Positions 1 through 64,000 of a stretch of 64,000 nucleotides of DNA are shown in pieces. The position numbers and the translations under genes were made by a program. The stretch's first letter is position 1, and each line of letters opens with the position of its first letter. This DNA comes from Acetivibrio thermocellus ATCC 27405 (GTDB taxonomy: Bacteria > Bacillota > Clostridia > Acetivibrionales > Acetivibrionaceae): assembly GCF_000015865.1 (NCBI RefSeq), contig NC_009012.1:248001-312000 (forward strand), written 5' to 3'. The notes under the pieces are model-generated. The model saw only the letters and a list, made by a program, of their open reading frames with translations, had not been told where the DNA came from and ran no database searches.

Positions 1-2
1 AA

Positions 3-1523
3 AAAGAGGAAATCAGAAAACGGGTGTACGATGAGGCGGATGAGATAATCAGGGACTACAGAAAAAAGTGCATGGAGCTTGGAATATTTGATTTCGGCAT
101 GGCTGTGGAACTGTACAACAAGTGCCTCCTTCCCGATGAAACATACCAGAATCAGTTGTTTAGAAGGATTGAACACTTAATTGTAGACAATATCGAGGAG
201 TGCGTGCCCTCAGAAGTTGATTTTATCAATTTCCTGCTGCCGAAGTTAAAGACCTGTCTTTTGGGGTATAATCATGAAGGGGGATATGGACAGGCTTTCG
301 GAAGCAATCATGAATATGTGAAGCAGCAGTTGATTGACAAAATGGAGATAGTGGAGCTTAATAAATCTTACACCTGCAAGGATTTTATGTATGAATTTTC
401 GGACATGCTTTTTGATTTTATAGAAAACTCTGCCCCGTGCAAATTCAAAGCACGGCCTGAAATAGAGAGGGTTCCGCCGCTGGAGCTTAGAAGCGACATG
501 CTGGAAAAAGCAGGGGACAGAATCATTGAGCTTATTGAGGATGAAGGGTACAATCCTTCGGACATTGTGGTGATATCCAATTATGCTGACCCTGTCACAG
601 AGTTTGTTATAGGAAGAATTCTTGAAAGACACGGATATGAGATAAAAAATTTGGCAAGAATGAACAAGATAATAGACAATCCCTTTTCCCAGGCACTGAT
701 AACCTTGGCCCAGTTGTGCCATCCAAATTACGGCTCGGTGCCGACAAGGGATGATGTCAGGGCACTTATAAGGATGGTGCTGAAAATAGATCCGGTAAGA
801 AGCTCCATCCTTGCGGGGGAGATTCTTGCCCAAAAGCCCTTTGCCCAGTTTCCCGATATAGAGTTTCCGGGACTGGTGGAGAGGGTCGGGTACTACAACA
901 TTGAAAAGTACGAGTACATAAGAAACTGGATAAAAGAATATAGGGAGAGGGAAAAACCCCTCCAAATACATGAGTTTTTCCAAAAGGTTTTTTTAGAGAT
1001 ACTCTTGTCTAATGAAGTTTCCGAAAAGGATGTTATTGAAGCCAAAAAGCTTATTGACAGTGCAGAATCTTTTGTTAACGTGGTTTCAAGGTTTAACAGG
1101 AATGCCAGCAAAGATTTTCTTGATGTTGCCAAGAAAGGGATAAAGTCGGCGGAGAGCATATTTGAGCTGGAAGAAAAACTTAACGGCAATTTTGTGCTGA
1201 TGTCCACCCCGGTGGCATACCTGTCAAGCCCGCTAAAAAGTAAAGTAATGATACTTTTGAGTATTAGCAGCAACAGCTGGACTCCAAGAAGCATCAAGGA
1301 GATAACCAATATCCATGTTTTGACAAAAACGTGGAATGAGAATGATATTTATACCGAGGAAATGGAAGAGAAAAATCAGAAACATTACCTGGCGGTTCTT
1401 ATAAGGTCGTTGCTCAAAAGATGTGAAGACAAGCTTATAACCTTTGAATCCATGCTTAATGCCAACGGTTATGAAAATAACGGTATTCTGGCGGAATATT
1501 TTGACGAGATACTGACACAGTAA
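3..1523 (+). CDS. Helicase-like DNA repair protein, C-terminal part (5' end outside window)
   Basis: The frame is open to the left edge, so the beginning is missing; the GTG at 24 is not a convincing start because in-frame codons precede it. About 500 residues are visible. They resemble the second half of a UvrD/AddB-type superfamily 1 protein: a segment around VVISNYADPVTEFVIGRIL looks like the start of helicase domain 2, but no Walker A or B motif lies in the visible part. The stop is 22 nt before the helicase gene, followed by an Fe-S nuclease and recJ, so a role in double-strand-break processing is inferred. It could be the inactive, AddB-like arm of a split helicase-nuclease. Family assignment is tentative. 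Confidence 0.6.
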   Translation, partial: KEEIRKRVYDEADEIIRDYRKKCMELGIFDFGMAVELYNKCLLPDETYQNQLFRRIEHLIVDNIEECVPSEVDFINFLLPKLKTCLLGYNHEGGYGQAFGSNHEYVKQQLIDKMEIVELNKSYTCKDFMYEFSDMLFDFIENSAPCKFKARPEIERVPPLELRSDMLEKAGDRIIELIEDEGYNPSDIVVISNYADPVTEFVIGRILERHGYEIKNLARMNKIIDNPFSQALITLAQLCHPNYGSVPTRDDVRALIRMVLKIDPVRSSILAGEILAQKPFAQFPDIEFPGLVERVGYYNIEKYEYIRNWIKEYREREKPLQIHEFFQKVFLEILLSNEVSEKDVIEAKKLIDSAESFVNVVSRFNRNASKDFLDVAKKGIKSAESIFELEEKLNGNFVLMSTPVAYLSSPLKSKVMILLSISSNSWTPRSIKEITNIHVLTKTWNENDIYTEEMEEKNQKHYLAVLIRSLLKRCEDKLITFESMLNANGYENNGILAEYFDEILTQ

Positions 1524-1545
1524 AATTATTTGGGAGGCATGTTTC

Positions 1546-3777
1546 GTGGGGCTTAGAAAAGGGCAGAAAGAGCTCGTGGAAAGATACAGAGGTGGAAAAT
1601 GCGCCATTGCGGCAATACCCGGAGGAGGAAAAACCCATTGTTTGTCTTTGTGGGCGGTGGAGATGATAACCCATGGATACCACAAACCGGGTAAAATTCT
1701 AATTGTTACATATATGAACAGTGCTGTAAACAACTTTAAGCAGCGTATCTCCGCAGAGCTGCAAAAAAGAGGAATCAACGGAAGCAAGGATTACTTTGTC
1801 TCCACAATTCACGGCCTGTGCCTCCAAATTATCAAGGAAAAGCCCGACCTTATTATTGCAAACGAGGAATTTGAAGTAATTGATGAGGTGTCCAAGATAC
1901 ACCTCATTTCCAGTGCGATTGATGAGTGGAAGAGATATAACGAAAGAGAATTTCAGCTGTATCTTGATATGGAAAATTTAAGTGTGAGCAAGATGGGGGA
2001 CGTGTACAAAAGCTGGCATGAAAAGCTTTGCAGGATAATGCTTTCGGCAATAAGCGATTTTAAGGTAAAAGGAATCACTCCTTCGGAGGCAAAAGAGAGA
2101 TGTAAAAGTCTGGGACGGGATTCTATTCTCGCATGGGCTTCCGACATATATGAGATATACGACAGGAGGCTTAAAATCGGAGGTTATCTGGATTTTGACG
2201 ACATGCTTTACAATGCAAAAAAAATGCTGGAAACCGATGAGCACCTTCTTGAGAAATACCGAAAGAAATACACCTTTGTGTGTGAAGACGAGGCCCAGGA
2301 TTCAAACTATATTCAAAATGAAATACTGACACTGATTGCCAATGGAAACCTGCTGAGAGTGGGGGACAGCAACCAGGCGATTTGCGGGAGCTTCAGCAGC
2401 AGCGATTTTACCCTTTTTAAAAACTTTTGCGAAGCTCCGGACACAACAGTTTACAGTATAACTCAGTCCAGCAGAAACACCAGGGAAATTATTGACCTGG
2501 CAAATTTCTTTGTAAAGTATGTAAGGGAAAGCCATCCGGTGCATGAGTGCCGTGACAGCCTGCTTCCCCAGTATATCGAGCCTGTGCCTGAGGATGACCC
2601 AAGGCCCAATCCGGTCATAGATGAATACGGTATAAAAGCCGCTGTGTTTGAATCGTGGGAGGATGAGGCAAGGGGTGTTGTGACCCAGACAATACACATG
2701 ATAAAAAATCATCCTGACAAGACTATTGCCATACTGGTTCCCACGGCATGGAAAATGTCACTTGTAGTTAATATTCTGGAAGCAAGAAAAGTTCCCTTCG
2801 AACTGCTTGACAATACTTCCGGAGAGAGAAACAAAACTTTGAAAAAGCTCGGAAGAATTATTGATTTTCTTGCTGTACCGGAGGACGGAGAAAAGTTTTC
2901 CAACATGATAAATGAGTGTATTCTGACCGGCGATTATGACGGCCCGGTTTTTGTCGACTCTGAGGACGAAACCAGGACGATGGGGCAGAGGGAGCTTTTG
3001 AGTGAGTTTATAAAAAAATATCCTGTGGAAAAAATTCTTTATCCTGTGGGCGGGATAATTGAAACTTCTGATGTGCCAAAAGAACTTCTTAAAACAAAAA
3101 TTTGGAGAGACTTTACAGACAGCCTTGACACGGTCAGGCAGCTTTTGGAATTTCCCAACACTGTTGTGGAAAAGCTTATTTTGTTCATAGCGGAAAAGCT
3201 TAGATTTGACAGGGAAGAGAGAGCCATAGCCCAGAAAGTTGCCGGGGATGTAAGATACCTTATGAACCAGAATCCCCGTTGGAGGCTGAGCGACCTGGCA
3301 TTTGAGCTTCTAAGCCCTAAAAACATGTTCAACTATTTTGCCGGCGTCGTTTGGGACTTAAAGGGATTTGAGCCGAAACCGGGAGTGGTTACGGTTGCCA
3401 CATACCACAAGTCCAAAGGCCTTGAATGGGATATTGTATTTCTTACCGGACTTAACAACGCCGATTTTCCGGTTTTGCTGGATGACAGGTTTATGGGGGA
3501 ATTTTGGTTTTTGAAGGAGCAGTACAAAAATCCCCAGGCTTTGATTAAAAGTGAGATGGCAAAAGTATTTGAAGGAAAAATTGTCAAGGATTCGGTTTTG
3601 GAATCGAAACTGGAAACAATTTCAGAGAGGGCAAGGCTTCTTTATGTAGGTATTACCCGGGCAAAGGAATATCTCTTTTTATCTTCTTATGAACAAAACA
3701 AGGGTAAAAGGGTTGAACTTCCGTCAAAGTATTTTTTTGAACTGAGACGGTATATTGAGGAGGCCGGAAAAACATGA
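1546..3777 (+). CDS. UvrD/AddA-type superfamily 1 DNA helicase
   Basis: ATP-dependent DNA helicase of 743 residues. Visible motifs in order: Q motif (Gln7), Walker A AAIPGGGKT (Lys29, Thr30), motif Ia TYMNSAVNNF, Walker B VCEDEAQD (about 245-252), motif III GDSNQAI, a NYRS-like SSRNTREI motif, motif V HKSKGLEWD (from His621) and motif VI YVGITRAKE. All core helicase motifs are present, so it should be active. No nuclease domain follows motif VI, unlike AddA; the nuclease is a separate gene overlapping the 3' end by 4 nt (ATGA). GTG start at 1546 is 8 nt after GGGAGG (1532-1537); the nearby ATG at 1539 is out of frame. Confidence 0.9.
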   Translation: MGLRKGQKELVERYRGGKCAIAAIPGGGKTHCLSLWAVEMITHGYHKPGKILIVTYMNSAVNNFKQRISAELQKRGINGSKDYFVSTIHGLCLQIIKEKPDLIIANEEFEVIDEVSKIHLISSAIDEWKRYNEREFQLYLDMENLSVSKMGDVYKSWHEKLCRIMLSAISDFKVKGITPSEAKERCKSLGRDSILAWASDIYEIYDRRLKIGGYLDFDDMLYNAKKMLETDEHLLEKYRKKYTFVCEDEAQDSNYIQNEILTLIANGNLLRVGDSNQAICGSFSSSDFTLFKNFCEAPDTTVYSITQSSRNTREIIDLANFFVKYVRESHPVHECRDSLLPQYIEPVPEDDPRPNPVIDEYGIKAAVFESWEDEARGVVTQTIHMIKNHPDKTIAILVPTAWKMSLVVNILEARKVPFELLDNTSGERNKTLKKLGRIIDFLAVPEDGEKFSNMINECILTGDYDGPVFVDSEDETRTMGQRELLSEFIKKYPVEKILYPVGGIIETSDVPKELLKTKIWRDFTDSLDTVRQLLEFPNTVVEKLILFIAEKLRFDREERAIAQKVAGDVRYLMNQNPRWRLSDLAFELLSPKNMFNYFAGVVWDLKGFEPKPGVVTVATYHKSKGLEWDIVFLTGLNNADFPVLLDDRFMGEFWFLKEQYKNPQALIKSEMAKVFEGKIVKDSVLESKLETISERARLLYVGITRAKEYLFLSSYEQNKGKRVELPSKYFFELRRYIEEAGKT

Positions 3778-4607
3778 ACAATGACTTGAGGTTTTTTAAC
3801 TATTTTTTATTTACCCAGCAGTCCATATCCACCTTTGAAAAATGTCCATTGAAGTTTAAAAAGAGATATCTTGAAGGACTCAAGTGGAAAAACGTGATTA
3901 GTGAAGAGGCAAAGAGAAGGCTTGAAATGGGCGAAAACTTTCATTTGATGGCCAGAAGATATTTTTTGGGAATTGATACCGGTCTCACAAAAGGAATAGA
4001 AGGATATGAGGAGCTTTCAAAATGGATGGAAGCTCTGGAAAGCTATTTTCCGAAAACGGATGACGCATTGTACCTGCCTGAGTACAAGCTCAGAATGGCA
4101 AAGGGAACTTTGAGACTTGAAGCAAACTTTGACCTTCTTGTGATAAAAAAAGACGGCATTGAAATATGGGACTGGAAAACCCATGGCAAAAAGAATCCGG
4201 ACAAGGCAGAAAACGAGAGGTTAAAGAGTGAAAGGCTTAAAGGAAGCCTTCAGACAATGGTATATCTTTTTGTGCTCAAAGAACAGGCGGAAAGAGTGGT
4301 TCAAAGGGAAGTTGACTGCTCAAACATAAGGATGTTTTACTGGCAGCCGGACCCTGTCCGGGTTTTGGCTGAGATAAACTACAGTGACGAAATGCACGAA
4401 CAGTTTGGACAAGCTCTAAGAAGCAAAATAGACGGTATTTTGCATTATGATTACGAAGACTTTGACAAGGAACTTTACAAAAAGAACTGCCCCTATTGTG
4501 AATTTAACTGGTTTTGCAACAATGAACGGGTTGATTTTGAGGCCATGGAAGATGATGAAGATTTTCTGGATCAGCTGGATTGGGACAGCATTGAGGAGTT
4601 GAGATAG
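3774..4607 (+). CDS. PD-(D/E)XK nuclease with probable Fe-S cluster (Cas4/AddB-like)
   Basis: A 277-residue RecB-family nuclease. Active-site pattern: an acidic residue in ANFDLLV, then WDWKT supplying the (D/E)XK Asp and Lys, then the Q-x-x-x-Y motif in SLQTMVY. One Cys near the N-terminus (EKCPLKF) plus three near the C-terminus (NCPYCEFNWFC) match the split four-Cys 4Fe-4S arrangement of AddB and Cas4. The start codon overlaps the helicase stop (ATGA), so translation is probably coupled and the two products probably act together. No cas genes are nearby, which argues for recombination or repair and against CRISPR adaptation. Confidence 0.85.
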   Translation: MNNDLRFFNYFLFTQQSISTFEKCPLKFKKRYLEGLKWKNVISEEAKRRLEMGENFHLMARRYFLGIDTGLTKGIEGYEELSKWMEALESYFPKTDDALYLPEYKLRMAKGTLRLEANFDLLVIKKDGIEIWDWKTHGKKNPDKAENERLKSERLKGSLQTMVYLFVLKEQAERVVQREVDCSNIRMFYWQPDPVRVLAEINYSDEMHEQFGQALRSKIDGILHYDYEDFDKELYKKNCPYCEFNWFCNNERVDFEAMEDDEDFLDQLDWDSIEELR

Positions 4608-6899
4608 TTGAAAGTCAGGGTGAATATATTAAACAAGGGAGTTTCCATTCCGCAGGAAGTGCTGGATGCTTGCGGCGGTGACGAGCTTGTGGCAAGGATT
4701 TTTTACAACCGGGGATATAAAAATCCGGAAACTATAAGGCAGATGCTGAATCCAGAGCTTTATGTGCCGACAAAGCCGGATGAATTTCCGGATATGCCCA
4801 GGGCTGTAGACAGGATTCTTCGTGCTGCTGACAACGAGGAAAAAATATGTGTGTATGGGGACTATGATGTTGACGGTGTTACCAGTACCGTTACCCTTGT
4901 TGAATGCCTGAATTTTTTTACATCAAAGGTGGTCTACCATGTTCCGGACAGGTTTACGGAAGGGTACGGCATGAATGAGGAAATAGTGAGAAAACTTGCT
5001 CAGGATGGCGTTTCATTAATAATTACCTGTGACTGTGGAATTTCGAATGTCAGGGAAATAACTCTTGCCAAGGAGCTGGGGATGGATGTGGTGCTTACCG
5101 ACCATCATACCGTTCCCGACGAACTTCCTCCTGCCGATGCCATATTAAATCCCAAGCTTTTGGAAGAGGGGCACAGGGCAAGGAATATCTCCGGCTGTGG
5201 GATGGTGTATTTTTTATGCCTTGCCTTGCTTGAGAAAAAGGGCTTTCCTGACAGGGCGGAAAGATTTCTGGACATGCTTGCGCTATCCCTTATAGCGGAT
5301 GTTGTGAGCCTTAACGGAGAGAACAGGTACCTTCTTCAAAAAGCTCTGCCGGCTTTGTTTAATACCAGAAGAATTGGGCTCAGACAGCTTCTTGAGGTGG
5401 CGGAAAGAAATGGAAAGCTTGAAAATGAGGAAGATGTTGCATTTCAGATAGCGCCCAGAATAAATGCGGCGGGAAGGATGGACACGGCACGGCTTCCCGT
5501 GGAGCTTTTTTTATGTCAGGACTTGGAAAAAGCACGCATTATGGCTGAGAAAATTGACTCACTGAATACAGAAAGAAAAAGGGTGCAGCAGTCAATTGTG
5601 GATGAAGCCGTGGAGATGGTAGAAACAAGGAAAAAGAACAAGACAATTCTGGTGCTGTATAAAGAGTACTGGCATCATGGTATAATCGGAATTGCTGCCG
5701 GAAGGATTTGCGAGCTTTATCGAAAGCCGGCAATTCTGTTTTCCTTAAAAGAAGATGGAATTACGGCAGTAGGTTCTGCCAGGTCCATTGAGGAGGTAAA
5801 CATTTACGAACTGATTAAGGAATGCAGCGGAAAGCTTTTAAAGTTTGGAGGACACTCCCAGGCTGCCGGACTTTCAATAAGAAAAGATGATATTGAGGAG
5901 TTTATAAGCCAGATTGAGATGGAGGCGGAAAACAGGTATTTTATAAAAGACATGGTGAATGTCAATGCCGATATGGAACTTGGCATAGAAGATATAAATG
6001 AAGAGCTCTACGACAGAATTCAATCGGCGGGACCTTACGGAGAAGGGTTTGAGGCTCCTTGTTTTTGCATAAGAAATGTTATTGTTTTAAGTGACAGAAT
6101 GACGGAGAAAAAACATCATATAATGGTATTGGAAGATCAAAAAGGAAACAGAATACCTGCAGTCAAGTGGTTTGGTGAGGATGAATCCTTTGAGGGCAGG
6201 TGTTTTGATGTAACCTGCAGAATAGGCCGGAACAATTACAGCAAGGACGCGGGTATTCAACTGACTTTGGAATATATGGTTGAAAGTTTCGGGAAATTTA
6301 AAAAGCTGTTTGAAGGTGAAATAATAGATGAGAGAAAAACAACTGTTGAAAACCTCTTAAGGAAATATCCCAATGCCCAAATATTCTACGAAGGGCTTCA
6401 GACGGCATGTCCCGTTGAGAATACCATTGACAGGTTTTCGGTGAAAAACTGTAAGGAGCTTGTTTTTTTGTCCACCCCTGCGAATACTGAGATTTTCAAA
6501 GAGGTTATTGCCCTTGCCAATCCAGAAAAGGTGATAATAAATTTTGCCGTCCTTTCGAACTATACCTTTAAAGGCTTTGTATTAAACCTTTTGGGGCTTA
6601 TAAAGCACATAATAAAGAGACGGGACGGAAGAGCTTATATTGATGAGCTTTCTTTGAAGCTTTGCGTTGAGGAGAACATTGTAAAAGCGGGATTAAAATA
6701 TCTTGGCTCTTCTGGAATGTTAAACTATACTTTAAGTGACGATGAGCAAAAAGTTTATTTGTCTGAAGGAAAAGGTGTGGCTGACAGAAATGCTTTTATG
6801 GCGAAAAAAAACCTTTCCGACGCTTTGGCGGAAAAGAATGCCTATCAGCAGTTTATTTTAAAGATGGAGATAGATAAATTCAGGGAATATCTTAAGTAA
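4608..6899 (+). CDS. recJ: Single-stranded-DNA-specific 5'-3' exonuclease RecJ
   Basis: DHH-family exonuclease of 763 residues. Motif I GDYDVDG is at about residues 84-90 (Asp85, Asp87, Asp89) and the DHH triad at 165-167 in TDHHTVPDELP. The DHHA1-like GGHSQAAG motif follows at about 420, then an OB-like domain. The extra C-terminal region of about 200 residues is typical of longer Firmicute RecJ proteins. It starts with TTG directly after the nuclease stop; GAGGAG at 4593-4598 supplies the ribosome binding site. As the last gene of the run, it supports a shared role in end resection. No terminator was recognised after it. Confidence 0.93.
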   Translation: MKVRVNILNKGVSIPQEVLDACGGDELVARIFYNRGYKNPETIRQMLNPELYVPTKPDEFPDMPRAVDRILRAADNEEKICVYGDYDVDGVTSTVTLVECLNFFTSKVVYHVPDRFTEGYGMNEEIVRKLAQDGVSLIITCDCGISNVREITLAKELGMDVVLTDHHTVPDELPPADAILNPKLLEEGHRARNISGCGMVYFLCLALLEKKGFPDRAERFLDMLALSLIADVVSLNGENRYLLQKALPALFNTRRIGLRQLLEVAERNGKLENEEDVAFQIAPRINAAGRMDTARLPVELFLCQDLEKARIMAEKIDSLNTERKRVQQSIVDEAVEMVETRKKNKTILVLYKEYWHHGIIGIAAGRICELYRKPAILFSLKEDGITAVGSARSIEEVNIYELIKECSGKLLKFGGHSQAAGLSIRKDDIEEFISQIEMEAENRYFIKDMVNVNADMELGIEDINEELYDRIQSAGPYGEGFEAPCFCIRNVIVLSDRMTEKKHHIMVLEDQKGNRIPAVKWFGEDESFEGRCFDVTCRIGRNNYSKDAGIQLTLEYMVESFGKFKKLFEGEIIDERKTTVENLLRKYPNAQIFYEGLQTACPVENTIDRFSVKNCKELVFLSTPANTEIFKEVIALANPEKVIINFAVLSNYTFKGFVLNLLGLIKHIIKRRDGRAYIDELSLKLCVEENIVKAGLKYLGSSGMLNYTLSDDEQKVYLSEGKGVADRNAFMAKKNLSDALAEKNAYQQFILKMEIDKFREYLK

Positions 6900-6995
6900 T
6901 TCGGTTAAGTGATGCAAAAATAGCGTTCTTCCGTCATATCCGCCTTCTTTTATTACTTTTACAACACCGTTTAATTCCTCTTTGATATTTTCAAA

Positions 6996-7304
6996 ATGTA
7001 TGATAAACCGTTAGTTAGTGTTATCATACCGACATTTAACAGGGAAAAGCTGTTACCTAAAACCATTGATTCAGTTATAAATCAGACCTATGAAAACTGG
7101 GAATTGTTGATTGTGGATGACAAGAGTACTGATGATACAAAAAAAGTAGTTATGGATTATGCAAAAAAAGATAATAGGATCAAATACTTACTAAATAACG
7201 GAAATAAGGGCCCCGGTGCTGCCAGAAATTTTGGAATCAATAATTGTAATGGTAAGTATATTGCGTTTTTAGATTCAGATGATCAATGGTTAAAAAATCA
7301 TTAG
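6996..7304 (+). pseudogene. Glycosyltransferase family 2 fragment (N-terminal GT-A part only)
   Basis: 102 residues match the first third of a GT2 glycosyltransferase: VSVIIPTFNRE nucleotide-binding start, VDDKSTDDT, GPGAARNFGI and the DSDD metal-binding motif, after which the frame stops. Intact family members are about 250-350 residues. There is no good ribosome binding site. Short coding-looking pieces follow (around 7308-7376, and 7386-7469 reading WLVSFKRQILYF), which could be the remains of this or another gene. On the minus strand, 6900-7010 reads as an open frame without a start (GGYDGRTLFLHHLTE). The whole 6900-7475 stretch looks like decayed surface-polysaccharide DNA. Confidence 0.7.
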
Positions 7305-7475
7305 AGATCAATTTCATGGCCTTCATGTTGAACTGCTTAAACATAAGTTTGGTTATTTTTGCAATAAACGGTAAGTTATAAAAAGTGGCTTGTATCCTTT
7401 AAACGCCAGATTTTATATTTCACCGTAAGAACAAACGAAGCTGTTTTTGAAAAATACAAAGAAAACTGATTTGTC

Positions 7476-8537
7476 TCAGACAATTTTTTTACATGAATTA
7501 CGCTTGACTATCTGAACATTCACCGTTTTTTGTCTGTTTTTTATCTCCTTATTATTAATAGAATCAAGCAATAATTCAATCGAGCATTTTGCTATCTCAG
7601 GCAATGAAACATTGACTGTGGTAAGAGGCGGGGACATGTATTGGGATATATATGAATTGTCGAATCCCATAACCGAAATATCCTCCGGAATTTTAAGCCC
7701 GTATTCTTTTATTGCCCTGTATGCTCCGATAGCCATGGTATCATTGCTTGTAAATACGGCTGTTGGCTTTTTTCCGGATGCCAATATTTTTTTCATACCC
7801 TCATAGCCGCTATTTTCAGTAAAATCCCCATATGCAATAAAATCATTGTTTAACGGAAGGCCGTGCCTTAAAAGCGCATCTTTGAAGCTTTCAAATCTTA
7901 TCTTACCAGAAAGCTTGTTCAGATCTCCTGTAATTACGGCAATGTCTTTGTGCCCAAGTTCAACAAGATAATCTATTGCATCGGATACACCGCCATAATT
8001 ATTGATATTTACAGACATGACTGTGCCTGTATTTTCTTTTTCCATATCTAAATCAACTGCGACAGTAATAGAATCTTTATCCATTATTTCAAAAATTTTA
8101 CTATAATCAATGCTGCTGCTTCCTATTATCACCGCACCGTCAATTCTTTTCTCATAAAAAGCGCTTTGAATCTTCCAAAGCTCATCCGAACTGTATATAG
8201 TTGACACCAAAACGTGGTACTGGGCTTTGTTTGACTGGTCAATAAAAGCATTTATAAAAGGTGAAAAATATGAATTGCCGTATAAAAGGTCTTCATTATT
8301 TTCTATTACATGGTGCGGTTTTTCATTGTCTTTTATGTCTATAATAAAAATTCCCAATGTGGAGCTTTTCATTCCTGCAAGTCTTCTGGCCGAAGCATTA
8401 GGATAATAGTTGTATTCTTTTATTGCTTTTAATACCTTTTCCCGGGTTGCCTGAGGAATGTCAGGATAGTTGTTTATTACCCGTGAGACGGTACTTCTTG
8501 AAACTCCGACGATTTTTGCTATATCCTTGCTGTTCAT
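7476..8537 (-). CDS. LacI-family transcriptional repressor, probably of licB
   Basis: 353 residues. The N-terminal LacI helix-turn-helix (SKDIAKIVGVSRSTVSRVIN) and hinge (NASARRLAGMKSSTLGIF) are followed by a periplasmic-binding-like sensor domain (MGFDNSYISQYMSPPLTTV near the end). Such proteins bind a central-CG palindrome and release it on binding a sugar. It is divergent from the lichenase gene, and a 12-bp LacI-type palindrome lies just after the lichenase promoter, so local control by beta-glucan oligosaccharides is the natural inference. The effector cannot be read from sequence. The ATG at 8537 is preceded (on the minus strand) by GGTGGTGTGGC, an acceptable ribosome binding site. Confidence 0.88.
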   Translation of the reverse strand: MNSKDIAKIVGVSRSTVSRVINNYPDIPQATREKVLKAIKEYNYYPNASARRLAGMKSSTLGIFIIDIKDNEKPHHVIENNEDLLYGNSYFSPFINAFIDQSNKAQYHVLVSTIYSSDELWKIQSAFYEKRIDGAVIIGSSSIDYSKIFEIMDKDSITVAVDLDMEKENTGTVMSVNINNYGGVSDAIDYLVELGHKDIAVITGDLNKLSGKIRFESFKDALLRHGLPLNNDFIAYGDFTENSGYEGMKKILASGKKPTAVFTSNDTMAIGAYRAIKEYGLKIPEDISVMGFDNSYISQYMSPPLTTVNVSLPEIAKCSIELLLDSINNKEIKNRQKTVNVQIVKRNSCKKIV

Positions 8538-8710
8538 GCCACACCACCTTCATATCAAAAACTTAAAATCAGCCTTTTAAGTAAAGAATAGCACTGATAC
8601 GAAAATTTATCAAGTGGTTTTACTGTTTCTGGATATATTGAAAATAATTTGAATTTTTTGCAGGTCAAGAATTTAGAATGATATTCTTTTTTATCTAGGC
8701 TTGGTTTTAG

Positions 8711-8739
8711 TTGACAATCTGAAGTTTATAGGATATAAT
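8711..8739 (+). promoter_or_regulatory. Consensus sigma-A promoter of licB
   Basis: TTGACA at 8711-8716 and TATAAT at 8734-8739 with a 17-bp spacer; both hexamers are perfect consensus. Transcription should begin near 8746, giving a 5' leader of about 150 nt. A promoter this strong fits a gene held off by a repressor. Confidence 0.85.
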
Positions 8740-8749
8740 TAAATCGAAT

Positions 8750-8761
8750 TAACGCGTGTTA
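8750..8761 (+). promoter_or_regulatory. LacI-family operator at the licB start site
   Basis: TAACGCGTGTTA is a 12-bp near-palindrome (10 of 12 positions symmetric) with the central CG typical of LacI-family operators. It lies 11 bp after the -10 box, over the expected transcription start, where bound repressor would block initiation. The divergent LacI gene is the obvious binder. Confidence 0.65.
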
Positions 8762-8899
8762 GTGGCTTAAAATACAGGGTTTGACGTTTATATATATTTC
8801 TTTGAATTGTTACAGGAGCTTTGCTGAAGTGTTAATTTTTACCGCCGCTAAAGTATAAAAATATATTTTATTTATATTATTTTACGGGAGGTATTTTTT

Positions 8900-9904
8900 A
8901 TGAAAAACAGGGTAATTTCATTATTAATGGCTTCCTTGCTTTTGGTTTTGTCGGTAATTGTTGCTCCTTTTTACAAAGCGGAAGCCGCAACTGTGGTAAA
9001 TACGCCTTTTGTTGCAGTGTTTTCGAACTTTGACTCCAGTCAGTGGGAAAAAGCGGATTGGGCGAACGGTTCGGTGTTCAACTGTGTTTGGAAGCCTTCA
9101 CAGGTGACATTTTCGAACGGTAAAATGATTTTGACCCTTGACAGGGAATATGGCGGTTCATATCCGTATAAAAGCGGTGAATATCGTACAAAATCATTTT
9201 TCGGATACGGTTATTATGAAGTAAGAATGAAAGCTGCCAAAAACGTAGGAATTGTTTCATCTTTCTTCACTTATACAGGACCTTCGGACAACAATCCATG
9301 GGACGAAATCGATATCGAGTTTTTAGGAAAGGACACAACTAAAGTTCAGTTCAACTGGTACAAAAATGGAGTCGGTGGAAACGAGTATTTGCACAATCTT
9401 GGATTCGATGCTTCCCAGGATTTTCATACATATGGATTTGAATGGAGGCCGGATTATATAGACTTCTATGTTGACGGCAAAAAAGTTTATCGTGGAACCA
9501 GGAACATACCTGTTACTCCCGGCAAAATTATGATGAATTTGTGGCCAGGAATAGGAGTGGATGAATGGTTGGGACGTTACGACGGAAGAACTCCTTTGCA
9601 GGCGGAGTACGAATATGTAAAATACTATCCTAACGGTGTTCCGCAAGATAATCCTACTCCTACTCCTACGATTGCTCCTTCTACTCCGACTAACCCTAAT
9701 TTACCTCTTAAGGGAGACGTAAACGGCGACGGTCATGTTAACTCATCAGACTATTCATTATTTAAAAGATATTTGCTCAGGGTTATTGATAGATTCCCTG
9801 TTGGAGATCAGAGTGTTGCTGATGTAAACAGGGACGGAAGGATTGACTCCACAGACCTTACAATGTTAAAGAGATATCTGATACGGGCAATTCCGTCACT
9901 TTGA
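8900..9904 (+). CDS. licB: Secreted endo-beta-1,3-1,4-glucanase (lichenase), GH16 with type I dockerin
   Basis: 334 residues; hydrolyses mixed-linkage beta-glucans such as lichenan. A signal peptide (about 1-29, cut after KAEA) is followed by a GH16 jelly-roll domain with the catalytic motif DEIDIE at 135-140 (nucleophile Glu136, acid/base Glu140). A Pro/Thr linker (PTPTPTIAPSTP) leads to a C-terminal dockerin with two calcium-binding segments, GDVNGDGHVNSSDY and ADVNRDGRIDSTDL, each followed by KRYL. Length and order match LicB of A. thermocellus. The dockerin docks it on the cellulosome scaffoldin. ATG follows GGGAGG with good spacing. It is monocistronic, with a promoter and operator upstream and a terminator downstream. 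Confidence 0.97.
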   Translation: MKNRVISLLMASLLLVLSVIVAPFYKAEAATVVNTPFVAVFSNFDSSQWEKADWANGSVFNCVWKPSQVTFSNGKMILTLDREYGGSYPYKSGEYRTKSFFGYGYYEVRMKAAKNVGIVSSFFTYTGPSDNNPWDEIDIEFLGKDTTKVQFNWYKNGVGGNEYLHNLGFDASQDFHTYGFEWRPDYIDFYVDGKKVYRGTRNIPVTPGKIMMNLWPGIGVDEWLGRYDGRTPLQAEYEYVKYYPNGVPQDNPTPTPTIAPSTPTNPNLPLKGDVNGDGHVNSSDYSLFKRYLLRVIDRFPVGDQSVADVNRDGRIDSTDLTMLKRYLIRAIPSL

Positions 9905-9950
9905 AATTAATTCTTCTCAAAACCCCATAAATAAATCAAACCCCATTATA

Positions 9951-9993
9951 AAAACTCTGTAATTTATGAAAATAAATTACAGAGTTTTTATAT
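9951..9993 (+). terminator. Intrinsic terminator of licB
   Basis: A perfect 17-bp stem (9951-9967 with 9972-9988) with a GAAA loop, ending in a T-rich tract. Confidence 0.85.
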
Positions 9994-10193
9994 AATTTTA
10001 TTAAGCTTTTTATTTATAAGTTTATGTTATCCAAACACTTCTATTTATGCGCCATTAATGATAAAATATATATGTGGATAGTTTTTTGGCTAATCCCTTA
10101 TATATTCTTTTTGAATTGTTTATACAGTTTAGATACAAAAATGGAACCTGCAGCATGTGAACTATCCAGAAAAATGTGAAGGGTGGTATTTTA

Positions 10194-10385
10194 ATGGATG
10201 GTTATTTAAAACAATATGTGGGGAAGAAAATAGTTGTGTATCTTTCGCTGTGGTCTATGCTCTTTCATGTTGGTGTATCTGGACTGGTAAGTGATTGCCG
10301 GGATGGCTGGATTGAGCTTAAGAGAAAAAACAGGGTTGAGCATATTAACATTGGTAAAATATATTGTTTTAGAGTTATAGAGTGA
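10194..10385 (+). CDS. Small conserved hypothetical protein (Lsm-like, DUF6897-type?)
   Basis: 63 residues beginning MDGYLKQYVGKKIVVYLS. The pattern (YVGKK, later GLVSDCRDGWIELKRK and HINIGKIYCF) resembles small clostridial Sm/Lsm-like beta-barrel proteins that I recall as DUF6897. ATG 10194 is preferred over the upstream in-frame ATG at 10176 because AAGGGTGG precedes it at a suitable distance. It ends just before a strong bidirectional terminator. Function unknown; there is no operon partner. Confidence 0.6.
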   Translation: MDGYLKQYVGKKIVVYLSLWSMLFHVGVSGLVSDCRDGWIELKRKNRVEHINIGKIYCFRVIE

Positions 10386-10389
10386 AAAT

Positions 10390-10433
10390 ATAATGCTAAT
10401 GGGCATTCGGACGTGAATGCCCATTAGCATTAT
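10390..10433. terminator. Bidirectional terminator between the small gene and bglA
   Basis: A perfect 19-bp stem (10390-10408 with 10415-10433) and a 6-nt loop. T-rich sequence on the right and the matching A-run on the left allow it to serve both converging genes. Confidence 0.88.
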
Positions 10434-10468
10434 GTTTTATGATGTGTATCCGTGTTTGCTGTGTATGA

Positions 10469-11815
10469 TTAAAAACCGTTGTTTTTGATTACTTCTTTGT
10501 ACCAGTAGCCGCTATCCTTTATTTTTCTTTCCAACGTATCAAAATTTACGTGAACGATTCCGAATCTCTTGTTGTACCCGTAAGCCCATTCAAAGTTGTC
10601 CAAAAGCGACCACAAGTAGTATGCTTTTAAGTTTACACCGTCCTGAATTGCCCTGTGAGCCTGGGTCAGATAATCTTTAAGATATTGGATTCTCTTTGTG
10701 TCTTCTATCTTTCCGTTGCTACCTATTTCATCTTTGAAGGCGGCTCCGTTTTCGCTGATAACAATGTTTGGCTTTCCATAATCCCTGTCAAGGAGCATAA
10801 GCAGATCATACAAGCCTTCAGGATATATGATCCAGCCCATATCTGTTTTTTCGAACTTTTCTAATATGGAGTTTGCAGGTGAAAAACCTGACTCACTGGA
10901 CGGATCATATTTTATAAATTCCGAAGAATAATTGTTGAATGCTATGAAGTCTATTGGCTGACTGATAAGTTTCAGGTCATCTTCAGGGAAAGAAAGCTCA
11001 ATACCCTTCTTTTTATAAAGTTTCAATGCGTTTTCAGGATACCGGCCTTTTAGCACAGGATCCAGATACCACCTTCCCGCCAGAGAAAATGACAATTCCG
11101 CTGCTTCAATATCCTCAGCTTTTTCGGATGCGGGATAATGGTAAGATAAATTGAGAGCTATTCCAATTTGGGCGTCAATATTCATTTCTCTAAACAGTTT
11201 CACGGCCTTGCCGTGGGACAAAAGAAGATTGTGCGAGACTTCCAATGAAGTGCGGAGGTCTTTTATCCCAGGGGCATGAATTCCTAAAAAGTGGCCAAGC
11301 AAAGAAACAACACCGGGTTCATTGTGAGTAAACCATATTGGAACGATATCTCCGAGATTTTTAAATATTACTTCAGAGTATTCTGTAAAATAATCGGTGG
11401 TGTCCCGGTTTTTCCATCCGCCTTTATCCTGAAGCTTTTGGGGAAGGTCCCAGTGATAAAGAGTGATTGCAGGCATAATTCCGTTTTCCAGAAGCAGATT
11501 TGTGAGCCTTTTGTAAAAATCCAGTCCCTTTTGATTTAATTTACCTGTTCCTTCAGGAAAGATTCTGGGCCATGAGATGGAAAACCTGTATGATTTAATA
11601 CCGATTTCTTTCATTATTTTGATATCTTCTTCATAACGATGATAGTGGTCGCATGCAACATCGCCGGTATGTCCGTCTGCTATATTTCCTGGCGTGTGGG
11701 AAAAACGGTCCCATATAGATTCACCTTTGCCGTCTTCGTTGTATGCACCTTCAATCTGATATGCTGCTGTTGCAGAACCCCATATGAAATCTTTTGGGAA
11801 AGTTATCTTTGACAT
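10469..11815 (-). CDS. bglA: Beta-glucosidase A, GH1, cytoplasmic
   Basis: Hydrolyses cellobiose and short beta-glucosides to glucose in the cytoplasm; there is no signal peptide. 448 residues in the GH1 TIM barrel: WFTHNEPG holds the acid/base Glu166 and VISENGAAF the nucleophile Glu355. The sequence and length match BglA of A. thermocellus as I remember it. ATG 11815 ([10 protein letters not shown]) is chosen over an in-frame ATG 69 nt upstream because AAGGGTG lies just before it and the family begins there. It converges on the preceding small gene through a shared terminator. No LacI-type palindrome was seen upstream, so control by the neighbouring repressor is not supported. Confidence 0.96.
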
Positions 11816-12090
11816 GTTTACCACACCCTTTAAGATATTATTTGCAAACAGTGTAATAATATAATTATAACCTAGAGGAAACATAAATACTATTTATTTT
11901 TAATCGAAAAAATGAATAGCCTGAAAAAGCATAAAGATTATGGTATATTATGGTGAGTTTATGAGTTTTTTTCTTTGTATTAAATTGAATAATGTGATAA
12001 AATAGCAAAATAGATTGAGATAATTAAAGAATTATATAAATTAAAGAATTATATATCAAAATAATATATTAAATAATATGGGGGTAATGT

Positions 12091-12867
12091 TTGGTGGAAT
12101 TAGGCAGGTTAAAGAGAAGGGCGAGGTTCCAGCTAAGCAACAATGGAGCTAATCTGGCGCTTTTATATATGATGACCATGGCATTTTATATTCTTTTGTT
12201 TTTGTTGCTGGGGCGTTTCAGCCTTCAGACTGCATTAATAATTAACGGTCCGGTTTTGCTGGGATTTACAATTTATTTTCTTGCTATAGCAAGGGTGGAA
12301 AAAGAGCCCAGAACAAGAAAAGAAAAGGAAGAAAAGGATAAGGAGAAAAAGCTTAAAGGAAAATTTACTGTCTTCGGGATGGAAATAAAGCTTGGAAAAA
12401 AGATAAAAATAAATCTCGATACGGCGGAACATCCTTACCGCGTCAGTTTAAAATATGTGTTTTACGGTTTTAAATATTTTATAAACGCTGCTGCGCTTTA
12501 TATCTGGACTACCCTTTTGATATTGGTTTGGTCGCTTTTATTGATTGTTCCTGGAATAATCAAGGCCCTTGATTTGAGTATGAGCTTTTTCATATTGGCT
12601 GACAATCCAACAATGGATATCAGAAAAGCGGCAGATTTGAGTACGAAAATAATGAAAGGCCACAGGAAAGAGTTGTTTTTGCTTACCTTGAGCTTTATAG
12701 GCTGGATATTAATTTCAATATTTACTTTTTCCGTTGGTTTTGCCATTACGATACCGTATATTATGACTACCTATGCACTTTTTTATGATGAGGTTAAAAA
12801 ACAGAGTATAGAAAACGGAATTATTGCAGAAGATGAAATTGGAACCAGAAGGTTGTGGGAATATTAA
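12091..12867 (+). CDS. Multi-pass membrane protein, DUF975 family
   Basis: About 258 residues. The N-terminal RLKRRARFQL element and several hydrophobic segments (about 24-68, 132-160, 165-178, 196-228) fit DUF975 integral membrane proteins, including the late FIGWILISIF and IPYIMTTYALFYDEV signatures. A lysine/glutamate-rich cytoplasmic insert lies at about 70-95. The start is TTG 12091 or GTG 12094; GGGGG at 12080-12084 fits either. Function unknown. It stands alone, upstream of the pheST leader. Confidence 0.75.
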   Translation: MVELGRLKRRARFQLSNNGANLALLYMMTMAFYILLFLLLGRFSLQTALIINGPVLLGFTIYFLAIARVEKEPRTRKEKEEKDKEKKLKGKFTVFGMEIKLGKKIKINLDTAEHPYRVSLKYVFYGFKYFINAAALYIWTTLLILVWSLLLIVPGIIKALDLSMSFFILADNPTMDIRKAADLSTKIMKGHRKELFLLTLSFIGWILISIFTFSVGFAITIPYIMTTYALFYDEVKKQSIENGIIAEDEIGTRRLWEY

Positions 12868-12905
12868 AAATCATTGAAATATGCGTTGAATAATGAAAAT
12901 GCGCA

Positions 12906-12934
12906 TTGAATATATGTAAAATTTATGCTATAAT
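12906..12934 (+). promoter_or_regulatory. Probable promoter of the pheS-pheT leader
   Basis: TTGAAT at 12906-12911, a 17-bp spacer, and TATAAT at 12929-12934. It sits about 40 bp before the T-box stem I, as expected for a leader transcript. Confidence 0.7.
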
Positions 12935-12974
12935 TTATAAAATTAATTTATGCTGTAATTCATAAATTTATATT

Positions 12975-13257
12975 CGGGCGATGACTGAGAGAGTAGATGG
13001 TCATGAAGGATATAAGAGAGAAGATACCATAGGCTGAGAGTATCTTTATCAGTTCAGGCCATTGAAGTTCCCTCAGGAGCTGCATTCTGAACACCGGTGG
13101 AAAAATGGCGTTGCAGGCGGAGCCGGTAAGTAGGAAGTGCCGGGTTGCAGCCGTTATCTGCAAAAGAGTGCTTGCATGTCTTGAGGATATGCAAGAATTT
13201 GGGTGGTACCGCGAAGCAAACCTTCGTCCCTTTGTATTGGGATGAAGGTTTTTTTAT
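12975..13257 (+). promoter_or_regulatory. T-box riboswitch (Phe, specifier UUC) controlling pheST
   Basis: The T-box core GGGTGGTACCGCG starts at 13201, with UGGU at 13204-13207 to pair with the tRNA acceptor end. The terminator stem is 13219-13230 with 13239-13250, followed by T7. In stem I the lower helix pairs 12985-12989 (CTGAG) with 13072-13076 (CTCAG), and the upper helix pairs 12997-13002 (ATGGTC) with 13057-13062 (GGCCAT). The internal loop between them contains GAAG and then TTC at 13068-13070, a phenylalanine codon that agrees with the downstream gene. Uncharged tRNA-Phe should stabilise the antiterminator. Confidence 0.93.
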
Positions 13258-13338
13258 GAAACAAAAGACGGTAAAAACACTTTTTATGAATTTATATAAG
13301 GACTACAATTAATGATTATATAAGGAGGAATACAAAGC

Positions 13339-14358
13339 ATGAAGGAGCAGTTGAACAGTATCAGAGTTCAGGCAGAGCAGGAACTTTCCAATGTTGGAAC
13401 CATTGCGGAACTGGAAAACATCAGAGTCAAATATTTGGGCAAAAAAGGGGAACTTACCGCCGTATTAAGAGGCATGGGTTCTCTGTCGCCGGAAGAAAGG
13501 CCGGTAATAGGCCAGCTGGCAAATGAGATTAGGGCTTATATTGAGAGCCGTATAGAAGAGGCCAGGAACGAGCTTATAAAAAAAGAAAGAAGTCAAAAAC
13601 TCGAGAGAGAAGTCATTGACGTAACCATGCCGGGAAAAAGAAAGATGCTTGGAAAGAAACATCCTTTGAGCATTGTGATAGACGAGATTAAAGATGTGTT
13701 TATAGGAATGGGTTACGAAATAGCCGAAGGTCCTGAGGTTGAGCTGGACTATTACAACTTTGAAGCCCTCAACATTCCCAGAAACCACCCGGCAAGAGAT
13801 GTACAGGACACTTTCTACATAAATAACAACATATTACTCAGAACCCAGACATCTCCCGTTCAGATCAGGGTTATGGAGAACAAAAAACCACCGATTAAAA
13901 TAATCTGCCCGGGAAGGGTGTACCGCTCCGATGCTGTGGATGCCACCCATTCACCTATATTCCATCAAGTGGAAGGACTGGTGGTGGACAAGGGAGTTAC
14001 AATGGGAGACCTTGTCGGAACTTTAAGAGTGTTTGCAAAGAGTTTGTTCGGAGAAAAGACAGAAATAAGGCTGAGACCTCACCATTTCCCATTCACAGAG
14101 CCCAGTGCCGAGGTTGATGTTTCATGCTGGGCTTGCGGAGGAACAGGCTGCAGAATATGTAAAAATGAAGGCTGGATAGAGATTTTGGGCGCCGGAATGG
14201 TTCATCCGAAGGTTCTGGAGGTTTGCGGCATAGACCCTGAAGTATACAGCGGATTTGCTTTTGGTCTTGGCGTCGAAAGAACGGCCATGGGAAGATTTAA
14301 TATCGATGACATGAGACTTTTGTATGAAAACGATATCAGGTTCTTAAAACAGTTTTAA
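13339..14358 (+). CDS. pheS: Phenylalanyl-tRNA synthetase alpha subunit
   Basis: Catalytic subunit of the alpha2-beta2 enzyme that charges tRNA-Phe. 339 residues: an N-terminal coiled-coil (about 1-85), then the class II catalytic core with motif 1 around [15 protein letters not shown], motif 2 ([22 protein letters not shown]) and motif 3 ([13 protein letters not shown]). [10 protein letters not shown] insert with paired cysteines lies at about 260. The start has AAGGAGGAA upstream. It is followed 41 nt later by pheT and controlled by the T-box in front. Confidence 0.97.
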
Positions 14359-14399
14359 TCTCTGATTTTTACCATAAAATTTGCGAAAGGAGTAGTAGT

Positions 14400-16787
14400 A
14401 TGAAAGCACCGATAGATTGGCTGAAAGATTATGTTGATATAAATGTGAGCACAAAAGAGCTGGCGGATGCCATGACAATGTCAGGCTCCAAGGTTGAAGG
14501 AATAGAAGTTCAGGGAGAAGAAATCACCAAAGTTGTGGTGGGAAAAATACTTTCTCTTGAAAAGCATCCCGATGCCGACAGGTTGCAGGTGGCAAAGGTG
14601 GATGTGGGCAGCGAGGTATTACAGATAGTTACAGGAGCACAGAACGTAAATGTCGGAGATTACATACCGGTGGCTCTTGTGGGTTCCACTCTTCCCGGAG
14701 GAAAGAAAATATCCAAAGGAAAACTCAGAGGTGTGGAATCCTACGGCATGATGTGCTCAATAGAAGAATTGGGCCTTACCAGGGATGATTGTCCCGATGC
14801 GCCGGAAGACGGGATTTATATCCTGCCCAAAGAAGAGGAATTGGGTAAAGATATTAAAGAAGTATTGGGATTGAACAAGGAGATTATTGAGTTTGAAATT
14901 ACATCCAACAGACCGGACTGTCTTAGTATTATTGGTCTTGCAAGAGAAGCCGCTGTCACTTTGAAGACAAAGTTCAAGAGGCCTGTTATAAATGTGAAGG
15001 AAGAAGGGGACGACGCTTCGCAGTATATTTCCGTTGAGGTGAAAGATACCGGGCTTTGCCCGAGATTTGCGGCAAGGGTTGTAAAGGATGTCAAAATCGG
15101 ACCTTCTCCCAAGTGGATGAGGGACAGGCTTAAAGCTGCAGGAGTAAGACCGATTAACAATATTGTTGACATAACAAACTATGTAATGCTGGAATACGGT
15201 CAGCCGATGCATGCTTATGACATCAAGGATATAAAGGGAAACAAGATTATTGTAAGGAGAGCTTTTGACGGAGAGATAATCAAAACCTTGGATGATCAGG
15301 ACAGAGAACTGGACTCCTCAATGCTTGTGATAGCCGATGAGGAAAGGGCTGTCGGAGTGGCCGGCGTTATGGGCGGTGCCAATTCGGAAATAAAAGATGA
15401 CACGAAAACCATAGTATTTGAGGCCGCAAACTTCAACGGAACATCCGTGAGACTTACGGCAAAGAAGCTGGGAATGAGGACCGAAGCCTCCGGAAGATTT
15501 GAGAAAGGCCTTGATCCTGAAAATGTGGAGGCTGCCATCAACAGGGCCGCGCAGCTTGTGGAAGAGCTGGGAATAGGTACGGTATGCAAGGGCATGATTG
15601 ATTGTTACCCTGAAAAAAAAGAGCCAAGAATTATAAAACTCAGGGTTGACAAAATAAACAGTCTCCTTGGCACCAACATCCCGAAAGAAGAAATGATTGA
15701 TATTTTGAGGGCCCTGGAGTTTGAAGTGGATGAGAATAATATGACTGTAAAGGTTCCAACTTTTAGAGATGATGTAGAAAGGGAAGCGGACATTGCGGAA
15801 GAAATTGCAAGGTTCTACGGCTACAATAACATAGAAGCCACGCTTTTGTCCGGCAAGACTGCCACACAGGGAAGAAAGACCTACAAGCAGACTATTGAAG
15901 ACCTCATAAAGGAAACAATGATTGCGTGCGGACTGTGTGAGACATATACCTTCTCGTTTACCAGTCCGAAAGTGTTTGACAAATTAAATCTTCCGGCGGA
16001 CAGCGAGCTTCGCAAGGCTGTTGTTATTTCCAATCCGCTGGGAGAGGATTACAGCATAATGAGAACCACTACTATTCCGGATATGCTTGCGGTAATAAGC
16101 ACCAACTACAACAGAAGAATAGAAGAAGCAAGACTGTTTGAAATGTCCAAGGTTTATATTCCCAAGAGCCTTCCGCTGGAGGAGCTGCCCGAGGAAAAAA
16201 CGGTACTTACTTTGGGAATGTACGGTGAGCTTGATTTCTATGATTTGAAAGGCGTTGTGGAAGAACTTCTGGAAAGGCTTGGAATAAAGAATTATGATGT
16301 TTCGCCGGAGAAGAACAATGTTGTGTTCCATCCGGGAAGAACGGCTTTAATAAACATTGACGGTGAGTATGCGGGTATTATAGGAGAAATACATCCTGAA
16401 GTTGCCGAAAAGTTTGAATGTCCGGAGCGCACTTACATTGGTGTCATCGAGGTTGAAACACTGGTCAGGAAAGCTTCAATGGATTGCCAGTACAAAGGGC
16501 TTCCGAAGTATCCGGCCGTTACAAGGGATATAGCTATGCTTGTAAAAGATGAAGTAATGGTAAAAGAAATAGAAGACATTATAAAGCAGAGAGCAGGCAA
16601 GATACTTGAGAGTGTGAAGCTTTTTGATGTTTACAAAGGCAAGCAGGTACCCGAAGGCATGAAGAGCGTGGCCTATTCCATAACGTTCAGGGCATCCGAC
16701 AGGACTTTGACCGATGAAGAAGTGGGCAAGGCTATGACAAAGATTCTTGACGGACTGAAGAGAAATCTTGGTGCGGAGCTTAGATAA
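14400..16787 (+). CDS. pheT: Phenylalanyl-tRNA synthetase beta subunit
   Basis: 795 residues, usual length. Domains in order: an N-terminal tRNA-binding EMAP-like domain (about 40-150, with HPDADRLQVAKVDVG), the B3/B4 editing domain (about 210-380), the B5 domain (about 400-470), a catalytic-like domain (about 480-680) and a C-terminal ferredoxin-fold anticodon-binding domain (about 700-795, starting at YPAVTRDIAML). Gly-x-Gly-Ala editing-site features such as MGGANSEI are present. AAAGGAG precedes the ATG. It forms one transcript with pheS. Confidence 0.97.
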   Translation: MKAPIDWLKDYVDINVSTKELADAMTMSGSKVEGIEVQGEEITKVVVGKILSLEKHPDADRLQVAKVDVGSEVLQIVTGAQNVNVGDYIPVALVGSTLPGGKKISKGKLRGVESYGMMCSIEELGLTRDDCPDAPEDGIYILPKEEELGKDIKEVLGLNKEIIEFEITSNRPDCLSIIGLAREAAVTLKTKFKRPVINVKEEGDDASQYISVEVKDTGLCPRFAARVVKDVKIGPSPKWMRDRLKAAGVRPINNIVDITNYVMLEYGQPMHAYDIKDIKGNKIIVRRAFDGEIIKTLDDQDRELDSSMLVIADEERAVGVAGVMGGANSEIKDDTKTIVFEAANFNGTSVRLTAKKLGMRTEASGRFEKGLDPENVEAAINRAAQLVEELGIGTVCKGMIDCYPEKKEPRIIKLRVDKINSLLGTNIPKEEMIDILRALEFEVDENNMTVKVPTFRDDVEREADIAEEIARFYGYNNIEATLLSGKTATQGRKTYKQTIEDLIKETMIACGLCETYTFSFTSPKVFDKLNLPADSELRKAVVISNPLGEDYSIMRTTTIPDMLAVISTNYNRRIEEARLFEMSKVYIPKSLPLEELPEEKTVLTLGMYGELDFYDLKGVVEELLERLGIKNYDVSPEKNNVVFHPGRTALINIDGEYAGIIGEIHPEVAEKFECPERTYIGVIEVETLVRKASMDCQYKGLPKYPAVTRDIAMLVKDEVMVKEIEDIIKQRAGKILESVKLFDVYKGKQVPEGMKSVAYSITFRASDRTLTDEEVGKAMTKILDGLKRNLGAELR

Positions 16788-16800
16788 CAATGAATAATAA

Positions 16801-16841
16801 ATAGCCGGAGAAGGGGGGAGGAGATTCTTTTCTCCGGCTAT
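16801..16841. terminator. Hairpin between pheT and the spore-protein gene
   Basis: A perfect 12-bp stem (16801-16812 with 16830-16841). A T-rich run follows it only when read on the minus strand, so it more likely ends the spore-protein transcript. Confidence 0.6.
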
Positions 16842-16857
16842 AGTAAGCTTTTGAAAT

Positions 16858-17082
16858 CTATTTTATTAATTCACTTTTTGCCATTTCAATCATTCTTTTT
16901 ACCATTTGTCCGCCAATGGGTCCGCCTTGCAATCCGTTTATTCTGCATGGTACGTCGCCTTTGTAATGGTCGTTGTTTTCTTTAACGAACTGCAAATAAC
17001 CGATTTCTTTGGCGCATTCTATTTTAAAACGGTTTAAAGCCTCTCTTGCTTTTGGGTCCAAAGAAGTATTTCTTCTTGCCAT
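16858..17082 (-). CDS. Small acid-soluble spore protein, alpha/beta type
   Basis: 74 residues beginning MARRNTSLDPKAREALNRFK. It carries the family features: ALNRFKIECAKEIGY, and a C-terminal GPIGGQMVKRMIEMAK that matches the DNA-contacting GxxGG-x-x-VK-x-MI motif. Such proteins coat spore DNA and protect it from damage. ATG 17082 is preferred over an in-frame upstream ATG because AAGGTGGTG lies directly before it. Expression is expected in the forespore, but I could not identify a sigma-G promoter with confidence. Confidence 0.92.
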   Translation of the reverse strand: MARRNTSLDPKAREALNRFKIECAKEIGYLQFVKENNDHYKGDVPCRINGLQGGPIGGQMVKRMIEMAKSELIK

Positions 17083-17328
17083 GCTATTCACCACCTTGTA
17101 TGTTTTGTATGTATTTAGTTTGCACTTTTTAAAAAGGATTAACACAGCAATTTTAACCTCGATTTCACATTGGCATGAAGACGGACCATATTTTGCGTGA
17201 GATTAAACTGTTGAAAGATTGAATTATTATGTAACAAAATTGTGTGAACGAATTGTTTAATCTTTTGAAGTTGTTATTGGAGTTATTGCTGTTATTATTA
17301 TTCAAGTTGGAAAAATTAGAATACTGTA

Positions 17329-17357
17329 TTGCGTTAAGATTAATCATTTGTTAATAT
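17329..17357 (+). promoter_or_regulatory. Possible promoter of pgi
   Basis: TTGCGT at 17329-17334, a 17-bp spacer and TAATAT at 17352-17357, about 75 bp before the start codon. Each box has two mismatches to consensus, so this is a weak call. Confidence 0.35.
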
Positions 17358-17431
17358 AAAAACAAAGTTGTTGAGAAGCTTATCAGACTTGTGTTTGATT
17401 CATAAAAAATTTATGTGCTGGAGGTTTAACG

Positions 17432-18778
17432 ATGGAAAGAATAAAATTTGACTATTCAAAAGCATTGCCTTTTGTAAGTGAACGTGAAGTTGCATATTTC
17501 GAGAATTTTGTAAGGTCTGCCCATGACATGCTCCATAACAAAACCGGAGCGGGAAATGACTTTGTAGGCTGGGTTGATCTTCCTGTAAATTATGACAGGG
17601 AAGAATTTGCGAGAATCAAGGCTGCGGCAGAAAAGATAAAATCTGATTCTGATGCTTTGGTTGTAATTGGAATCGGAGGTTCCTATCTGGGAGCAAGGGC
17701 GGCAATAGAGATGCTTTCCCACTCATTCCACAATCTCATGCCCAAATCAAAGAGGAATGCTCCTGAGATATATTTTGTGGGAAACAATATCAGCTCTACA
17801 TACATTGCTGATTTGCTGGAAGTAATAGAAGGCAAAGAGATTTCGGTAAACGTTATATCAAAATCCGGTACTACAACGGAGCCTGCCATTGCTTTCAGAA
17901 TCTTTAAAGAGTACATGGAAAACAAATACGGAAAAGACGGAGCAAGTAAAAGAATATATGCCACTACCGACAAGGAGAAAGGAGCACTCAGGAAGCTGGC
18001 AACCGAAGAGGGATATGAAACATTTGTAGTTCCTGATGACATAGGTGGAAGATTCTCCGTTCTGACGGCAGTTGGCTTGCTTCCCATTGCAGTGGCCGGA
18101 ATTGACATCGACAGCATGATGAAGGGAGCTGCTGACGCCCGTGAGCTTTACAGCAATCCAAACCTGATGGAAAACGACTGCTACAAATATGCGGCTGTAA
18201 GAAACGCTCTCTACAGAAAGAACAAGACAATTGAGATAATGGTAAACTATGAACCTTCACTCCATTACTTCACAGAATGGTGGAAACAGCTCTACGGAGA
18301 AAGTGAAGGAAAGGATCAAAAAGGTATATTCCCGGCCGGAGTTGACTTCACTACGGACCTTCATTCCATGGGACAGTATATACAGGATGGACTCAGGAAC
18401 ATATTTGAAACGGTAATCAGGGTTGAAAAGCCCAGAAAGAATATTGTTATAAAGGAAGAAAAGGACAACCTTGACGGATTGAACTTTATTGCCGGAAAAG
18501 ACGTGGACTATGTAAACAAGAAAGCAATGGAAGGAACGGTACTTGCCCATACCGACGGCGGTGTTCCGAATCTTGTGGTAACCGTGCCTGAGCTTAGTGC
18601 TTATTACTTTGGAAATATGGTATACTTCTTTGAAAAAGCCTGCGGTATAAGCGGATACCTCCTTGGTGTAAATCCTTTTGACCAGCCGGGAGTTGAGGCT
18701 TACAAGAAAAACATGTTTGCCCTTCTTGGAAAACCGGGATATGAAGAACAAAGAAAGAAACTTGAAGAGCGTTTGTAA
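17432..18778 (+). CDS. pgi: Glucose-6-phosphate isomerase
   Basis: Interconverts glucose-6-phosphate and fructose-6-phosphate in glycolysis. 448 residues, the size of the Firmicute type. The SIS fold shows [16 protein letters not shown] (about 74-89), [14 protein letters not shown] (about 143-156), the QGIFPAG-type stretch [14 protein letters not shown], and a C-terminal [12 protein letters not shown] signature. GGAGG lies 9 nt before the ATG. A hairpin terminator follows, so it appears to be a single-gene unit. Confidence 0.97.
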
Positions 18779-18862
18779 GAAATATGTTTGTGATTTATAT
18801 GTGATTTATAATTTTTATAATTACGGCAAACAGATAAATAAATTATGGTCAATGGAATAAAT

Positions 18863-18900
18863 AAAATAAGGAGTCGGAAAGCTTTCTGACTCCTTATTTT
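18863..18900. terminator. Bidirectional terminator between pgi and the phosphoesterase gene
   Basis: A near-perfect 38-bp palindrome: 18863-18881 pairs with 18882-18900 with one G-U (the innermost bases form the loop). It ends in T-runs in both directions and separates convergent genes. Confidence 0.85.
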
Positions 18901-18917
18901 TATAGCAAAAATTAATT

Positions 18918-19724
18918 TTATGGCAGATGTAGTATGGATATTTCCGGCGGTGAAAAAAGCCTTAAGGGAACACACACATTTCCAAGTCCGCTGTTAATAT
19001 GCAAGTTAATGTTGTTAAGCTTGTGGGTTCCTTTTGTAATACCTATTTTAGTAAGTTTTTCATGGCGCAAAATTCTAAATTCCAGATTAAAAGGCATCCA
19101 TATCTGTCCGCCGTGAAAATGACCGCACAAAAGATAATCCACACTTCCCCCGGGTAGTTGAAGAATAATGTCGGGGTTGTGCGATATGGCTATATTGGTG
19201 CAGCCTTTTGTATTGCAGCCGGCAAGAGCCTTTTTTACATCATACCGTTTTGACCTGAGGTCCTCAATTCCAATAACATTGTACTTTCGGTTGCCCTTTT
19301 CAATACAGACGGAGCTGTTGAGAAGGACTGATACACCTTTTTCTTCAATTAGCTGTTTAAACTCCTGTATTGAATCTTCGCTGTTTTTTAGTGCCTTGTA
19401 ATCGTGGTTGCCGAAACAAAGGCAAATTTTATAATTTCCCTTGATACTTTCAAGGAACTTTATAAATGCCGGTATATGTTTCGGATTGTCTATGTAATCT
19501 CCCGTAAGTACGACAAGATCAGGTTTTTCCGTCTCTAATACCTTTACCACCTTGTTTATATCCACGTTCAGAAACTTTATATGCAGGTCCGACATATGTA
19601 CAATCTTAAAAGGCTCTTTGCTTTCGGTAAAACAGACCCTGCTGATTTTCAGCCTTGTCGTTTCATAGTACATATAAACAAGGGCAAGTATAATTAATAA
19701 TAAAACAAAATACAGAATGTTCAT
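18918..19724 (-). CDS. Membrane-anchored metallophosphoesterase (YaeI-like)
   Basis: 268 residues. One N-terminal transmembrane segment (about 2-20) is followed by a calcineurin-like phosphoesterase core with all metal-binding motifs: SDLHI (about 45), TGDYID (about 75), FGNHDY (about 106), ISHNPD (about 180) and LCGHFHGGQ (about 200). The arrangement resembles YaeI/YkuE proteins, which act on phospholipid-type or phosphate ester substrates; the substrate here is not known. It converges on pgi. Confidence 0.88.
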   Translation of the reverse strand: MNILYFVLLLIILALVYMYYETTRLKISRVCFTESKEPFKIVHMSDLHIKFLNVDINKVVKVLETEKPDLVVLTGDYIDNPKHIPAFIKFLESIKGNYKICLCFGNHDYKALKNSEDSIQEFKQLIEEKGVSVLLNSSVCIEKGNRKYNVIGIEDLRSKRYDVKKALAGCNTKGCTNIAISHNPDIILQLPGGSVDYLLCGHFHGGQIWMPFNLEFRILRHEKLTKIGITKGTHKLNNINLHINSGLGNVCVPLRLFSPPEISILHLP

Positions 19725-19940
19725 TGCTTTACCTTTTTCGTATTTTATTCTTTTATTATTTTGCTTTTATTTCACATCAAATAATATATCAGTAAATTTC
19801 GACTTTATCAATCGTTTTTTTTAAGCCGGTAAAATATGGGGATAGCTTCGAACCAAGTAGTTGTGCGGCTTTTAGCAATATTAACCTCTGGATTTTATAT
19901 AAATGGGAGTTGTATAATTCTATTTAGGGGGGTGCTTAAT

Positions 19941-20105
19941 ATGTTCAATTTTCTTAACAATGACTATGAACTGCAGCCTAGAACGTACTCCATTAAAAGC
20001 TATCGGAGGAGGGAATCTTCGATAGGCAAAAAGATGGCAAGATTACTTGTTTGGCTTGTTATACTAATAATTTTGGGTGTGGCGGCGTTTCTTTTCTTTT
20101 ATTAA
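19941..20105 (+). CDS. Small single-pass membrane protein
   Basis: 54 residues starting MFNFLNNDYELQPRTYS. A basic stretch (KSYRRRESSIGKKMAR) is followed by a hydrophobic helix (LLVWLVILIILGVAAFLFFY) that ends the protein, so it is a tail-anchored or C-terminal single-pass topology. The run of Gs at 19927-19932 is the likely ribosome binding site, favouring ATG 19941 over the upstream in-frame ATG at 19836. Function unknown. Confidence 0.6.
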   Translation: MFNFLNNDYELQPRTYSIKSYRRRESSIGKKMARLLVWLVILIILGVAAFLFFY

Positions 20106-20177
20106 TGGTCTGTTAATCTGATTATTAATTGGTAAAGGCTTGCTTTTTGTAAAGAGTTTTGAAGGCTAAATTCTGTA

Positions 20178-20206
20178 TTGACAAATAGATGGAACAAAAG
20201 TATAAT
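20178..20206 (+). promoter_or_regulatory. Consensus promoter of tRNA-Leu
   Basis: TTGACA at 20178-20183, a 17-bp spacer, and TATAAT at 20201-20206. Both boxes are perfect, as is common for stable-RNA genes. The tRNA starts 24 bp downstream. Confidence 0.9.
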
Positions 20207-20229
20207 AACCTGTGTTGCGTAATATTTTT

Positions 20230-20313
20230 GCGGACGTGGCGGAATTGGCAGACGCGCTAGATTTAGGATCTAGTGTCACCGACGTGGGGGTTCAAGTCCC
20301 TTCGTCCGCACCA
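20230..20313 (+). tRNA. tRNA-Leu (anticodon UAG)
   Basis: Acceptor stem GCGGACG (20230-20236) pairs with CGTCCGC (20303-20309); discriminator A and encoded CCA follow. The anticodon stem CTAGA/TCTAG encloses loop TTTAGGA with anticodon TAG at 20264-20266. A long variable arm (class II) and a GGTTCAAGTCC T-loop region confirm a leucine tRNA. It has its own promoter and terminator. Confidence 0.97.
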
Positions 20314-20314
20314 T

Positions 20315-20356
20315 AAAGGTTTGGAAGGATTGCAAGAATTCTTTCAAACCTTTTTT
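20315..20356 (+). terminator. Terminator of tRNA-Leu
   Basis: A 17-bp stem (20315-20331 with 20337-20353, two G-U pairs), a 5-nt loop and a T6 run, starting 2 nt after the tRNA CCA. Confidence 0.88.
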
Positions 20357-20384
20357 CAATTGGCAGGTAAGCTGTTTAGAAATT

Positions 20385-20426
20385 ATACATGCGTAATACC
20401 TGTATAATTCGGTACTACGCATGTAT
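20385..20426. other. Long inverted repeat upstream of a 24-codon ORF
   Basis: 16-nt arms (20385-20400 and 20411-20426) are complementary at 15 positions around a 10-nt centre. No T-run follows, so it is not an ordinary terminator. It could be a protein-binding operator or a leader hairpin for the tiny ORF 28 nt downstream. Confidence 0.55.
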
Positions 20427-20453
20427 TTCATTAAATGGGGGGAATGTTAAGCT

Positions 20454-20528
20454 ATGAAGAAAATATTTACTGTTGCAGTTATATTATTAATTATTGCCAA
20501 TTGCATACAAATTATGATTATAAAATAG
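20454..20528 (+). CDS. Possible 24-residue hydrophobic peptide
   Basis: Reads MKKIFTVAVILLIIANCIQ and ends IIK; a basic start then a hydrophobic helix, like a small membrane peptide. GGGGGG at 20437-20442 lies 11 nt before the ATG. Evidence is limited to the ribosome binding site and composition; it may not be expressed. Confidence 0.3.
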   Translation: MKKIFTVAVILLIIANCIQIMIIK

Positions 20529-20581
20529 AAAAATAATCAAATTTTTAGATTGAAATATAAGAAAGAAGCTTTGTATATTTT

Positions 20582-21055
20582 TCAAGGGTGATATTTGCCG
20601 GTAAATTCATGTACGATTATTTTGAATACCAGCACACTGTCTATCATTTTATCATCAAATGAAAAGTCTTTTCCGGTTTGATGTTTCATCAATGCAGAGA
20701 GGGCAGCTTTCTTTTCTTCGGCATCATCAATAAAGACGACTTTACCGTTTCCGATAATGCTTTTAAATGAATACGAATATTGGCAGGCTGTGTCTCCTGT
20801 AATGAGCCGGTGTTCACAATCCATTTCAAAGCATACATCGCTGTTTTCTTTCAGTGCTCTAACTTTTCTTCCGTCTTTTGCGCTATGGAAAAATAATACC
20901 AGCTGATTGTTTTCATAAGCATAACCAAAATTCATTGGCACGATATAAAGGCCGGCACTGTCTTGAATAGCAATCCTGCAGACTTTGCACTGGTCAATAA
21001 TCTGAATTAACTCTTTTATTTCCGTAACTTCTCTGTCTTTTCTTCGCAATTTCAT
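20582..21055 (-). CDS. Pyridoxamine 5'-phosphate oxidase-like flavoprotein (NimA-type)
   Basis: 157 residues with the FMN-binding split-barrel pattern of the PNPOx-like family: CRIAIQDSAGLYIVPMNFGY, FHSAKDGRKVRAL, CFEMDCEHRL, and SFKSIIGNGKVVFIDD. These features fit the NimA/nitroimidazole-resistance-like subgroup, which binds FMN and reduces small substrates or serves as a flavin protein of unknown role. The ATG is preceded on the minus strand by GGGAAAGGGGTAC, a purine-rich ribosome binding site. No partner gene is adjacent. Confidence 0.85.
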   Translation of the reverse strand: MKLRRKDREVTEIKELIQIIDQCKVCRIAIQDSAGLYIVPMNFGYAYENNQLVLFFHSAKDGRKVRALKENSDVCFEMDCEHRLITGDTACQYSYSFKSIIGNGKVVFIDDAEEKKAALSALMKHQTGKDFSFDDKMIDSVLVFKIIVHEFTGKYHP

Positions 21056-21309
21056 TGTACCCCTTTCCCTAATATTGATTCATGTTTTATAGTGAACGTG
21101 TTTGAATATAACCAGATATATTAAATGAGTTTGCCTTTTCGGGTTGGATTTATTATATATTTTACATACTCAAACCGCAATAATGCTCAGGAAGCTGTTA
21201 TCGCTTGCTATGTATTTGCTTGAAAGTTGTCGTTTTTCACCATTCATTTGCTCATATTATGTAGTTGTTGATGTAAAAATAATATAATTATTCAATTTAA
21301 ATGTAATGA

Positions 21310-21392
21310 TTTTTTATATAAAATAATTTTATGGTTTTAGACCTAAACAAATCTTGCTTGCCATGATAAAAATTTGATACAATAAAGTTGTA
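21310..21392 (+). repeat. Promoter-like direct repeat, copy 1
   Basis: Resembles 21819-21900 over about 80 bp, with shared islands TAGAC, AAATCTTG and TTTGATACAATAAA. Both copies contain a -35-like TTG(C/T)TT and a -10-like TACAAT about 18 bp apart, so each may be a promoter. The gene once served by this copy is not recognisable. Confidence 0.55.
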
Positions 21393-21442
21393 ACAATTGA
21401 CAAATATCCGTATTTTATCAACATGCAAAAAATGTTTTTATA

Positions 21443-21646
21443 TTGTGTAAAGATGAATTGTTTAAAAAAATAAAGGTTTATGTAAGAAGGCAACTATATA
21501 GCTTAGGATTTCAAAAAGTTAATAACTTCAAGTTTTCATCTACTCACAATACAGAGCGTTCTATTACTTTGGTATTCTACCATAGAAGGAGTCAATTAGT
21601 TTGCATAAAATATTTTACAGTCTCAGGCATTATAAATATATTTTAA
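21443..21646 (+). CDS. Doubtful 67-residue ORF after repeat copy 1
   Basis: A TTG-started frame with basic content (KVYVRRQLYSLGFQKV) and no recognised family. There is no clear ribosome binding site. It lies 50 bp after the promoter-like repeat in an AT-rich decayed region, so it may be a gene remnant. The rest of 21056-21913 holds only AT-rich sequence and the two repeats. Confidence 0.15.
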   Translation: MCKDELFKKIKVYVRRQLYSLGFQKVNNFKFSSTHNTERSITLVFYHRRSQLVCIKYFTVSGIINIF

Positions 21647-21818
21647 GGTTTAAGAATCTTGCTTGTAAATTTTTACATCTTTAATATTACTACTGAAAAG
21701 TGCAGTCAAAGATTATAAATTAAGGAATTTATGAATTTCGGCAATGTTAATCACTTCCTTGTGCTATATTTGCTCTTTTTACTAATTATAATACAATTAT
21801 TTTACTTAAATTCAACAG

Positions 21819-21900
21819 ATTTTTATTAAATCAATTTACTGGTTCTAGACTAAACTAAATCTTGTTTATCACGGTAAGAATTTGATACAATAAATTTGTA
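21819..21900 (+). repeat. Promoter-like direct repeat, copy 2
   Basis: Second copy of the repeat at 21310-21392. Without the IS element inserted right after it, this copy would lie about 90 bp from the frameshifted gene at 23162, so it was probably that gene's promoter. Confidence 0.55.
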
Positions 21901-21913
21901 TATTTTATGGTAA

Positions 21914-23085
21914 TTTAATTAAATTAATCTGTTGTGCTACCTGATAGTTTACAGGCTCAAGGAATATTATGGCAACTCAAACACCTATAGTATTCCTACT
22001 GAGTTTGAGGAATTAAATTTTTTAACCAAATACTAACTCTTTGATCCTCGAAAAATTAATATCACGGCCTATAAGCTTATTGATGTAATAACATAAGTTG
22101 TAGGCTAAAAGCTTGGTTTTTACCCTGGCTAAAAATCCCCAGTACGACTTTGCAAGCACCTTCTCTATATTGAGTTGCTGGGTAAGCTGAGAAGCCGAAG
22201 TCTCTATCCGGCGCCTTAATTTGAAGATTAATTGCCTTATAGCTTTCGGAAACTGTAACTTGCTGTTGCTCCTTTTAACAGGTAGGATCTCTATTTCCTT
22301 TTCCTCTTTTAGTTCAACAGCAAATTCTGTTCCAATATATCCCTTATCTCCAATTAAGGTTATCCGCCGGTAAGAATCAATCAGGTCCCATACACCAGCA
22401 CGATCATCAACATTGGCAGGTGTAATTGCAAAATCAGTTATAAAACCATCCAGGGTTGCAAGCATATGCAGCTTATAGCCCAGATATATTTCTTTTTTGG
22501 AAGGACATTTTCCATAAGTTGCTCCGAAACCACGGAATGTTTTATGGAACTTGGCTCTTCCAAATTTGCACACCGGTATAGGAATACTATCTACTATCCG
22601 GTAAGGTTGCTGGGCATACCCTGTAAGGTTTGAGAGTTCTTTTCTGATTTCCTCAATTACTGCGTGCAGGTTTCTGCGGGTTCTATTGAACCTGGTCCTG
22701 TCACAGAATTTGGGAAACAGGTCTCTCATATTCTTCTTACAGAAACCCAACCAAGCTTTCTCAGAGTCGATAGTGAGTAACTCTCCAACAATACATATGG
22801 TAATTATTTCACTATCGCTCATAACCGAATTATTGATGTTACAGCGATTTGCAATGTGTGGTGGAGTTACCTTCTGGTAAATGTCGTCAATTATGATGTA
22901 GGCGACAGTTACAAAGTCTTTTAAGTTTTCAATTTCTTTGATATAATAATTTTTATCAAGCTCCATCATATATTGTGACCTCCTATCATTAGTTTGGTGT
23001 TTAATGATAGGTTACAATATTATGTTGGAGTTTTTCATTCGCAATTTTTACCTGTAAAAAAAGCTAGCACAACAAGTTAAATTAT
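21914..23085 (-). mobile_element. IS982-family insertion sequence, copy 1
   Basis: A 1172-bp block that appears base-for-base identical to 54164-55335. Inner terminal inverted repeats read CTGTTGTGCTA on the left and CTTGTTGTGCTA on the right (minus strand), both continuing to a TTTACAGG block. An 8-bp direct repeat TTAAATTA (21919-21926 and 23077-23084) flanks the core. The same AT-rich flanks occur at copy 2, so either the element targets this sequence or its true ends lie further out. The single gene is a transposase. Confidence 0.85.
22022..22969 (-). CDS. IS982-family transposase (copy 1)
   Basis: 315 residues with the IS982 DDE signature: IVDSIPIPVCKFGRAKFHKT with the first Asp, FGATYGKCPSKKEIYLGYKLH, ITPANVDDRAGVWDLI, and the second Asp in GDKGYIG. 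Intact, with AGGAGG ahead of the ATG pair, so possibly active. The protein is identical to the copy at 54272-55219. A hairpin (CCTATCATT...AATGATAGG, near 22982-23012) lies upstream of the start and may limit expression. Confidence 0.93.
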   Translation of the reverse strand: MMELDKNYYIKEIENLKDFVTVAYIIIDDIYQKVTPPHIANRCNINNSVMSDSEIITICIVGELLTIDSEKAWLGFCKKNMRDLFPKFCDRTRFNRTRRNLHAVIEEIRKELSNLTGYAQQPYRIVDSIPIPVCKFGRAKFHKTFRGFGATYGKCPSKKEIYLGYKLHMLATLDGFITDFAITPANVDDRAGVWDLIDSYRRITLIGDKGYIGTEFAVELKEEKEIEILPVKRSNSKLQFPKAIRQLIFKLRRRIETSASQLTQQLNIEKVLAKSYWGFLARVKTKLLAYNLCYYINKLIGRDINFSRIKELVFG

Positions 23086-23161
23086 AATAAAATTAACTGT
23101 ATATATTTTATAGTAAAAGCATTTGTAGAAGAGAGCTTTTCTCATAAAAGGGGAAAGTTAT

Positions 23162-23903
23162 ATGAAAAGAGTAATAATGATTTTTGCCGTATTTATATTA
23201 GTTGCTATATTTAATACATTTGTTTATGCCGGTGAAGAATATCAGATGATTATGAACGGTGCACAATCTGCTTTAGCATTGGAATAGTGGAGAGCGTAAA
23301 TGAAGAATTCTACTCAATAAAAGTGGAAAAAGTTTTGATGGGGAACATATCAAGCGATGTATTTAAACTTACCAACACGGAATACTCGAAAGTTCCGTTT
23401 CTAAAATCTGGAGAGATTCGGGTATTATCTGTGAATGAACATAATGGTAACTATGGAATTGCAAGGGGAGCATATCAGGCTGACAGTACAGATTATAAGA
23501 CGTTGAATTTGTTGCAAGCTAAAGAAGGATATATTCCAGCAAAAATAATTCAGGAGTTTATAAACACTGGTGCATTTATTGAAGCTGATAAAAAGCAAAA
23601 GAGAAAAACTTTCAGCGAATCCATGAAGTGAAGCAACAATTCAAGTTGAAGCCTATGAGACACCAATACCGAAAAGTAATCAGGTCGATAAAAAACGTTA
23701 AAGAAGCGAGCATTAATAATGAGGATAATGAGAATAATGAGAAAAACGGAGCTTTGCATTCAGTAACTAGAGAGGCTGATAATAAATATCTGCCTATAAT
23801 CGTAATAATTCCATTGATTGTTGTTGGTTCTTTTTTGATACTTGTTATAAAACAAAAAAATGTACAAGGAATGATAAACACGCAGTTAAAAAGATGGCTT
23901 TGA
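23162..23903 (+). pseudogene. Frameshifted secreted/membrane protein gene
   Basis: A signal peptide (MKRVIMIFAVFILVAIFNTF, cut near VYAG) reads to a TAG at 23285, but coherent sequence continues in three further frame segments: about 23281-23631 (IVESVNEEFYSIKVEKVLMG...), about 23630-23703 (VEAYETPIPKSNQVD) and about 23700-23903 (ending in the membrane helix YLPIIVIIPLIVVGSFLILV). Joined, these give a single-pass surface protein of about 240 residues. At least three frameshifts show it is dead. Family unknown. It sits directly after the IS982 copy, which cut it off from its likely promoter. Confidence 0.75.
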
Positions 23904-24331
23904 GTTGTTTATGTTTGTTAATAAATAACTATAATAGTTTTAAAGATAAAACTTTAATGGATTTTTACAGCTTTGTTAAAGATAAAATCTTTACAGATTT
24001 ATCAAAGTTTCGGAAAGGAAATATTAAAACTTTTTATGAAAAACATACATACCAACAGTTGGCCGCATATGTAAATATAGTAGATGATATTAGTTACTTT
24101 AAAACTATTCATAAAGCGAAAGGTGATGAATTTAATAATGTTTTACTCATATTAAAAGAAAAAGATTTAGATTTTTTATTGAAGCCTAATCTTCTTAAAA
24201 ATGAAGAACATAGGATTTATTATGTTGCAATTAGTAGAGCTAAAGAGAAACTATTTATTTGTGTTGATAATTTAAATCCGCAAAATATTTTAAAGTTAAA
24301 TACACTCTTTAATATTGTTATTTTAAATTGA
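23894..24331 (+). pseudogene. C-terminal fragment of a UvrD-like helicase
   Basis: 145 residues ending with helicase motif V (FKTIHKAKGDEFNNVLLIL) and motif VI (RIYYVAISRAKEKLFI); everything upstream (Walker A and B, over 400 residues) is missing. The first 20 codons overlap the preceding pseudogene and are probably not native. Very AT-rich compared with the housekeeping flanks, suggesting transferred DNA. UvrD-like helicases with this tail occur in repair and in phage defence modules (for example Gabija GajB), but the fragment is too short to tell. Confidence 0.7.
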
Positions 24332-24772
24332 TAAAATTTACTGAATAGGGAATGTAGATATTTCTGTGGTGCAGCGGTCAAGGGCGTGTAGCACAGTGAG
24401 TGGAAACCCTATCGGGTAAACCTTTAGCTAAGGAACTCATGGTGAGTCCTTGAAGGGACTATCTCAAAATAGATTTTTGAAATAGATCCTTGTTTGTTAA
24501 AAAATACAAAAATCAGGTGCAATATCCTGCCTTCTGTTGTAAAATATAGTTATAAATTAAATACTATTTCAAAAAGGTTATACTATAAATAGCGGAACAG
24601 TTCAATTATCTACTATTAGAAATAGAAATTCTTGTACTGGCAAATGATTCTGTGAGACTGCTAAGCCAAGGACCATGTTCCAAATGCGCGTGGAATTTGA
24701 GGTTGTGGCCCCGACAATGTTTTTGGTAAATTATTGTTTGGAGAAAATCAATCATAAAAAGGAGTCGCCACA
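24332..24772 (+). other. Non-coding interval with GC-rich structured patches
   Basis: No convincing ORF. Two GC-richer patches stand out in AT-rich DNA: about 24360-24470, with a hairpin AAGGA(A)CTCA/TGAGTCCTT near 24433-24455, and about 24640-24715, with TTCCA/TGGAA pairing. The second is just upstream of the broken transposase and may be its native leader or IS end. I cannot assign an RNA family. Confidence 0.4.
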
Positions 24773-26035
24773 ATGGAATTATATTATGTTAACACGAAGA
24801 AGAAAACAAAAATGAATTATCAAAGTATCATATTGAAATTAATGAAGTCCACATGTTGGCAAGAAACGGTCTTCTTGCTTTATCAATAGCTGCTGGAATA
24901 CAGGTCCTAAAAACAATGTTAGATGTAGAAGTTGAAGAGAAAGCAGGACCTAAAGGAAAGCACAACAAGGACAGAACCGTATACAGCTATGGAACTGAAA
25001 AAACGTCTGTGGTTTTGGACGGGCGAAAAGTAAAAATAGAACGTCCAAGGTTATGCGTATACAAAATAAGGAAGTTAACTTTGAAAGACTCGAACAGTTT
25101 CAGTCGTAGGACGCGTTAAATTTTAGGATATTTAAGCAAATACTAATGGGAATAACAACAAGGAACTATAACGAATGTCAGGATACAGTTCCTGGTATAG
25201 AGACATTTAGAGCAGGCAAAAGCAATGCTAGCCGCCGATTTGTGCAAGAAACAAGTAAACGTATGAAAGAATTTATTAGCCGCGGGCTTGATGATATTCA
25301 TATAATAATAATTGCTACACGGAGTAGGATTTGGAGAATATCATGTATTGGTTTCACTTCGAGTGAAGAGTACAGGAGAAAAAAGGTATTAGGAATAAAG
25401 GGAGCAGTGAGAACGTAGAAGTGTGCAAGAATTTTATAACATATATCTCATAAAAAGGGTGATAGAGCCGAAATGGCAACAGAATATTTATATTTGAAGG
25501 TTCAAAAGCGTTATTAAAGGCAGTAAAGGAGACTTTTAAGAACAGAGTGAAAATTAAAGATGTTAATTGCATAAGAAGTGAAATTTGGAAAGTTATTTGC
25601 TAGACAGTGAGAGAAGTAAAGTTATCAGAGAAATGAATGAGACATACACAGAATTTAATTATAAGGAAACGAAAAAGAATTTAGAAGGACTTGCTAGTTC
25701 ACTGGAACACAAGTACCTGGTGGAAGCGTCGAGTCTTGATGAAGGACTTGACGAGATATTGACGTTGCATCGATTAAAAGTTCCCGGCCTTTTGAGGATT
25801 TCATTTTTGACAACGAACTTAATAGAGTTAGCAAGAGAAACAGCGAGGGATATTATGGGAAGAGTGAGGGGATGGAGTAAAGGGAATCAAGTTTTAAGGT
25901 GGTTATCATGTGTTTTTTTACACGCGAGAAACAGTTTAAGCAAGTAAAAGGCTACAAATTATCACCTGTTCTTATTAGCGCTTTATTCCGCGGAGGAGGA
26001 ATTACAACCTACTTTAATAATACGCTGGTAGGATG
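24773..26035 (+). pseudogene. IS256 (mutator-type) transposase, degenerate
   Basis: Pieces in shifting frames make one mutator-type transposase. The start ATG at 24773 has AAAGGAG upstream. HMLARNGLLALSIAAGIQ, then VEEKAGPKGKHNKDRTVYSYG and VVLDGRKVKIERPR, come from one frame; MGITTRNYNECQD, then SRRFVQETSKRMKEF, follow at 25146. A later block at 25585-25947 begins MESYLLDSERSKVIREMNET, and the last piece ends near 26035 with SALFRGGGITTYFNNTLVG. At least five frameshifts or stops disrupt it. Clear terminal inverted repeats were not found. Confidence 0.85.
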
Positions 26036-26058
26036 AGAAAAATCAAGAAAAAGGGCAC

Positions 26059-26214
26059 CTGAGAAATTTTACGAAAGATTGGACAAATATAATGCCAAAA
26101 TGTAATATGACTTTCGAGGGAAAATTACGGGAGCATTATTTGCGCCATGACGGGACATATTCGGATGCATTAGTTTATGGTATAATAAAAAATGAATTTA
26201 GATACAGCTTCTAA
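26059..26214 (+). other. Coding-like remnant without a start
   Basis: An open frame of 51 codons (LRNFTKDWTNIMPKCN, then HYLRHDGTYSDALVYGI) ends at TAA 26212-26214. A second frame overlaps it (APEKFYERLDKYNAKM). Both have protein-like composition but no family I recognise; probably debris of the same island. Confidence 0.25.
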
Positions 26215-26307
26215 GAAGATGAATGAGATTTAGTAATATTAGCAATAATTAAAGGGAAAAGAAGTTGTTTTAAGCTTTAGTAATAATAGTATTTAAGGAG
26301 GTAAGCC

Positions 26308-26715
26308 ATGGATAACAGAAAAAAATTAATATTAGGAACAGTAATTTTTATAGGGGTTATATTAATAATCGGTTTTACTTTATTTTCAACATTAACATTG
26401 GAACCGAGTGTAAAGGTAGGTTATGTTGGAAGTAATGCTGGAAATACGATTAATGCTTCTTTTAAGTATTTTGACGGTGTGGAAAGCAGAAAGGTTAAAT
26501 TCAATGAAGGTGACGTTGTAACAATAAAATATGCTATAGGATTGGAAGAAGGAAGTCTCAGTTTAGTTGTTTTTGATGAAAAGGGGGACGAAATAATCAA
26601 AAGGTCAGATAATGAAGGAGAAGTAAGTTTTGAAGTAACTGAAACTCAAAAGTATAAAATCAGTTTGGTTGCTGCTAAGGCTAAAGGAAATTTCAGTGTA
26701 AAGTGGGATGTATAA
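26308..26715 (+). CDS. Membrane-anchored hypothetical protein
   Basis: 135 residues. A short basic start (MDNRKKLI) and one hydrophobic helix (about 8-30) anchor a small extracytoplasmic beta-rich domain (about 40-135, ending in KISLVAAKAKGNFSVKWDV). That pattern recalls small bacterial proteins whose domain resembles a jelly-roll or Ig-like sheet, but I do not recognise the family. AAGGAGG precedes the ATG at good spacing, so it is probably expressed. It marks the end of the decayed island; no operon partner is evident. Confidence 0.6.
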   Translation: MDNRKKLILGTVIFIGVILIIGFTLFSTLTLEPSVKVGYVGSNAGNTINASFKYFDGVESRKVKFNEGDVVTIKYAIGLEEGSLSLVVFDEKGDEIIKRSDNEGEVSFEVTETQKYKISLVAAKAKGNFSVKWDV

Positions 26716-26892
26716 TCAGAAGGGATGTATGACATGTACACATAAAGGGGCAAGTTATTATCGAATTAGTTAAATCACACACGAAATCATCTATGTGGTT
26801 AGTAATATTTAGTGATATTAAATTCTATATTTTTCCTTTTTGTAAATTTTGCAGGGATTCATGCGTAGTACAGATGATATATCAGTATTTTG

Positions 26893-27003
26893 ATGATAAT
26901 CGTTGATAGTTTTGTAACACTGTTGTTTTCTATTGTTTTAAGTGTTTTGACTTTAATTGGGAAAGATGTATTTGGTAACTTCTTTATGCCTGCCGTGGCT
27001 TAA
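26893..27003 (+). other. Possible 36-codon membrane ORF or gene remnant
   Basis: Reads MIIVDSFVTLLFSIVLSVLT and ends FFMPAVA. One hydrophobic helix, no clear ribosome binding site. It is probably the tail of a lost membrane protein. The interval 26716-27022 holds nothing else I can support. Confidence 0.2.
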
Positions 27004-27022
27004 CATAAGGGGGTAATGAATA

Positions 27023-27367
27023 GTGAAGCTAAATGGCTATGAATTGATATGTCCAATCTGTAAAGGGAAAAAATTTGAGAAAAGAAACAGCCTGCTTAAT
27101 ACGAGAGGGATGACTTTTTTAAATCTTGATTGGTTAAATGAAGGCGCAATAAATTATATATGTGATACTTGCGGTTATATTCTTTGGTTTATTGATGACG
27201 GAAGGGAATATGTAGAGGAATATGATGAAAAAGAGAAAATTGGGATAAAAGGCTTACATATAGATTATGAAACTTCGAAGGCGGATGAGGATGAATGCCC
27301 GGTTTGTTTTAGTAAACGGGATGTAAATGATAAAGAATGTTCGAATTGCGGGTATAAATTTGAATAA
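27023..27367 (+). CDS. Double zinc-ribbon hypothetical protein
   Basis: 114 residues. Two Cys-x2-Cys pairs form an N-terminal ribbon (CPICKGK and CDTCGY, about residues 10-52). Two more pairs, CPVCFSKRDVNDKECSNCGY, form a compact C-terminal ribbon. An acidic linker separates them. Such proteins usually bind zinc and act as nucleic-acid or protein adaptors; the role here is unknown. The start is GTG 27023 after GGGGGT. Confidence 0.65.
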   Translation: MKLNGYELICPICKGKKFEKRNSLLNTRGMTFLNLDWLNEGAINYICDTCGYILWFIDDGREYVEEYDEKEKIGIKGLHIDYETSKADEDECPVCFSKRDVNDKECSNCGYKFE

Positions 27368-27491
27368 GATTCTTGAGTTTGTTAGTTTCTTTTTGTAAGC
27401 TTTGGGTATAAAAGGAAAAGGCAAAAGAACTATAAAATAACGTATTATCAAAATGTTAATGAGAATTAATCCAAAAAAGGAGAAATTACAT

Positions 27492-27932
27492 ATGCTTAAG
27501 CATTCGTCAATATGTTTGTTTTTAAGTTCGGTTTTTGTAATTTTACTTTTTTCAGAATGTCAGACAGGAAACAACTGGGAAGTTTCGCAACGCTCTGTTA
27601 TAATGATGCAGAGTTTTTCATTCATTGCGAAGATATTCTACATAATAAGTATTACTATTTTTATTATGAATCTTAAGAACTATATTAAAATTAGAAATAG
27701 ATTGAAGTTCATAATGATAATATGGTTTCTATTATTGGCAGTGCCACTTATAATAGTCCAGTTAAATGGCATCCCGGTTGATTCGTTGAGAATAGTTGGC
27801 ACTGAGTTTTTTAGACAGTCATATATTGTTGAACTTGTGGGAATGGGGACCAGTCTGATTTTTCTTGTTATATTGCTTATTGTTTTTCGGGGTAGACAAG
27901 CAATTGATGAGACAACGGAATCCAAGGATTGA
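27492..27932 (+). CDS. Multi-pass membrane protein of unknown function
   Basis: 146 residues with four hydrophobic segments (about 5-22, 40-62, 75-95, 115-135). ATG 27492 is preferred over an in-frame ATG 39 nt upstream because AAAAAGGAG lies directly ahead of it. No family recognised. It is followed 107 nt later by the epimerase gene. Confidence 0.55.
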   Translation: MLKHSSICLFLSSVFVILLFSECQTGNNWEVSQRSVIMMQSFSFIAKIFYIISITIFIMNLKNYIKIRNRLKFIMIIWFLLLAVPLIIVQLNGIPVDSLRIVGTEFFRQSYIVELVGMGTSLIFLVILLIVFRGRQAIDETTESKD

Positions 27933-28039
27933 TTTATAGGTAACCGATAATAAACCCTTTGCATATTAATAATTATGCAGCTTAAACACAGCAGAGCATT
28001 AAGCAAATGACTTAACTTTGATGCAAAGGGGATGGACTG

Positions 28040-29059
28040 ATGGAAGGAGTAATATTAGTCACCGGTGCGGCAGGCTTTATCGGTTTCCACTTGGTACAGC
28101 GCTTGTTAAAAGAGGGTTGTAACGTCGTAGGTATAGATAATTTAAATGAGTATTACGATGTTAAACTGAAAAAAGACCGCCTGAAATTGTTAAGTGAAAA
28201 TAAAAACTTTGTATTCCGCAAAGTTGACATAAAAAACAAAAAGGCAGTGGACCGTATCTTTGAAACCTATCGGCCTTCCTATGTAATCAATCTTGCGGCA
28301 CAAGCGGGAGTGCGTTATTCCATTGAAAATCCCTATGCCTACGTGGATTCAAATTTGGTAGGATTTGTGAACATTCTTGAGGCTTGCCGAAAATACCCTG
28401 TGAAGCACCTTATCTATGCTTCATCAAGTTCGGTATACGGGGGAAACAAAGTTTCGCCGTTTTCCACCAGACATAATGTGGACCATCCTGTGTCTCTTTA
28501 TGCAGCCACAAAAAAATCCAATGAATTGCTGGCCCATACCTACAGTCATCTTTTCGGCATTCCCACAACAGGGCTGAGGTTTTTTACCGTTTACGGCCCC
28601 TGGGGAAGACCGGATATGGCGTATTTCTCATTTACAAAAGATATTTTAAGCGGAAACCCCATTAAAGTGTTCAATTATGGTAAAATGGAAAGAGACTTTA
28701 CTTATATTGATGATGTGGTGGAAGGAATTGTAAAATTAATTGACAGAATCCCGACGCCTAATGAAAACTGGGATGAAACTAAAGATGACATAAGTACCAG
28801 TTTTGCACCGTACAAAATCTACAATATCGGCAACAACAATCCTGTTCCGTTAATGAATTTCATAAGTGTTTTAGAGTCAGCTCTTGGTAAGGTTGCAAAA
28901 AAAGTATATTTGGATTTGCAACCCGGCGATGTGCTCAGAACCTATGCGGATATTTCCGACCTTGAAAGGGATATAAATTTCAAGCCGTCCACAAGTATTG
29001 AAGACGGGCTTCGAAAATTTGTACAGTGGTACAAGGAGTATTATAAAGCTGAAATTTAG
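28040..29059 (+). CDS. Nucleotide-sugar epimerase, UDP-glucuronate 4-epimerase type
   Basis: 339 residues of the extended short-chain dehydrogenase fold. The NAD-binding TGAAGFIGFHL (about 7-17), the family-typical GIDNLNEYYDVKLKKDRL (about 35-52), NLAAQAGVRYS (about 85) and the catalytic YAATKKS (about 155) are all present. The NLNEYYDVKLK stretch is characteristic of UDP-glucuronate 4-epimerases (UDP-glucuronate to UDP-galacturonate), feeding surface polysaccharide. Substrate is inferred from similarity only. It starts after a run of Gs; no polysaccharide cluster surrounds it. Confidence 0.88.
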   Translation: MEGVILVTGAAGFIGFHLVQRLLKEGCNVVGIDNLNEYYDVKLKKDRLKLLSENKNFVFRKVDIKNKKAVDRIFETYRPSYVINLAAQAGVRYSIENPYAYVDSNLVGFVNILEACRKYPVKHLIYASSSSVYGGNKVSPFSTRHNVDHPVSLYAATKKSNELLAHTYSHLFGIPTTGLRFFTVYGPWGRPDMAYFSFTKDILSGNPIKVFNYGKMERDFTYIDDVVEGIVKLIDRIPTPNENWDETKDDISTSFAPYKIYNIGNNNPVPLMNFISVLESALGKVAKKVYLDLQPGDVLRTYADISDLERDINFKPSTSIEDGLRKFVQWYKEYYKAEI

Positions 29060-29206
29060 CAAGAAATTTTTAGAGACAAACAGCGTAAAATAAGTTAAAA
29101 TTATATTTAACAAAAATTTTTATTTTTTTAAATAGACTTGTAAATGATAAAAAAGTCCGGATTTTAAAATACGCATATAATATTTATGCATGCAAAAGGA
29201 GTTAAT

Positions 29207-30913
29207 ATGATTAAAAGATTTATAGTGTTTTTTTCAATTTTACTTGTTTTAATTATACCGACGTGTGTAAAGGTGGATGCGTCCGATATTGCCAATCTTG
29301 GTTTTGTTGAAACCGATGTTATTTTGCAGCCTGACGGCAAGGCCATTGTCTCCTACACCGTGCGTTACAACCTGGTGCCGGGAAAGACAATGCTGGCATT
29401 TACCATGTCAGGGTTTGACAAGCTTAGCCCTGTTTTTGACACGGAAAATGCATGGGTTATAACTGACGACAACACCTCTTATCCCATCGATATAGTTAAT
29501 CTCGGCAATGGTTACTATGACATTATAAATTCAGGCAATAAAAGGCTGGGAGGAGAGTACCTCACCTACAAATTTCGTTTTGTTGCCGATATGGCTGCGG
29601 CCGGATATTTGAAAAAGACCACTGCCGAGGACGGACGAAGGCTTGTGGTGTTTGACTGGGCCCCTACCCAATGGGAGGAGGCAATGGAACATTATACTGT
29701 TACCGTAAACTATCCTTTGGCTTTCCCGAAAGAATCCGGCACAAGGGAAGAAGTTGAAAGTTTTCTTCTTGAGCATGACTTTGCCACGGAGAAGTGGATG
29801 AATGAAAAATACCTTATTGACTACAGGGTTCAGGTGCTGGATGGGACTCCGAGAGTTCAGATTTTGCTTCACAAGGAGAATTTGGCGGCTTATGACAAGT
29901 TTGAAATTAAACAGTACATTACAGAGGATATTTTTAATATAGATGATCCGGCAGATATTGATTTTACGCCGAATGAGTTTGGGAAAGGACCTTTCGACCG
30001 GTACGAAGAAAATATGGACAGGCAGCCGGAGAATGTGAACAATGGCTCTGAAGGCAGAATAATTTTATTGACAATCTTAATCGGACTTTTTGTAATGATC
30101 TACATAATAGTGGGAAGGAAGCACAGTTCCGTGATGAAAGCCCGGGAGACTTTGGATCAGATTCAATGGGCAAGGCAGGATTGGGATCCTCCAAAGATTG
30201 AAATAGCTTCGTTCAGGAAGGACGGAACTGTTGCCACCGGGCTTGATGCCGTTGAGATAGCACTTATAATAGGGATTCCCTATAAGAGGATTATTTCGGT
30301 TATTATTTCAAAACTTGTAGAGCAAGGGTTTCTTGAGGAAATTTCGGAAGAACCCCTGCGGGTGCGCCGCATTGAACATGACAATGCGTCAGCGGTCCTG
30401 AATGAATACGAATTAATGGTGTATGAAGCTGCAAAAGACGGAGAGATTGACGAGACGGAAATAGAAAATATAATTCAAAGATTGACGGATAATGTGCGGC
30501 AAAAGACGTGGGACTGCGACATTGAGGCCACCCGGAAGTACTATGCCGATAAAATGTCCGAGCTTTTGAAAAAGGAAAATGCGGACCCGGCACAGGCGGC
30601 AGACAATTCATATACCGGAGATGATTATATTTACGCCTGGCCGTACTGGTATTATTTCCACAGCGGTTTGGTGTATCACAGACAGAGAGACCGCCATGAA
30701 AGATATGAAAGGTCTGTACCGGTCAATCCGGGCAGGTTGTCGTTTAATTCAGCTTTAGACCCCGACACAGGCGCTTTTGCGTGCCATTCTGCGTGTCACT
30801 CGGCATGTCATGATGCGTGCCATTCGGCATGTCATTCGGCATGCCATTCTGCGTGTCACTCAGCCTGCCATTCGGCTTGTCACTCTGCTTGTGTAAGCGG
30901 GGGTGCAAGATGA
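29207..30913 (+). CDS. DUF2207-type membrane protein with a (CHSA)n C-terminal tail; likely radical SAM substrate
   Basis: 568 residues. Signal peptide (about 1-26), an extracytoplasmic beta domain (about 30-270) typical of DUF2207, one transmembrane helix (about 285-304), then a cytoplasmic region with a winged-helix-like part ([20 protein letters not shown]) and an aromatic segment ([12 protein letters not shown]). The last 44 residues are unique: nine ACH(S/D) units and one ACVS (525-564), then GGAR. The ten cysteines are exactly four residues apart, on the cytoplasmic side, where the adjacent radical SAM enzyme could act. The start ATG 29207 follows AAAAGGAG; an in-frame upstream ATG overlaps this site. 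The stop overlaps the enzyme gene by 4 nt. Confidence 0.85.
30779..30898 (+). repeat. Ten 12-bp repeats encoding Ala-Cys-His-Ser units
   Basis: Ten tandem codon quartets; unit 3 has Asp in place of Ser and unit 10 reads ACVS. Third codon positions vary freely (TGC/TGT, CAT/CAC, GCG/GCA/GCC/GCT, TCT/TCG/TCA), so the protein repeat is kept by selection and is not a fresh DNA slippage product. Confidence 0.95.
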
Positions 30914-32247
30914 CGAAGACTGAGAAAAAACTGGCCTGGGTTGATGGGTTTATTGCCCGGATAAAACCGTATGTATATGTCAGGCTTAAAGACAATGTGC
31001 TGATTCGTATGCCCAATGAAGCGTTTAAGCTGAATACCACCGGAGCAAGGGTTATTGACCACATTCTTAAAGGTGGTTCGGTGTATGATTTTGTAAAGAT
31101 ACGCCCTGACGCCCGGGAAACCGAGATGCAGCTTGAACTTTTTTTCGTGGATTTTTTGCGGGTGTGGAACAAGGAAGTCTGTGAGAATTACACAACTGCT
31201 GCGGTACACAGGGTTGAATTCAGTAAGGGATATATTGAGCTTCCTGTCTTGTCGGAAGTTGCTCTTACCTATGCCTGCAATATAAAATGCCGTTTTTGTT
31301 ATGCCGGATGTACCAAGGTAAAAAAGAACAGGGAGCTTGACAAGGAAGGATTTAAAAAGGTTCTTGACATTATCCGGTACGAGGCTGAGGTACCCAGTGT
31401 ATCCTTTACGGGAGGGGAGCCTCTTCTTAACAAAAATCTTCCCGAACTTATAAAATATGCCTCGAAGGCCAACGGGATGAGAGTTAACCTTATAACCAAC
31501 GGCACGCTGATAACTACCAAAAAAGCAAAAGAGCTTGCCAGGGCAGGTCTTGCGTCGGCGCAGGTGAGTATTGAATCTCCGTATGCTTCGGAGCATGATT
31601 CCATTACGGGAGTGCCGGGTTCCCATGAGGCCTCGATATCGGGATTTAAAGCCCTTAAGGCAGCAGGAGTTGCGGTTCATCCTCACTTTACGATTTGCAG
31701 GCTGAATCAAAAATCAGCCGTTGAATATCCGGAGTTTTGCAAAGAGATAGGTTCTGACAGGTTCTCTGCCAATCTTATTATACCTGCGGGGCGGGGCGAT
31801 GACGCTGAATTGACAATTCGTTATCGTGATATTGGAAAAATAGTGGAGGATATACGAAAAAAGGCTTTAGAGGCCGGTGTTAAATTTATGTGGTATTCTC
31901 CAACTCCACTGTGCTTGTTTAATCCAATTCCTGTGGGGCTTGGCAATAAAGGATGCAGTGCCTGTGAAGGATTGCTTTCCGTCGATCCTGAAGGAAATGT
32001 TCTGCCATGTTCAAGCTGGGCGGAGCCTGTGGGGAATTTGCTGGATGAAGGCTTTGAAGCCGTATGGTTTAAAAAGCGCTCCAAATGGATAAGGGACAAG
32101 GAAGCCGCACCTGAAAAGTGCAAGGATTGCAAACATTTTGCGGTATGTCAGGGAGCCTGTCCCCTGTATTTCAATATACATGGATACGAAGAGCTTTATG
32201 ATTCATGGAAATCTTTTGGTTTATGTAAGGAAAGGAGTAGCGTATGA
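30910..32247 (+). CDS. Radical SAM/SPASM peptide-modifying enzyme with PqqD-like N-terminus
   Basis: 445 residues. N-terminal about 20-85 ([20 protein letters not shown]) resembles the PqqD/RRE peptide-recognition fold. The radical SAM cluster motif CNIKCRFC gives Cys123, Cys127 and Cys130. The C-terminus has a textbook SPASM pattern: Cys335, Cys349, Cys352 and Cys367, then C404-x2-C407-x5-C413-x3-C417 and Cys439, binding auxiliary Fe-S clusters. Such enzymes make thioether or C-C crosslinks in peptides. ATG 30910 overlaps the stop of the Cys-repeat gene (ATGA), so translation is coupled; the repeats are the probable substrate. The enzyme stop again overlaps the next gene by 4 nt. Confidence 0.9.
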
Positions 32248-33239
32248 GTGGCTTGAGTCGTATACCGGGTTTTCCGTCTCCGGAAAGAGAGGATAGTTTG
32301 AAATTTTATGTGCTAAATAGTCTTCCATATTCGGCGAGGATGATTATATATTTACTGCTTGTAGCCTTTGGCTTTTTAATTCAGTATATAACGATGAATC
32401 CGTGGCCCGGGGCTTTTTTGTTGATTTGTGCAACGATTTTGGGTTTTGTTCGTGGTTTTGACGGTCATGACAGGATTAAAGGTTTTAAAACCGACAAAAA
32501 TTGGACGACTGTTGACATGGACCGAATTCATGAAATCAGAAATCTTGATTATGCGATAACAAAATGGGACAGAGATGTTTTTGACATAAGCAATGCGTCA
32601 GGAGCTTTGGTGTTTGTATTCTTTATGGCTGTTTTGTTTGTGCTCTCACTGATTATGTTTACGATACCGGGATGTTTTCGGGTGGGAATGATTTTAATAA
32701 CGGATTCGGCTGTCCTTGTACTGCCTGTGTGGTTTAGTGGAATACGACGGGTTTTTAAACAGCGGAAACTCATGATAAAAATTGATATTATTCAAGATAT
32801 GGAGAAATATTTCGCAACTGTCAGGAAGGAAGGAGAACATTTCAAGCCTGCATTGCTGCTTGCCCGGAACAGAAAAGGAGAGTGTATGCCGAAAGATGCG
32901 CGTTTTACCGTTTTCTTTGACGGTATGCCGGCTGATTTTTACGGTGTCCAGGCGCAGATAAACATAAATGAGGTGCAGGGAGGGTATTATCCGTATTTCT
33001 ATTGTGTTATACCCGCTAAAACGGGATTTGGACTTCGAGAGTTTTTAAATAGAATTCAAAAGGGTAAAAATATTGTTGTAGAGTTTCAGGAAGACGGACA
33101 GGCAGAGGTAATTGTCATTCGACAGTATACTACGAAGACATCGGGATATCACACAGACACGAAAAGTTGCAAAAATATACTTGTTACGGCCCTTGCGGCT
33201 GCAAGAATTATACTTGAAGCAAAACGGAATGGTTTGTAA
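32244..33239 (+). CDS. Unknown membrane protein coupled to the radical SAM gene
   Basis: 331 residues with four hydrophobic segments in two pairs (about 32-52, 56-73, 120-142, 146-165). A cytoplasmic C-terminal half (about 180-331) looks alpha/beta (FTVFFDGMPADFYGVQAQININ, KTGFGLREFL) and carries no catalytic motif I recognise. The start overlaps the radical SAM stop (ATGA), implying translation in fixed ratio. It may hold the modified protein or sense its state; this is inference. No family recognised. Confidence 0.75.
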   Translation: MSGLSRIPGFPSPEREDSLKFYVLNSLPYSARMIIYLLLVAFGFLIQYITMNPWPGAFLLICATILGFVRGFDGHDRIKGFKTDKNWTTVDMDRIHEIRNLDYAITKWDRDVFDISNASGALVFVFFMAVLFVLSLIMFTIPGCFRVGMILITDSAVLVLPVWFSGIRRVFKQRKLMIKIDIIQDMEKYFATVRKEGEHFKPALLLARNRKGECMPKDARFTVFFDGMPADFYGVQAQININEVQGGYYPYFYCVIPAKTGFGLREFLNRIQKGKNIVVEFQEDGQAEVIVIRQYTTKTSGYHTDTKSCKNILVTALAAARIILEAKRNGL

Positions 33240-33254
33240 GAGGTGACTTTGACA

Positions 33255-33845
33255 ATGAGCCGGACATCACAACTGCGTTTGTACAATCCCACATTGGAGA
33301 CGGAAAGGCTTATTTTAAGGAAGCTTAAAATTTCTGATGATAAAGATATATTTGAATATGCAAAGGATCCCGAAGTATCCAGATATGTAACCTGGGAGCC
33401 GCACAAGTCCATTGAGGATGCCAGAGCGTTTATCAATTGGAATCTTGAACGTTACAACAAAGGTGAAATCGGCGAGTGGGCCATTGAGCTTAAAGAAACT
33501 GGAAGAGTAATCGGAAGTATCGGATTTGTGGAGCTTGACAGGATAAATTTTTGTGGAACAGTGGGATATGCCCTGTCAAGGAAATACTGGGGCAAGGGTA
33601 TTATGACTGAAGCGGTCAGGCGTATAATTCGTTTTGCTTTTGAAGAAATGGGATTAAACAGAGTTGAAGCGGTGCACATTCCTGAAAATGAAGCATCGGG
33701 AAGGGTAATGCAAAAAGCGGGAATGATGTATGAAGGGCTGCTTCGCCAAAGGATGTTTGCAAAAGGAAGGTTTTGGGACTTAAAGCAGTATGCCATTATA
33801 AAAGATGATGTCCAGTTACAGGGATTGCAACAGGAAATATCTTAA
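33255..33845 (+). CDS. GNAT acetyltransferase, RimJ/RimL type
   Basis: About 196 residues of the GNAT fold: LETERLILRKLKISDD start, GEWAIELKETGRVIGSIGF core strands, then the acetyl-CoA loop YWGKGIMTEAVRRIIRFAF and NRVEAVHIPENEASGRVMQKAGM. It acetylates an amino group, in the family often a protein N-terminus. ATG 33255 with AGAGGTGA upstream is preferred over GTG 33243. It lies 15 nt after the membrane protein gene and is probably the last gene of the radical SAM operon; a link to that pathway is plausible but unproven. Confidence 0.88.
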   Translation: MSRTSQLRLYNPTLETERLILRKLKISDDKDIFEYAKDPEVSRYVTWEPHKSIEDARAFINWNLERYNKGEIGEWAIELKETGRVIGSIGFVELDRINFCGTVGYALSRKYWGKGIMTEAVRRIIRFAFEEMGLNRVEAVHIPENEASGRVMQKAGMMYEGLLRQRMFAKGRFWDLKQYAIIKDDVQLQGLQQEIS

Positions 33846-33868
33846 TAATAATCTCAATGGAATTATTC

Positions 33869-33897
33869 TTGACATGGAAAATTTAATCTGATAATAT
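33869..33897 (+). promoter_or_regulatory. Promoter of the second T-box leader
   Basis: TTGACA at 33869-33874, a 17-bp spacer and TAATAT at 33892-33897, about 25 bp before T-box stem I. Confidence 0.75.
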
Positions 33898-33919
33898 AAC
33901 ATCAAAAATGGTAAAATGC

Positions 33920-34219
33920 GTTGACAGGGAGAAAGCACTGCCATAGCGTGTTCCAGAGAGCTGTTGGTTGCTGCAAAACAGTACACGGGCAGGTTGCGAG
34001 CTCGCCCTTGAGCAGTCAGCTGAAAGCCTGAAAAGCTTTTTAATTTTCGGGCAAGTAGGTGTGAACGGGTTTCTCGCCGTTACAACGAGAAGGCATTGAT
34101 TTGGGTATATATTCTGTTTCGATGCCGCAAAGGGGGTATTTTTATACCAAGAAGAGTGGTACCACGGAAGAAACTGGCTTTCGTCTCTGACATTTATGTT
34201 ATGAGGTGAAGGCTTTTTT
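33920..34219 (+). promoter_or_regulatory. T-box riboswitch, specifier most likely CUC (Leu), ahead of an acyl-CoA synthetase fusion
   Basis: T-box core AAGAGTGGTACCACGG (34152-34167) with UGGU at 34157-34160. A terminator stem (34177-34187 with 34203-34213) is followed by T6. Stem I: AGGG 33926-33929 pairs with CCCT 34005-34008, CTGCC 33938-33942 pairs with GGCAG 33988-33992, and the typical AGAGAGCTG apical region is at 33955. Aligned with the Phe T-box in this window, the specifier position is CTC at 34001-34003. An offset of one or two bases would give another amino acid, so Leu is likely but not certain. Confidence 0.88.
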
Positions 34220-34264
34220 AATTCTTAAAAGTTTTTAAATACTGGTATTATAGGAGGAAATATT

Positions 34265-36796
34265 ATGAAAATTGCGTTTTCAACACTTGGTTGTCCTGAC
34301 TTCAGTTGGACGGACATTTATTCCATGGCTAAGGATTTTGGATTTAACGGTATCGAAATCCGTGGTCTTGGAAAGGAAATTTTCGCCGTGAAAGCACAGC
34401 CTTTTACCGAATCAGAGCTGCCTAAGACTTTAAAAAAGCTTTCGGAACTTCGTCTTGAAATTCCGTGCTTTTCTTCGGGATGCTGTTTGAAGTTTTCCGA
34501 GAATGCCGAGAAAAATTATGAGGAGATTGTAGAGTATATTACGCTTGCTTCCAAAACAGGAACTCCTTTTGTCCGTGTTCTTGGCGACCTTGAGCCGGAA
34601 CCTCAGGGAGAAGTTGATGACAATGTTGTTATTGAGGCACTGAAAAAACTTGCCCCCATTGCGGAAGAAAAAGGTGTAACGCTTCTTGTGGAAACCAATG
34701 GTGTATATTCCGACACAAAACGTCTGTGTGAGCTGCTTGACAATGTGGCCAGTGATGCAGTGGCGGCTTTGTGGGATGTACACCACCCGTATAGATTTGC
34801 CGGTGAGACTCCCGGAAAGACGGTGCAAAATCTTGGAGCATACATTAAATATGTACATATCAAGGACTCGGTTGTTGAAAACGGAAAAATTCATTATCGC
34901 ATGCTTGGTGAAGGTGATTTGCCAATTGACGATATCATGATGGCACTTCGTTCAATCAACTATGAAGGATACATTTCTCTGGAATGGGTTAAACGGTGGG
35001 CTGCGGACCTCGACGATGCCGGAGTTGTCTTCCCCAATTTTGCAAATTACATGAGCCGCTACATTAAAAAAAGCGAAGTGAGAGGGCGCTTGTTTGACAA
35101 TGCGAGAAAGACCGGAAAGTATATTTGGGAGAAAGACACGCTTATTGATTTGACATTCCCTCAGCTTTTGGACCGTGTTGTTGAAGAGTTTCCCGACCAG
35201 TATGCCTTCAAGTATACCACAACCGATTATACCCGGACTTATGCCCAGTTCAGGGATGATGTCGATACTTTTGCAAGATCCCTGATAGCTCTGGGAGTAA
35301 AACCGGGAGACCATGTTGCCATCTGGGCTACCAACGTACCCCAATGGTTTATTACATTCTGGGCGACAACTAAGATTGGAGCGGTGCTTGTCACCGTAAA
35401 CACCGCATATAAAATTTATGAGGTTGAATATCTTCTCCGTCAGTCGGATACCCACACACTGGTTATGATTGACGGATTTAAGGATTCGAATTATGTTGAA
35501 ATTATTAAAGAACTTTGCCCTGAGCTTGAAACGGCGGAGCCCGGAAAACCTCTGCATATCAAGAGGCTTCCTTTCCTGCGCAATATCATTACTATTGAGT
35601 CAAAACAAAAAGGCTGCATTTCGTGGGATGAAGCAATTGCCCTGGCGGAAAAAGTGCCTATTGAGGAGGTTCAACGCCGTGCTCTTGCGGTTAACAGGCA
35701 TGATGTCTGCAATATGCAGTATACTTCAGGAACCACCGGATTCCCAAAAGGTGTTATGCTTACCCATTACAATGTTATTAACAACGGAAAATGCATTGGA
35801 GACTGTATGGACCTTTCCACTGCCGACCGCATGCTGATCCAGGTTCCGATGTTCCACTGCTTTGGAATGGTGCTTTCAATGATAGCTTGTGTGACTCATG
35901 GTTCCACAATGTGTCCGATACCGTATTTTTCACCGAAGGTGGCTTTGGATTGTATTAACCGTGAGAAGATAACCGTCTGCAACGGTGTTCCGACGATGTT
36001 TATTGCAATGCTGGAACACGAAGATTTCAAAAAGACAGATTTCTCTCACATGAGAACGGGAATTATGGCCGGAAGCCCGTGTCCTGTAAAGGTTATGCAG
36101 GATGTGGTGGACAAGATGAACATGAAGGAGATAACCATTGTATACGGTCAGACTGAGGCTTCACCGGGCTGTACCCAGAGCCGTGTGGATGATCCTATTG
36201 AGGTGCGTGTGAATACTGTCGGACGTCCGCTTCCCGGTATTGAATGCAAGATTGTGGATCCTCAAACTGGTGAGGAATTGCCGGATAATACCGACGGAGA
36301 GTTTGTTGCCCGCGGATATAATATTATGAAAGGTTACTACAAGATGCCTGAAGCGACGGCGGCAGCAATTGACAAAGACGGCTGGCTCCATACCGGTGAC
36401 ATGGCAAGGCGTGATGAAAACGGCAACTACAAGATAACCGGCCGTATCAAGGACATGATAATACGTGGCGGTGAAAATATTTATCCGAAGGAAATTGAAG
36501 ACTTTATATACACTCATCCGAAAGTAAAGGATGTTCAGGTTATAGGTGTTCCCGACAAGCAATATGGTGAAGAGATTATGGCATGGGTAATCCTTAAGGA
36601 CGGCGAAACAATGACTGCCGAAGAGCTTCAGGAATATGTTCGCTCCAATATGGCAAAACACAAGACGCCTCGATACGTCAAATTTGTTACGGAATTCCCC
36701 ATGAATGCGGCAGGAAAGGTATTAAAGTACAAAATGCGTGAGATGGCAGTTGACATGTTGTCCCTCCATGAAGCCAATTCAATCGTTACGGCTTAA
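34265..36796 (+). CDS. Fusion of TIM-barrel sugar-phosphate isomerase-like domain and acyl-CoA synthetase
   Basis: 843 residues. About 1-275 is an AP-endonuclease-2/xylose-isomerase-like TIM barrel (FGFNGIEIRGLG; LVETNGVYSDT; LWDVHHPYRF; YVHIKDSV; GEGDLPID; GYISLEW), keeping the metal-binding Glu, Asp and His pattern. About 295-843 is an AMP-forming acyl-CoA synthetase: P-loop YTSGTTGFPKG at 486-496, YGQTEASPG, DGWLHTGDMARRDENG, KDMIIRGGENIYPKEIE and the catalytic Lys in NAAGKVLKYKM. It should activate a carboxylic acid to its CoA thioester; substrate unknown. A T-box controls it, which links it to amino-acid supply. No frameshift divides the two domains. Confidence 0.88.
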   Translation: MKIAFSTLGCPDFSWTDIYSMAKDFGFNGIEIRGLGKEIFAVKAQPFTESELPKTLKKLSELRLEIPCFSSGCCLKFSENAEKNYEEIVEYITLASKTGTPFVRVLGDLEPEPQGEVDDNVVIEALKKLAPIAEEKGVTLLVETNGVYSDTKRLCELLDNVASDAVAALWDVHHPYRFAGETPGKTVQNLGAYIKYVHIKDSVVENGKIHYRMLGEGDLPIDDIMMALRSINYEGYISLEWVKRWAADLDDAGVVFPNFANYMSRYIKKSEVRGRLFDNARKTGKYIWEKDTLIDLTFPQLLDRVVEEFPDQYAFKYTTTDYTRTYAQFRDDVDTFARSLIALGVKPGDHVAIWATNVPQWFITFWATTKIGAVLVTVNTAYKIYEVEYLLRQSDTHTLVMIDGFKDSNYVEIIKELCPELETAEPGKPLHIKRLPFLRNIITIESKQKGCISWDEAIALAEKVPIEEVQRRALAVNRHDVCNMQYTSGTTGFPKGVMLTHYNVINNGKCIGDCMDLSTADRMLIQVPMFHCFGMVLSMIACVTHGSTMCPIPYFSPKVALDCINREKITVCNGVPTMFIAMLEHEDFKKTDFSHMRTGIMAGSPCPVKVMQDVVDKMNMKEITIVYGQTEASPGCTQSRVDDPIEVRVNTVGRPLPGIECKIVDPQTGEELPDNTDGEFVARGYNIMKGYYKMPEATAAAIDKDGWLHTGDMARRDENGNYKITGRIKDMIIRGGENIYPKEIEDFIYTHPKVKDVQVIGVPDKQYGEEIMAWVILKDGETMTAEELQEYVRSNMAKHKTPRYVKFVTEFPMNAAGKVLKYKMREMAVDMLSLHEANSIVTA

Positions 36797-36819
36797 ACCG
36801 GATTAACTTTTTCAAACCT

Positions 36820-36868
36820 CGGTCAGGCTTCCGTGGTGTGTTTGTGTGGAGTCTGACCGGGTGTTTTT
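36820..36868 (+). terminator. Terminator after the synthetase fusion gene
   Basis: Stem CGGTCAG (36820-36826) pairs with CTGACCG (36853-36859), with a further CTTCC/GGAG helix inside, followed by GGTGTTTTT. Confidence 0.7.
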
Positions 36869-37048
36869 AAAAGAATGATTTCATCAATTCCTGCTTTTCT
36901 GTTATGCTGATGTGAGCAGCTTACGTGATGTGGATTGCACTTCTATAAGTGAAAAAAGAGGGTGTTTTAAAAGGAAAAATTGTGGAATAATTAAATAGTA
37001 AGCAGTAGTCTTATGGTGGTTAGAGTAAATAATTAGGAGGGCGATAAT

Positions 37049-37279
37049 ATGGACGTAATTGTATATACAACACCTACATGTCCATGGTGTACAAGAGTAA
37101 AGGAATATCTGGACCAAAAAGGTGTTCAGTACAGGGAAGTTAACGTTGCAGCCGACAGAAACGCTGCGATGGAAATGATTAGAAAATCCGGCCAACGTGG
37201 TGTACCTGTTGTGGATATTGACGGAAACATTGTTGTAGGATTTGATCAGGGGAAAATCGACAGTTTGATAGGAAACTGA
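37049..37279 (+). CDS. Glutaredoxin-like protein
   Basis: 76 residues with a CPWC redox motif at about 11-14 (TTPTCPWCTRVKEYL) and the cis-proline RGVPVVDIDG at about 50, followed by VGFDQGKID. This is the YruB/NrdH-like class, which reduces disulfides using thioredoxin reductase or low-molecular-weight thiols. GGAGGG precedes the ATG. A terminator follows, so it is a single-gene unit. Confidence 0.93.
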   Translation: MDVIVYTTPTCPWCTRVKEYLDQKGVQYREVNVAADRNAAMEMIRKSGQRGVPVVDIDGNIVVGFDQGKIDSLIGN

Positions 37280-37327
37280 AAATATAGATTTACCGGGTAG
37301 GGATTGGCACGTGTAAAAACACACGAA

Positions 37328-37370
37328 AAAAGGCTGACTGTCTGGTGAAAGACAGCCGGCCTTTTGTGTT
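37328..37370 (+). terminator. Terminator of the glutaredoxin gene
   Basis: A 16-bp stem (37328-37343 with 37350-37365; one mismatch, one G-U), followed by a T-rich stretch. Confidence 0.75.
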
Positions 37371-37729
37371 AATGCCGTTCCACTTTTGTGAAGTCCGGCT
37401 GAAAAGGGAGGGAGCTTAACGCTCATAAATTTTGCTGCTTGCGCAAAGGGTGTGCACGTTTTTGTTATTTGAGGGACTTCATTACTATAGATTCGCATTG
37501 AAGTGATTTTTTGTGACCGAATTAGTAAAAAATAAATAAAAAAATATTTTGATGAAATAAAAAGTTATCAAAAGGTTAAAGGTGGAGAAGACAATATAGA
37601 CGGGCATAATCTCTTCTGTTAAAATGTAAGAAGATAGTTTTCTTTATTTGTCCCATATTTTGTTATTAAAATTTATTTTTATATAAATTTTATGTGGGAA
37701 ATGAAACATTATGGATTGGAGGGAATTAA
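37371..37729. other. Intergenic region before the aldo/keto reductase
   Basis: AT-rich with no supported gene. The last 130 bp are very AT-rich and presumably hold the promoter, but I could not pick -35 and -10 boxes with confidence. GGAGGG at 37721-37726 is the ribosome binding site of the next gene. Confidence 0.4.
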
Positions 37730-38860
37730 ATGCAGTACCGTGGATTGGGAAAAACAGGTGTGAAAGTATCTGCTCTTGGCTTTGGAGCAATGAGGCTTCC
37801 ACAAATTAATATTAATGGCAATACGAGGGTTGACGAGGAAAAAAGTATTGAAATGATTCACAGAGCTTTTGAACTTGGAGTGAATTACATAGATACCGCC
37901 CCGGGATACTGCAATGGTGAAAGCGAGGTTGTCGTAGGAAAGGCTTTAAAAGGTTGGAGGGACAAGATTTATTTATCCACCAAGAATCCGATTGAGAACG
38001 CATCAGGGGATGATTGGCGTAAAAGGCTGGAAAATTCATTGAAAAAGCTGGATACTGACTATATTGATTTTTATCATATGTGGGGTATCAACTGGGAAAC
38101 CTATGAAACGAAAATAGATGTGAAGGGAGGCCCGCTGGAGGCGGCACGGAAGGCTAAAGAAGAAGGTCTTATCCGTCATATATCCTTCTCATTTCATGAC
38201 AAACCTGAAAATTTGATTAAGCTTATAGACACAGGTAATTTTGAAACGGTGCTGTGTCAGTACAACCTTCTTGACAGAAGCAATGAAAAAGCAATAGCCC
38301 ATGCAAAGAGAAAGGGGCTGGGAGTAATAATCATGGGTCCTGTAGGTGGAGGAAAACTCGGTGAACCCTCGGAGACAATTAAAAAACTGCTTCCCAAAAA
38401 GACGGTAAGCTGTGCGGAAATAGCCTTGCGATTTGTACTTGCCAATCCAAATGTTGACTGCGCACTGTCAGGAATGAGCACAATTGAAATGGTTGAGGAA
38501 AATGTGCGTGTGGCATCAAATGATACTCCTCTTACAAAGGAAGAGCTCGAGATGATAAGGGCGTCAATGGAGGAAAACAAACGAATGGAGGATTTGTATT
38601 GCACCGGCTGCAATTATTGTATGCCGTGTCCTGTCGGTGTCAATATTCCGCTTAATTTTCAGTTGATGAATTATCACAGGGTATATAAAATTACCGATTA
38701 TGCAAGGGGTCAATACAGCCAAATAGGCAAGGTTGAATGGTACAAGGGTAAACCGGCCCATGAGTGCATTGAATGTGGCGTGTGTGAGACAAAATGCCCT
38801 CAAAAGCTTGAAATAAGAAAACAGCTAAAAGAAACGGCAAGGGTATTGTCGGTTAAATGA
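37730..38860 (+). CDS. Aldo/keto reductase with C-terminal ferredoxin-like 4Fe-4S domain
   Basis: 376 residues. The reductase barrel (about 1-280) shows LGKTGVKVSALGFGAMRLP and the catalytic set Asp and Tyr (YIDTAPGY), Lys (STKNP) and His (YHMWG). A cysteine-rich tail follows: CTGCNYCMPCPVGVNIP at about 290 and CIECGVCETKCPQKLEI near 350, able to hold iron-sulfur clusters. This architecture is common in anaerobes as a predicted oxidoreductase; its substrate is unknown. The last 36 nt overlap, on the opposite strand, the end of a response-regulator remnant. Confidence 0.92.
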   Translation: MQYRGLGKTGVKVSALGFGAMRLPQININGNTRVDEEKSIEMIHRAFELGVNYIDTAPGYCNGESEVVVGKALKGWRDKIYLSTKNPIENASGDDWRKRLENSLKKLDTDYIDFYHMWGINWETYETKIDVKGGPLEAARKAKEEGLIRHISFSFHDKPENLIKLIDTGNFETVLCQYNLLDRSNEKAIAHAKRKGLGVIIMGPVGGGKLGEPSETIKKLLPKKTVSCAEIALRFVLANPNVDCALSGMSTIEMVEENVRVASNDTPLTKEELEMIRASMEENKRMEDLYCTGCNYCMPCPVGVNIPLNFQLMNYHRVYKITDYARGQYSQIGKVEWYKGKPAHECIECGVCETKCPQKLEIRKQLKETARVLSVK

Positions 38861-39232
38861 AATATATAATATGTACTTTAGTTCATAGCCTGCGCCGCGA
38901 ATGGTATCTATTGTTACTTTGGAATTAATATTGCTTAGTTTTTTCCGTAAAAAGGATATGTAAACCTCAACGTGGTTGGCACTTGCTTTGGAATCAAAGC
39001 TCCACAGTTTCTCGATGATTGTTTCTTTTGGAGAAATCATGCCTTTTCTGAGGAACAGAAAATCGAGAAGCTCGCATTCGCGGCGTCTCAGATTTATTTT
39101 AGATGTTTCTGTGGACAGAATGAGATTAGAAATGTTCAGTTCGATGTCGCCAAAGCACAATATATTGTCCATGATAATACTGCCTTTGCGCCTTCCCAAA
39201 GCACGAACTCTTGCCATCAACACTTCGGGCAC
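38825..39232 (-). pseudogene. Response regulator remnant (OmpR-type DNA-binding domain only)
   Basis: 135 residues. The winged-helix domain is nearly complete (INLRRRECELLDFLFLRKGM, HVEVYISFLRKKL, TIRGAGYELKY), preceded by the usual linker MARVRALGRRKG. The receiver domain is absent: upstream, minus-strand reading gives only a short KGFAI stretch that may be the last trace of the receiver's KPF motif. The C-terminus runs past the normal RGxGY end into the neighbouring gene. No histidine kinase is nearby. It is probably a dead remnant, although the domain could still bind DNA if expressed. Confidence 0.75.
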
Positions 39233-39570
39233 AAAGCAAAAAAAGTTTATAGCAAAGCCTTTTTAAGGTTGATTTAAGCTTTGCAATATAGAATGATAAT
39301 ATGAAAAATGTATTTTCCGCTAAAATTCGGACTCAAATATATTTTTTTTATACGAAAATATATATTAAAACAAATATTTTTCATAAATATTTTTGGTAGT
39401 TTTAGTGCAGTTATTGCAGTTCCGTTTCTGACAAAGTTATGTAAATTTATCCGTCGAAGTATCTGTCCCCGCAATTTTTATCTAAATATACATGCCAAAT
39501 ATTCAAATAAAAACGGAGAGTATTATTATTTTTTAATAATACAAAAAATTTTTATAAAGGGGAGAAAAGG
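39233..39570. other. AT-rich region upstream of the CotH gene
   Basis: 338 bp with no supported gene; several T-rich blocks. It should contain the promoter of the CotH-VTC-DUF4956 unit. The ribosome binding site AAGGGGAG lies at 39558-39565. No clear promoter pair could be chosen. Confidence 0.4.
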
Positions 39571-42500
39571 ATGAAAAAAGTCATATCAGGTGCAGTCGTT
39601 ATTGCACTGCTTTTTGCAATAATGATACCTGCGCGTTACTTTGGAGCTTTTGCCGAGGCGAGCCAGACCCTTTTTATTAATGAGGTCATGTCGTCAAACG
39701 TGTTCACAATTCGGGACGGAGATGTTACAGACCCTAAACATGGAAGTAAGGGCGGAGCATATTCGGACTGGATTGAAATCTATAATGCCGGCCCTTATGA
39801 TGTGGATTTGACAGGATACATTCTTGCCGACTCTTCGGCAGAGTGGGTATTCCCGCAGGGGATTGTGCCGGCAGGAGGGTATCTTTTGGTTTGGGCGTCT
39901 GACAAGAATATGGTGGCTCAAGACGGCCAGTTGCACACAAACTTCAAGCTAAGTGCATCCGGCGAGAACATAACATTAAAAAAGCCTGACGGAACGATTG
40001 TTGATTCAGTTGATATTATCGGCCTTGGGGATGACCAGAGCTATGGAAGAAAAAGTGACGGTGCGTCAGAGTTTGTTGTTTTCATAAATCCAACCCCCGG
40101 TGCCGCAAATGTTTATAACGCTCCTGGTACATCCACCCTCTTTATCAATGAGGTTATGGCTTCCAATACACGTACTATAAGGGACGGAGATGTGGATGAC
40201 CCTAAAGACGGAAGCAAGGGCGGAGCATATTCGGATTGGATTGAAATTTATAATGCCGGCCCTTATGATGTGGACTTGACAGGATACATTCTTGCCGACT
40301 CTTCGGCAGAGTGGGTATTCCCGCAGGGGATTGTGCCGGCAGGAGGGTACCTCTTGGTTTGGGCATCTGACAAGAACAAGGTTGCTACTGACGGCGGGCT
40401 GCATACCAATTTCAAAATAAGCTCTTCCGGAGAAGCATTGACCTTAAAGGACCCTGACGGCAATGTTATTGATATTTTGGTGACTATTAATCTTTTGGAT
40501 GACCAAGCCTATGGAAGAAAAACCGACGGTTCCTCTGAACTGGTGTTGTTAAAACCTACACCCGGAACTGCAAATATTTATGATCCAAGTCTTATACCTG
40601 TTTCAGAACCTGTTTTTTCTCATCAGGGAGGTTTTTATACCGGGGCGTTTAAGCTGGAGCTTACCACAAATGAGCCCGGAGTTAAGATTTACTATACCAC
40701 GGACGGTTCTGACCCTGTGCCGGGGAAATCGGGAACCATTGAGTATACTTCCGGCATTAATATAAAGAGCAGGAAAGGAGAAGCGAATGTACTTTCCATG
40801 ATTCAGGATATATCCAACGACCAGTGGAACAGATGGAGAGCACCAAACGGGGAAGTTTTCAAATGTACCACCATCAAGGCCGTTGCCATAAGAGACGACG
40901 GGGCACGGAGTAAAGTAGTAACCCACTCATATTTTGTAGATCCTCAAATGAATACCAGATATACACTGCCCGTAATTTCTATTGTAACCGACTATGACAA
41001 CTTCTTTGACAAGTCTACCGGGATTTATGTAAATGGGAATTATGAGAACAGGGGAAAAGAGTGGGAAAGACCGGTACATATCGAGTACTTTGAAACAGAC
41101 GGGAAACTTGGATTCTCCATGGATATGGGACTTAGGATACATGGGGGATACACAAGAAAGTATCCTCAGAAGTCTTTCCGTTTGTATGCTGACCACAATA
41201 ATGATATTGGCGAGATCAAATATGAGATTTTCCCGGGACTTAGAGGAACGGGAACAGGTAAAAAAATAAAGAGTTTTGAACGCCTGATTTTGAGGAATGC
41301 GGGAAATGACTGGACAGGTGCTCTTTTCAGGGATGAAATGATGCAAAGTCTCGTTTCCCACCTGAAAATAGACACCCAGGCTTTCAGACCGTGTATTGTA
41401 TTCCTGAATGGAGAGTATTGGGGAATATATCATATTCGTGAACGTTATGACGATAAATATCTTAAATCACATTATGGCCTTGATGATGACAAAGTTGCAA
41501 TACTTGACGTTTACCAGACTCCCGAAGTCCAGGAAGGCGATTCCTCGGATGTCCTGGCATATACAAATGATGTAATAAATTATTTAAAAACCCATTCCAT
41601 AACTGAAAAAAGCACATATGATTATATTAAAACAAAGATCGACATAGAAAACTATATCGATTATTATGTAGCTCAGATATTCTTCGGAAATACGGACTGG
41701 CCCGGAAACAATGTAAGCATATGGAGATACAAGACGGATGACGGCCAATATCATCCGGAAGCTCCTTACGGTCAGGACGGAAGATGGAGGTGGATGCTGA
41801 AAGATACTGATTTTGGCTTTGGTTTGTACGGAAAAAGTCCGTCACACAACACCCTTGCTTTTGCAGCCGGTGATATACGCGAAGGTCAAGCCAATGAGGA
41901 GTGGGCGGTATTTCTTTTCAAGACTCTTCTTAAAAATGAAGAGTTCAGGAATGAGTTTATAAACCGTTTTGCCGACCAGTTGAATACTTCGTTTGTACCG
42001 TCAAGAGTGATTTCAATTATTGATGATATTGTTGCAACTTTGGAACCGGAGATGAAAGAGCATACGGACCGTTGGCCGTTTATTAAATTGACAGCCACCA
42101 GCCCGTGGGATACAACCTGGAGCCAGGAAGTAAACAGAATCAGAAATTATGCCAACAGCCGTCCGTCATATGTAAGGCAGCATATATTGAGCAAGTTCCG
42201 CAATAATGGTGTAACGGGTACTGCTCTTGTTACTTTGAACACTGATTCGACCCGGGGACACATAAGGATTAATTCCATTGACATAGTATCAGATACTCCG
42301 GCAGTTACAAATCCTAATCGCTGGAGCGGTACTTACTTCAAGGGAGTTCCCATAACGCTAAAGGCGATACCAAAAGAAGGCTATGTGTTTGACCACTGGG
42401 AGGGTATAAACGGATCCGTTGAGGCATCATCGGATACGATAACAGTCAACCTTTCGAATGATTTGAACGTTACAGCGGTATTCAGGCCTGAAAATGAAAC

Positions 42501-42726
42501 TCCCGATCCTGAAATTTTGTATGGTGACTATAATGGGGATGGAGCGGTTAACTCCACAGACTTGTTGGCATGTAAAAGGTATCTGCTTTATGCTTTGAAA
42601 CCGGAGCAGATAAATGTTATTGCAGGGGATCTTGACGGCAATGGAAAGATTAACTCGACTGACTATGCATATCTTAAGAGATATTTGTTAAAGCAGATAG
42701 ATAAGTTCCCGGTACAGTTGAAGTAA
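39571..42726 (+). CDS. Secreted CotH-family protein kinase with two lamin-tail domains and a type I dockerin
   Basis: 1051 residues. Signal peptide (about 1-30), two nearly identical lamin-tail domains (about 32-180 and 188-335; FINEVM...SDWIEIYNAGPYDVDLTGY), and a chitobiase-like C-terminal domain (TTNEPGVKIYYTTDGSDP, about 365-460). Next is a CotH kinase domain (about 470-830) with GLRIHGGYTRKYPQKSF and the metal-binding WMLKDTDFGFGLY. A beta-repeat domain (GYVFDHWEGI, about 925-970) precedes the dockerin with GDYNGDGAVNSTDL and GDLDGNGKINSTDY segments. CotH proteins phosphorylate serine/threonine of coat-type proteins; the dockerin places this one on the cellulosome. VTC and DUF4956 genes follow in the same direction. 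Confidence 0.93.
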   Translation: MKKVISGAVVIALLFAIMIPARYFGAFAEASQTLFINEVMSSNVFTIRDGDVTDPKHGSKGGAYSDWIEIYNAGPYDVDLTGYILADSSAEWVFPQGIVPAGGYLLVWASDKNMVAQDGQLHTNFKLSASGENITLKKPDGTIVDSVDIIGLGDDQSYGRKSDGASEFVVFINPTPGAANVYNAPGTSTLFINEVMASNTRTIRDGDVDDPKDGSKGGAYSDWIEIYNAGPYDVDLTGYILADSSAEWVFPQGIVPAGGYLLVWASDKNKVATDGGLHTNFKISSSGEALTLKDPDGNVIDILVTINLLDDQAYGRKTDGSSELVLLKPTPGTANIYDPSLIPVSEPVFSHQGGFYTGAFKLELTTNEPGVKIYYTTDGSDPVPGKSGTIEYTSGINIKSRKGEANVLSMIQDISNDQWNRWRAPNGEVFKCTTIKAVAIRDDGARSKVVTHSYFVDPQMNTRYTLPVISIVTDYDNFFDKSTGIYVNGNYENRGKEWERPVHIEYFETDGKLGFSMDMGLRIHGGYTRKYPQKSFRLYADHNNDIGEIKYEIFPGLRGTGTGKKIKSFERLILRNAGNDWTGALFRDEMMQSLVSHLKIDTQAFRPCIVFLNGEYWGIYHIRERYDDKYLKSHYGLDDDKVAILDVYQTPEVQEGDSSDVLAYTNDVINYLKTHSITEKSTYDYIKTKIDIENYIDYYVAQIFFGNTDWPGNNVSIWRYKTDDGQYHPEAPYGQDGRWRWMLKDTDFGFGLYGKSPSHNTLAFAAGDIREGQANEEWAVFLFKTLLKNEEFRNEFINRFADQLNTSFVPSRVISIIDDIVATLEPEMKEHTDRWPFIKLTATSPWDTTWSQEVNRIRNYANSRPSYVRQHILSKFRNNGVTGTALVTLNTDSTRGHIRINSIDIVSDTPAVTNPNRWSGTYFKGVPITLKAIPKEGYVFDHWEGINGSVEASSDTITVNLSNDLNVTAVFRPENETPDPEILYGDYNGDGAVNSTDLLACKRYLLYALKPEQINVIAGDLDGNGKINSTDYAYLKRYLLKQIDKFPVQLK
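39751..39908 (+). repeat. Intragenic DNA repeat in CotH gene, copy 1
   Basis: 158 bp repeated at 40219-40376 (period 468 bp) with only a handful of differences. It encodes the core of lamin-tail domain 1, showing a recent duplication or gene conversion between the two domains. Confidence 0.9.
40219..40376 (+). repeat. Intragenic DNA repeat in CotH gene, copy 2
   Basis: Second copy of the 158-bp block, in lamin-tail domain 2. Flanking parts of the two domains are clearly more diverged than this core. Confidence 0.9.
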
Positions 42727-42742
42727 TACTGATCTTTTGTTA

Positions 42743-42779
42743 ATATATATATATATATATATATAAATTAAGGGGGGGG
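42743..42779 (+). repeat. (AT)11 microsatellite and G8 tract before the VTC start codon
   Basis: An AT dinucleotide run at 42743-42764 is followed by a G8 tract at 42772-42779 that doubles as the ribosome binding site of the gene at 42782. Both tracts are prone to slippage. Confidence 0.85.
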
Positions 42780-42781
42780 AA

Positions 42782-43564
42782 ATGGAAAAGTTGGCAATTG
42801 AGGTATTCAACAGGTATGAGAAAAAGTATTTGATGGACAACGATACGTATGAGAAAATTAAAGATATTCTCGCAGAATATATGGAGCTTGATGAATACAA
42901 TAAAGTGAATAATACATATTACACAATATGCAACATCTACTATGATACTCAAGACAATCAATTGATAAGACATTCGGTTTCAAAACCTAGATATAAAGAA
43001 AAATTAAGGCTTCGTTCCTATGGAGTGCCTTCTTTGGATGCCAAGGTATATTTGGAAATAAAGAAAAAGGTAAACGGACTTGTAAACAAGAGAAGGACGA
43101 AGCTGACATTGAGAGAGGCTTATGAATTTGCTGCGACAGGTATAAAGCCCAAATATCAAAGTTACATGAACAAGCAGGTTTTGAATGAAATCGAATACAT
43201 TTTGAGTGTGTATGACCTTGAGCCAAAGCTTTATCTGGCATATGACAGAATAGCATATTTTGGCATAAACAACAGAGACTTAAGAATAACTTTTGATACA
43301 AATATAAGATCGCGAAGGACTGATTTGAGGCTTGAACTGGGAGACTACGGTGAACCGTTGCTGGATGAAGGTGTTTGGCTTATGGAGGTCAAAGCGGAAA
43401 AGAGCATATCTGTCTGGCTTTCAAGGATGCTGAGCGAAAACGGACTCTTTAAGACCAGCTTCTCAAAGTATGGGACTGAGTATAAGAAAATGATTTTGAA
43501 CAATATTGCGAAGGAGAATGATAACGATTGCTCGACGGAATATTTGATGTCACGGCTGGCATAA
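42782..43564 (+). CDS. VTC-domain protein (CYTH-like polyphosphate polymerase family)
   Basis: 260 residues. A tunnel-fold VTC domain: FNRYEKKYLMD at the start, then YYTICNIYYDT, RYKEKLRLRSYG, VYLEIKKKVNG, NKRRTKL, RITFDTNIRSRR and VWLMEVKAEKSI. The alternating Lys/Arg/Glu pattern binds polyphosphate or nucleotide phosphate. In yeast VTC4 makes polyphosphate; bacterial versions are usually found beside CotH and DUF4956 genes and their chemistry is not settled. The gene overlaps the next by 37 nt. Confidence 0.9.
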   Translation: MEKLAIEVFNRYEKKYLMDNDTYEKIKDILAEYMELDEYNKVNNTYYTICNIYYDTQDNQLIRHSVSKPRYKEKLRLRSYGVPSLDAKVYLEIKKKVNGLVNKRRTKLTLREAYEFAATGIKPKYQSYMNKQVLNEIEYILSVYDLEPKLYLAYDRIAYFGINNRDLRITFDTNIRSRRTDLRLELGDYGEPLLDEGVWLMEVKAEKSISVWLSRMLSENGLFKTSFSKYGTEYKKMILNNIAKENDNDCSTEYLMSRLA

Positions 43565-44202
43565 AGCTGTCTTTTGGAAACATGACACTGGCGCTGGCAG
43601 TCTCATTTGCTTTGGGAATAATTATAAGTCTGGTATATATTAAGACTCATTTGAAAGAGCATTATTCTCAGAACTTTGCTTTGGCTTTGGCGATAATACC
43701 GAGCATTATTGCCATGATGATTATGCTGATAGGGAGCAATGTGGCGAGAGCCTTTAGCTTGGCGGGAGCTTTTGCGATTATTCGCTTTAGAAGTGAAGAA
43801 GCCACTTTTAAGGATATTGCTTATGTACTTTTTGCAATGGGAGCAGGTTTGGCCTGTGGCGTCGGATTTTTGGGCTATGCGACACTTTTTACCCTGGTGC
43901 TTTGCGGTTTCTTGATTGTTCTTGGCAAAGTAAATTTCGGCGCCAAAAAATCACCATATAAAGTACTGAAGGTCACGGTTCGGGATGATTTTGACTATAA
44001 GAGGGAGTTTGAAGAAGTTTTTAACAAGTATGCATTGAGCTATGAGCTAAAAAGAGTCAAGGCAAAGGATGAAGAGGGCCTTTACGTGCTTGAGTATCTT
44101 GTTTCTCTTTATTACGATGTCGATGAAAAAGAATTTATTGATGCGCTTCGGTATCGCAACGGCAATTTAAATATTGCTCTGGGTATGAATGTCGAGGGAT
44201 AG
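43528..44202 (+). CDS. DUF4956 membrane protein
   Basis: 224 residues with four transmembrane helices in the first 135 residues (LALAVSFALGIIISLVYI, ALAIIPSIIAMMIMLIG, FKDIAYVLFAMGAGLACGV, LFTLVLCGFLIVLG). The conserved stretch ARAFSLAGAFAIIRFRSEEATF is the DUF4956 hallmark. A cytoplasmic ACT-like C-terminal domain follows. It starts with TTG 43528 inside the VTC gene, 11 nt after AAGGAG; an in-frame ATG exists at 43582. The overlap suggests a VTC-DUF4956 membrane complex. Confidence 0.88.
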   Translation: MLDGIFDVTAGIKLSFGNMTLALAVSFALGIIISLVYIKTHLKEHYSQNFALALAIIPSIIAMMIMLIGSNVARAFSLAGAFAIIRFRSEEATFKDIAYVLFAMGAGLACGVGFLGYATLFTLVLCGFLIVLGKVNFGAKKSPYKVLKVTVRDDFDYKREFEEVFNKYALSYELKRVKAKDEEGLYVLEYLVSLYYDVDEKEFIDALRYRNGNLNIALGMNVEG

Positions 44203-44206
44203 TTGA

Positions 44207-44241
44207 AACAGGTCAGGAAGAGAGGTTCTTCCTGACTTGTT
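44207..44241. terminator. Bidirectional terminator between DUF4956 and DUF2156 genes
   Basis: A 15-bp stem (44207-44221 with 44227-44241, one G-U) with a 5-nt loop; T-rich on the right, convergent genes on both sides. Confidence 0.85.
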
Positions 44242-44247
44242 CTGTAT

Positions 44248-45156
44248 TTATATGTTTACAAGATATTTTTTTTCCAACTTTATGGGTTGATAAGCTGACT
44301 TGGCTCTGCGCAACCCTTCCAGACCCAAGTCTTCCTGAAGATTTATAAATTCCACATCGCGAAAGAAGATTTCCACCAAAGATTTGTTTAGAAACGGATA
44401 AATGCCGGAAAAATTGTAATTTCCTTTTTCAAAGTGAACTGTTGCCATCTTGCTGTTTAATTTTTCGCCTATTGCAAACCCTGCTATTTCGTTATTTACA
44501 TAAACAGCAATACCTTTTATATTGTTAAAGATTTTGATATTGCTAAAAATATCGAAAATGGCTTTTTGCTCGTTTTTAAGCTGTTCACTTTGCAGGGATT
44601 TATAATCATACCATTTAAGAGACAAATCAATACAATTTTTTATAACTTCAGGACTTTGTATTTCTTCAATTCTATAATCGTATTTCTTTATGAATTGATT
44701 GTACTGATTCTTTTTTCTGTGATATTTTTTGCCCGACAGTTTAATCAAATCCTTGCTGTTGAAAATATAATCAAAATTGTTTTTGTCCTCATGGGATGTT
44801 ACGAGATTTCCGAAATTTTCATGAAGCTGCTCTAAAAAAGGTGTTTCCACGTCACCGTAGAGGTATTTGAAGTCGGGATTGTTTTTTCTTAAGGTGTTGA
44901 GCTTTAATGTAATGTCGGCAATTTTACTTTTATCGGCCCCAATGGGCTGCATGAAATAGGTGCCGTTGTTGGCGGTGCGCTTTTTAATGACTATTGTGTC
45001 ATCAACTATTGCAAACTCTGTATTGTACATTTTTCTCCATATATAAAGTGTTAAAAATGAATATTCATAAGTGAGAAAATCATAATCTTTTAAATATTCA
45101 TGAAAAAGTTCTCTGTCTTTTAGCTCTATAGGTTTGAAATCCAGCATTTGTCTCAT
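44248..45156 (-). CDS. DUF2156 GNAT-fold protein (MprF C-terminal-like aminoacyltransferase?)
   Basis: 302 residues with a duplicated GNAT-like fold. Recognisable parts are FLTLYIWRKMYNTEFAIVDD, GKKYHRKKNQYNQFIKKY, IKGIAVYVNNEIAGFAIGEKL and INLQEDLGLEGLRRAKSAYQP. The last is a DUF2156 hallmark shared with the cytosolic domain of MprF lysyl-phosphatidylglycerol synthases. There are no membrane helices. Many DUF2156 proteins of this size remain uncharacterised. The start may be ATG 45156 or ATG 45147. Confidence 0.82.
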   Translation of the reverse strand: MRQMLDFKPIELKDRELFHEYLKDYDFLTYEYSFLTLYIWRKMYNTEFAIVDDTIVIKKRTANNGTYFMQPIGADKSKIADITLKLNTLRKNNPDFKYLYGDVETPFLEQLHENFGNLVTSHEDKNNFDYIFNSKDLIKLSGKKYHRKKNQYNQFIKKYDYRIEEIQSPEVIKNCIDLSLKWYDYKSLQSEQLKNEQKAIFDIFSNIKIFNNIKGIAVYVNNEIAGFAIGEKLNSKMATVHFEKGNYNFSGIYPFLNKSLVEIFFRDVEFINLQEDLGLEGLRRAKSAYQPIKLEKKYLVNI

Positions 45157-45443
45157 CCTACTTTTGTTATTTCTTTATTTGTCCTGATTAAAATGTCTTA
45201 AATGTTATTATACATAATTTGCAGCTTTTTGGCTACTATATAAAAGTTGTATTTAACGAATAAAATTAATCATATGGCTGGTTTTATATTATTATTTTAT
45301 AAAATTATTGTCTTATTTAATGAATATTTTAATTCTAAAGTATATGCCGCAGCTAATTGTAAATAAGTTGATATAGTATTTATTTTCTTATTAATATATA
45401 GCAATTGCTTGTATATCCATAAATTGTAAATGTCAATAAAAAT

Positions 45444-45617
45444 TTGGTTCTTTCCAAAGTTGGTTGAGTACACTCATTTATAAAAAAGATAAGAGGCGTA
45501 AACCCTTAAATTTCAAGGTTTAGCGTCTCTTTTACGTTCTATAACTGTCAAGCTCGGGATTTTTATTTGTTATATTGTATTTTTTCATTTATTTTAACTA
45601 ACCTTGGAAAGAACCAA
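45444..45617. mobile_element. MITE-like element with 24-bp terminal inverted repeats
   Basis: Left end 45444-45467 and right end 45594-45617 are inverted copies matching at 21 of 24 positions (TTGGTTCTTTCCAA core), 174 bp overall. An internal stem (about 45491-45504 with 45517-45531, one bulge) ends in a T-run like a terminator. It encodes nothing. No target-site duplication could be identified. The rest of the gene-free interval 45157-45794 is AT-rich with nothing else supported. Confidence 0.65.
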
Positions 45618-45794
45618 TTTTATCTTGTAAAAACATCTTAGAAAAATATGGAACACAAAAAGTTAAAGTGACAGGGTGAAATTCCCATGGATTAATCTGT
45701 ATGCATATGTAAATTTTTTACTTCCAATAAAGACTGCTTTATGATAAAATGTTGCCGTCATATTTTTATTACAATTTATTAAAGGTGGTGTATC

Positions 45795-46643
45795 ATGAGT
45801 AATGAAGGAAGGTGTAAAACAGGAAATTTTAAAGCCGTATTGGCCGTACTTATCGTAATTTTTGTAACTCTTTCAGGCAGCTTTAAAGCAAGTGCAATTA
45901 ACAAGCAGATTTTCATTACTGTAAAGGTAAACGGCAACTATATTAAAATGGACACGTGGCCGTATATTAAAGACGGCAGGACATTTGTATCAGTACGCTT
46001 TGTCGCTGAAGCTCTCGGAGCAAAAGTGGAATGGGATGGCGAAGACAAGAAAGTTACAATAAAAGATGACTACAATTATATTGAATTGTTTGTCGGAAGC
46101 AAAGAATGTTATATTAACGCAGTGAAGCAAGCAATGGATACCTCTCCTGAAATATCAAACGGACGCACAATGGTGCCATTAAGGTTTGTATCTGAAGTTC
46201 TCGGATGTTCAGTCGATTGGAATCAGACAACATATACAGTCTCAATAAACAAAAACGGCATTAAAGTTCCCGAAGAATGTATATACCAAAGAAATTATAC
46301 CGATGAGGATTTGATTTGGCTTGCCAGGATAGTAACTGTTGAGGCAGGGGGAATGTCTCTTGAGGGAAAACTTGCAGTTGCAAATGTCGTATTAAACAGA
46401 GTAAAAAGTCCTTCATTTCCCAATACCGTGTATGATGTTATATTTCAAAAAGGCCAATTTCCTCCGGCATACAAGAGCGGCTTTAAAGAGTTGGTGCCCC
46501 CGGACGAGTGTATTATTGCGGCAAAAATGGCTTTGGAGGGTGTCAACAACATTGGGAACTGTCTGTATTTCAATAACAGGCCGTTTACTTCAAGAAGCGG
46601 TACTTTTTATAAAAAAATAGAAGGTGAGTACTTCTATTACTAA
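45795..46643 (+). CDS. Secreted SleB-type cell-wall hydrolase with copper-amine-oxidase-like domain
   Basis: 282 residues. N-terminal membrane helix or signal (about 12-35), then a copper-amine-oxidase N-terminal-like domain (about 38-152; MDTWPYIKDGRTFVSVRFVA, NGRTMVPLRFVSEVLG), a common clostridial cell-surface module. The C-terminal hydrolase domain (about 170-282) shows ARIVTVEAGGMSLEGKLAVA with the likely catalytic Glu, NVVLNRVKSPSFPNTVYDVI and CLYFNNRPF. This fits PF07486, found in spore-cortex-lytic SleB. It may act in spore germination or wall turnover; the amine-oxidase module suggests a vegetative wall role. The ribosome binding site is AAGGTGGTG. Confidence 0.88.
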   Translation: MSNEGRCKTGNFKAVLAVLIVIFVTLSGSFKASAINKQIFITVKVNGNYIKMDTWPYIKDGRTFVSVRFVAEALGAKVEWDGEDKKVTIKDDYNYIELFVGSKECYINAVKQAMDTSPEISNGRTMVPLRFVSEVLGCSVDWNQTTYTVSINKNGIKVPEECIYQRNYTDEDLIWLARIVTVEAGGMSLEGKLAVANVVLNRVKSPSFPNTVYDVIFQKGQFPPAYKSGFKELVPPDECIIAAKMALEGVNNIGNCLYFNNRPFTSRSGTFYKKIEGEYFYY

Positions 46644-46740
46644 GTCAAAAATATGATAAAATCAAATTGCCGAAAATAAAAAAGTATGAAATAGAAGATA
46701 TATAAAAGATATATAAAAAATATATAAAAACAGCCGAAAA

Positions 46741-46782
46741 AGCAGATGAAAAGATAAAAACAGATAAAAACAGATAAAAACA
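46741..46782. repeat. Short AGATAAAAAC tandem repeats
   Basis: About three to four copies of a 10-bp unit run into the terminator stem. They lie between convergent genes; no coding role. Confidence 0.7.
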
Positions 46783-46809
46783 GGTACTTGTCAAAAAGGT
46801 ACCTGTTTT
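46777..46809. terminator. Bidirectional terminator between hydrolase and cadA
   Basis: A perfect 11-bp stem, AAAACAGGTAC (46777-46787) with GTACCTGTTTT (46799-46809), T-rich in both directions. Confidence 0.8.
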
Positions 46810-46821
46810 CTTTATGAAAAT

Positions 46822-48945
46822 TTATATATTCTTGATTCTCATTACCCTCATGGCATTGAGAACTGCCAACAGCGCAACTCCGACATCTGCGAAAACGGCT
46901 TCCCACATTGTGGCTATGCCTGCTGCGCCGAGCAGCAAGACCAGGACTTTTACGCCCAACGAGAAAATAATGTTCTGCCAGACAATGGTTTTGGTTCTTT
47001 TGGCAATTTTAATGGCAGTGACAAGCTTTGAGGGCTCATCGGTCATCAGCACCACATCTGCGGCTTCAATTGCGGCATCCGAGCCAAGGCCTCCCATTGC
47101 GACACCTATATCCGACCGCGCCAGCACAGGCGCGTCATTCAGCCCGTCACCGACGAATACCAGTTTGCCACCTTTTGATTTGCTGCCATCCAAAAGTTCA
47201 ACCACTTCCACCTTTTGATGAGGCAAAAGTTCCGCATGCACTTCATCGATTTCCAATTCGCTTGCGACCTTGCGGGCAGTGCTGTTATTGTCTCCCGTAA
47301 GCATTACCAATTTTCTTACACCGATTTCTTTCAGTTCTTTCAAAGCTTTCTTTGAGTCCGCCTTTATTTCATCCGAAATAACAATGTTGCCTGCGTAAAT
47401 TCCGTCAACGGCCACATGGACCACAGTTCCTGAAGTTTCAATATTGGCAAAGGATATGGCCGCTTTGGCCATAAGCTTGGTATTTCCAGCAAGTATCTCT
47501 TTGCCATGGTAGACGGCTTTTATTCCATGACCGGCAATTTCTTCATAGCTTTCCACTTTACTTTTATCAATAGTTTTGCCGAAAGCTTTCGTTATTGACA
47601 ATGCGATTGGGTGGTTTGAAAAGCTTTCCGCATAGGCTGCATATTTTAGTAAATCTTCCTTTGTAAAATCCGATGAAGGATTTACCTCGGTTACATTAAA
47701 CACACCTTTTGTAAGGGTACCGGTCTTATCGAACACTACGGTATCAACACTGTTTAATGCCTCAAGATAGTTGCTGCCCTTAATGAGAATGCCGTTTTTT
47801 GAAGCTCCACCAATTCCGCCGAAGAATCCAAGGGGTATGGATATTACCAGAGCGCAGGGACATGAGATTACAAGGAATATGAGTGCTCTGTAAACCCAAT
47901 CGAAGAAACCGGCACCGGGAACAACCAGCGGAGGAATTACTGCCAAAGCCGCTGAGATAAAAACTACTGCGGGAGTGTAGTATCCTGCAAACTTTGTGAT
48001 AAAGTTTTCGGTCGGAGCTTTTCTGCTGCTTGCGTTTTGCACCAAGTCCAGTATTTTTGACACCGTGGATTCGCCAAACAGTTTTGTAACTTCTACACTG
48101 ATAAGGCTCGTTTGATTGACTGTACCGGAGAGGACAGCTTCACCGGGGTAAACTTCCCGCGGAACCGATTCACCGGTGAGGGCCGATGTATCCAGCATTG
48201 TTCTTCCTTCAACGACTTTACCGTCCAAAGGTATTCTTTCACCCGGCTTTACAACTATTATGTCTCCGACTTTAATATCCTCCACGGATACTTTTTTTAT
48301 GCTGTTGCCGACTTTGAGATTGGCATAGTCGGGACGAATATCCATAAGAGCGGCGATGGACTTTCTTGAACGGTTTACCGCCATATTCTGCAAGTATTCA
48401 CCTATTTGGTAAAAAATCATAACCGCTACGCCTTCAGGAAATTCTCCGATTAAAAATGCTCCTATTGTCGCTATGCCCATCAGAAAGTTTTCATCAAATA
48501 CTTTACCCTTTGATATATTACGGAAGGCTTTTAGCAACACTTCTCCTCCGATAATTATATAGCTTGCAAAGAACAGGCCGAATTCAACCCAGTAGTTTAA
48601 ATTCAGGGACAGTGCGGCGACAAATAAAAGTATTCCGACACCGAGTTTTACAAGCTCTTTTTTGTCGAAGTCATTATCGTTGGATTTCAATTTTTCATTG
48701 GTCTTATCCTGTTTCTCGATGACTTCAATATCCTCTTCTATGCTTTTGGCAATCAAAGACGCCTGCTTTATAATATTTGCCGGTTCGAGCGTGTCATCCA
48801 GTTCCAGGATCATTTTTTTTGACACAAAATTAACCGAGGCGTTTTTTACTCCTTCAATTTCTCTTACCTTTGTTTCTATTTTTTGTGCACAGTTGGCACA
48901 ATTCAAACCTTCAAGTATTAATTCTTTCTTAATTGCCTGTTTCAT
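46822..48945 (-). CDS. cadA: Cadmium/zinc-exporting P1B-type ATPase
   Basis: 707 residues; pumps Cd2+, Zn2+ or Pb2+ out of the cell. N-terminal heavy-metal domain GLNCANCAQKIE (Cys16, Cys19), transmembrane metal site SCPCALV (about 360-364), phosphorylation site DKTGTLTKG (about 403) and hinge GDGLNDAPVL. The C-terminal helix with KVLVLLLG and FADVGVALL carries the Lys and Asp typical of the P1B-2 (Cd/Zn) class. ATG 48945 begins one base after the ArsR stop; an upstream in-frame ATG overlaps ArsR and is less likely. It is co-transcribed with the ArsR repressor. Confidence 0.95.
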   Translation of the reverse strand: MKQAIKKELILEGLNCANCAQKIETKVREIEGVKNASVNFVSKKMILELDDTLEPANIIKQASLIAKSIEEDIEVIEKQDKTNEKLKSNDNDFDKKELVKLGVGILLFVAALSLNLNYWVEFGLFFASYIIIGGEVLLKAFRNISKGKVFDENFLMGIATIGAFLIGEFPEGVAVMIFYQIGEYLQNMAVNRSRKSIAALMDIRPDYANLKVGNSIKKVSVEDIKVGDIIVVKPGERIPLDGKVVEGRTMLDTSALTGESVPREVYPGEAVLSGTVNQTSLISVEVTKLFGESTVSKILDLVQNASSRKAPTENFITKFAGYYTPAVVFISAALAVIPPLVVPGAGFFDWVYRALIFLVISCPCALVISIPLGFFGGIGGASKNGILIKGSNYLEALNSVDTVVFDKTGTLTKGVFNVTEVNPSSDFTKEDLLKYAAYAESFSNHPIALSITKAFGKTIDKSKVESYEEIAGHGIKAVYHGKEILAGNTKLMAKAAISFANIETSGTVVHVAVDGIYAGNIVISDEIKADSKKALKELKEIGVRKLVMLTGDNNSTARKVASELEIDEVHAELLPHQKVEVVELLDGSKSKGGKLVFVGDGLNDAPVLARSDIGVAMGGLGSDAAIEAADVVLMTDEPSKLVTAIKIAKRTKTIVWQNIIFSLGVKVLVLLLGAAGIATMWEAVFADVGVALLAVLNAMRVMRIKNI

Positions 48946-48946
48946 T

Positions 48947-49324
48947 TTACACCTGCTTTCCGGATTCATTTTCCGTTATATGCATATAGCCTTGGTCAAA
49001 TATTTGTTTTATATGGTCGTCATCCAAAGAGTAGTACACGACTTTGCCTTCTTTTCTGTACTTTACAAGTCTTGCCTGCTTTAATACTCTCAGCTGGTGG
49101 GAAACTGCCGACTGAGTCATGTTTATAAGTGCGGCAATATCGCACACACACATTTCAGAGGCAAACAATGCGTATAGTATTTTTATCCTGGTGGTATCTC
49201 CAAAAACTTTGAAAAGCTCTGCCAGATCATAAAGGTGCTCTTCTTTGGGCATGTTTTTTTTCACTTTGTTTACTATGTCTTCGTGTATTACATTACATTC
49301 ACATGAATCTCGTTTTTCATCCAA
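48947..49324 (-). CDS. cadC: ArsR/SmtB-family metal-responsive repressor (CadC-like)
   Basis: 125 residues from TTG 49324. The N-terminal CECNVIH and the helix motif MCVCD supply cysteines of the CadC-type thiol metal site; winged-helix DNA-binding part MTQSAVSHQLRVLKQARLVK; C-terminal DDDHIKQIF with the alpha5 zinc-site residues. Metal binding releases it from DNA. TTG 49324 is chosen because GGGGAGG lies just before it. The longer in-frame start at 49378 would fall inside the operator and extend the protein beyond family length. It is the first gene of the cad operon. Confidence 0.9.
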   Translation of the reverse strand: MDEKRDSCECNVIHEDIVNKVKKNMPKEEHLYDLAELFKVFGDTTRIKILYALFASEMCVCDIAALINMTQSAVSHQLRVLKQARLVKYRKEGKVVYYSLDDDHIKQIFDQGYMHITENESGKQV

Positions 49325-49360
49325 AACTAATTCCTCCCCTGCATAGTTGATAAATTGAAC

Positions 49361-49380
49361 ATATGAATATGTATTCATAT
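49361..49380 (-). promoter_or_regulatory. ArsR/CadC operator palindrome
   Basis: ATATGAATA-TG-TATTCATAT: 9-bp perfect inverted arms around a 2-bp centre, the TGAA...TTCA form typical of SmtB/ArsR/CadC operators. It lies just after the -10 box of the cad promoter. Confidence 0.85.
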
Positions 49381-49391
49381 ATTACACTTTT

Positions 49392-49420
49392 ATTATATGC
49401 CAACTGAATAATGGTGTCAA
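49392..49420 (-). promoter_or_regulatory. Consensus sigma-A promoter of the cad operon
   Basis: On the minus strand, TTGACA (49420-49415), a 17-bp spacer and TATAAT (49397-49392); both boxes are perfect. The operator covers about +5 to +25 of the transcript. Confidence 0.88.
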
Positions 49421-49572
49421 TATTTTATGTATCAAAAAACTATTAATGAAACAAAAAAATTTTATAAGAAAAAAGTTGATAATAAAAGAAAAACCTACCC
49501 CTAAAAAAATTAGAATTTCGTATTTATAAAAAGAGGGACATATCAGTGAATTTTTAAAAGGGAGGATGAAAG

Positions 49573-52035
49573 ATGAAAAAAACTCTTGTATTTTTAACGG
49601 CCTTGAGTCTGATATTCACGCTGTTTATCAGTTATTCCCTGTCAGCAGGACCGGCTTCAACCAAGTATGGGGATCTCAATGCCGATGGCAAGATCAATTC
49701 GACAGATTACAACTTGGGCAAGAGATTGATTCTGAGAACAATTTCGGAGCTTCCCATTTCCAATGGATCTGTAGCCTTTGACCTTAACGGTGATTCAAAG
49801 GTTGATTCAACGGACCTTACTGCGCTGAAAAGATACCTGCTGGGTGTTATTGACAAGTTTCCGGTGGGCACGGATATACCATCCCAAACACAAAAGACGA
49901 GATATCAGGCTGAGGATGCGATGTTGTACAAGGCATTCGAGGAAACAATCCATGCAGGTTATGACGGGAGAAGTTATGTAAATTACGACAACGAACCCGG
50001 AGGATATATTGAGTGGAATGTAAATGTATCCAGTTCAGGTACATATAAGCTTATTTTCAGATATGCAAACGGATCAAACAATAACAGACCTATGGAAATA
50101 AGAGTAAATTCCAATCTGGTTGCAGGTAGTCTGGACTTTTATCCGACTTCAGCCTGGACTGTATGGAATGACCAAAGCATAGTTGTAACTTTAAATGCGG
50201 GCAACAACGTTATCAGGGCAACGGGAATTGCCTCGGACGGCGGACCGAATGTGGATTATCTTGAAGTAATTCCGACAAATGAACCACCAGCACCCACCCC
50301 TTCACCGACGCCTACAGTTGGACCTACACCTGCTGGTGCGCGTCAGATGGAGAGACTGGACAGAGGGCTTGTGGCGGTAAAAGTAAACAACGGAGTATTT
50401 TTAAGCTGGAGAATGTTTGGTACGGATCCTTCCAACATTGCATTCAACTTGTACCGCAACGGAACAAAGATAAATTCCACACCGATTACCGGTGCGACAA
50501 ACTATGTGGATACCGGCGGAACGACAAGTTCAACATACACGGTACGTGCGGTTATTAACGGACAGGAACAGGAGGCATCAAAACCTGTAAGTGTCTGGGC
50601 TCAGAATTATCTTCAGATTCCCATTCAGCCACCGTCAAGCGCGTACGAGGCTAATGACTGCAGTGCCGCAGACCTTGACGGAGACGGAGAATATGAAATT
50701 GTGTTAAAGTGGGAGCCAAATAACGCAAAAGACAATTCCCAATCCGGATATACCGATAATGTGTATTTGGATGCTTACAAGCTGAACGGCACACGTTTGT
50801 GGAGAATAGATCTTGGAAGAAATATCCGTGCCGGTGCCCACTATACCCAGTTTATGGTTTATGACCTTGACGGCGACGGCAAGGCAGAGGTTGCATGCAA
50901 GACAGCTGACGGAACAAGAGACGGAAAAGGAAATGTGATAGGCAATCCAAATGCGGATTATCGTAATTCAAGCGGATACATACTTTCAGGACCTGAATAC
51001 CTGACAGTATTCGATGGACAGACAGGTGCCGCCATTACAACGGTGGATTATGATCCTCCGAGAGGAAATGTCTCTTCATGGGGTGACAATTACGGAAACA
51101 GAGTGGACCGTTTCCTGGCGTGCATAGCATACCTTGACGGTCAAAGACCAAGCCTTGTCATGTGCCGCGGATATTATACAAGAAGCGTGCTTGTGGCCTG
51201 GGATTTCAGAAACGGAAGGCTTACAAAGAGATGGGTATTTGACGGCAACAATTACAGCGGATATAACGGACAGGGTAATCACAACCTGAGTGTGGCCGAT
51301 GTTGACGGCGACGGAAGAGATGAGATTATTTACGGTGCATGTACCATTGATGACAACGGAAAAGGATTGTATACTTCAGGACTTGGCCATGGGGACGCTC
51401 TGCATGTGGGAGATCTTAATCCCAACAGACCGGGCCTTGAAATTTGGAGCTGCTTTGAAAGCTCCGGCGGCGCTGCTTTGCGTGATGCAAGGACAGGAGA
51501 AGTGTTGTTCAGATGGCATAGATCCAGTGATACAGGAAGGGCTTGTGCGGCTGATATAACGGCATCATCTCCGGGAGCTGAGCTTTGGGCTGCAGGTTCT
51601 CCGCTGTTCAGCTGTACCGGTCAGAATATAGGAACTGCTCCAAGCCAGATTAACTTTGCTATATGGTGGGACGGAGACGAACTCAGGGAGCTCCTTGACG
51701 GCATTACAATAAGCAAATACGGTGTAGGAACATTGTTTACCGCGACCGGATGTGCTTCCAACAACGGTACAAAATCAACTCCGTGCCTCCAGGCAGACCT
51801 CCTTGGAGACTGGAGAGAAGAAGTAATCTTTAGAACTTCGGACAACAGGTATTTGAGAATATACACCACAACGGCAACAACAAACAGACGTATTTACACA
51901 TTAATGCATGATCCGGTTTACAGATTGGGTATAGCCTGGCAGAATGTAGCATACAATCAGCCGCCGCACACAAGCTTCTTTATCGGAGCCGGCATGGCTG
52001 AGCCTCCGAAGCCAAATATTTACCTTGTGCCGTAA
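49573..52035 (+). CDS. Cellulosomal rhamnogalacturonan lyase, PL11, with N-terminal dockerin and CBM35
   Basis: 820 residues; cleaves the rhamnogalacturonan I backbone of pectin by beta-elimination. Signal peptide (about 1-25), then a dockerin placed unusually at the N-terminus (about 32-98: GDLNADGKINSTDY and FDLNGDSKVDSTDL). A CBM35-like module (about 110-235, RYQAEDAML...GGYIEWNVNV) and a Pro/Thr linker follow. The C-terminal PL11 beta-propeller (about 255-820) has repeated calcium-loop motifs such as DLDGDGEYEIV, DLDGDGKAEV and DVDGDGRDEI. GGGAGGATG gives the ribosome binding site. It is monocistronic with a terminator behind it. Confidence 0.95.
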   Translation: MKKTLVFLTALSLIFTLFISYSLSAGPASTKYGDLNADGKINSTDYNLGKRLILRTISELPISNGSVAFDLNGDSKVDSTDLTALKRYLLGVIDKFPVGTDIPSQTQKTRYQAEDAMLYKAFEETIHAGYDGRSYVNYDNEPGGYIEWNVNVSSSGTYKLIFRYANGSNNNRPMEIRVNSNLVAGSLDFYPTSAWTVWNDQSIVVTLNAGNNVIRATGIASDGGPNVDYLEVIPTNEPPAPTPSPTPTVGPTPAGARQMERLDRGLVAVKVNNGVFLSWRMFGTDPSNIAFNLYRNGTKINSTPITGATNYVDTGGTTSSTYTVRAVINGQEQEASKPVSVWAQNYLQIPIQPPSSAYEANDCSAADLDGDGEYEIVLKWEPNNAKDNSQSGYTDNVYLDAYKLNGTRLWRIDLGRNIRAGAHYTQFMVYDLDGDGKAEVACKTADGTRDGKGNVIGNPNADYRNSSGYILSGPEYLTVFDGQTGAAITTVDYDPPRGNVSSWGDNYGNRVDRFLACIAYLDGQRPSLVMCRGYYTRSVLVAWDFRNGRLTKRWVFDGNNYSGYNGQGNHNLSVADVDGDGRDEIIYGACTIDDNGKGLYTSGLGHGDALHVGDLNPNRPGLEIWSCFESSGGAALRDARTGEVLFRWHRSSDTGRACAADITASSPGAELWAAGSPLFSCTGQNIGTAPSQINFAIWWDGDELRELLDGITISKYGVGTLFTATGCASNNGTKSTPCLQADLLGDWREEVIFRTSDNRYLRIYTTTATTNRRIYTLMHDPVYRLGIAWQNVAYNQPPHTSFFIGAGMAEPPKPNIYLVP

Positions 52036-52085
52036 TAGTGCTTGAAATGGGCTAATAGAGGATTGAAAAAGGAAAATAAATAATG

Positions 52086-52138
52086 GAGCTGTTGCACATC
52101 AAATGGGATGAATTTCACTGCAACGGCTCTTTTTTTTT
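52086..52138 (+). terminator. Terminator of the PL11 lyase gene
   Basis: Stem GAGCTGTTGCA (52086-52096) with TGCAACGGCTC (52119-52129, one G-U), then T9. Confidence 0.85.
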
Positions 52139-52314
52139 ATGGGAAAACTTTTGAAAAAATTACGGATATGTTGTAATATTATTAAAACATGCTATTAAAA
52201 TATACTACATTAGATATACTAATGAAATATACCGTTAAAGTGGCAATATACTATAAAAACAACTTATTTTAGTAAACAGATTATATTAAAACATCAGGGT
52301 TGGCGGGAGGAACA

Positions 52315-54120
52315 ATGAATACAAAGCAAATGTATTTAAAGCGTATGCGCCAATATAGTGATAATGCGGAAAAGCTTGAAAGACGTTCGGGAATGTACAG
52401 CACAATAAGGCTTGTAACATTTGCAGCAGGTACATTCTTTACGGTTCTTGCTTTTATGTATTTAAGCAATGTCCATGGGTTTATTAGTATGGGAGTATTT
52501 TTTGTACTGTTTCTCTTTTTGGTTGCGAAGCATCAAAAAGTAATCGATGAAACTTTAAAATATCGCACTCTTGCGGAAATAAACAAAAGATGCGTAGCAA
52601 GAATGGAAGGCACGTGGACAGAGTTTGAGGACAAGGGAGAGGAATATGCAGACCCAAATCATATGTATTCCAAAGACCTTGATGTTTTTGGGCATGGTTC
52701 TCTTTTTCAGTGGATCAATACGACAAATACATTTTTTGGCAGGGAAAGGCTAAGGCGTTTGCTGGAATTCCCTGAAAAGGAGGCCGGACAAATCAGAAAG
52801 AGGCAGAATGCGGTAAAGGAGCTTTCAAAGAAAATTGACTTTTGCCAAAGTTTGCAATGTGAAGGAATGATGGCTCAAAATGCTTCGAAAAATCCTGACA
52901 AGCTACTTGACTTTTGTGAGGACGGCACCAAACTTTTTCGTAACAAGCTTGCAGAACAGTTGTTTTATATTCTTCCGGAGCTTACAATAGTTTTTCTGGT
53001 TATATGCTGGCTTGATTCTTCGGTTTCGCTGTACATACCTTTCTTTCTTCTTGGTGTGCAGGCTGTCATAAATATTGTGTTGCATGGCAGGGTAAGCAGT
53101 ATTTTAGGTCCGGTAAGCAGGTACAAGAATGAGATAAAGGTATTTTATAAAATGATTGAACTGATTGAGAAGAAAGAGTTTGAGGATGAATACCTGATAG
53201 AATTAAAATCCCGGCTGTTTGACAAGAAGAAACCGGCATCGGAGCAGATAAAGGATTTGGAGAAAATTGTAGAGGCCACTGACATCGGGAAGGGTTATAT
53301 AGTTGAGATTTTATTGAATTTTTTCTTGTTCTGGAATATTCACTGTGTGTTTGCATTGGAAAGATGGAAAGCAAAGGCCGGTAAGGCAATACGAATCTGG
53401 CTTGAGACTATAGGTGATTTTGAAGCTTTGGCAAGTTTGGCTCTTGTTGCGCAGATGAACCCCGAATGGGCTTTCCCTGAAATATCGGACCGGAAGGTTT
53501 GCTTTAATGCCGTTGACATGGGACATCCTTTGATAAATGAGGGTAAACGTGTGTGCAACAGTATCAATATGGACAATAAAATCTGTATTGTTACAGGGTC
53601 GAATATGTCCGGGAAAACCACGCTTTTGAGGACTGTGGGGGTAAATCTTCTGCTTGCTTATGCGGGAACCGCCGTTTGTGCCAAAAAAATGACATGCTCC
53701 GTAATGGATATATGCACTTCAATGAGGGTTGTAGATGATTTGAACGAGGGAATATCCACTTTTTATGCGGAGCTTTTAAGAATAAAGATGATAATAGACC
53801 ACTCAAGAATGAAAAAGCCGATGATATTCCTTATTGACGAAGTGTTCCGGGGAACCAATTCCCTTGACAGGGTCACAGGTGCACGAAATGTTTTGCTGAA
53901 TCTTGACAAAGACTGGGTTATCGGAATGATTTCAACCCATGATTTTGAACTCTGCAATTTGGAAAAAGGACGCGAAGGAAGGATTGTCAACTACCACTTT
54001 GCAGAAACCTACACCAACAACGAAATAAAATTTGATTATATTTTAAGGCGGGGACAGTGTAAAAAAAGCAATGCAAGATATTTGATGAAAATGGTGGGAA
54101 TAGAGCTTTTGGATGAGTGA
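52315..54120 (+). CDS. Membrane-associated MutS-family ATPase
   Basis: 601 residues. Two hydrophobic hairpins near the N-terminus (about 30-72 and 212-252) are followed by a MutS core. There is a lever-like helical region (FGRERLRRLLEFPEKEAGQI at about 143), then the ABC-type ATPase with Walker A SNMSGKTTLL (about 429-438), DDLNEGISTFYAELLR, Walker B IFLIDEVFRGTNS (about 504-516) and ISTHD. The mismatch-recognition and connector domains of true MutS are absent. Such membrane MutS-like proteins are widespread in Firmicutes without a known role. ATG 52315 is chosen for GGGAGG at 52305-52310, over TTG 52300. Confidence 0.85.
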   Translation: MNTKQMYLKRMRQYSDNAEKLERRSGMYSTIRLVTFAAGTFFTVLAFMYLSNVHGFISMGVFFVLFLFLVAKHQKVIDETLKYRTLAEINKRCVARMEGTWTEFEDKGEEYADPNHMYSKDLDVFGHGSLFQWINTTNTFFGRERLRRLLEFPEKEAGQIRKRQNAVKELSKKIDFCQSLQCEGMMAQNASKNPDKLLDFCEDGTKLFRNKLAEQLFYILPELTIVFLVICWLDSSVSLYIPFFLLGVQAVINIVLHGRVSSILGPVSRYKNEIKVFYKMIELIEKKEFEDEYLIELKSRLFDKKKPASEQIKDLEKIVEATDIGKGYIVEILLNFFLFWNIHCVFALERWKAKAGKAIRIWLETIGDFEALASLALVAQMNPEWAFPEISDRKVCFNAVDMGHPLINEGKRVCNSINMDNKICIVTGSNMSGKTTLLRTVGVNLLLAYAGTAVCAKKMTCSVMDICTSMRVVDDLNEGISTFYAELLRIKMIIDHSRMKKPMIFLIDEVFRGTNSLDRVTGARNVLLNLDKDWVIGMISTHDFELCNLEKGREGRIVNYHFAETYTNNEIKFDYILRRGQCKKSNARYLMKMVGIELLDE

Positions 54121-54163
54121 CAAATCTTGGTTTGTTGACCCTGAAAAAACTGGATGCTATAAT

Positions 54164-55335
54164 TTTAATTAAATTAATCTGTTGTGCTACCTGATAGTTT
54201 ACAGGCTCAAGGAATATTATGGCAACTCAAACACCTATAGTATTCCTACTGAGTTTGAGGAATTAAATTTTTTAACCAAATACTAACTCTTTGATCCTCG
54301 AAAAATTAATATCACGGCCTATAAGCTTATTGATGTAATAACATAAGTTGTAGGCTAAAAGCTTGGTTTTTACCCTGGCTAAAAATCCCCAGTACGACTT
54401 TGCAAGCACCTTCTCTATATTGAGTTGCTGGGTAAGCTGAGAAGCCGAAGTCTCTATCCGGCGCCTTAATTTGAAGATTAATTGCCTTATAGCTTTCGGA
54501 AACTGTAACTTGCTGTTGCTCCTTTTAACAGGTAGGATCTCTATTTCCTTTTCCTCTTTTAGTTCAACAGCAAATTCTGTTCCAATATATCCCTTATCTC
54601 CAATTAAGGTTATCCGCCGGTAAGAATCAATCAGGTCCCATACACCAGCACGATCATCAACATTGGCAGGTGTAATTGCAAAATCAGTTATAAAACCATC
54701 CAGGGTTGCAAGCATATGCAGCTTATAGCCCAGATATATTTCTTTTTTGGAAGGACATTTTCCATAAGTTGCTCCGAAACCACGGAATGTTTTATGGAAC
54801 TTGGCTCTTCCAAATTTGCACACCGGTATAGGAATACTATCTACTATCCGGTAAGGTTGCTGGGCATACCCTGTAAGGTTTGAGAGTTCTTTTCTGATTT
54901 CCTCAATTACTGCGTGCAGGTTTCTGCGGGTTCTATTGAACCTGGTCCTGTCACAGAATTTGGGAAACAGGTCTCTCATATTCTTCTTACAGAAACCCAA
55001 CCAAGCTTTCTCAGAGTCGATAGTGAGTAACTCTCCAACAATACATATGGTAATTATTTCACTATCGCTCATAACCGAATTATTGATGTTACAGCGATTT
55101 GCAATGTGTGGTGGAGTTACCTTCTGGTAAATGTCGTCAATTATGATGTAGGCGACAGTTACAAAGTCTTTTAAGTTTTCAATTTCTTTGATATAATAAT
55201 TTTTATCAAGCTCCATCATATATTGTGACCTCCTATCATTAGTTTGGTGTTTAATGATAGGTTACAATATTATGTTGGAGTTTTTCATTCGCAATTTTTA
55301 CCTGTAAAAAAAGCTAGCACAACAAGTTAAATTAT
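54164..55335 (-). mobile_element. IS982-family insertion sequence, copy 2
   Basis: The same 1172 bp as 21914-23085, at a constant offset of 32250 with no difference noticed by eye. It lies 43 bp after the MutS-like gene and ends 25 bp before the start of the clostripain-type gene, so it separates that gene from any original promoter. The identical sequence implies very recent movement or conversion. Confidence 0.88.
54272..55219 (-). CDS. IS982-family transposase (copy 2)
   Basis: 315 residues, identical in every residue to the protein at 22022-22969, with all catalytic motifs (IVDSIPIPVCKFGRA, GDKGYIG) intact. It is transcribed away from the downstream protease gene, so any outward promoter for that gene would have to lie in the 5' end of the element. 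Confidence 0.93.
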   Translation of the reverse strand: MMELDKNYYIKEIENLKDFVTVAYIIIDDIYQKVTPPHIANRCNINNSVMSDSEIITICIVGELLTIDSEKAWLGFCKKNMRDLFPKFCDRTRFNRTRRNLHAVIEEIRKELSNLTGYAQQPYRIVDSIPIPVCKFGRAKFHKTFRGFGATYGKCPSKKEIYLGYKLHMLATLDGFITDFAITPANVDDRAGVWDLIDSYRRITLIGDKGYIGTEFAVELKEEKEIEILPVKRSNSKLQFPKAIRQLIFKLRRRIETSASQLTQQLNIEKVLAKSYWGFLARVKTKLLAYNLCYYINKLIGRDINFSRIKELVFG

Positions 55336-55360
55336 CTTGTTTTGTGGGGTGCATTGTTTA

Positions 55361-57769
55361 ATGAACAGAGATAACAGGCCTACAGGAAGACAAAAACGCA
55401 TAGGCTCAGGTACCGGTAACGTCAGCCGGCGCGGCAGTGGTTTGGGTTCGGGACCTGTAGGTAGACCGGGGGGATATTCTGACAGGTCCAAAGGAACCGG
55501 GACAAGTGGAAGAAGCGGCCCGGCAAGAAGCTTTGGCAGTTATGGAAGTTACGGAGGCTACGGAGGTTATTCGTCCGGCAGACGGAGAAGGTCTTCCGGT
55601 TGTTCAAAATACTTGACAATACTCATATTGATTCTGGCAATTGCATATTACATATACAGTAATTTTGGTGGAGGTTCGGGAAACTCAACTTCAACCAACA
55701 ATTTCCTGAACGGAACGTCTTCGGTTTCCGGTTATGTTGACAAAGGCGAGTATCCGGTTGATACCACTGTGTCGGAGCTTGCCCGTGCGAAAAGGACCGT
55801 TTTAAAAGGCAATGGAGAAGATATAGCAACCGTAATGATATACATGTGCGGTACCGACCTTGAGTCAAAATGGGGTATGGCCACCGCTGATTTAAAAGAA
55901 ATGCTCAATGCCGAGATTTCCGACAAAGTAAATATTATTGTGGAGACCGGCGGAACTTTAAAGTGGCAGAACAATACCGTAGACAGCAGCACAAACCAGC
56001 GCTTTAAAGTTACCAATGACGGGCTTAAGCTTTTGGAAGGCAATTTGGGCAAAAAATCGATGGTTGAGCCGGAGACCCTTTCGGATTTTATAAAATATTG
56101 CAAGACGAACTTTCCGGCTGACCGTTACATGCTTATCCTGTGGGATCACGGCGGAGGTTCCGTCAGCGGTTACGGTTATGATCAGCATTATCCAAGCAAT
56201 ACAATGAGGCTTGATGAAATTGCCGTTGCCCTTAAAAACGGCGGCTGTGTTTTTGACCTGATAGGCTTTGATGCCTGTCTTATGGCTACGCTTGAAACAG
56301 CCATTGTACTGGAACCTTATGCGGACTATATGATTGCTTCGGAAGAGGTTGAACCGGGAATCGGATGGTATTATACCGGTTGGATAACAGCTCTTTCCCG
56401 AAATACATCGATAAAAACCATTGACCTTGGGAAAAAGCTTATTGATGACTATGTAAAGGAAGTAAGGGCGAAAACGCCGAGCAGCCAGGCCACATTGTCG
56501 CTTGTTGACCTGGCGGAGCTCAAAGGTACCATACCGCAGGCCTTTACAAAGTTTGCAAAATCAATAGACACACTGGTTACCAGAAATGAATATAAGACTG
56601 TATCCAATGCCCGGGCAAATACGAAGGAATTTGCAAAATCATCGAAGATAAATCAGATTGATCTTATTAACTTTGCTGAAAACCTTGGTACCGATGAAGG
56701 GAAAAAACTTGCCGAGGCATTGCGCGGGTGTATTAAATACAACCGGACATCGAAAAACATAACAAATGCCAACGGTTTGTCAATATTCTTCCCCTATGGA
56801 AATCTTTCAAAGGTAAACTCAATGCTTGATACTTATGAACAGATAGGTATCGATAAAGAGTACAGCAAATGTATAAAAAGTTTTGCAAGCGTGTCGGCCG
56901 GAGGACAGATTGTGTCAAGCGGCAGCAATAATATGCTTGAAGTCCTGCTGGGGAGCTTTACGGAAGGTTCTTCAAATTCCGGCCAGTCCTTGACTACCGC
57001 CGCTTTGGAAATTTTGCTGGAGGAATTCTTAAATTCCGGAAATTACGGCAGGATTACGGGTGGAGAAAGTGATTCTCTGGATTGGCTGGATGTCAATCTT
57101 ATGAAGTCTTCCGTAGATTATTACAGGAAAAACCGGTTTGACCCTTCGGCTCTCAAGATAACCGAAAAGAACGGGCAGAGGGTTCTGTCGATGTCGGAGG
57201 AACAGTGGAGTCTTGTCCAGCAGATGGAAATGAATGTTTTCATAGATGATGGAGAAGGATTTATTGACCTTGGTCTTGATAATGTATACGAATTCAATGA
57301 AGACGGAGACCTTGTGATGGAATTTGACGGAACATGGCTTGCTCTAAACGGCAATATTGTAAGCTACTACATGATAAGTGATGACCGCCATGGGGATACT
57401 TATTCGACAAAAGGAAGAATACCTGCATTGCTGAACGGTCAGCTTGTTGACATTATTGTGGTGTTTGACAATGAAAATCCTTACGGAAAAGTGCTTGGAG
57501 CCCAGATAAGGTATGACACAAAGGCCGAGACTGAAACTTTGGCAAAGGGACTTATAGATATAGTTGCAGGAGACAAAATTGATTTCCTTTGCGATTACTA
57601 CACTTATGAAGGTGAGTACATAGATACCTATTTCCTTGGAGAGCAGTATACGGCAACCGGTGAGTGGAAAATAGAGAATTTGCATCTTGGGTACAGGGAT
57701 TACCAGATGACCTACCGCATAACGGACATATACGGCAACAAGTACTGGACACCGTCTGTTACAAATTAG
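55361..57769 (+). CDS. Clostripain-family (C11) cysteine protease, membrane-anchored
   Basis: 802 residues. A Gly/Ser/Arg-rich cytoplasmic start (about 1-80), one transmembrane helix (YLTILILILAIAYYIYS, about 87-103), then the C11 peptidase domain: VMIYMCGTDLESKWG, catalytic His263 in LWDHGGGS, and catalytic Cys306 in GFDACLMA. The long C-terminal part (about 540-802) looks beta-rich and of unknown role. Family members cleave after arginine or lysine. ATG 55361 follows GGGGTG; an in-frame TTG upstream overlaps the end of the IS element. Its promoter region was invaded by IS982 copy 2. Confidence 0.9.
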   Translation: MNRDNRPTGRQKRIGSGTGNVSRRGSGLGSGPVGRPGGYSDRSKGTGTSGRSGPARSFGSYGSYGGYGGYSSGRRRRSSGCSKYLTILILILAIAYYIYSNFGGGSGNSTSTNNFLNGTSSVSGYVDKGEYPVDTTVSELARAKRTVLKGNGEDIATVMIYMCGTDLESKWGMATADLKEMLNAEISDKVNIIVETGGTLKWQNNTVDSSTNQRFKVTNDGLKLLEGNLGKKSMVEPETLSDFIKYCKTNFPADRYMLILWDHGGGSVSGYGYDQHYPSNTMRLDEIAVALKNGGCVFDLIGFDACLMATLETAIVLEPYADYMIASEEVEPGIGWYYTGWITALSRNTSIKTIDLGKKLIDDYVKEVRAKTPSSQATLSLVDLAELKGTIPQAFTKFAKSIDTLVTRNEYKTVSNARANTKEFAKSSKINQIDLINFAENLGTDEGKKLAEALRGCIKYNRTSKNITNANGLSIFFPYGNLSKVNSMLDTYEQIGIDKEYSKCIKSFASVSAGGQIVSSGSNNMLEVLLGSFTEGSSNSGQSLTTAALEILLEEFLNSGNYGRITGGESDSLDWLDVNLMKSSVDYYRKNRFDPSALKITEKNGQRVLSMSEEQWSLVQQMEMNVFIDDGEGFIDLGLDNVYEFNEDGDLVMEFDGTWLALNGNIVSYYMISDDRHGDTYSTKGRIPALLNGQLVDIIVVFDNENPYGKVLGAQIRYDTKAETETLAKGLIDIVAGDKIDFLCDYYTYEGEYIDTYFLGEQYTATGEWKIENLHLGYRDYQMTYRITDIYGNKYWTPSVTN

Positions 57770-57802
57770 CGGTATTGGATGATGCGGAAATGTGGTGATT
57801 TT

Positions 57803-58993
57803 ATGATAGAAATTAAAGGAAAATATAATACGGCAAAAGTTTTTACCAACAACGTTGAACCGGAGGCAATGGCTCAGATATTGGAACTTTGCAACCAGGA
57901 GTTTGTAAAGGACAGTGTAATCAGAATTATGCCTGATACCCATGCCGGTGCAGGTTGTACCATTGGAACCACCATGACCATTGACGACAAAATTGTGCCA
58001 AATCTGGTGGGTGTTGATATAGGCTGCGGAATGGAGACCATAAAGCTGAAAAATAAAAATATTGAATTGAGCAAGCTGGACAAAGTAATTCATGAATTTA
58101 TCCCGTCGGGTTTTGACATTCGCAAAAAAGAGCATCCGTATGTCAGGAATATTAATTTGGATGAGCTATTGTGCAAAAAACACGTGGATATAAACCGGGC
58201 AAAGCTGAGTATTGGCACCTTGGGCGGTGGCAACCATTTTATTGAGGTGAACAAAGACAGTGAGGGAAACCTGTATCTTGTGGTGCATTCGGGAAGCAGA
58301 CATCTGGGAAAGCAGGTTGCGGAGTATTATCAGGAGTTGGGTTACAAGGAGCTTGTAAAAAACACTGAAGTGATTAAAGAAATTATAGCAAAGCTGAAAG
58401 CGGAAGGCCGTGAAAAGGAAATCGAGAAGGAAATAAAAAAAATCAAGCCGCCGAATATAAGCAAGCAGCTTGCCTATGTCCAGGGCAAAAGTTATGAGGA
58501 CTATCTTGCCGACATGAAATTGGTGCAGAAATTTGCGGTATTGAACCGCAAAGCAATTGTGGATGAGATTGTGAGGCGCATGAATTTTAAAATTGAAGAG
58601 CAGTTTACCACTATTCATAATTATATTGACTTAGACAGCATGATACTCAGGAAAGGTGCCATTTCAGCACGCAAAGGGGAAAGAGTGCTGATTCCGATTA
58701 ACATGAGGGACGGAAGCCTTATCTGTATCGGCAAAGGCAACAAGGATTGGAACTATTCCGCGCCCCATGGGGCGGGAAGACTGATGAGCAGGGCTAAGGC
58801 AAAAGAAGTTATAACGCTTAAGGAATTCAAAGAATCAATGAAGGGAATTTATTCAACAACGGTCAACAAATCCACCATTGATGAATGTCCCATGGCTTAC
58901 AAGCCTATGGAGGAAATCATTGAAAATATTCAGGACACCGTTGAAATTGTAGATATTATTAAGCCAATATACAACTTTAAAGCGGCTGAATAG
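57803..58993 (+). CDS. rtcB: RtcB-family RNA ligase
   Basis: 396 residues. Joins RNA 3'-phosphate or 2',3'-cyclic phosphate ends to 5'-OH ends with GTP and manganese. Motifs: MPDTHAGAGCTIGTTM, VGVDIGCGM (metal-binding Asp and Cys), GTLGGGNHFIE, VVHSGSRHLG, and YSAPHGAGRLMSR with the histidine that carries GMP. This is the shorter bacterial form. ATG 57803 is preferred because GTGGTG precedes it. There is no tRNA-splicing partner nearby; it may act in RNA repair. Confidence 0.93.
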   Translation: MIEIKGKYNTAKVFTNNVEPEAMAQILELCNQEFVKDSVIRIMPDTHAGAGCTIGTTMTIDDKIVPNLVGVDIGCGMETIKLKNKNIELSKLDKVIHEFIPSGFDIRKKEHPYVRNINLDELLCKKHVDINRAKLSIGTLGGGNHFIEVNKDSEGNLYLVVHSGSRHLGKQVAEYYQELGYKELVKNTEVIKEIIAKLKAEGREKEIEKEIKKIKPPNISKQLAYVQGKSYEDYLADMKLVQKFAVLNRKAIVDEIVRRMNFKIEEQFTTIHNYIDLDSMILRKGAISARKGERVLIPINMRDGSLICIGKGNKDWNYSAPHGAGRLMSRAKAKEVITLKEFKESMKGIYSTTVNKSTIDECPMAYKPMEEIIENIQDTVEIVDIIKPIYNFKAAE

Positions 58994-59052
58994 GCAAAAA
59001 TACCATTTTTCATGTACAAATATGAAAAAATTCTATATAATTATAACTGTAT

Positions 59053-61608
59053 ATGGAGAGATTGAGTGTGAATGATAGAAAAAATTTGATAAATCTTGCT
59101 GTTTTCCTTTTGGTTGCTTTGTTATCGACGCTTCTTATTATGGCCGCTATAAGTATGTTGGATTTGCGTGGGAACGGGTCGCCTGGAGGTGAAAATAATA
59201 AGAGGGCTTCCCAAAATGACGGAAGCGGCAAAAATCGCAATAAGCAGGACCGAAATAATAACAATAAAAACAAAAAAGGAAGCGGCCAAAGGGAGGATGA
59301 CAACGGTTCCAACTGGAAGGAAAGGGCTCAAAGAAGGCGTGGCGAGAGAAGAAGTTTTGACAGGGGAGATTATGCTTATGGGCAAGGACCCGAAAGCATG
59401 ATTCCCGGAGACGGATGGGAATATGATATTGCGCCTGATCAAATGCCCAATCTTGACATATCCGGCAATGAAGGACTGCCCGACATGTCTTTTGGAATGG
59501 GTGGCAATACGTTTGTTTTAAAAGAGGGCAAAAATTCCCACATACCTGCTTTTGAAGTTTTGGGTGTTCCCAATTACCCTTTTGTAAGAGTTATGGCTAT
59601 GGACAACTATCGTCGGAGTCACTGGAGTATGATAAACGAAGCTCCGGAGCTGATGTTTTTGTTTGGGGAGAAAGTGGACAGAAAATTTTCCGAAAATACT
59701 GTCAAGATAAAGCCTGTGGAGCCTTCAAAGGGGTATATTCCGGTATTGTCGGGCAACTTTGAAATGAAATATGAGTTTAGCCTTTTGGAATATAAACAAT
59801 CCGGAGTCTTTTATTCCACCGGAGTTATTGAAAATTTTTACGAAATGAAGTACGAGGATCCTCCGACGGAAGCGGAATTGATTAATGCAAAAACCGATGA
59901 TGATTACTATTATGATATTTATGTGCCTGAAGTGGTCGAGAGAATAGTTGATGAAGTGATTGAAAATTGCGAAACCGACTATGAGGCAATAAAATTTGTT
60001 GAGAAATTCCTTTTGGAAAACTACACTTATGATAACACTGTGCTGAACAATTACGGAAGCGGCGATGCGGTGGTTTCATTCCTTACAGGAAAAGACAGGG
60101 TGGGAAACCATCTGGATTTTGTATCTGCCTATGCCATTATTTTAAGGGCTGCGGGCATTCCATGCAGACTTGCGCTGGGCTATAAACTTTTGCCCGGTGT
60201 CAAATACCAGGTGGTGTATGCAGATCAGGTCTATATTTATCCCGAGATAAAGTTTGAGGATTATGGATGGGTTCCGATGGACGTTTTCCCCTATGATGTT
60301 TTTTACCGTCCGCCGAAAGAAACAATAACCCAAATTACTTTTGCCGACGGTACGACAAAAAGGGGAGAAACCGTTACGGTAAGAGGAACTGTTACGGATT
60401 CATCAGGCAATCCCATAGACAACATGACGGTTCTTGTCTATTTGAAACAATACAAGAGCGAGCCGTGTATTTCTTATGCGAAAGCCTATGTCACAAACGG
60501 CAACTTTGAAGCCGTGTTCGATATAAAAGGGGATATAAGTGCAGGAAAGTATCATATTATTGCGGACGTTCTGGAAAATGATGTTTACAGGACATCCTCA
60601 AGCGACCCCGAACTTAAAATTCTTGCGGATACTTTTATTGATCTGGAGGAACGGAGTGATATAATCGGCAACAAACTGAATTTTGCAGGAAGGATTGTTG
60701 ACTTTTTTACCTATGAAGGAATAGAAGGCCTTGAGGTCCATGTATCCTTTGAAGGAATGGATTTGGTTGAGACGGTTGTGTCCGAAGAAGACGGAAAACT
60801 TTACAAAGAGATTGAAATTGAAGTTCCTGAGGATTATCCATACTATAAAAACTTTTTTTTTGCAGGAAGATATTTGTTGTTTTACGGTATTGAATTTAAG
60901 GGAACTGAGATATATACTCCCTATTTCACAAGAAGGGGAGTGTATATGTGGAAGATATACTGGATAAACGTTACTGTTGCGGTTGTTTTGCTTTTGGGCG
61001 TTGTACTTCTTTGTGTTGCAATTGTGCTGAGGAAAAAAGGAGCATTCCGGAGGGACGGCGGAAAATTTCCCGTTTTGGCCGCGGAAGGTCCGGGAATGAT
61101 TGTGGCAGCGGATGCGGGAGCGGAATCGGTGGAAAGAAACCATGGCAAAGTTTATATAGAGTTTCCCCAAATTGGGGAGGGTTTACCCGATGTATGGGGA
61201 ATAAAAGAAAATTTGGCCGTTGTTTTTCATGACGACGAAGGCAACAGGGGAGAGATTGGGGCGGTATTCCATAAAAAAGGGGAGTACAGAATCAAAATTT
61301 CCGGGAAAAACGACGAATACGGCGCAAGAAACATACGGATAGTTGACTACAGGGAAGAAATAATTGCAATCGGAAAGAATTTTTTAAAAGAAATGTCCGC
61401 AAAGATTTCAGGAATTACCGATTTCATGACTCTAAGGGAAATACATGATATAATTAAGCCGAACATTGCTTCCGAAAGGCATTGGGTTTTGGAAGATGCT
61501 TTCATGGTGTTTGAAAAGGCTGTGTACAGTGATGAGGATATTGTAAGAAGTGATTATGAAAAGTTTTATGTTTTTGCCAGAGAACTTGGAAAAAACAGCT
61601 CAATTTAA
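59053..61608 (+). CDS. Membrane transglutaminase-like protein lacking catalytic residues
   Basis: 851 residues. N-terminal transmembrane helix (about 13-33), a charged Asn/Lys/Arg-rich region (about 40-110), then an extracytoplasmic part with a transglutaminase-core-like domain (about 300-415). The expected Cys of the G-x-C-x-x-F motif is His353 (GNHLDFVSAYAIILRAAGIP). The expected His-Ala-Trp motif reads QVYIYPEIKF, so two catalytic residues are missing. Two Ig-like segments follow (about 425-520 and 535-620), then a second transmembrane helix (about 637-660) and a cytoplasmic tail. It precedes a membrane protein, MoxR and DUF58 genes, a standard grouping. Confidence 0.85.
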   Translation: MERLSVNDRKNLINLAVFLLVALLSTLLIMAAISMLDLRGNGSPGGENNKRASQNDGSGKNRNKQDRNNNNKNKKGSGQREDDNGSNWKERAQRRRGERRSFDRGDYAYGQGPESMIPGDGWEYDIAPDQMPNLDISGNEGLPDMSFGMGGNTFVLKEGKNSHIPAFEVLGVPNYPFVRVMAMDNYRRSHWSMINEAPELMFLFGEKVDRKFSENTVKIKPVEPSKGYIPVLSGNFEMKYEFSLLEYKQSGVFYSTGVIENFYEMKYEDPPTEAELINAKTDDDYYYDIYVPEVVERIVDEVIENCETDYEAIKFVEKFLLENYTYDNTVLNNYGSGDAVVSFLTGKDRVGNHLDFVSAYAIILRAAGIPCRLALGYKLLPGVKYQVVYADQVYIYPEIKFEDYGWVPMDVFPYDVFYRPPKETITQITFADGTTKRGETVTVRGTVTDSSGNPIDNMTVLVYLKQYKSEPCISYAKAYVTNGNFEAVFDIKGDISAGKYHIIADVLENDVYRTSSSDPELKILADTFIDLEERSDIIGNKLNFAGRIVDFFTYEGIEGLEVHVSFEGMDLVETVVSEEDGKLYKEIEIEVPEDYPYYKNFFFAGRYLLFYGIEFKGTEIYTPYFTRRGVYMWKIYWINVTVAVVLLLGVVLLCVAIVLRKKGAFRRDGGKFPVLAAEGPGMIVAADAGAESVERNHGKVYIEFPQIGEGLPDVWGIKENLAVVFHDDEGNRGEIGAVFHKKGEYRIKISGKNDEYGARNIRIVDYREEIIAIGKNFLKEMSAKISGITDFMTLREIHDIIKPNIASERHWVLEDAFMVFEKAVYSDEDIVRSDYEKFYVFARELGKNSSI

Positions 61609-61625
61609 GTCGTTGGAGGGGTTGA

Positions 61626-62777
61626 ATGCGGGCAGGAAGCAGATTGAAGGGGGATTTGCCGTTAAATAAATTAATAATTTATTCTGTAGTTACCTTGGTT
61701 TACATGGCACTTACGGTTCTGATATTTTTTATACCTTCGGGACCGGCGTATAATTCCAGAGAAAATTATTATTTTTTGATATTCTCCGTTGAAGTGTTTC
61801 TTGTGGGACTTACCGCCAGGCACTTTGCAGATTATTTTTTTAAAGGGAAATGGGCCAAAGTGCTGAGTGACTCATGCTTTGTGTTTGGAAACGGAGTTTC
61901 CGTGTTTTTCTTTTGGATTTTGCTTCCGTTTGATCCGCAGCTGAAACTGGCAGGCTGTGGAATAATACCGATAACAGTTTCGATTATAATTTACAAAATT
62001 TCAAAACTTTATGAAAACAGGATGCTTGAAGGGGAAATCATTAAAATAATTTCATACTTGATGGCCGGATTTTCCGCTTATTTTATGTTTAAAACTCTTT
62101 GGCCCGAAAGCAGGTTGGGCAATTTGACTCTCTATTCTTTCATTGTACTTTGTGTTTTTGAGCTTGCATCGTTTGTGGAACTTAGCGGAAACAAAAAAGC
62201 TTATGGTGCTACAGGTTGGCTTAGGTCAAACCATGCAGGCAAGTTTTTTGTTGCGTTTGTAACCTTGTTTGTAGTACTGGATTTAAGGAGGATGGTAATG
62301 TTTGAATCGGTTTTGGGTGTATGGATTTTTATATTTTTGTTTCTGGTTGTTATTTTTATCATATTTACCATAAAGCTTTCGGCAGCTGCGAATAACAGTC
62401 CGGAGGAAAGGCTCGGCAAGCATCTTCAGAGGATAAACTTTGACAAGATAAGGGATATTTCCGACATAACCTCACATATAAATGATTTTGTGTATAATGG
62501 AAGCAAAAGCGGACTTATAGCCTGTCTTTTTATCATAATGAACAAAGCCGGCGTTCCGATATTTGCAGCAAAAAGAATAATTGCGCCCGTTGTGGACCAC
62601 AAGGATCTTGAAATGCCTTCTTTTATGACCAGAAAGGATTACATGGTTATTGAGGAAAGAAACAAGCAAAGAAGAATGAAAGTTGTGGAAACTGTTATTA
62701 AAAATTTGGAAGTATACGGAAGGGGAAGTTATAATGGTTTCGGAACAGGTTCAAGCATTGTGCAAAAATATAATTGA
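61626..62777 (+). CDS. Multi-pass membrane protein of the MoxR-DUF58 cluster
   Basis: 383 residues with about eight hydrophobic helices in the first 260 (for example YSVVTLVYMALTVLIFFIP and VWIFIFLFLVVIFIIF) and a cytoplasmic C-terminal part (about 265-383; ISDITSHINDFVYNGSKSGL). No family recognised. GGAGGGG is placed well ahead of ATG 61626. It overlaps the MoxR start by 44 nt, so it is part of the same unit and may be a membrane partner of that ATPase. Confidence 0.75.
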   Translation: MRAGSRLKGDLPLNKLIIYSVVTLVYMALTVLIFFIPSGPAYNSRENYYFLIFSVEVFLVGLTARHFADYFFKGKWAKVLSDSCFVFGNGVSVFFFWILLPFDPQLKLAGCGIIPITVSIIIYKISKLYENRMLEGEIIKIISYLMAGFSAYFMFKTLWPESRLGNLTLYSFIVLCVFELASFVELSGNKKAYGATGWLRSNHAGKFFVAFVTLFVVLDLRRMVMFESVLGVWIFIFLFLVVIFIIFTIKLSAAANNSPEERLGKHLQRINFDKIRDISDITSHINDFVYNGSKSGLIACLFIIMNKAGVPIFAAKRIIAPVVDHKDLEMPSFMTRKDYMVIEERNKQRRMKVVETVIKNLEVYGRGSYNGFGTGSSIVQKYN

Positions 62778-63723
62778 TGAAGTGGGAAAGGTATTTGTCG
62801 CAGACAATGACGTGATTTTAAGAAAAATACTTTGCGGCTTTCTTGCGGGAGGACACATACTTTTTGAGGACAATCCCGGACTTGGAAAAACCTTGCTTGT
62901 AAAGGTTTTTGCGAAGGTTACGGGCTGTGAATGGAAGAGGATACAGTTTACTCCCGACCTGATGCCTTCGGATATTTTGGGTACAAAAATCTGGAAGGGC
63001 AACTCTTCTTCTTTTGAGCTTGAAAAAGGCCCAATATTTACCAATTTCCTTTTGGCTGATGAGATCAACAGAGCGATGCCCAAAACCCAGTCCGCCTTGC
63101 TTGAGGCCATGGAAGAGCGGCAGGTTTCGATAGAGGGCGTAACTTACCAGCTAAAACCTCCGTTTATTGTTATGGCCACGCAAAACCCGATAGAAATGGA
63201 AGGGACATATCCGCTTCCAGAAGCGCAGATGGACAGATTTATAATGAAACTATCCCTCGGGTATTTAGCAAGCGCCGAAAAAGAGTGTGAAGTGCTAAAG
63301 AGAAGGATTGAGTGGAGAAAAGATGATCCAACCTGTGACATAAAGCCTGTAATTACGATGGAGCAGCTTTTGATGCTCCAAAGCGAAGTGGAAAAGGTTT
63401 ATGTGGATGACAATATTCTTATGTATATAACGGAGATAGTAAGAAATACCAGGGTCAATCCAAATATAAGACTGGGTGCAAGTCCGAGAGGGGCACTGGC
63501 TTTGTTGAAGCTGTCCAGAGCCCATGCTCTTGTCAGCGGAAGAAATTATGTAATTCCTGACGATGTCAAATTTATGGCCGTGGATGCTCTTGCCCATCGT
63601 GTTATTTTGCATATTGAGCGTATAATGGAAGGAAGGGTTGCCACGGCAGTGATAAGAAGCATTGTAACCAAGACAGAGGTGCCAAAAAGTTTCACAAGGG
63701 AAAATGCAGGAGGGCTTTTGTAA
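62734..63723 (+). CDS. MoxR-family AAA+ ATPase
   Basis: 329 residues. Walker A EDNPGLGKTLLVKV (about 43-56), Walker B LLADEINRAMPKTQSALLEAM (about 107), sensor-type stretch MATQNPIEMEGTYPLPEAQMDRF (about 148), and SPRGALALLKLSRAHAL in the lid. MoxR ATPases act as chaperones for metal or cofactor insertion and usually pair with DUF58/VWA proteins, as here. ATG 62734 (GGAAGGGGAAG upstream) is chosen over an earlier in-frame ATG deeper inside the preceding gene. The stop abuts the next start codon. Confidence 0.95.
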   Translation: MVSEQVQALCKNIIDEVGKVFVADNDVILRKILCGFLAGGHILFEDNPGLGKTLLVKVFAKVTGCEWKRIQFTPDLMPSDILGTKIWKGNSSSFELEKGPIFTNFLLADEINRAMPKTQSALLEAMEERQVSIEGVTYQLKPPFIVMATQNPIEMEGTYPLPEAQMDRFIMKLSLGYLASAEKECEVLKRRIEWRKDDPTCDIKPVITMEQLLMLQSEVEKVYVDDNILMYITEIVRNTRVNPNIRLGASPRGALALLKLSRAHALVSGRNYVIPDDVKFMAVDALAHRVILHIERIMEGRVATAVIRSIVTKTEVPKSFTRENAGGLL

Positions 63724-64000
63724 ATGCCGAAGGGTGTCTCAAAAACGGGTATTGTGTTTTTGTTACTGATTTGTGTGGGTTTTCTTCTTGCCAACAACAT
63801 ACTGATACTTGTTTCCATTATTCCATTTACGTTAATGGCTTTTGGGTATTATTTAAAAATGCCCGACGGTATCAGGGTTGACAAGACTGTGTCCAAAAAC
63901 AGGGTTACGGTCGGAGAACTGCTGGAGGTATCTGTAAGAGTACTGGTAGAGTCGGGATTTGGTTCAATGGAAATATGCGATATTGTGCCCCCGCATTTTG
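63724..64000 (+). CDS. DUF58-type protein, N-terminal part (runs off the window)
   Basis: 92 residues are visible, starting MPKGVSKTGIVFLLLICVGF. Two N-terminal transmembrane helices (about 8-22 and 25-43) and the beta-sandwich start VDKTVSKNRVTVGELLEVSV fit a DUF58 protein, the usual partner of MoxR. It begins directly after the MoxR stop. The diagnostic DUF58 motif would lie beyond the window. Confidence 0.75.
   Translation, partial: MPKGVSKTGIVFLLLICVGFLLANNILILVSIIPFTLMAFGYYLKMPDGIRVDKTVSKNRVTVGELLEVSVRVLVESGFGSMEICDIVPPHF

Follow-up and report, generated by a model that had tools for sequence, protein, structure and literature searches.

A cysteine-repeat tail on a membrane protein of Acetivibrio thermocellus and its adjoining radical SAM/SPASM enzyme, a probable tail-modifying pair present in Bacteria and Archaea

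Within the window, that is, the 64,000-nucleotide stretch of Acetivibrio thermocellus ATCC 27405 (contig NC_009012.1) analysed here, three genes form an operon encoding a membrane protein that ends in a cysteine-repeat tail, a radical SAM/SPASM enzyme and a further membrane protein (Table 1). The enzyme gene starts in an ATGA, in keeping with the 4-nt overlap that had been proposed, and the third gene overlaps the enzyme gene by another 4 nt. Concerning the tail gene, a AAAAGGAG box, identified by eye, precedes position 29207, which looks to be a better start than that of the mechanical ORF at 29186; the latter was rejected, and the preferred start yields a protein of 568 aa, as opposed to 575 aa with the upstream ATG.

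Table 1. Features of the tail gene, the enzyme gene and the third gene (positions are those of the window)
Feature	Position	Strand	Basis
Tail-bearing membrane protein	29207..30913	+	ORF listing; A1 alignment of 58 proteins
Predicted extracytoplasmic N-terminal beta domain, distant DUF2207	29276..29938	+	Residues 31-251 of the 575-aa reading
Predicted transmembrane segment, residues 292-310	30059..30115	+	Hydropathy and charge counts
Conserved domain, predicted cytosolic (DWxPPK ... EAAxLL ... KxWDCDxEATK)	30137..30589	+	A4 alignment
C-terminal repeat tail, ACH(S/D)x9-ACVS-GGAR, proposed modification substrate	30779..30910	+	
Radical SAM/SPASM enzyme, 445 aa, clade I	30910..32247	+	Pfam, alignment, tree, model
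RRE/PqqD-like N-terminal domain, residues 9-86	30934..31167	+	AF2 model alignment; PqqD in relatives
Radical SAM motif CxxxCxxC (C123, C127, C130)	31276..31299	+	Invariant in 77 aligned enzymes
SPASM region, Cys 335-417	31912..32160	+	Pfam; alignment
Third operon gene, 331-aa membrane protein of an unnamed family	32244..33239	+	Homologs in tail loci

As the original prediction had stated, the final 44 residues of the first protein comprise nine ACH(S/D) units and one ACVS unit with Cys at exactly every fourth residue, and the codons vary freely, GCG, GCA, GCC and GCT, TGC and TGT, and TCT, TCG, TCA and AGC all being used. A chance or low-complexity origin of the tail was rejected, as shuffling the protein's own sequence 10,000 times gave a longest period-4 Cys run of four (reached once) against the ten observed; no other run of at least four Cys at this spacing was present in the six frames of the window. 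The tail is under selection, with silent change accompanied by little residue change: two orthologs keep all 44 residues while differing by 15 and 12 silent codon changes. In an alignment of 58 complete tail proteins with 22-63% identity to the window protein (A1; L039 left out), conservation is highest in the tail, where C, H and A do not vary over seven units, an invariance that is partly a matter of choice since the pattern employed to find these proteins demanded CH.A units. A multihaem reading of the repeat (CX3CH) was put low because the tail is predicted to lie inside and sister tails are largely devoid of His.

The body of this protein had been assigned to DUF2207. For the window protein itself the assignment is weak, its score lying below the gathering cut-off of PF09972 (17.5 bits against 24.4), though 14 of the 58 relatives match at E ≤ 0.01 (best 4.1e-7); on these sequence grounds we regard it as a distant relative of DUF2207. 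The N-terminal beta domain was modelled by AF2 with a pLDDT of 93-98 in blocks 41-250, and the modelled fold resembles the N-domains of Ost1/ribophorin I and M1 aminopeptidases (7oci_A: Z 16.2, rmsd 2.9, 184 residues by VIA-align). Hydropathy and charge counts predict a signal segment followed by one transmembrane segment with positive charges after it, which would place the tail on the cytoplasmic end, as originally proposed. The conserved domain that follows the membrane crossing aligned with three TIGR04222 proteins (hhalign 78.7%, E 1.7e-5) and may possibly act as a docking or leader-like domain. The window protein scored 13.4 bits against a cut-off of 43 for TIGR04222 (near_uncomplex), and 10 of the 58 tail proteins matched this family at E ≤ 0.01 (best 1.2e-7). 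PDB profile searches returned no match at E ≤ 1 for the tail protein and weak matches, the best at E about 0.01, for the cytosolic domain and the third gene. The tail was modelled as helical with a pLDDT of about 39-45.

The second protein was expected to be a radical SAM enzyme with a complete SPASM Cys pattern, and this was borne out by Pfam matches to Radical_SAM (4.4e-25) and SPASM (3.8e-9) and by the invariance of the Cys residues across 77 aligned enzymes (A2; L023 and L133 left out). Apart from the CxxxCxxC motif, seven Cys are invariant (335, 349, 367, 404, 407, 413 and 417), and Pfam recognised SPASM in 76 of the 77. A PqqD-like N-terminus had also been claimed; Pfam PqqD was not found in the window enzyme, while 13 of the 77 relatives match it at E ≤ 0.01 and the fold agrees. 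Within clade II (see below), L276 scores over the PqqD gathering threshold and two other members are without a match. The AF2 model (pLDDT 92) finds its best structural matches in SkfB (Z 27.2, model residues 20-419) and SuiB (Z 25.7, residues 13-431), alignments that span nearly the full model including its N-terminal part, and the enzyme accordingly models as an RRE, radical SAM and SPASM architecture; anSME and, lower, the epimerase EpeE are also in the match list. The best named families by sequence were heme b synthase (146 bits, cut-off 500), NirJ2 (135, cut-off 500) and TIGR04347 (131, cut-off 525), and sactisynthase families were not among these best matches, which speaks against the tail modification proposed below.

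A scan of species-level genomes with a pattern requiring CH.A units revealed at least 97 in-frame tails in at least 27 named phyla of both Bacteria and Archaea. A purely local clostridial oddity was therefore rejected: the pair that had been predicted is real, but the local picture of it proved too small for a system that spans both domains and often includes the third gene. Eighteen of the 115 pattern stretches were dropped for want of a CHSACHSA frame, some of them perhaps real but cut (e.g. L052 at a contig end), and two of the 97 tails (L089 and L127) are cut by a contig end. Among the matches listed, the enzyme lies directly 3' of the tail gene in 86 of the 97 loci and, when starts are chosen mechanically, lies no more than 20 nt from the stop of the tail gene in 62 of 78 cases. 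Of the remaining 11 listed stretches, six run out in less than or at 318 nt, and the other five are long enough yet contain no enzyme; 10 of 11 listed genomes lacking an adjacent enzyme still hold one clade enzyme. The enzyme is unlinked to the tail gene in three tail genomes (G063, G067 and G070), and in one (G069) no enzyme was found. Closer to the window, orthologs occur in 11 of 13 same-family genomes, and the tail is present in 11 of 11 close orthologs.

The third gene is a frequent companion, a homolog being found on the same strand in 73 of the 97 tail loci among the matches listed and in 59 of the 69 listed loci whose stretch extends 2600 nt or more on the 3' side. Tail and enzyme stay paired in 28 Asgard stretches of clade I and in three spirochaete loci where no third gene was seen. 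Its product in the window belongs to no Pfam or NCBIfam family, and 65 relatives gave four weak Pfam matches, each in a single member. Clustering of flanking ORFs yielded, besides the three genes, no cluster wider than eight loci, and neither a short precursor nor a protease nor an exporter was seen as a shared neighbour.

Enzymes commonly standing without a Cys-repeat neighbour, which the original prediction had named as the contrary outcome, were looked for by searching six phylum samples, 1,239 genomes in all and chosen irrespective of the tail, with the enzyme profile; the genome of the window, five other sample centres, and G066 and G067 (known from their tails) were left out of the counts, and scoring took in the first 5 to 11 candidates of each genome. 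Enzyme matches were found in 122 genomes, of which 50 were assigned to clade I (score above 400 bits), 71 to clade II and one, an Asgard fragment (G862), to neither; contig-edge pieces (L205/L206, one gene of G557, and L234/L303 of G733) were placed in clade I by bits per residue, even though the G557 pieces had been tabulated with clade II. Far from lacking a repeat, 49 of the 50 clade I genomes carry a (CHSA)n tail (44 in the stretch round the enzyme and five elsewhere in the genome; 45 of 46 if four loci also met from the tail side are set aside), and 63 of the 71 clade II genomes carry a (CA)n tail (60 and three, respectively). No tail was seen in the other eight clade II genomes and one clade I genome, mostly drafts. 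The (CA)n stretches are without His and are still paired with their enzyme, and no crossed pair of tail type and clade occurred in the stretches read round the enzymes. In a tree of 62 CHSA, 46 CACA and eight outgroup rows, which drew on 34 tail-side loci, the first eight Asgard stretches of clade I and 16 of clade II and excluded rows without a tail in the stretch, the tail types divide by a single change, so that the pairing does not amount to many independent trials.

Since the tail recurs almost unchanged and nearly always with one enzyme, it is very probably modified by that enzyme, and we consider it probable that the enzyme takes the cytosolic tail as its substrate, so that a receptor-like membrane protein would itself bear, in cis, a core comparable to that of a RiPP. 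The membrane protein would begin with a signal segment, expose a beta domain on the outside, cross the membrane once and continue into a cytosolic domain whose end is the repeat; the cytosolic RRE-bearing enzyme would dock on this protein and work along the repeat, altering each unit. The likeliest outcome would be that every Cys becomes joined to a neighbouring residue through a thioether, a proposal for which we regard the case as evenly balanced. The strictly kept Ala beside each Cys would be the foremost partner candidate, as nothing else accompanies Cys in the (CA)n stretches of the sister tails; this guess is weakened by AlbA, for which Ala is not an acceptable partner residue (PMC8172795). 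The finished array, attached on the cytosolic side to a membrane receptor, may be redox-active and either stiff or able to hold metal, with the third membrane-bound protein, where present, as its partner.

It is conceivable, if less than likely, that the enzyme modifies the tail to a product other than a thioether, for instance by epimerisation of Ala or another residue or by anSME-like oxidation of Cys, an alternative that shares the modification with the preferred reading and overlaps with it in likelihood. Against such a product stand the Cys-centred make-up of all units in both tail types and the two top structural matches, SkfB and SuiB, which are peptide crosslinking enzymes; in its favour are anSME and EpeE in the structural match list and the precedent of TvgB, a radical SAM enzyme that acts on a TVGG repeat to give a product other than a thioether (PMC9062424). 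We hold it unlikely that the tail is a bare Cys/His array for binding a metal or cluster while the enzyme acts elsewhere in the pathway, on a cofactor or the third protein. The ten Cys and nine His of the 44 residues would suit such an array, and the enzyme is similar in sequence to heme-pathway radical SAM enzymes, but it has an RRE-type maturase fold and stays paired with tails that have no His, and the pairing holds where no third gene was seen. That the tail instead serves an enzyme stationed at the membrane, for instance by tethering it, relaying electrons or donating a cluster to it, would agree with the 20 genomes that have one enzyme each and mostly one tail protein, and binding of the tail by the RRE need not entail its modification; this is nevertheless very improbable given that one enzyme is common to two tail genes in G060 and that the known RRE-bearing radical SAM/SPASM enzymes modify what they bind. 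A repeat expansion that arose by chance beside an unrelated enzyme is scarcely credible, as nothing was found in its favour and the same pairing occurs in at least 27 named phyla of both domains even when the genes are unlinked or divergent.

The system has no name in NCBIfam, Pfam or the literature searched, nor was a description of it found in that literature, the scope of which stops short of subscription papers and preprints. The logic is that of known tail-modifying pairs, while the variant itself is new and is present in both Bacteria and Archaea. TIGR04117 (Syntroph_Cxxx), annotated as a radical SAM target, likewise has Cys every four residues; its model, of length 98, has a cut-off of 50 bits, against which the window protein scored 15.0 and the best relative's tail seen 20.8. 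Its targets are not known to have a membrane receptor body. The HxsA/HxsB/HxsC/HxsD system of Haft and Basu reportedly places a repeat-bearing protein beside radical SAM enzymes; a repeat-bearing protein adjoins a radical SAM gene here also, but with one enzyme beside the tail gene and Cys every four residues, and no Hxs model exceeded its cut-off in five window genes (HxsC4, 84 bits against 500). The His-Xaa-Ser system is mentioned in PMC9062424. TIGR04222 membrane proteins, according to PMC12452194, have a Cys-rich low-complexity C-terminal segment and are often encoded beside an MNIO, and likewise combine a Cys-rich membrane-protein tail with an adjoining gene for a peptide-modifying metalloenzyme; their enzyme is an MNIO rather than a radical SAM/SPASM enzyme, their tail is Gly/Ser-rich rather than a strict CHSA (or CA) repeat, and it is predicted to be periplasmic, in contrast to the predicted inside location here. 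The RRE, radical SAM and SPASM/twitch architecture is shared with SkfB, SuiB, CteB, AlbA and PapB; unlike the short leader-core precursors of sactipeptide and ranthipeptide maturases, the core proposed here forms the C-terminal end of a membrane protein of 568 aa. SuiB is the streptide maturase, a peptide crosslinking enzyme. QhpD, also a radical SAM enzyme, has a large protein as its substrate, as proposed here, although that substrate, a quinohemoprotein subunit, has no repeat. According to PMC8172795, SkfB is a peptide crosslinking enzyme, freyrasin, the product of PapB, has six Cys-Asp thioethers, and the CTQ system has a large-protein substrate, PapB being homologous to QhpD.

A near-frozen tail on divergent proteins marks a chemical function held against drift. 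If the preferred reading, in which the tail is the enzyme's substrate, is correct, the modification would be a widespread one of a protein and not a peptide, on a membrane receptor and outside the natural-product setting where such enzymes are mostly studied; the natural switch of tail type with enzyme clade offers a ready test of specificity, and the host, Acetivibrio thermocellus (Clostridium thermocellum), can be cultured in the laboratory. More tentatively, and with somewhat less confidence than doubt, there may exist an ancient class of DUF2207/TIGR04222-like receptors with Cys-repeat tails (CHSA, CA and perhaps GGC), each installed by its own radical or iron enzyme, in which the arrays would be cytosolic redox or metal sensors or wires and the CHSA/CA branch would be common to Bacteria and Asgard archaea. 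The Cys repeat, of about 35-47 residues, is kept from clostridia to Asgard archaea, with the rest of the protein mostly around 30% identical, and within the Asgard phylum the enzyme/tail branch was found in 68 of 195 sampled genomes (about a third).

The window lies within a single-contig genome of 3,843,301 bases, and the three genes of interest overlap by 4 nt at each junction. The C-terminus of the first product corresponds, residue for residue, to the 44-residue array of four-residue cysteine units described in the original prediction.

Coordinates of the three overlapping genes in the window
Feature	Position	Strand	Remark
Tail-bearing membrane protein	29207-30913	+	First of three overlapping genes
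Radical SAM/SPASM enzyme	30910-32247	+	Second gene
331-aa membrane protein	32244-33239	+	Third gene

Comparison of this tail with those of eight relatives revealed 44/44 identical residues in loci L002 and L012, with 15 and 12 silently different codons, respectively, while the other six relatives displayed 2 to 7 residue differences, the larger counts being due to shorter tails, and 17 to 28 silent codons. Across 107 closed tails (loci L001-L135), both serine codon families are used, and Ala occupies unit position 4 in 787/787 units and His position 2 in 777/787, an invariance that in pattern-found tails is partly by choice since the scan pattern itself required CH.A across three and a half units. 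The enzyme-selected sets, which are free of this bias, contain the same units in addition to variants such as CVSHDA and CVHSA. We conclude that the repeat is under selection.

An exact-pattern scan of genome contigs returned at least 115 stretches, of which 97 of those listed carry a CHSACHSA tail in frame, at the C-terminus in 95 and cut by the contig end in two. These 97 listed loci represent at least 27 named phyla, including Candidatus Heimdallarchaeota and Thermoproteota, with a further 14 loci having no phylum in the taxonomy. The enzyme is encoded directly 3' of the tail gene in 86 of them; among the remaining 11, six stretches stop at most 318 nt past the tail gene, and five offer 1,209 to 5,911 nt of room with no enzyme in it. 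A genome search located one clade enzyme (clades I and II being two groups told apart by profile score, with the window enzyme in clade I) in 10 of these 11 genomes, including G061 and G062, where it lies directly 3' of the tail gene beyond the stretch; in G069 the tail is present and this search found no clade enzyme. Exactly one clade enzyme was present in 19 of 20 tail genomes searched, and the tail protein in all 20.

Phylum samples were then searched from the enzyme side using A2, a profile of 77 radical SAM/SPASM enzymes (E <= 1e-60), which yielded 14 matches in 299 genomes around the window's own genome, 7 in 149 around a spirochaete, 9 in 199 around a planctomycete, 27 in 199 around an Aminicenantes genome, 5 in 198 around Desulfobulbus and 68 in 195 around the Heimdallarchaeota genome G075, the last sample being termed here the Asgard phylum. 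The scores separate clade I, in which whole genes reach at least 518 bits, from clade II at about 254-357 bits; a few contig-edge fragments were also present. Removal of the sample centres, G066 and G067 left 122 genomes, with one Asgard enzyme fragment counted in neither clade. Among the 50 clade I genomes, four of which are loci that the tail-side scan had also returned, a CHSA tail was found in 3/3 of the own phylum, 6/6 of the spirochaete, 7/7 of the planctomycete, 6/6 of the Aminicenantes and 27/28 of the Asgard sample (22 within the stretch read and five elsewhere in the genome; in G832 only an N-terminal piece is visible). Among the 71 clade II genomes, a (CA)n tail, for example GGGCACACACAGCACACAGGGR, was found in 10/10 of the own phylum, 19/19 of the Aminicenantes, 4/4 of the Desulfobulbus and 30/38 of the Asgard sample (27 within the stretch and three at other sites in the genome); the remaining eight comprise two genomes with a tail-protein match lacking a visible (CA)n end and six with no match. 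The stretches read contained no crossed pair, be it clade I with a (CA)n tail or clade II with a CHSA tail. The proposal that the tail is the substrate of the adjoining enzyme implied that homologous enzymes would not commonly lack a Cys-repeat neighbour, and a tail was indeed present in 49/50 clade I and 63/71 clade II genomes. Tail and enzyme genes of the Asgard clade I loci are arranged divergently, instead of the tail gene lying upstream.

A tree of 62 CHSA, 46 CACA and 8 outgroup rows placed the tail types on opposite sides of one branch, i.e. a single change (SH-aLRT 79 for the CHSA and 99 for the CACA side, several outgroup branches being long). The pairing of tail and enzyme is therefore tight and type-specific, but the sample shows only a single switch of tail type.

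The sister system comprises DUF2207-like proteins ending in (CA)n (such as GGGCACACACAGCACACAGGGR, SCACACACACASSGGCT and CACVSCACACVSCACACACAGGGGAGC) beside clade II enzymes, as in L183-L192, L242-L264, L274-L280 and other loci; scans of three tail proteins and three enzymes gave no score above an NCBIfam cut-off. In G006 (L284), a frame break splits the tail gene, and the enzyme ORF, whose C-terminal region is unmatched, extends into the third gene, while the enzyme ORF of G004 (L012) is broken; these breaks are apparently the result of decay or assembly error.

The third gene is part of many bacterial loci, being present on the same strand in 73/97 listed tail loci and in 59/69 of those offering 2,600 nt of room or more. 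Seven of the ten roomy loci without it have a variant tail ending of "(C)" type and in the other three (L070, L106 and L131) the enzyme is unlinked to the tail gene; the unlinked enzyme of G063 and G070 has the third gene beside it. None of the 28 Asgard clade I stretches showed this third gene, nor did three spirochaete loci. A conserved protein of approximately 130 aa (MKLPFGEIENGILKMKFSSADYSVATV...) is encoded just 5' of the tail gene in L041, L066, L070 and L134, and a different upstream gene of approximately 210 aa is common to eight loci, mostly of spirochaetes.

The enzyme model (AlphaFold2 on A2, pLDDT 92) ranked SkfB (Z 27.2, rmsd 3.8, 343 residues) and SuiB (Z 25.7, rmsd 3.8, 373 residues) first in Foldseek and VIA-align comparisons. 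The SuiB match spans model residues 13 to 431 and thus covers the N-terminal RRE region, in keeping with the PqqD-like N-terminus originally proposed; Pfam PqqD itself, however, was not detected in the window enzyme; it was found in 13/77 A2 members (E <= 0.01), and one of three clade II enzymes examined scored above the gathering threshold for it. The window enzyme has no NCBIfam equivalog, the nearest models being heme b synthase (146 bits, cut-off 500), NirJ2 (135 bits, cut-off 500) and TIGR04347 (131 bits, cut-off 525).

The tail protein was modelled with a pLDDT of 82; confidence is good for the outer domain and lacking for the tail, which the model shows as a helix. The outer domain (model of window 29276-29938) has Ost1/ribophorin I as its nearest fold match (Z 16.2) and also resembles the N-domains of M1 aminopeptidases, neither of which gives a function. 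Ost1/ribophorin I is part of the eukaryotic oligosaccharyltransferase, and the tail-protein family is common in the Asgard sample. A hydrophobic N-terminal segment occurs in 50/59 tail proteins. The Lys plus Arg count is higher on the C-terminal side of the TM than on its N-terminal side in 38 of the 59, lower in 10 and the same in 11, a distribution that favours a cytosolic tail, on the enzyme's expected side. The DUF2207 label of the original prediction is a weak one: some relatives give weak matches to Pfam DUF2207 and TIGR04222, and the window protein is only a distant DUF2207 relative. Three TIGR04222 proteins could be aligned to the cytosolic domain by profile comparison.

The tail is probably the core of a modification system in which the cytosolic domain of the tail protein would take the place of the leader, and the enzyme would work on the tail one unit at a time. 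Since Ala beside Cys is the common denominator of both tail types, Ala is named as first candidate partner; against this, AlbA is reported to refuse Ala partners (PMC8172795), and Ser, Asp or His could serve instead in CHSA tails. An S. mutans DUF2207 mutant is described as sensitive to low pH as well as to methyl viologen and peroxide (PMC10457818), which may hint at a stress or redox role for the tail protein, albeit weakly because of the distant relationship.

Searches of open-access journal papers found none on CHSA or (CA)n tails, and neither the window tail protein nor the third gene matched a family above cut-off (NCBIfam of June 2026, Pfam). The closest published idea found is the proposal that MNIO enzymes modify the Cys-rich C-termini of some TIGR04222 membrane proteins (PMC12452194). 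We file the CHSA/(CA)n system among the tail-modifying radical enzyme pairs, with unusual breadth and conservation. By eye, L356 (G589) encodes a TIGR04222 protein with a GGC-rich tail followed by an ORF resembling an MNIO/DUF692 enzyme, in agreement with the literature on that family. Elsewhere in the window, an 843-aa ORF (34265-36796, +) appears by eye to join, within a single frame, a sugar-phosphate isomerase/epimerase-like domain to a C-terminal acyl-CoA synthetase (AMP-binding) domain and reads as an unusual fusion, while a string of short ORFs at 24853-25947 (+) looks like a decayed transposase.
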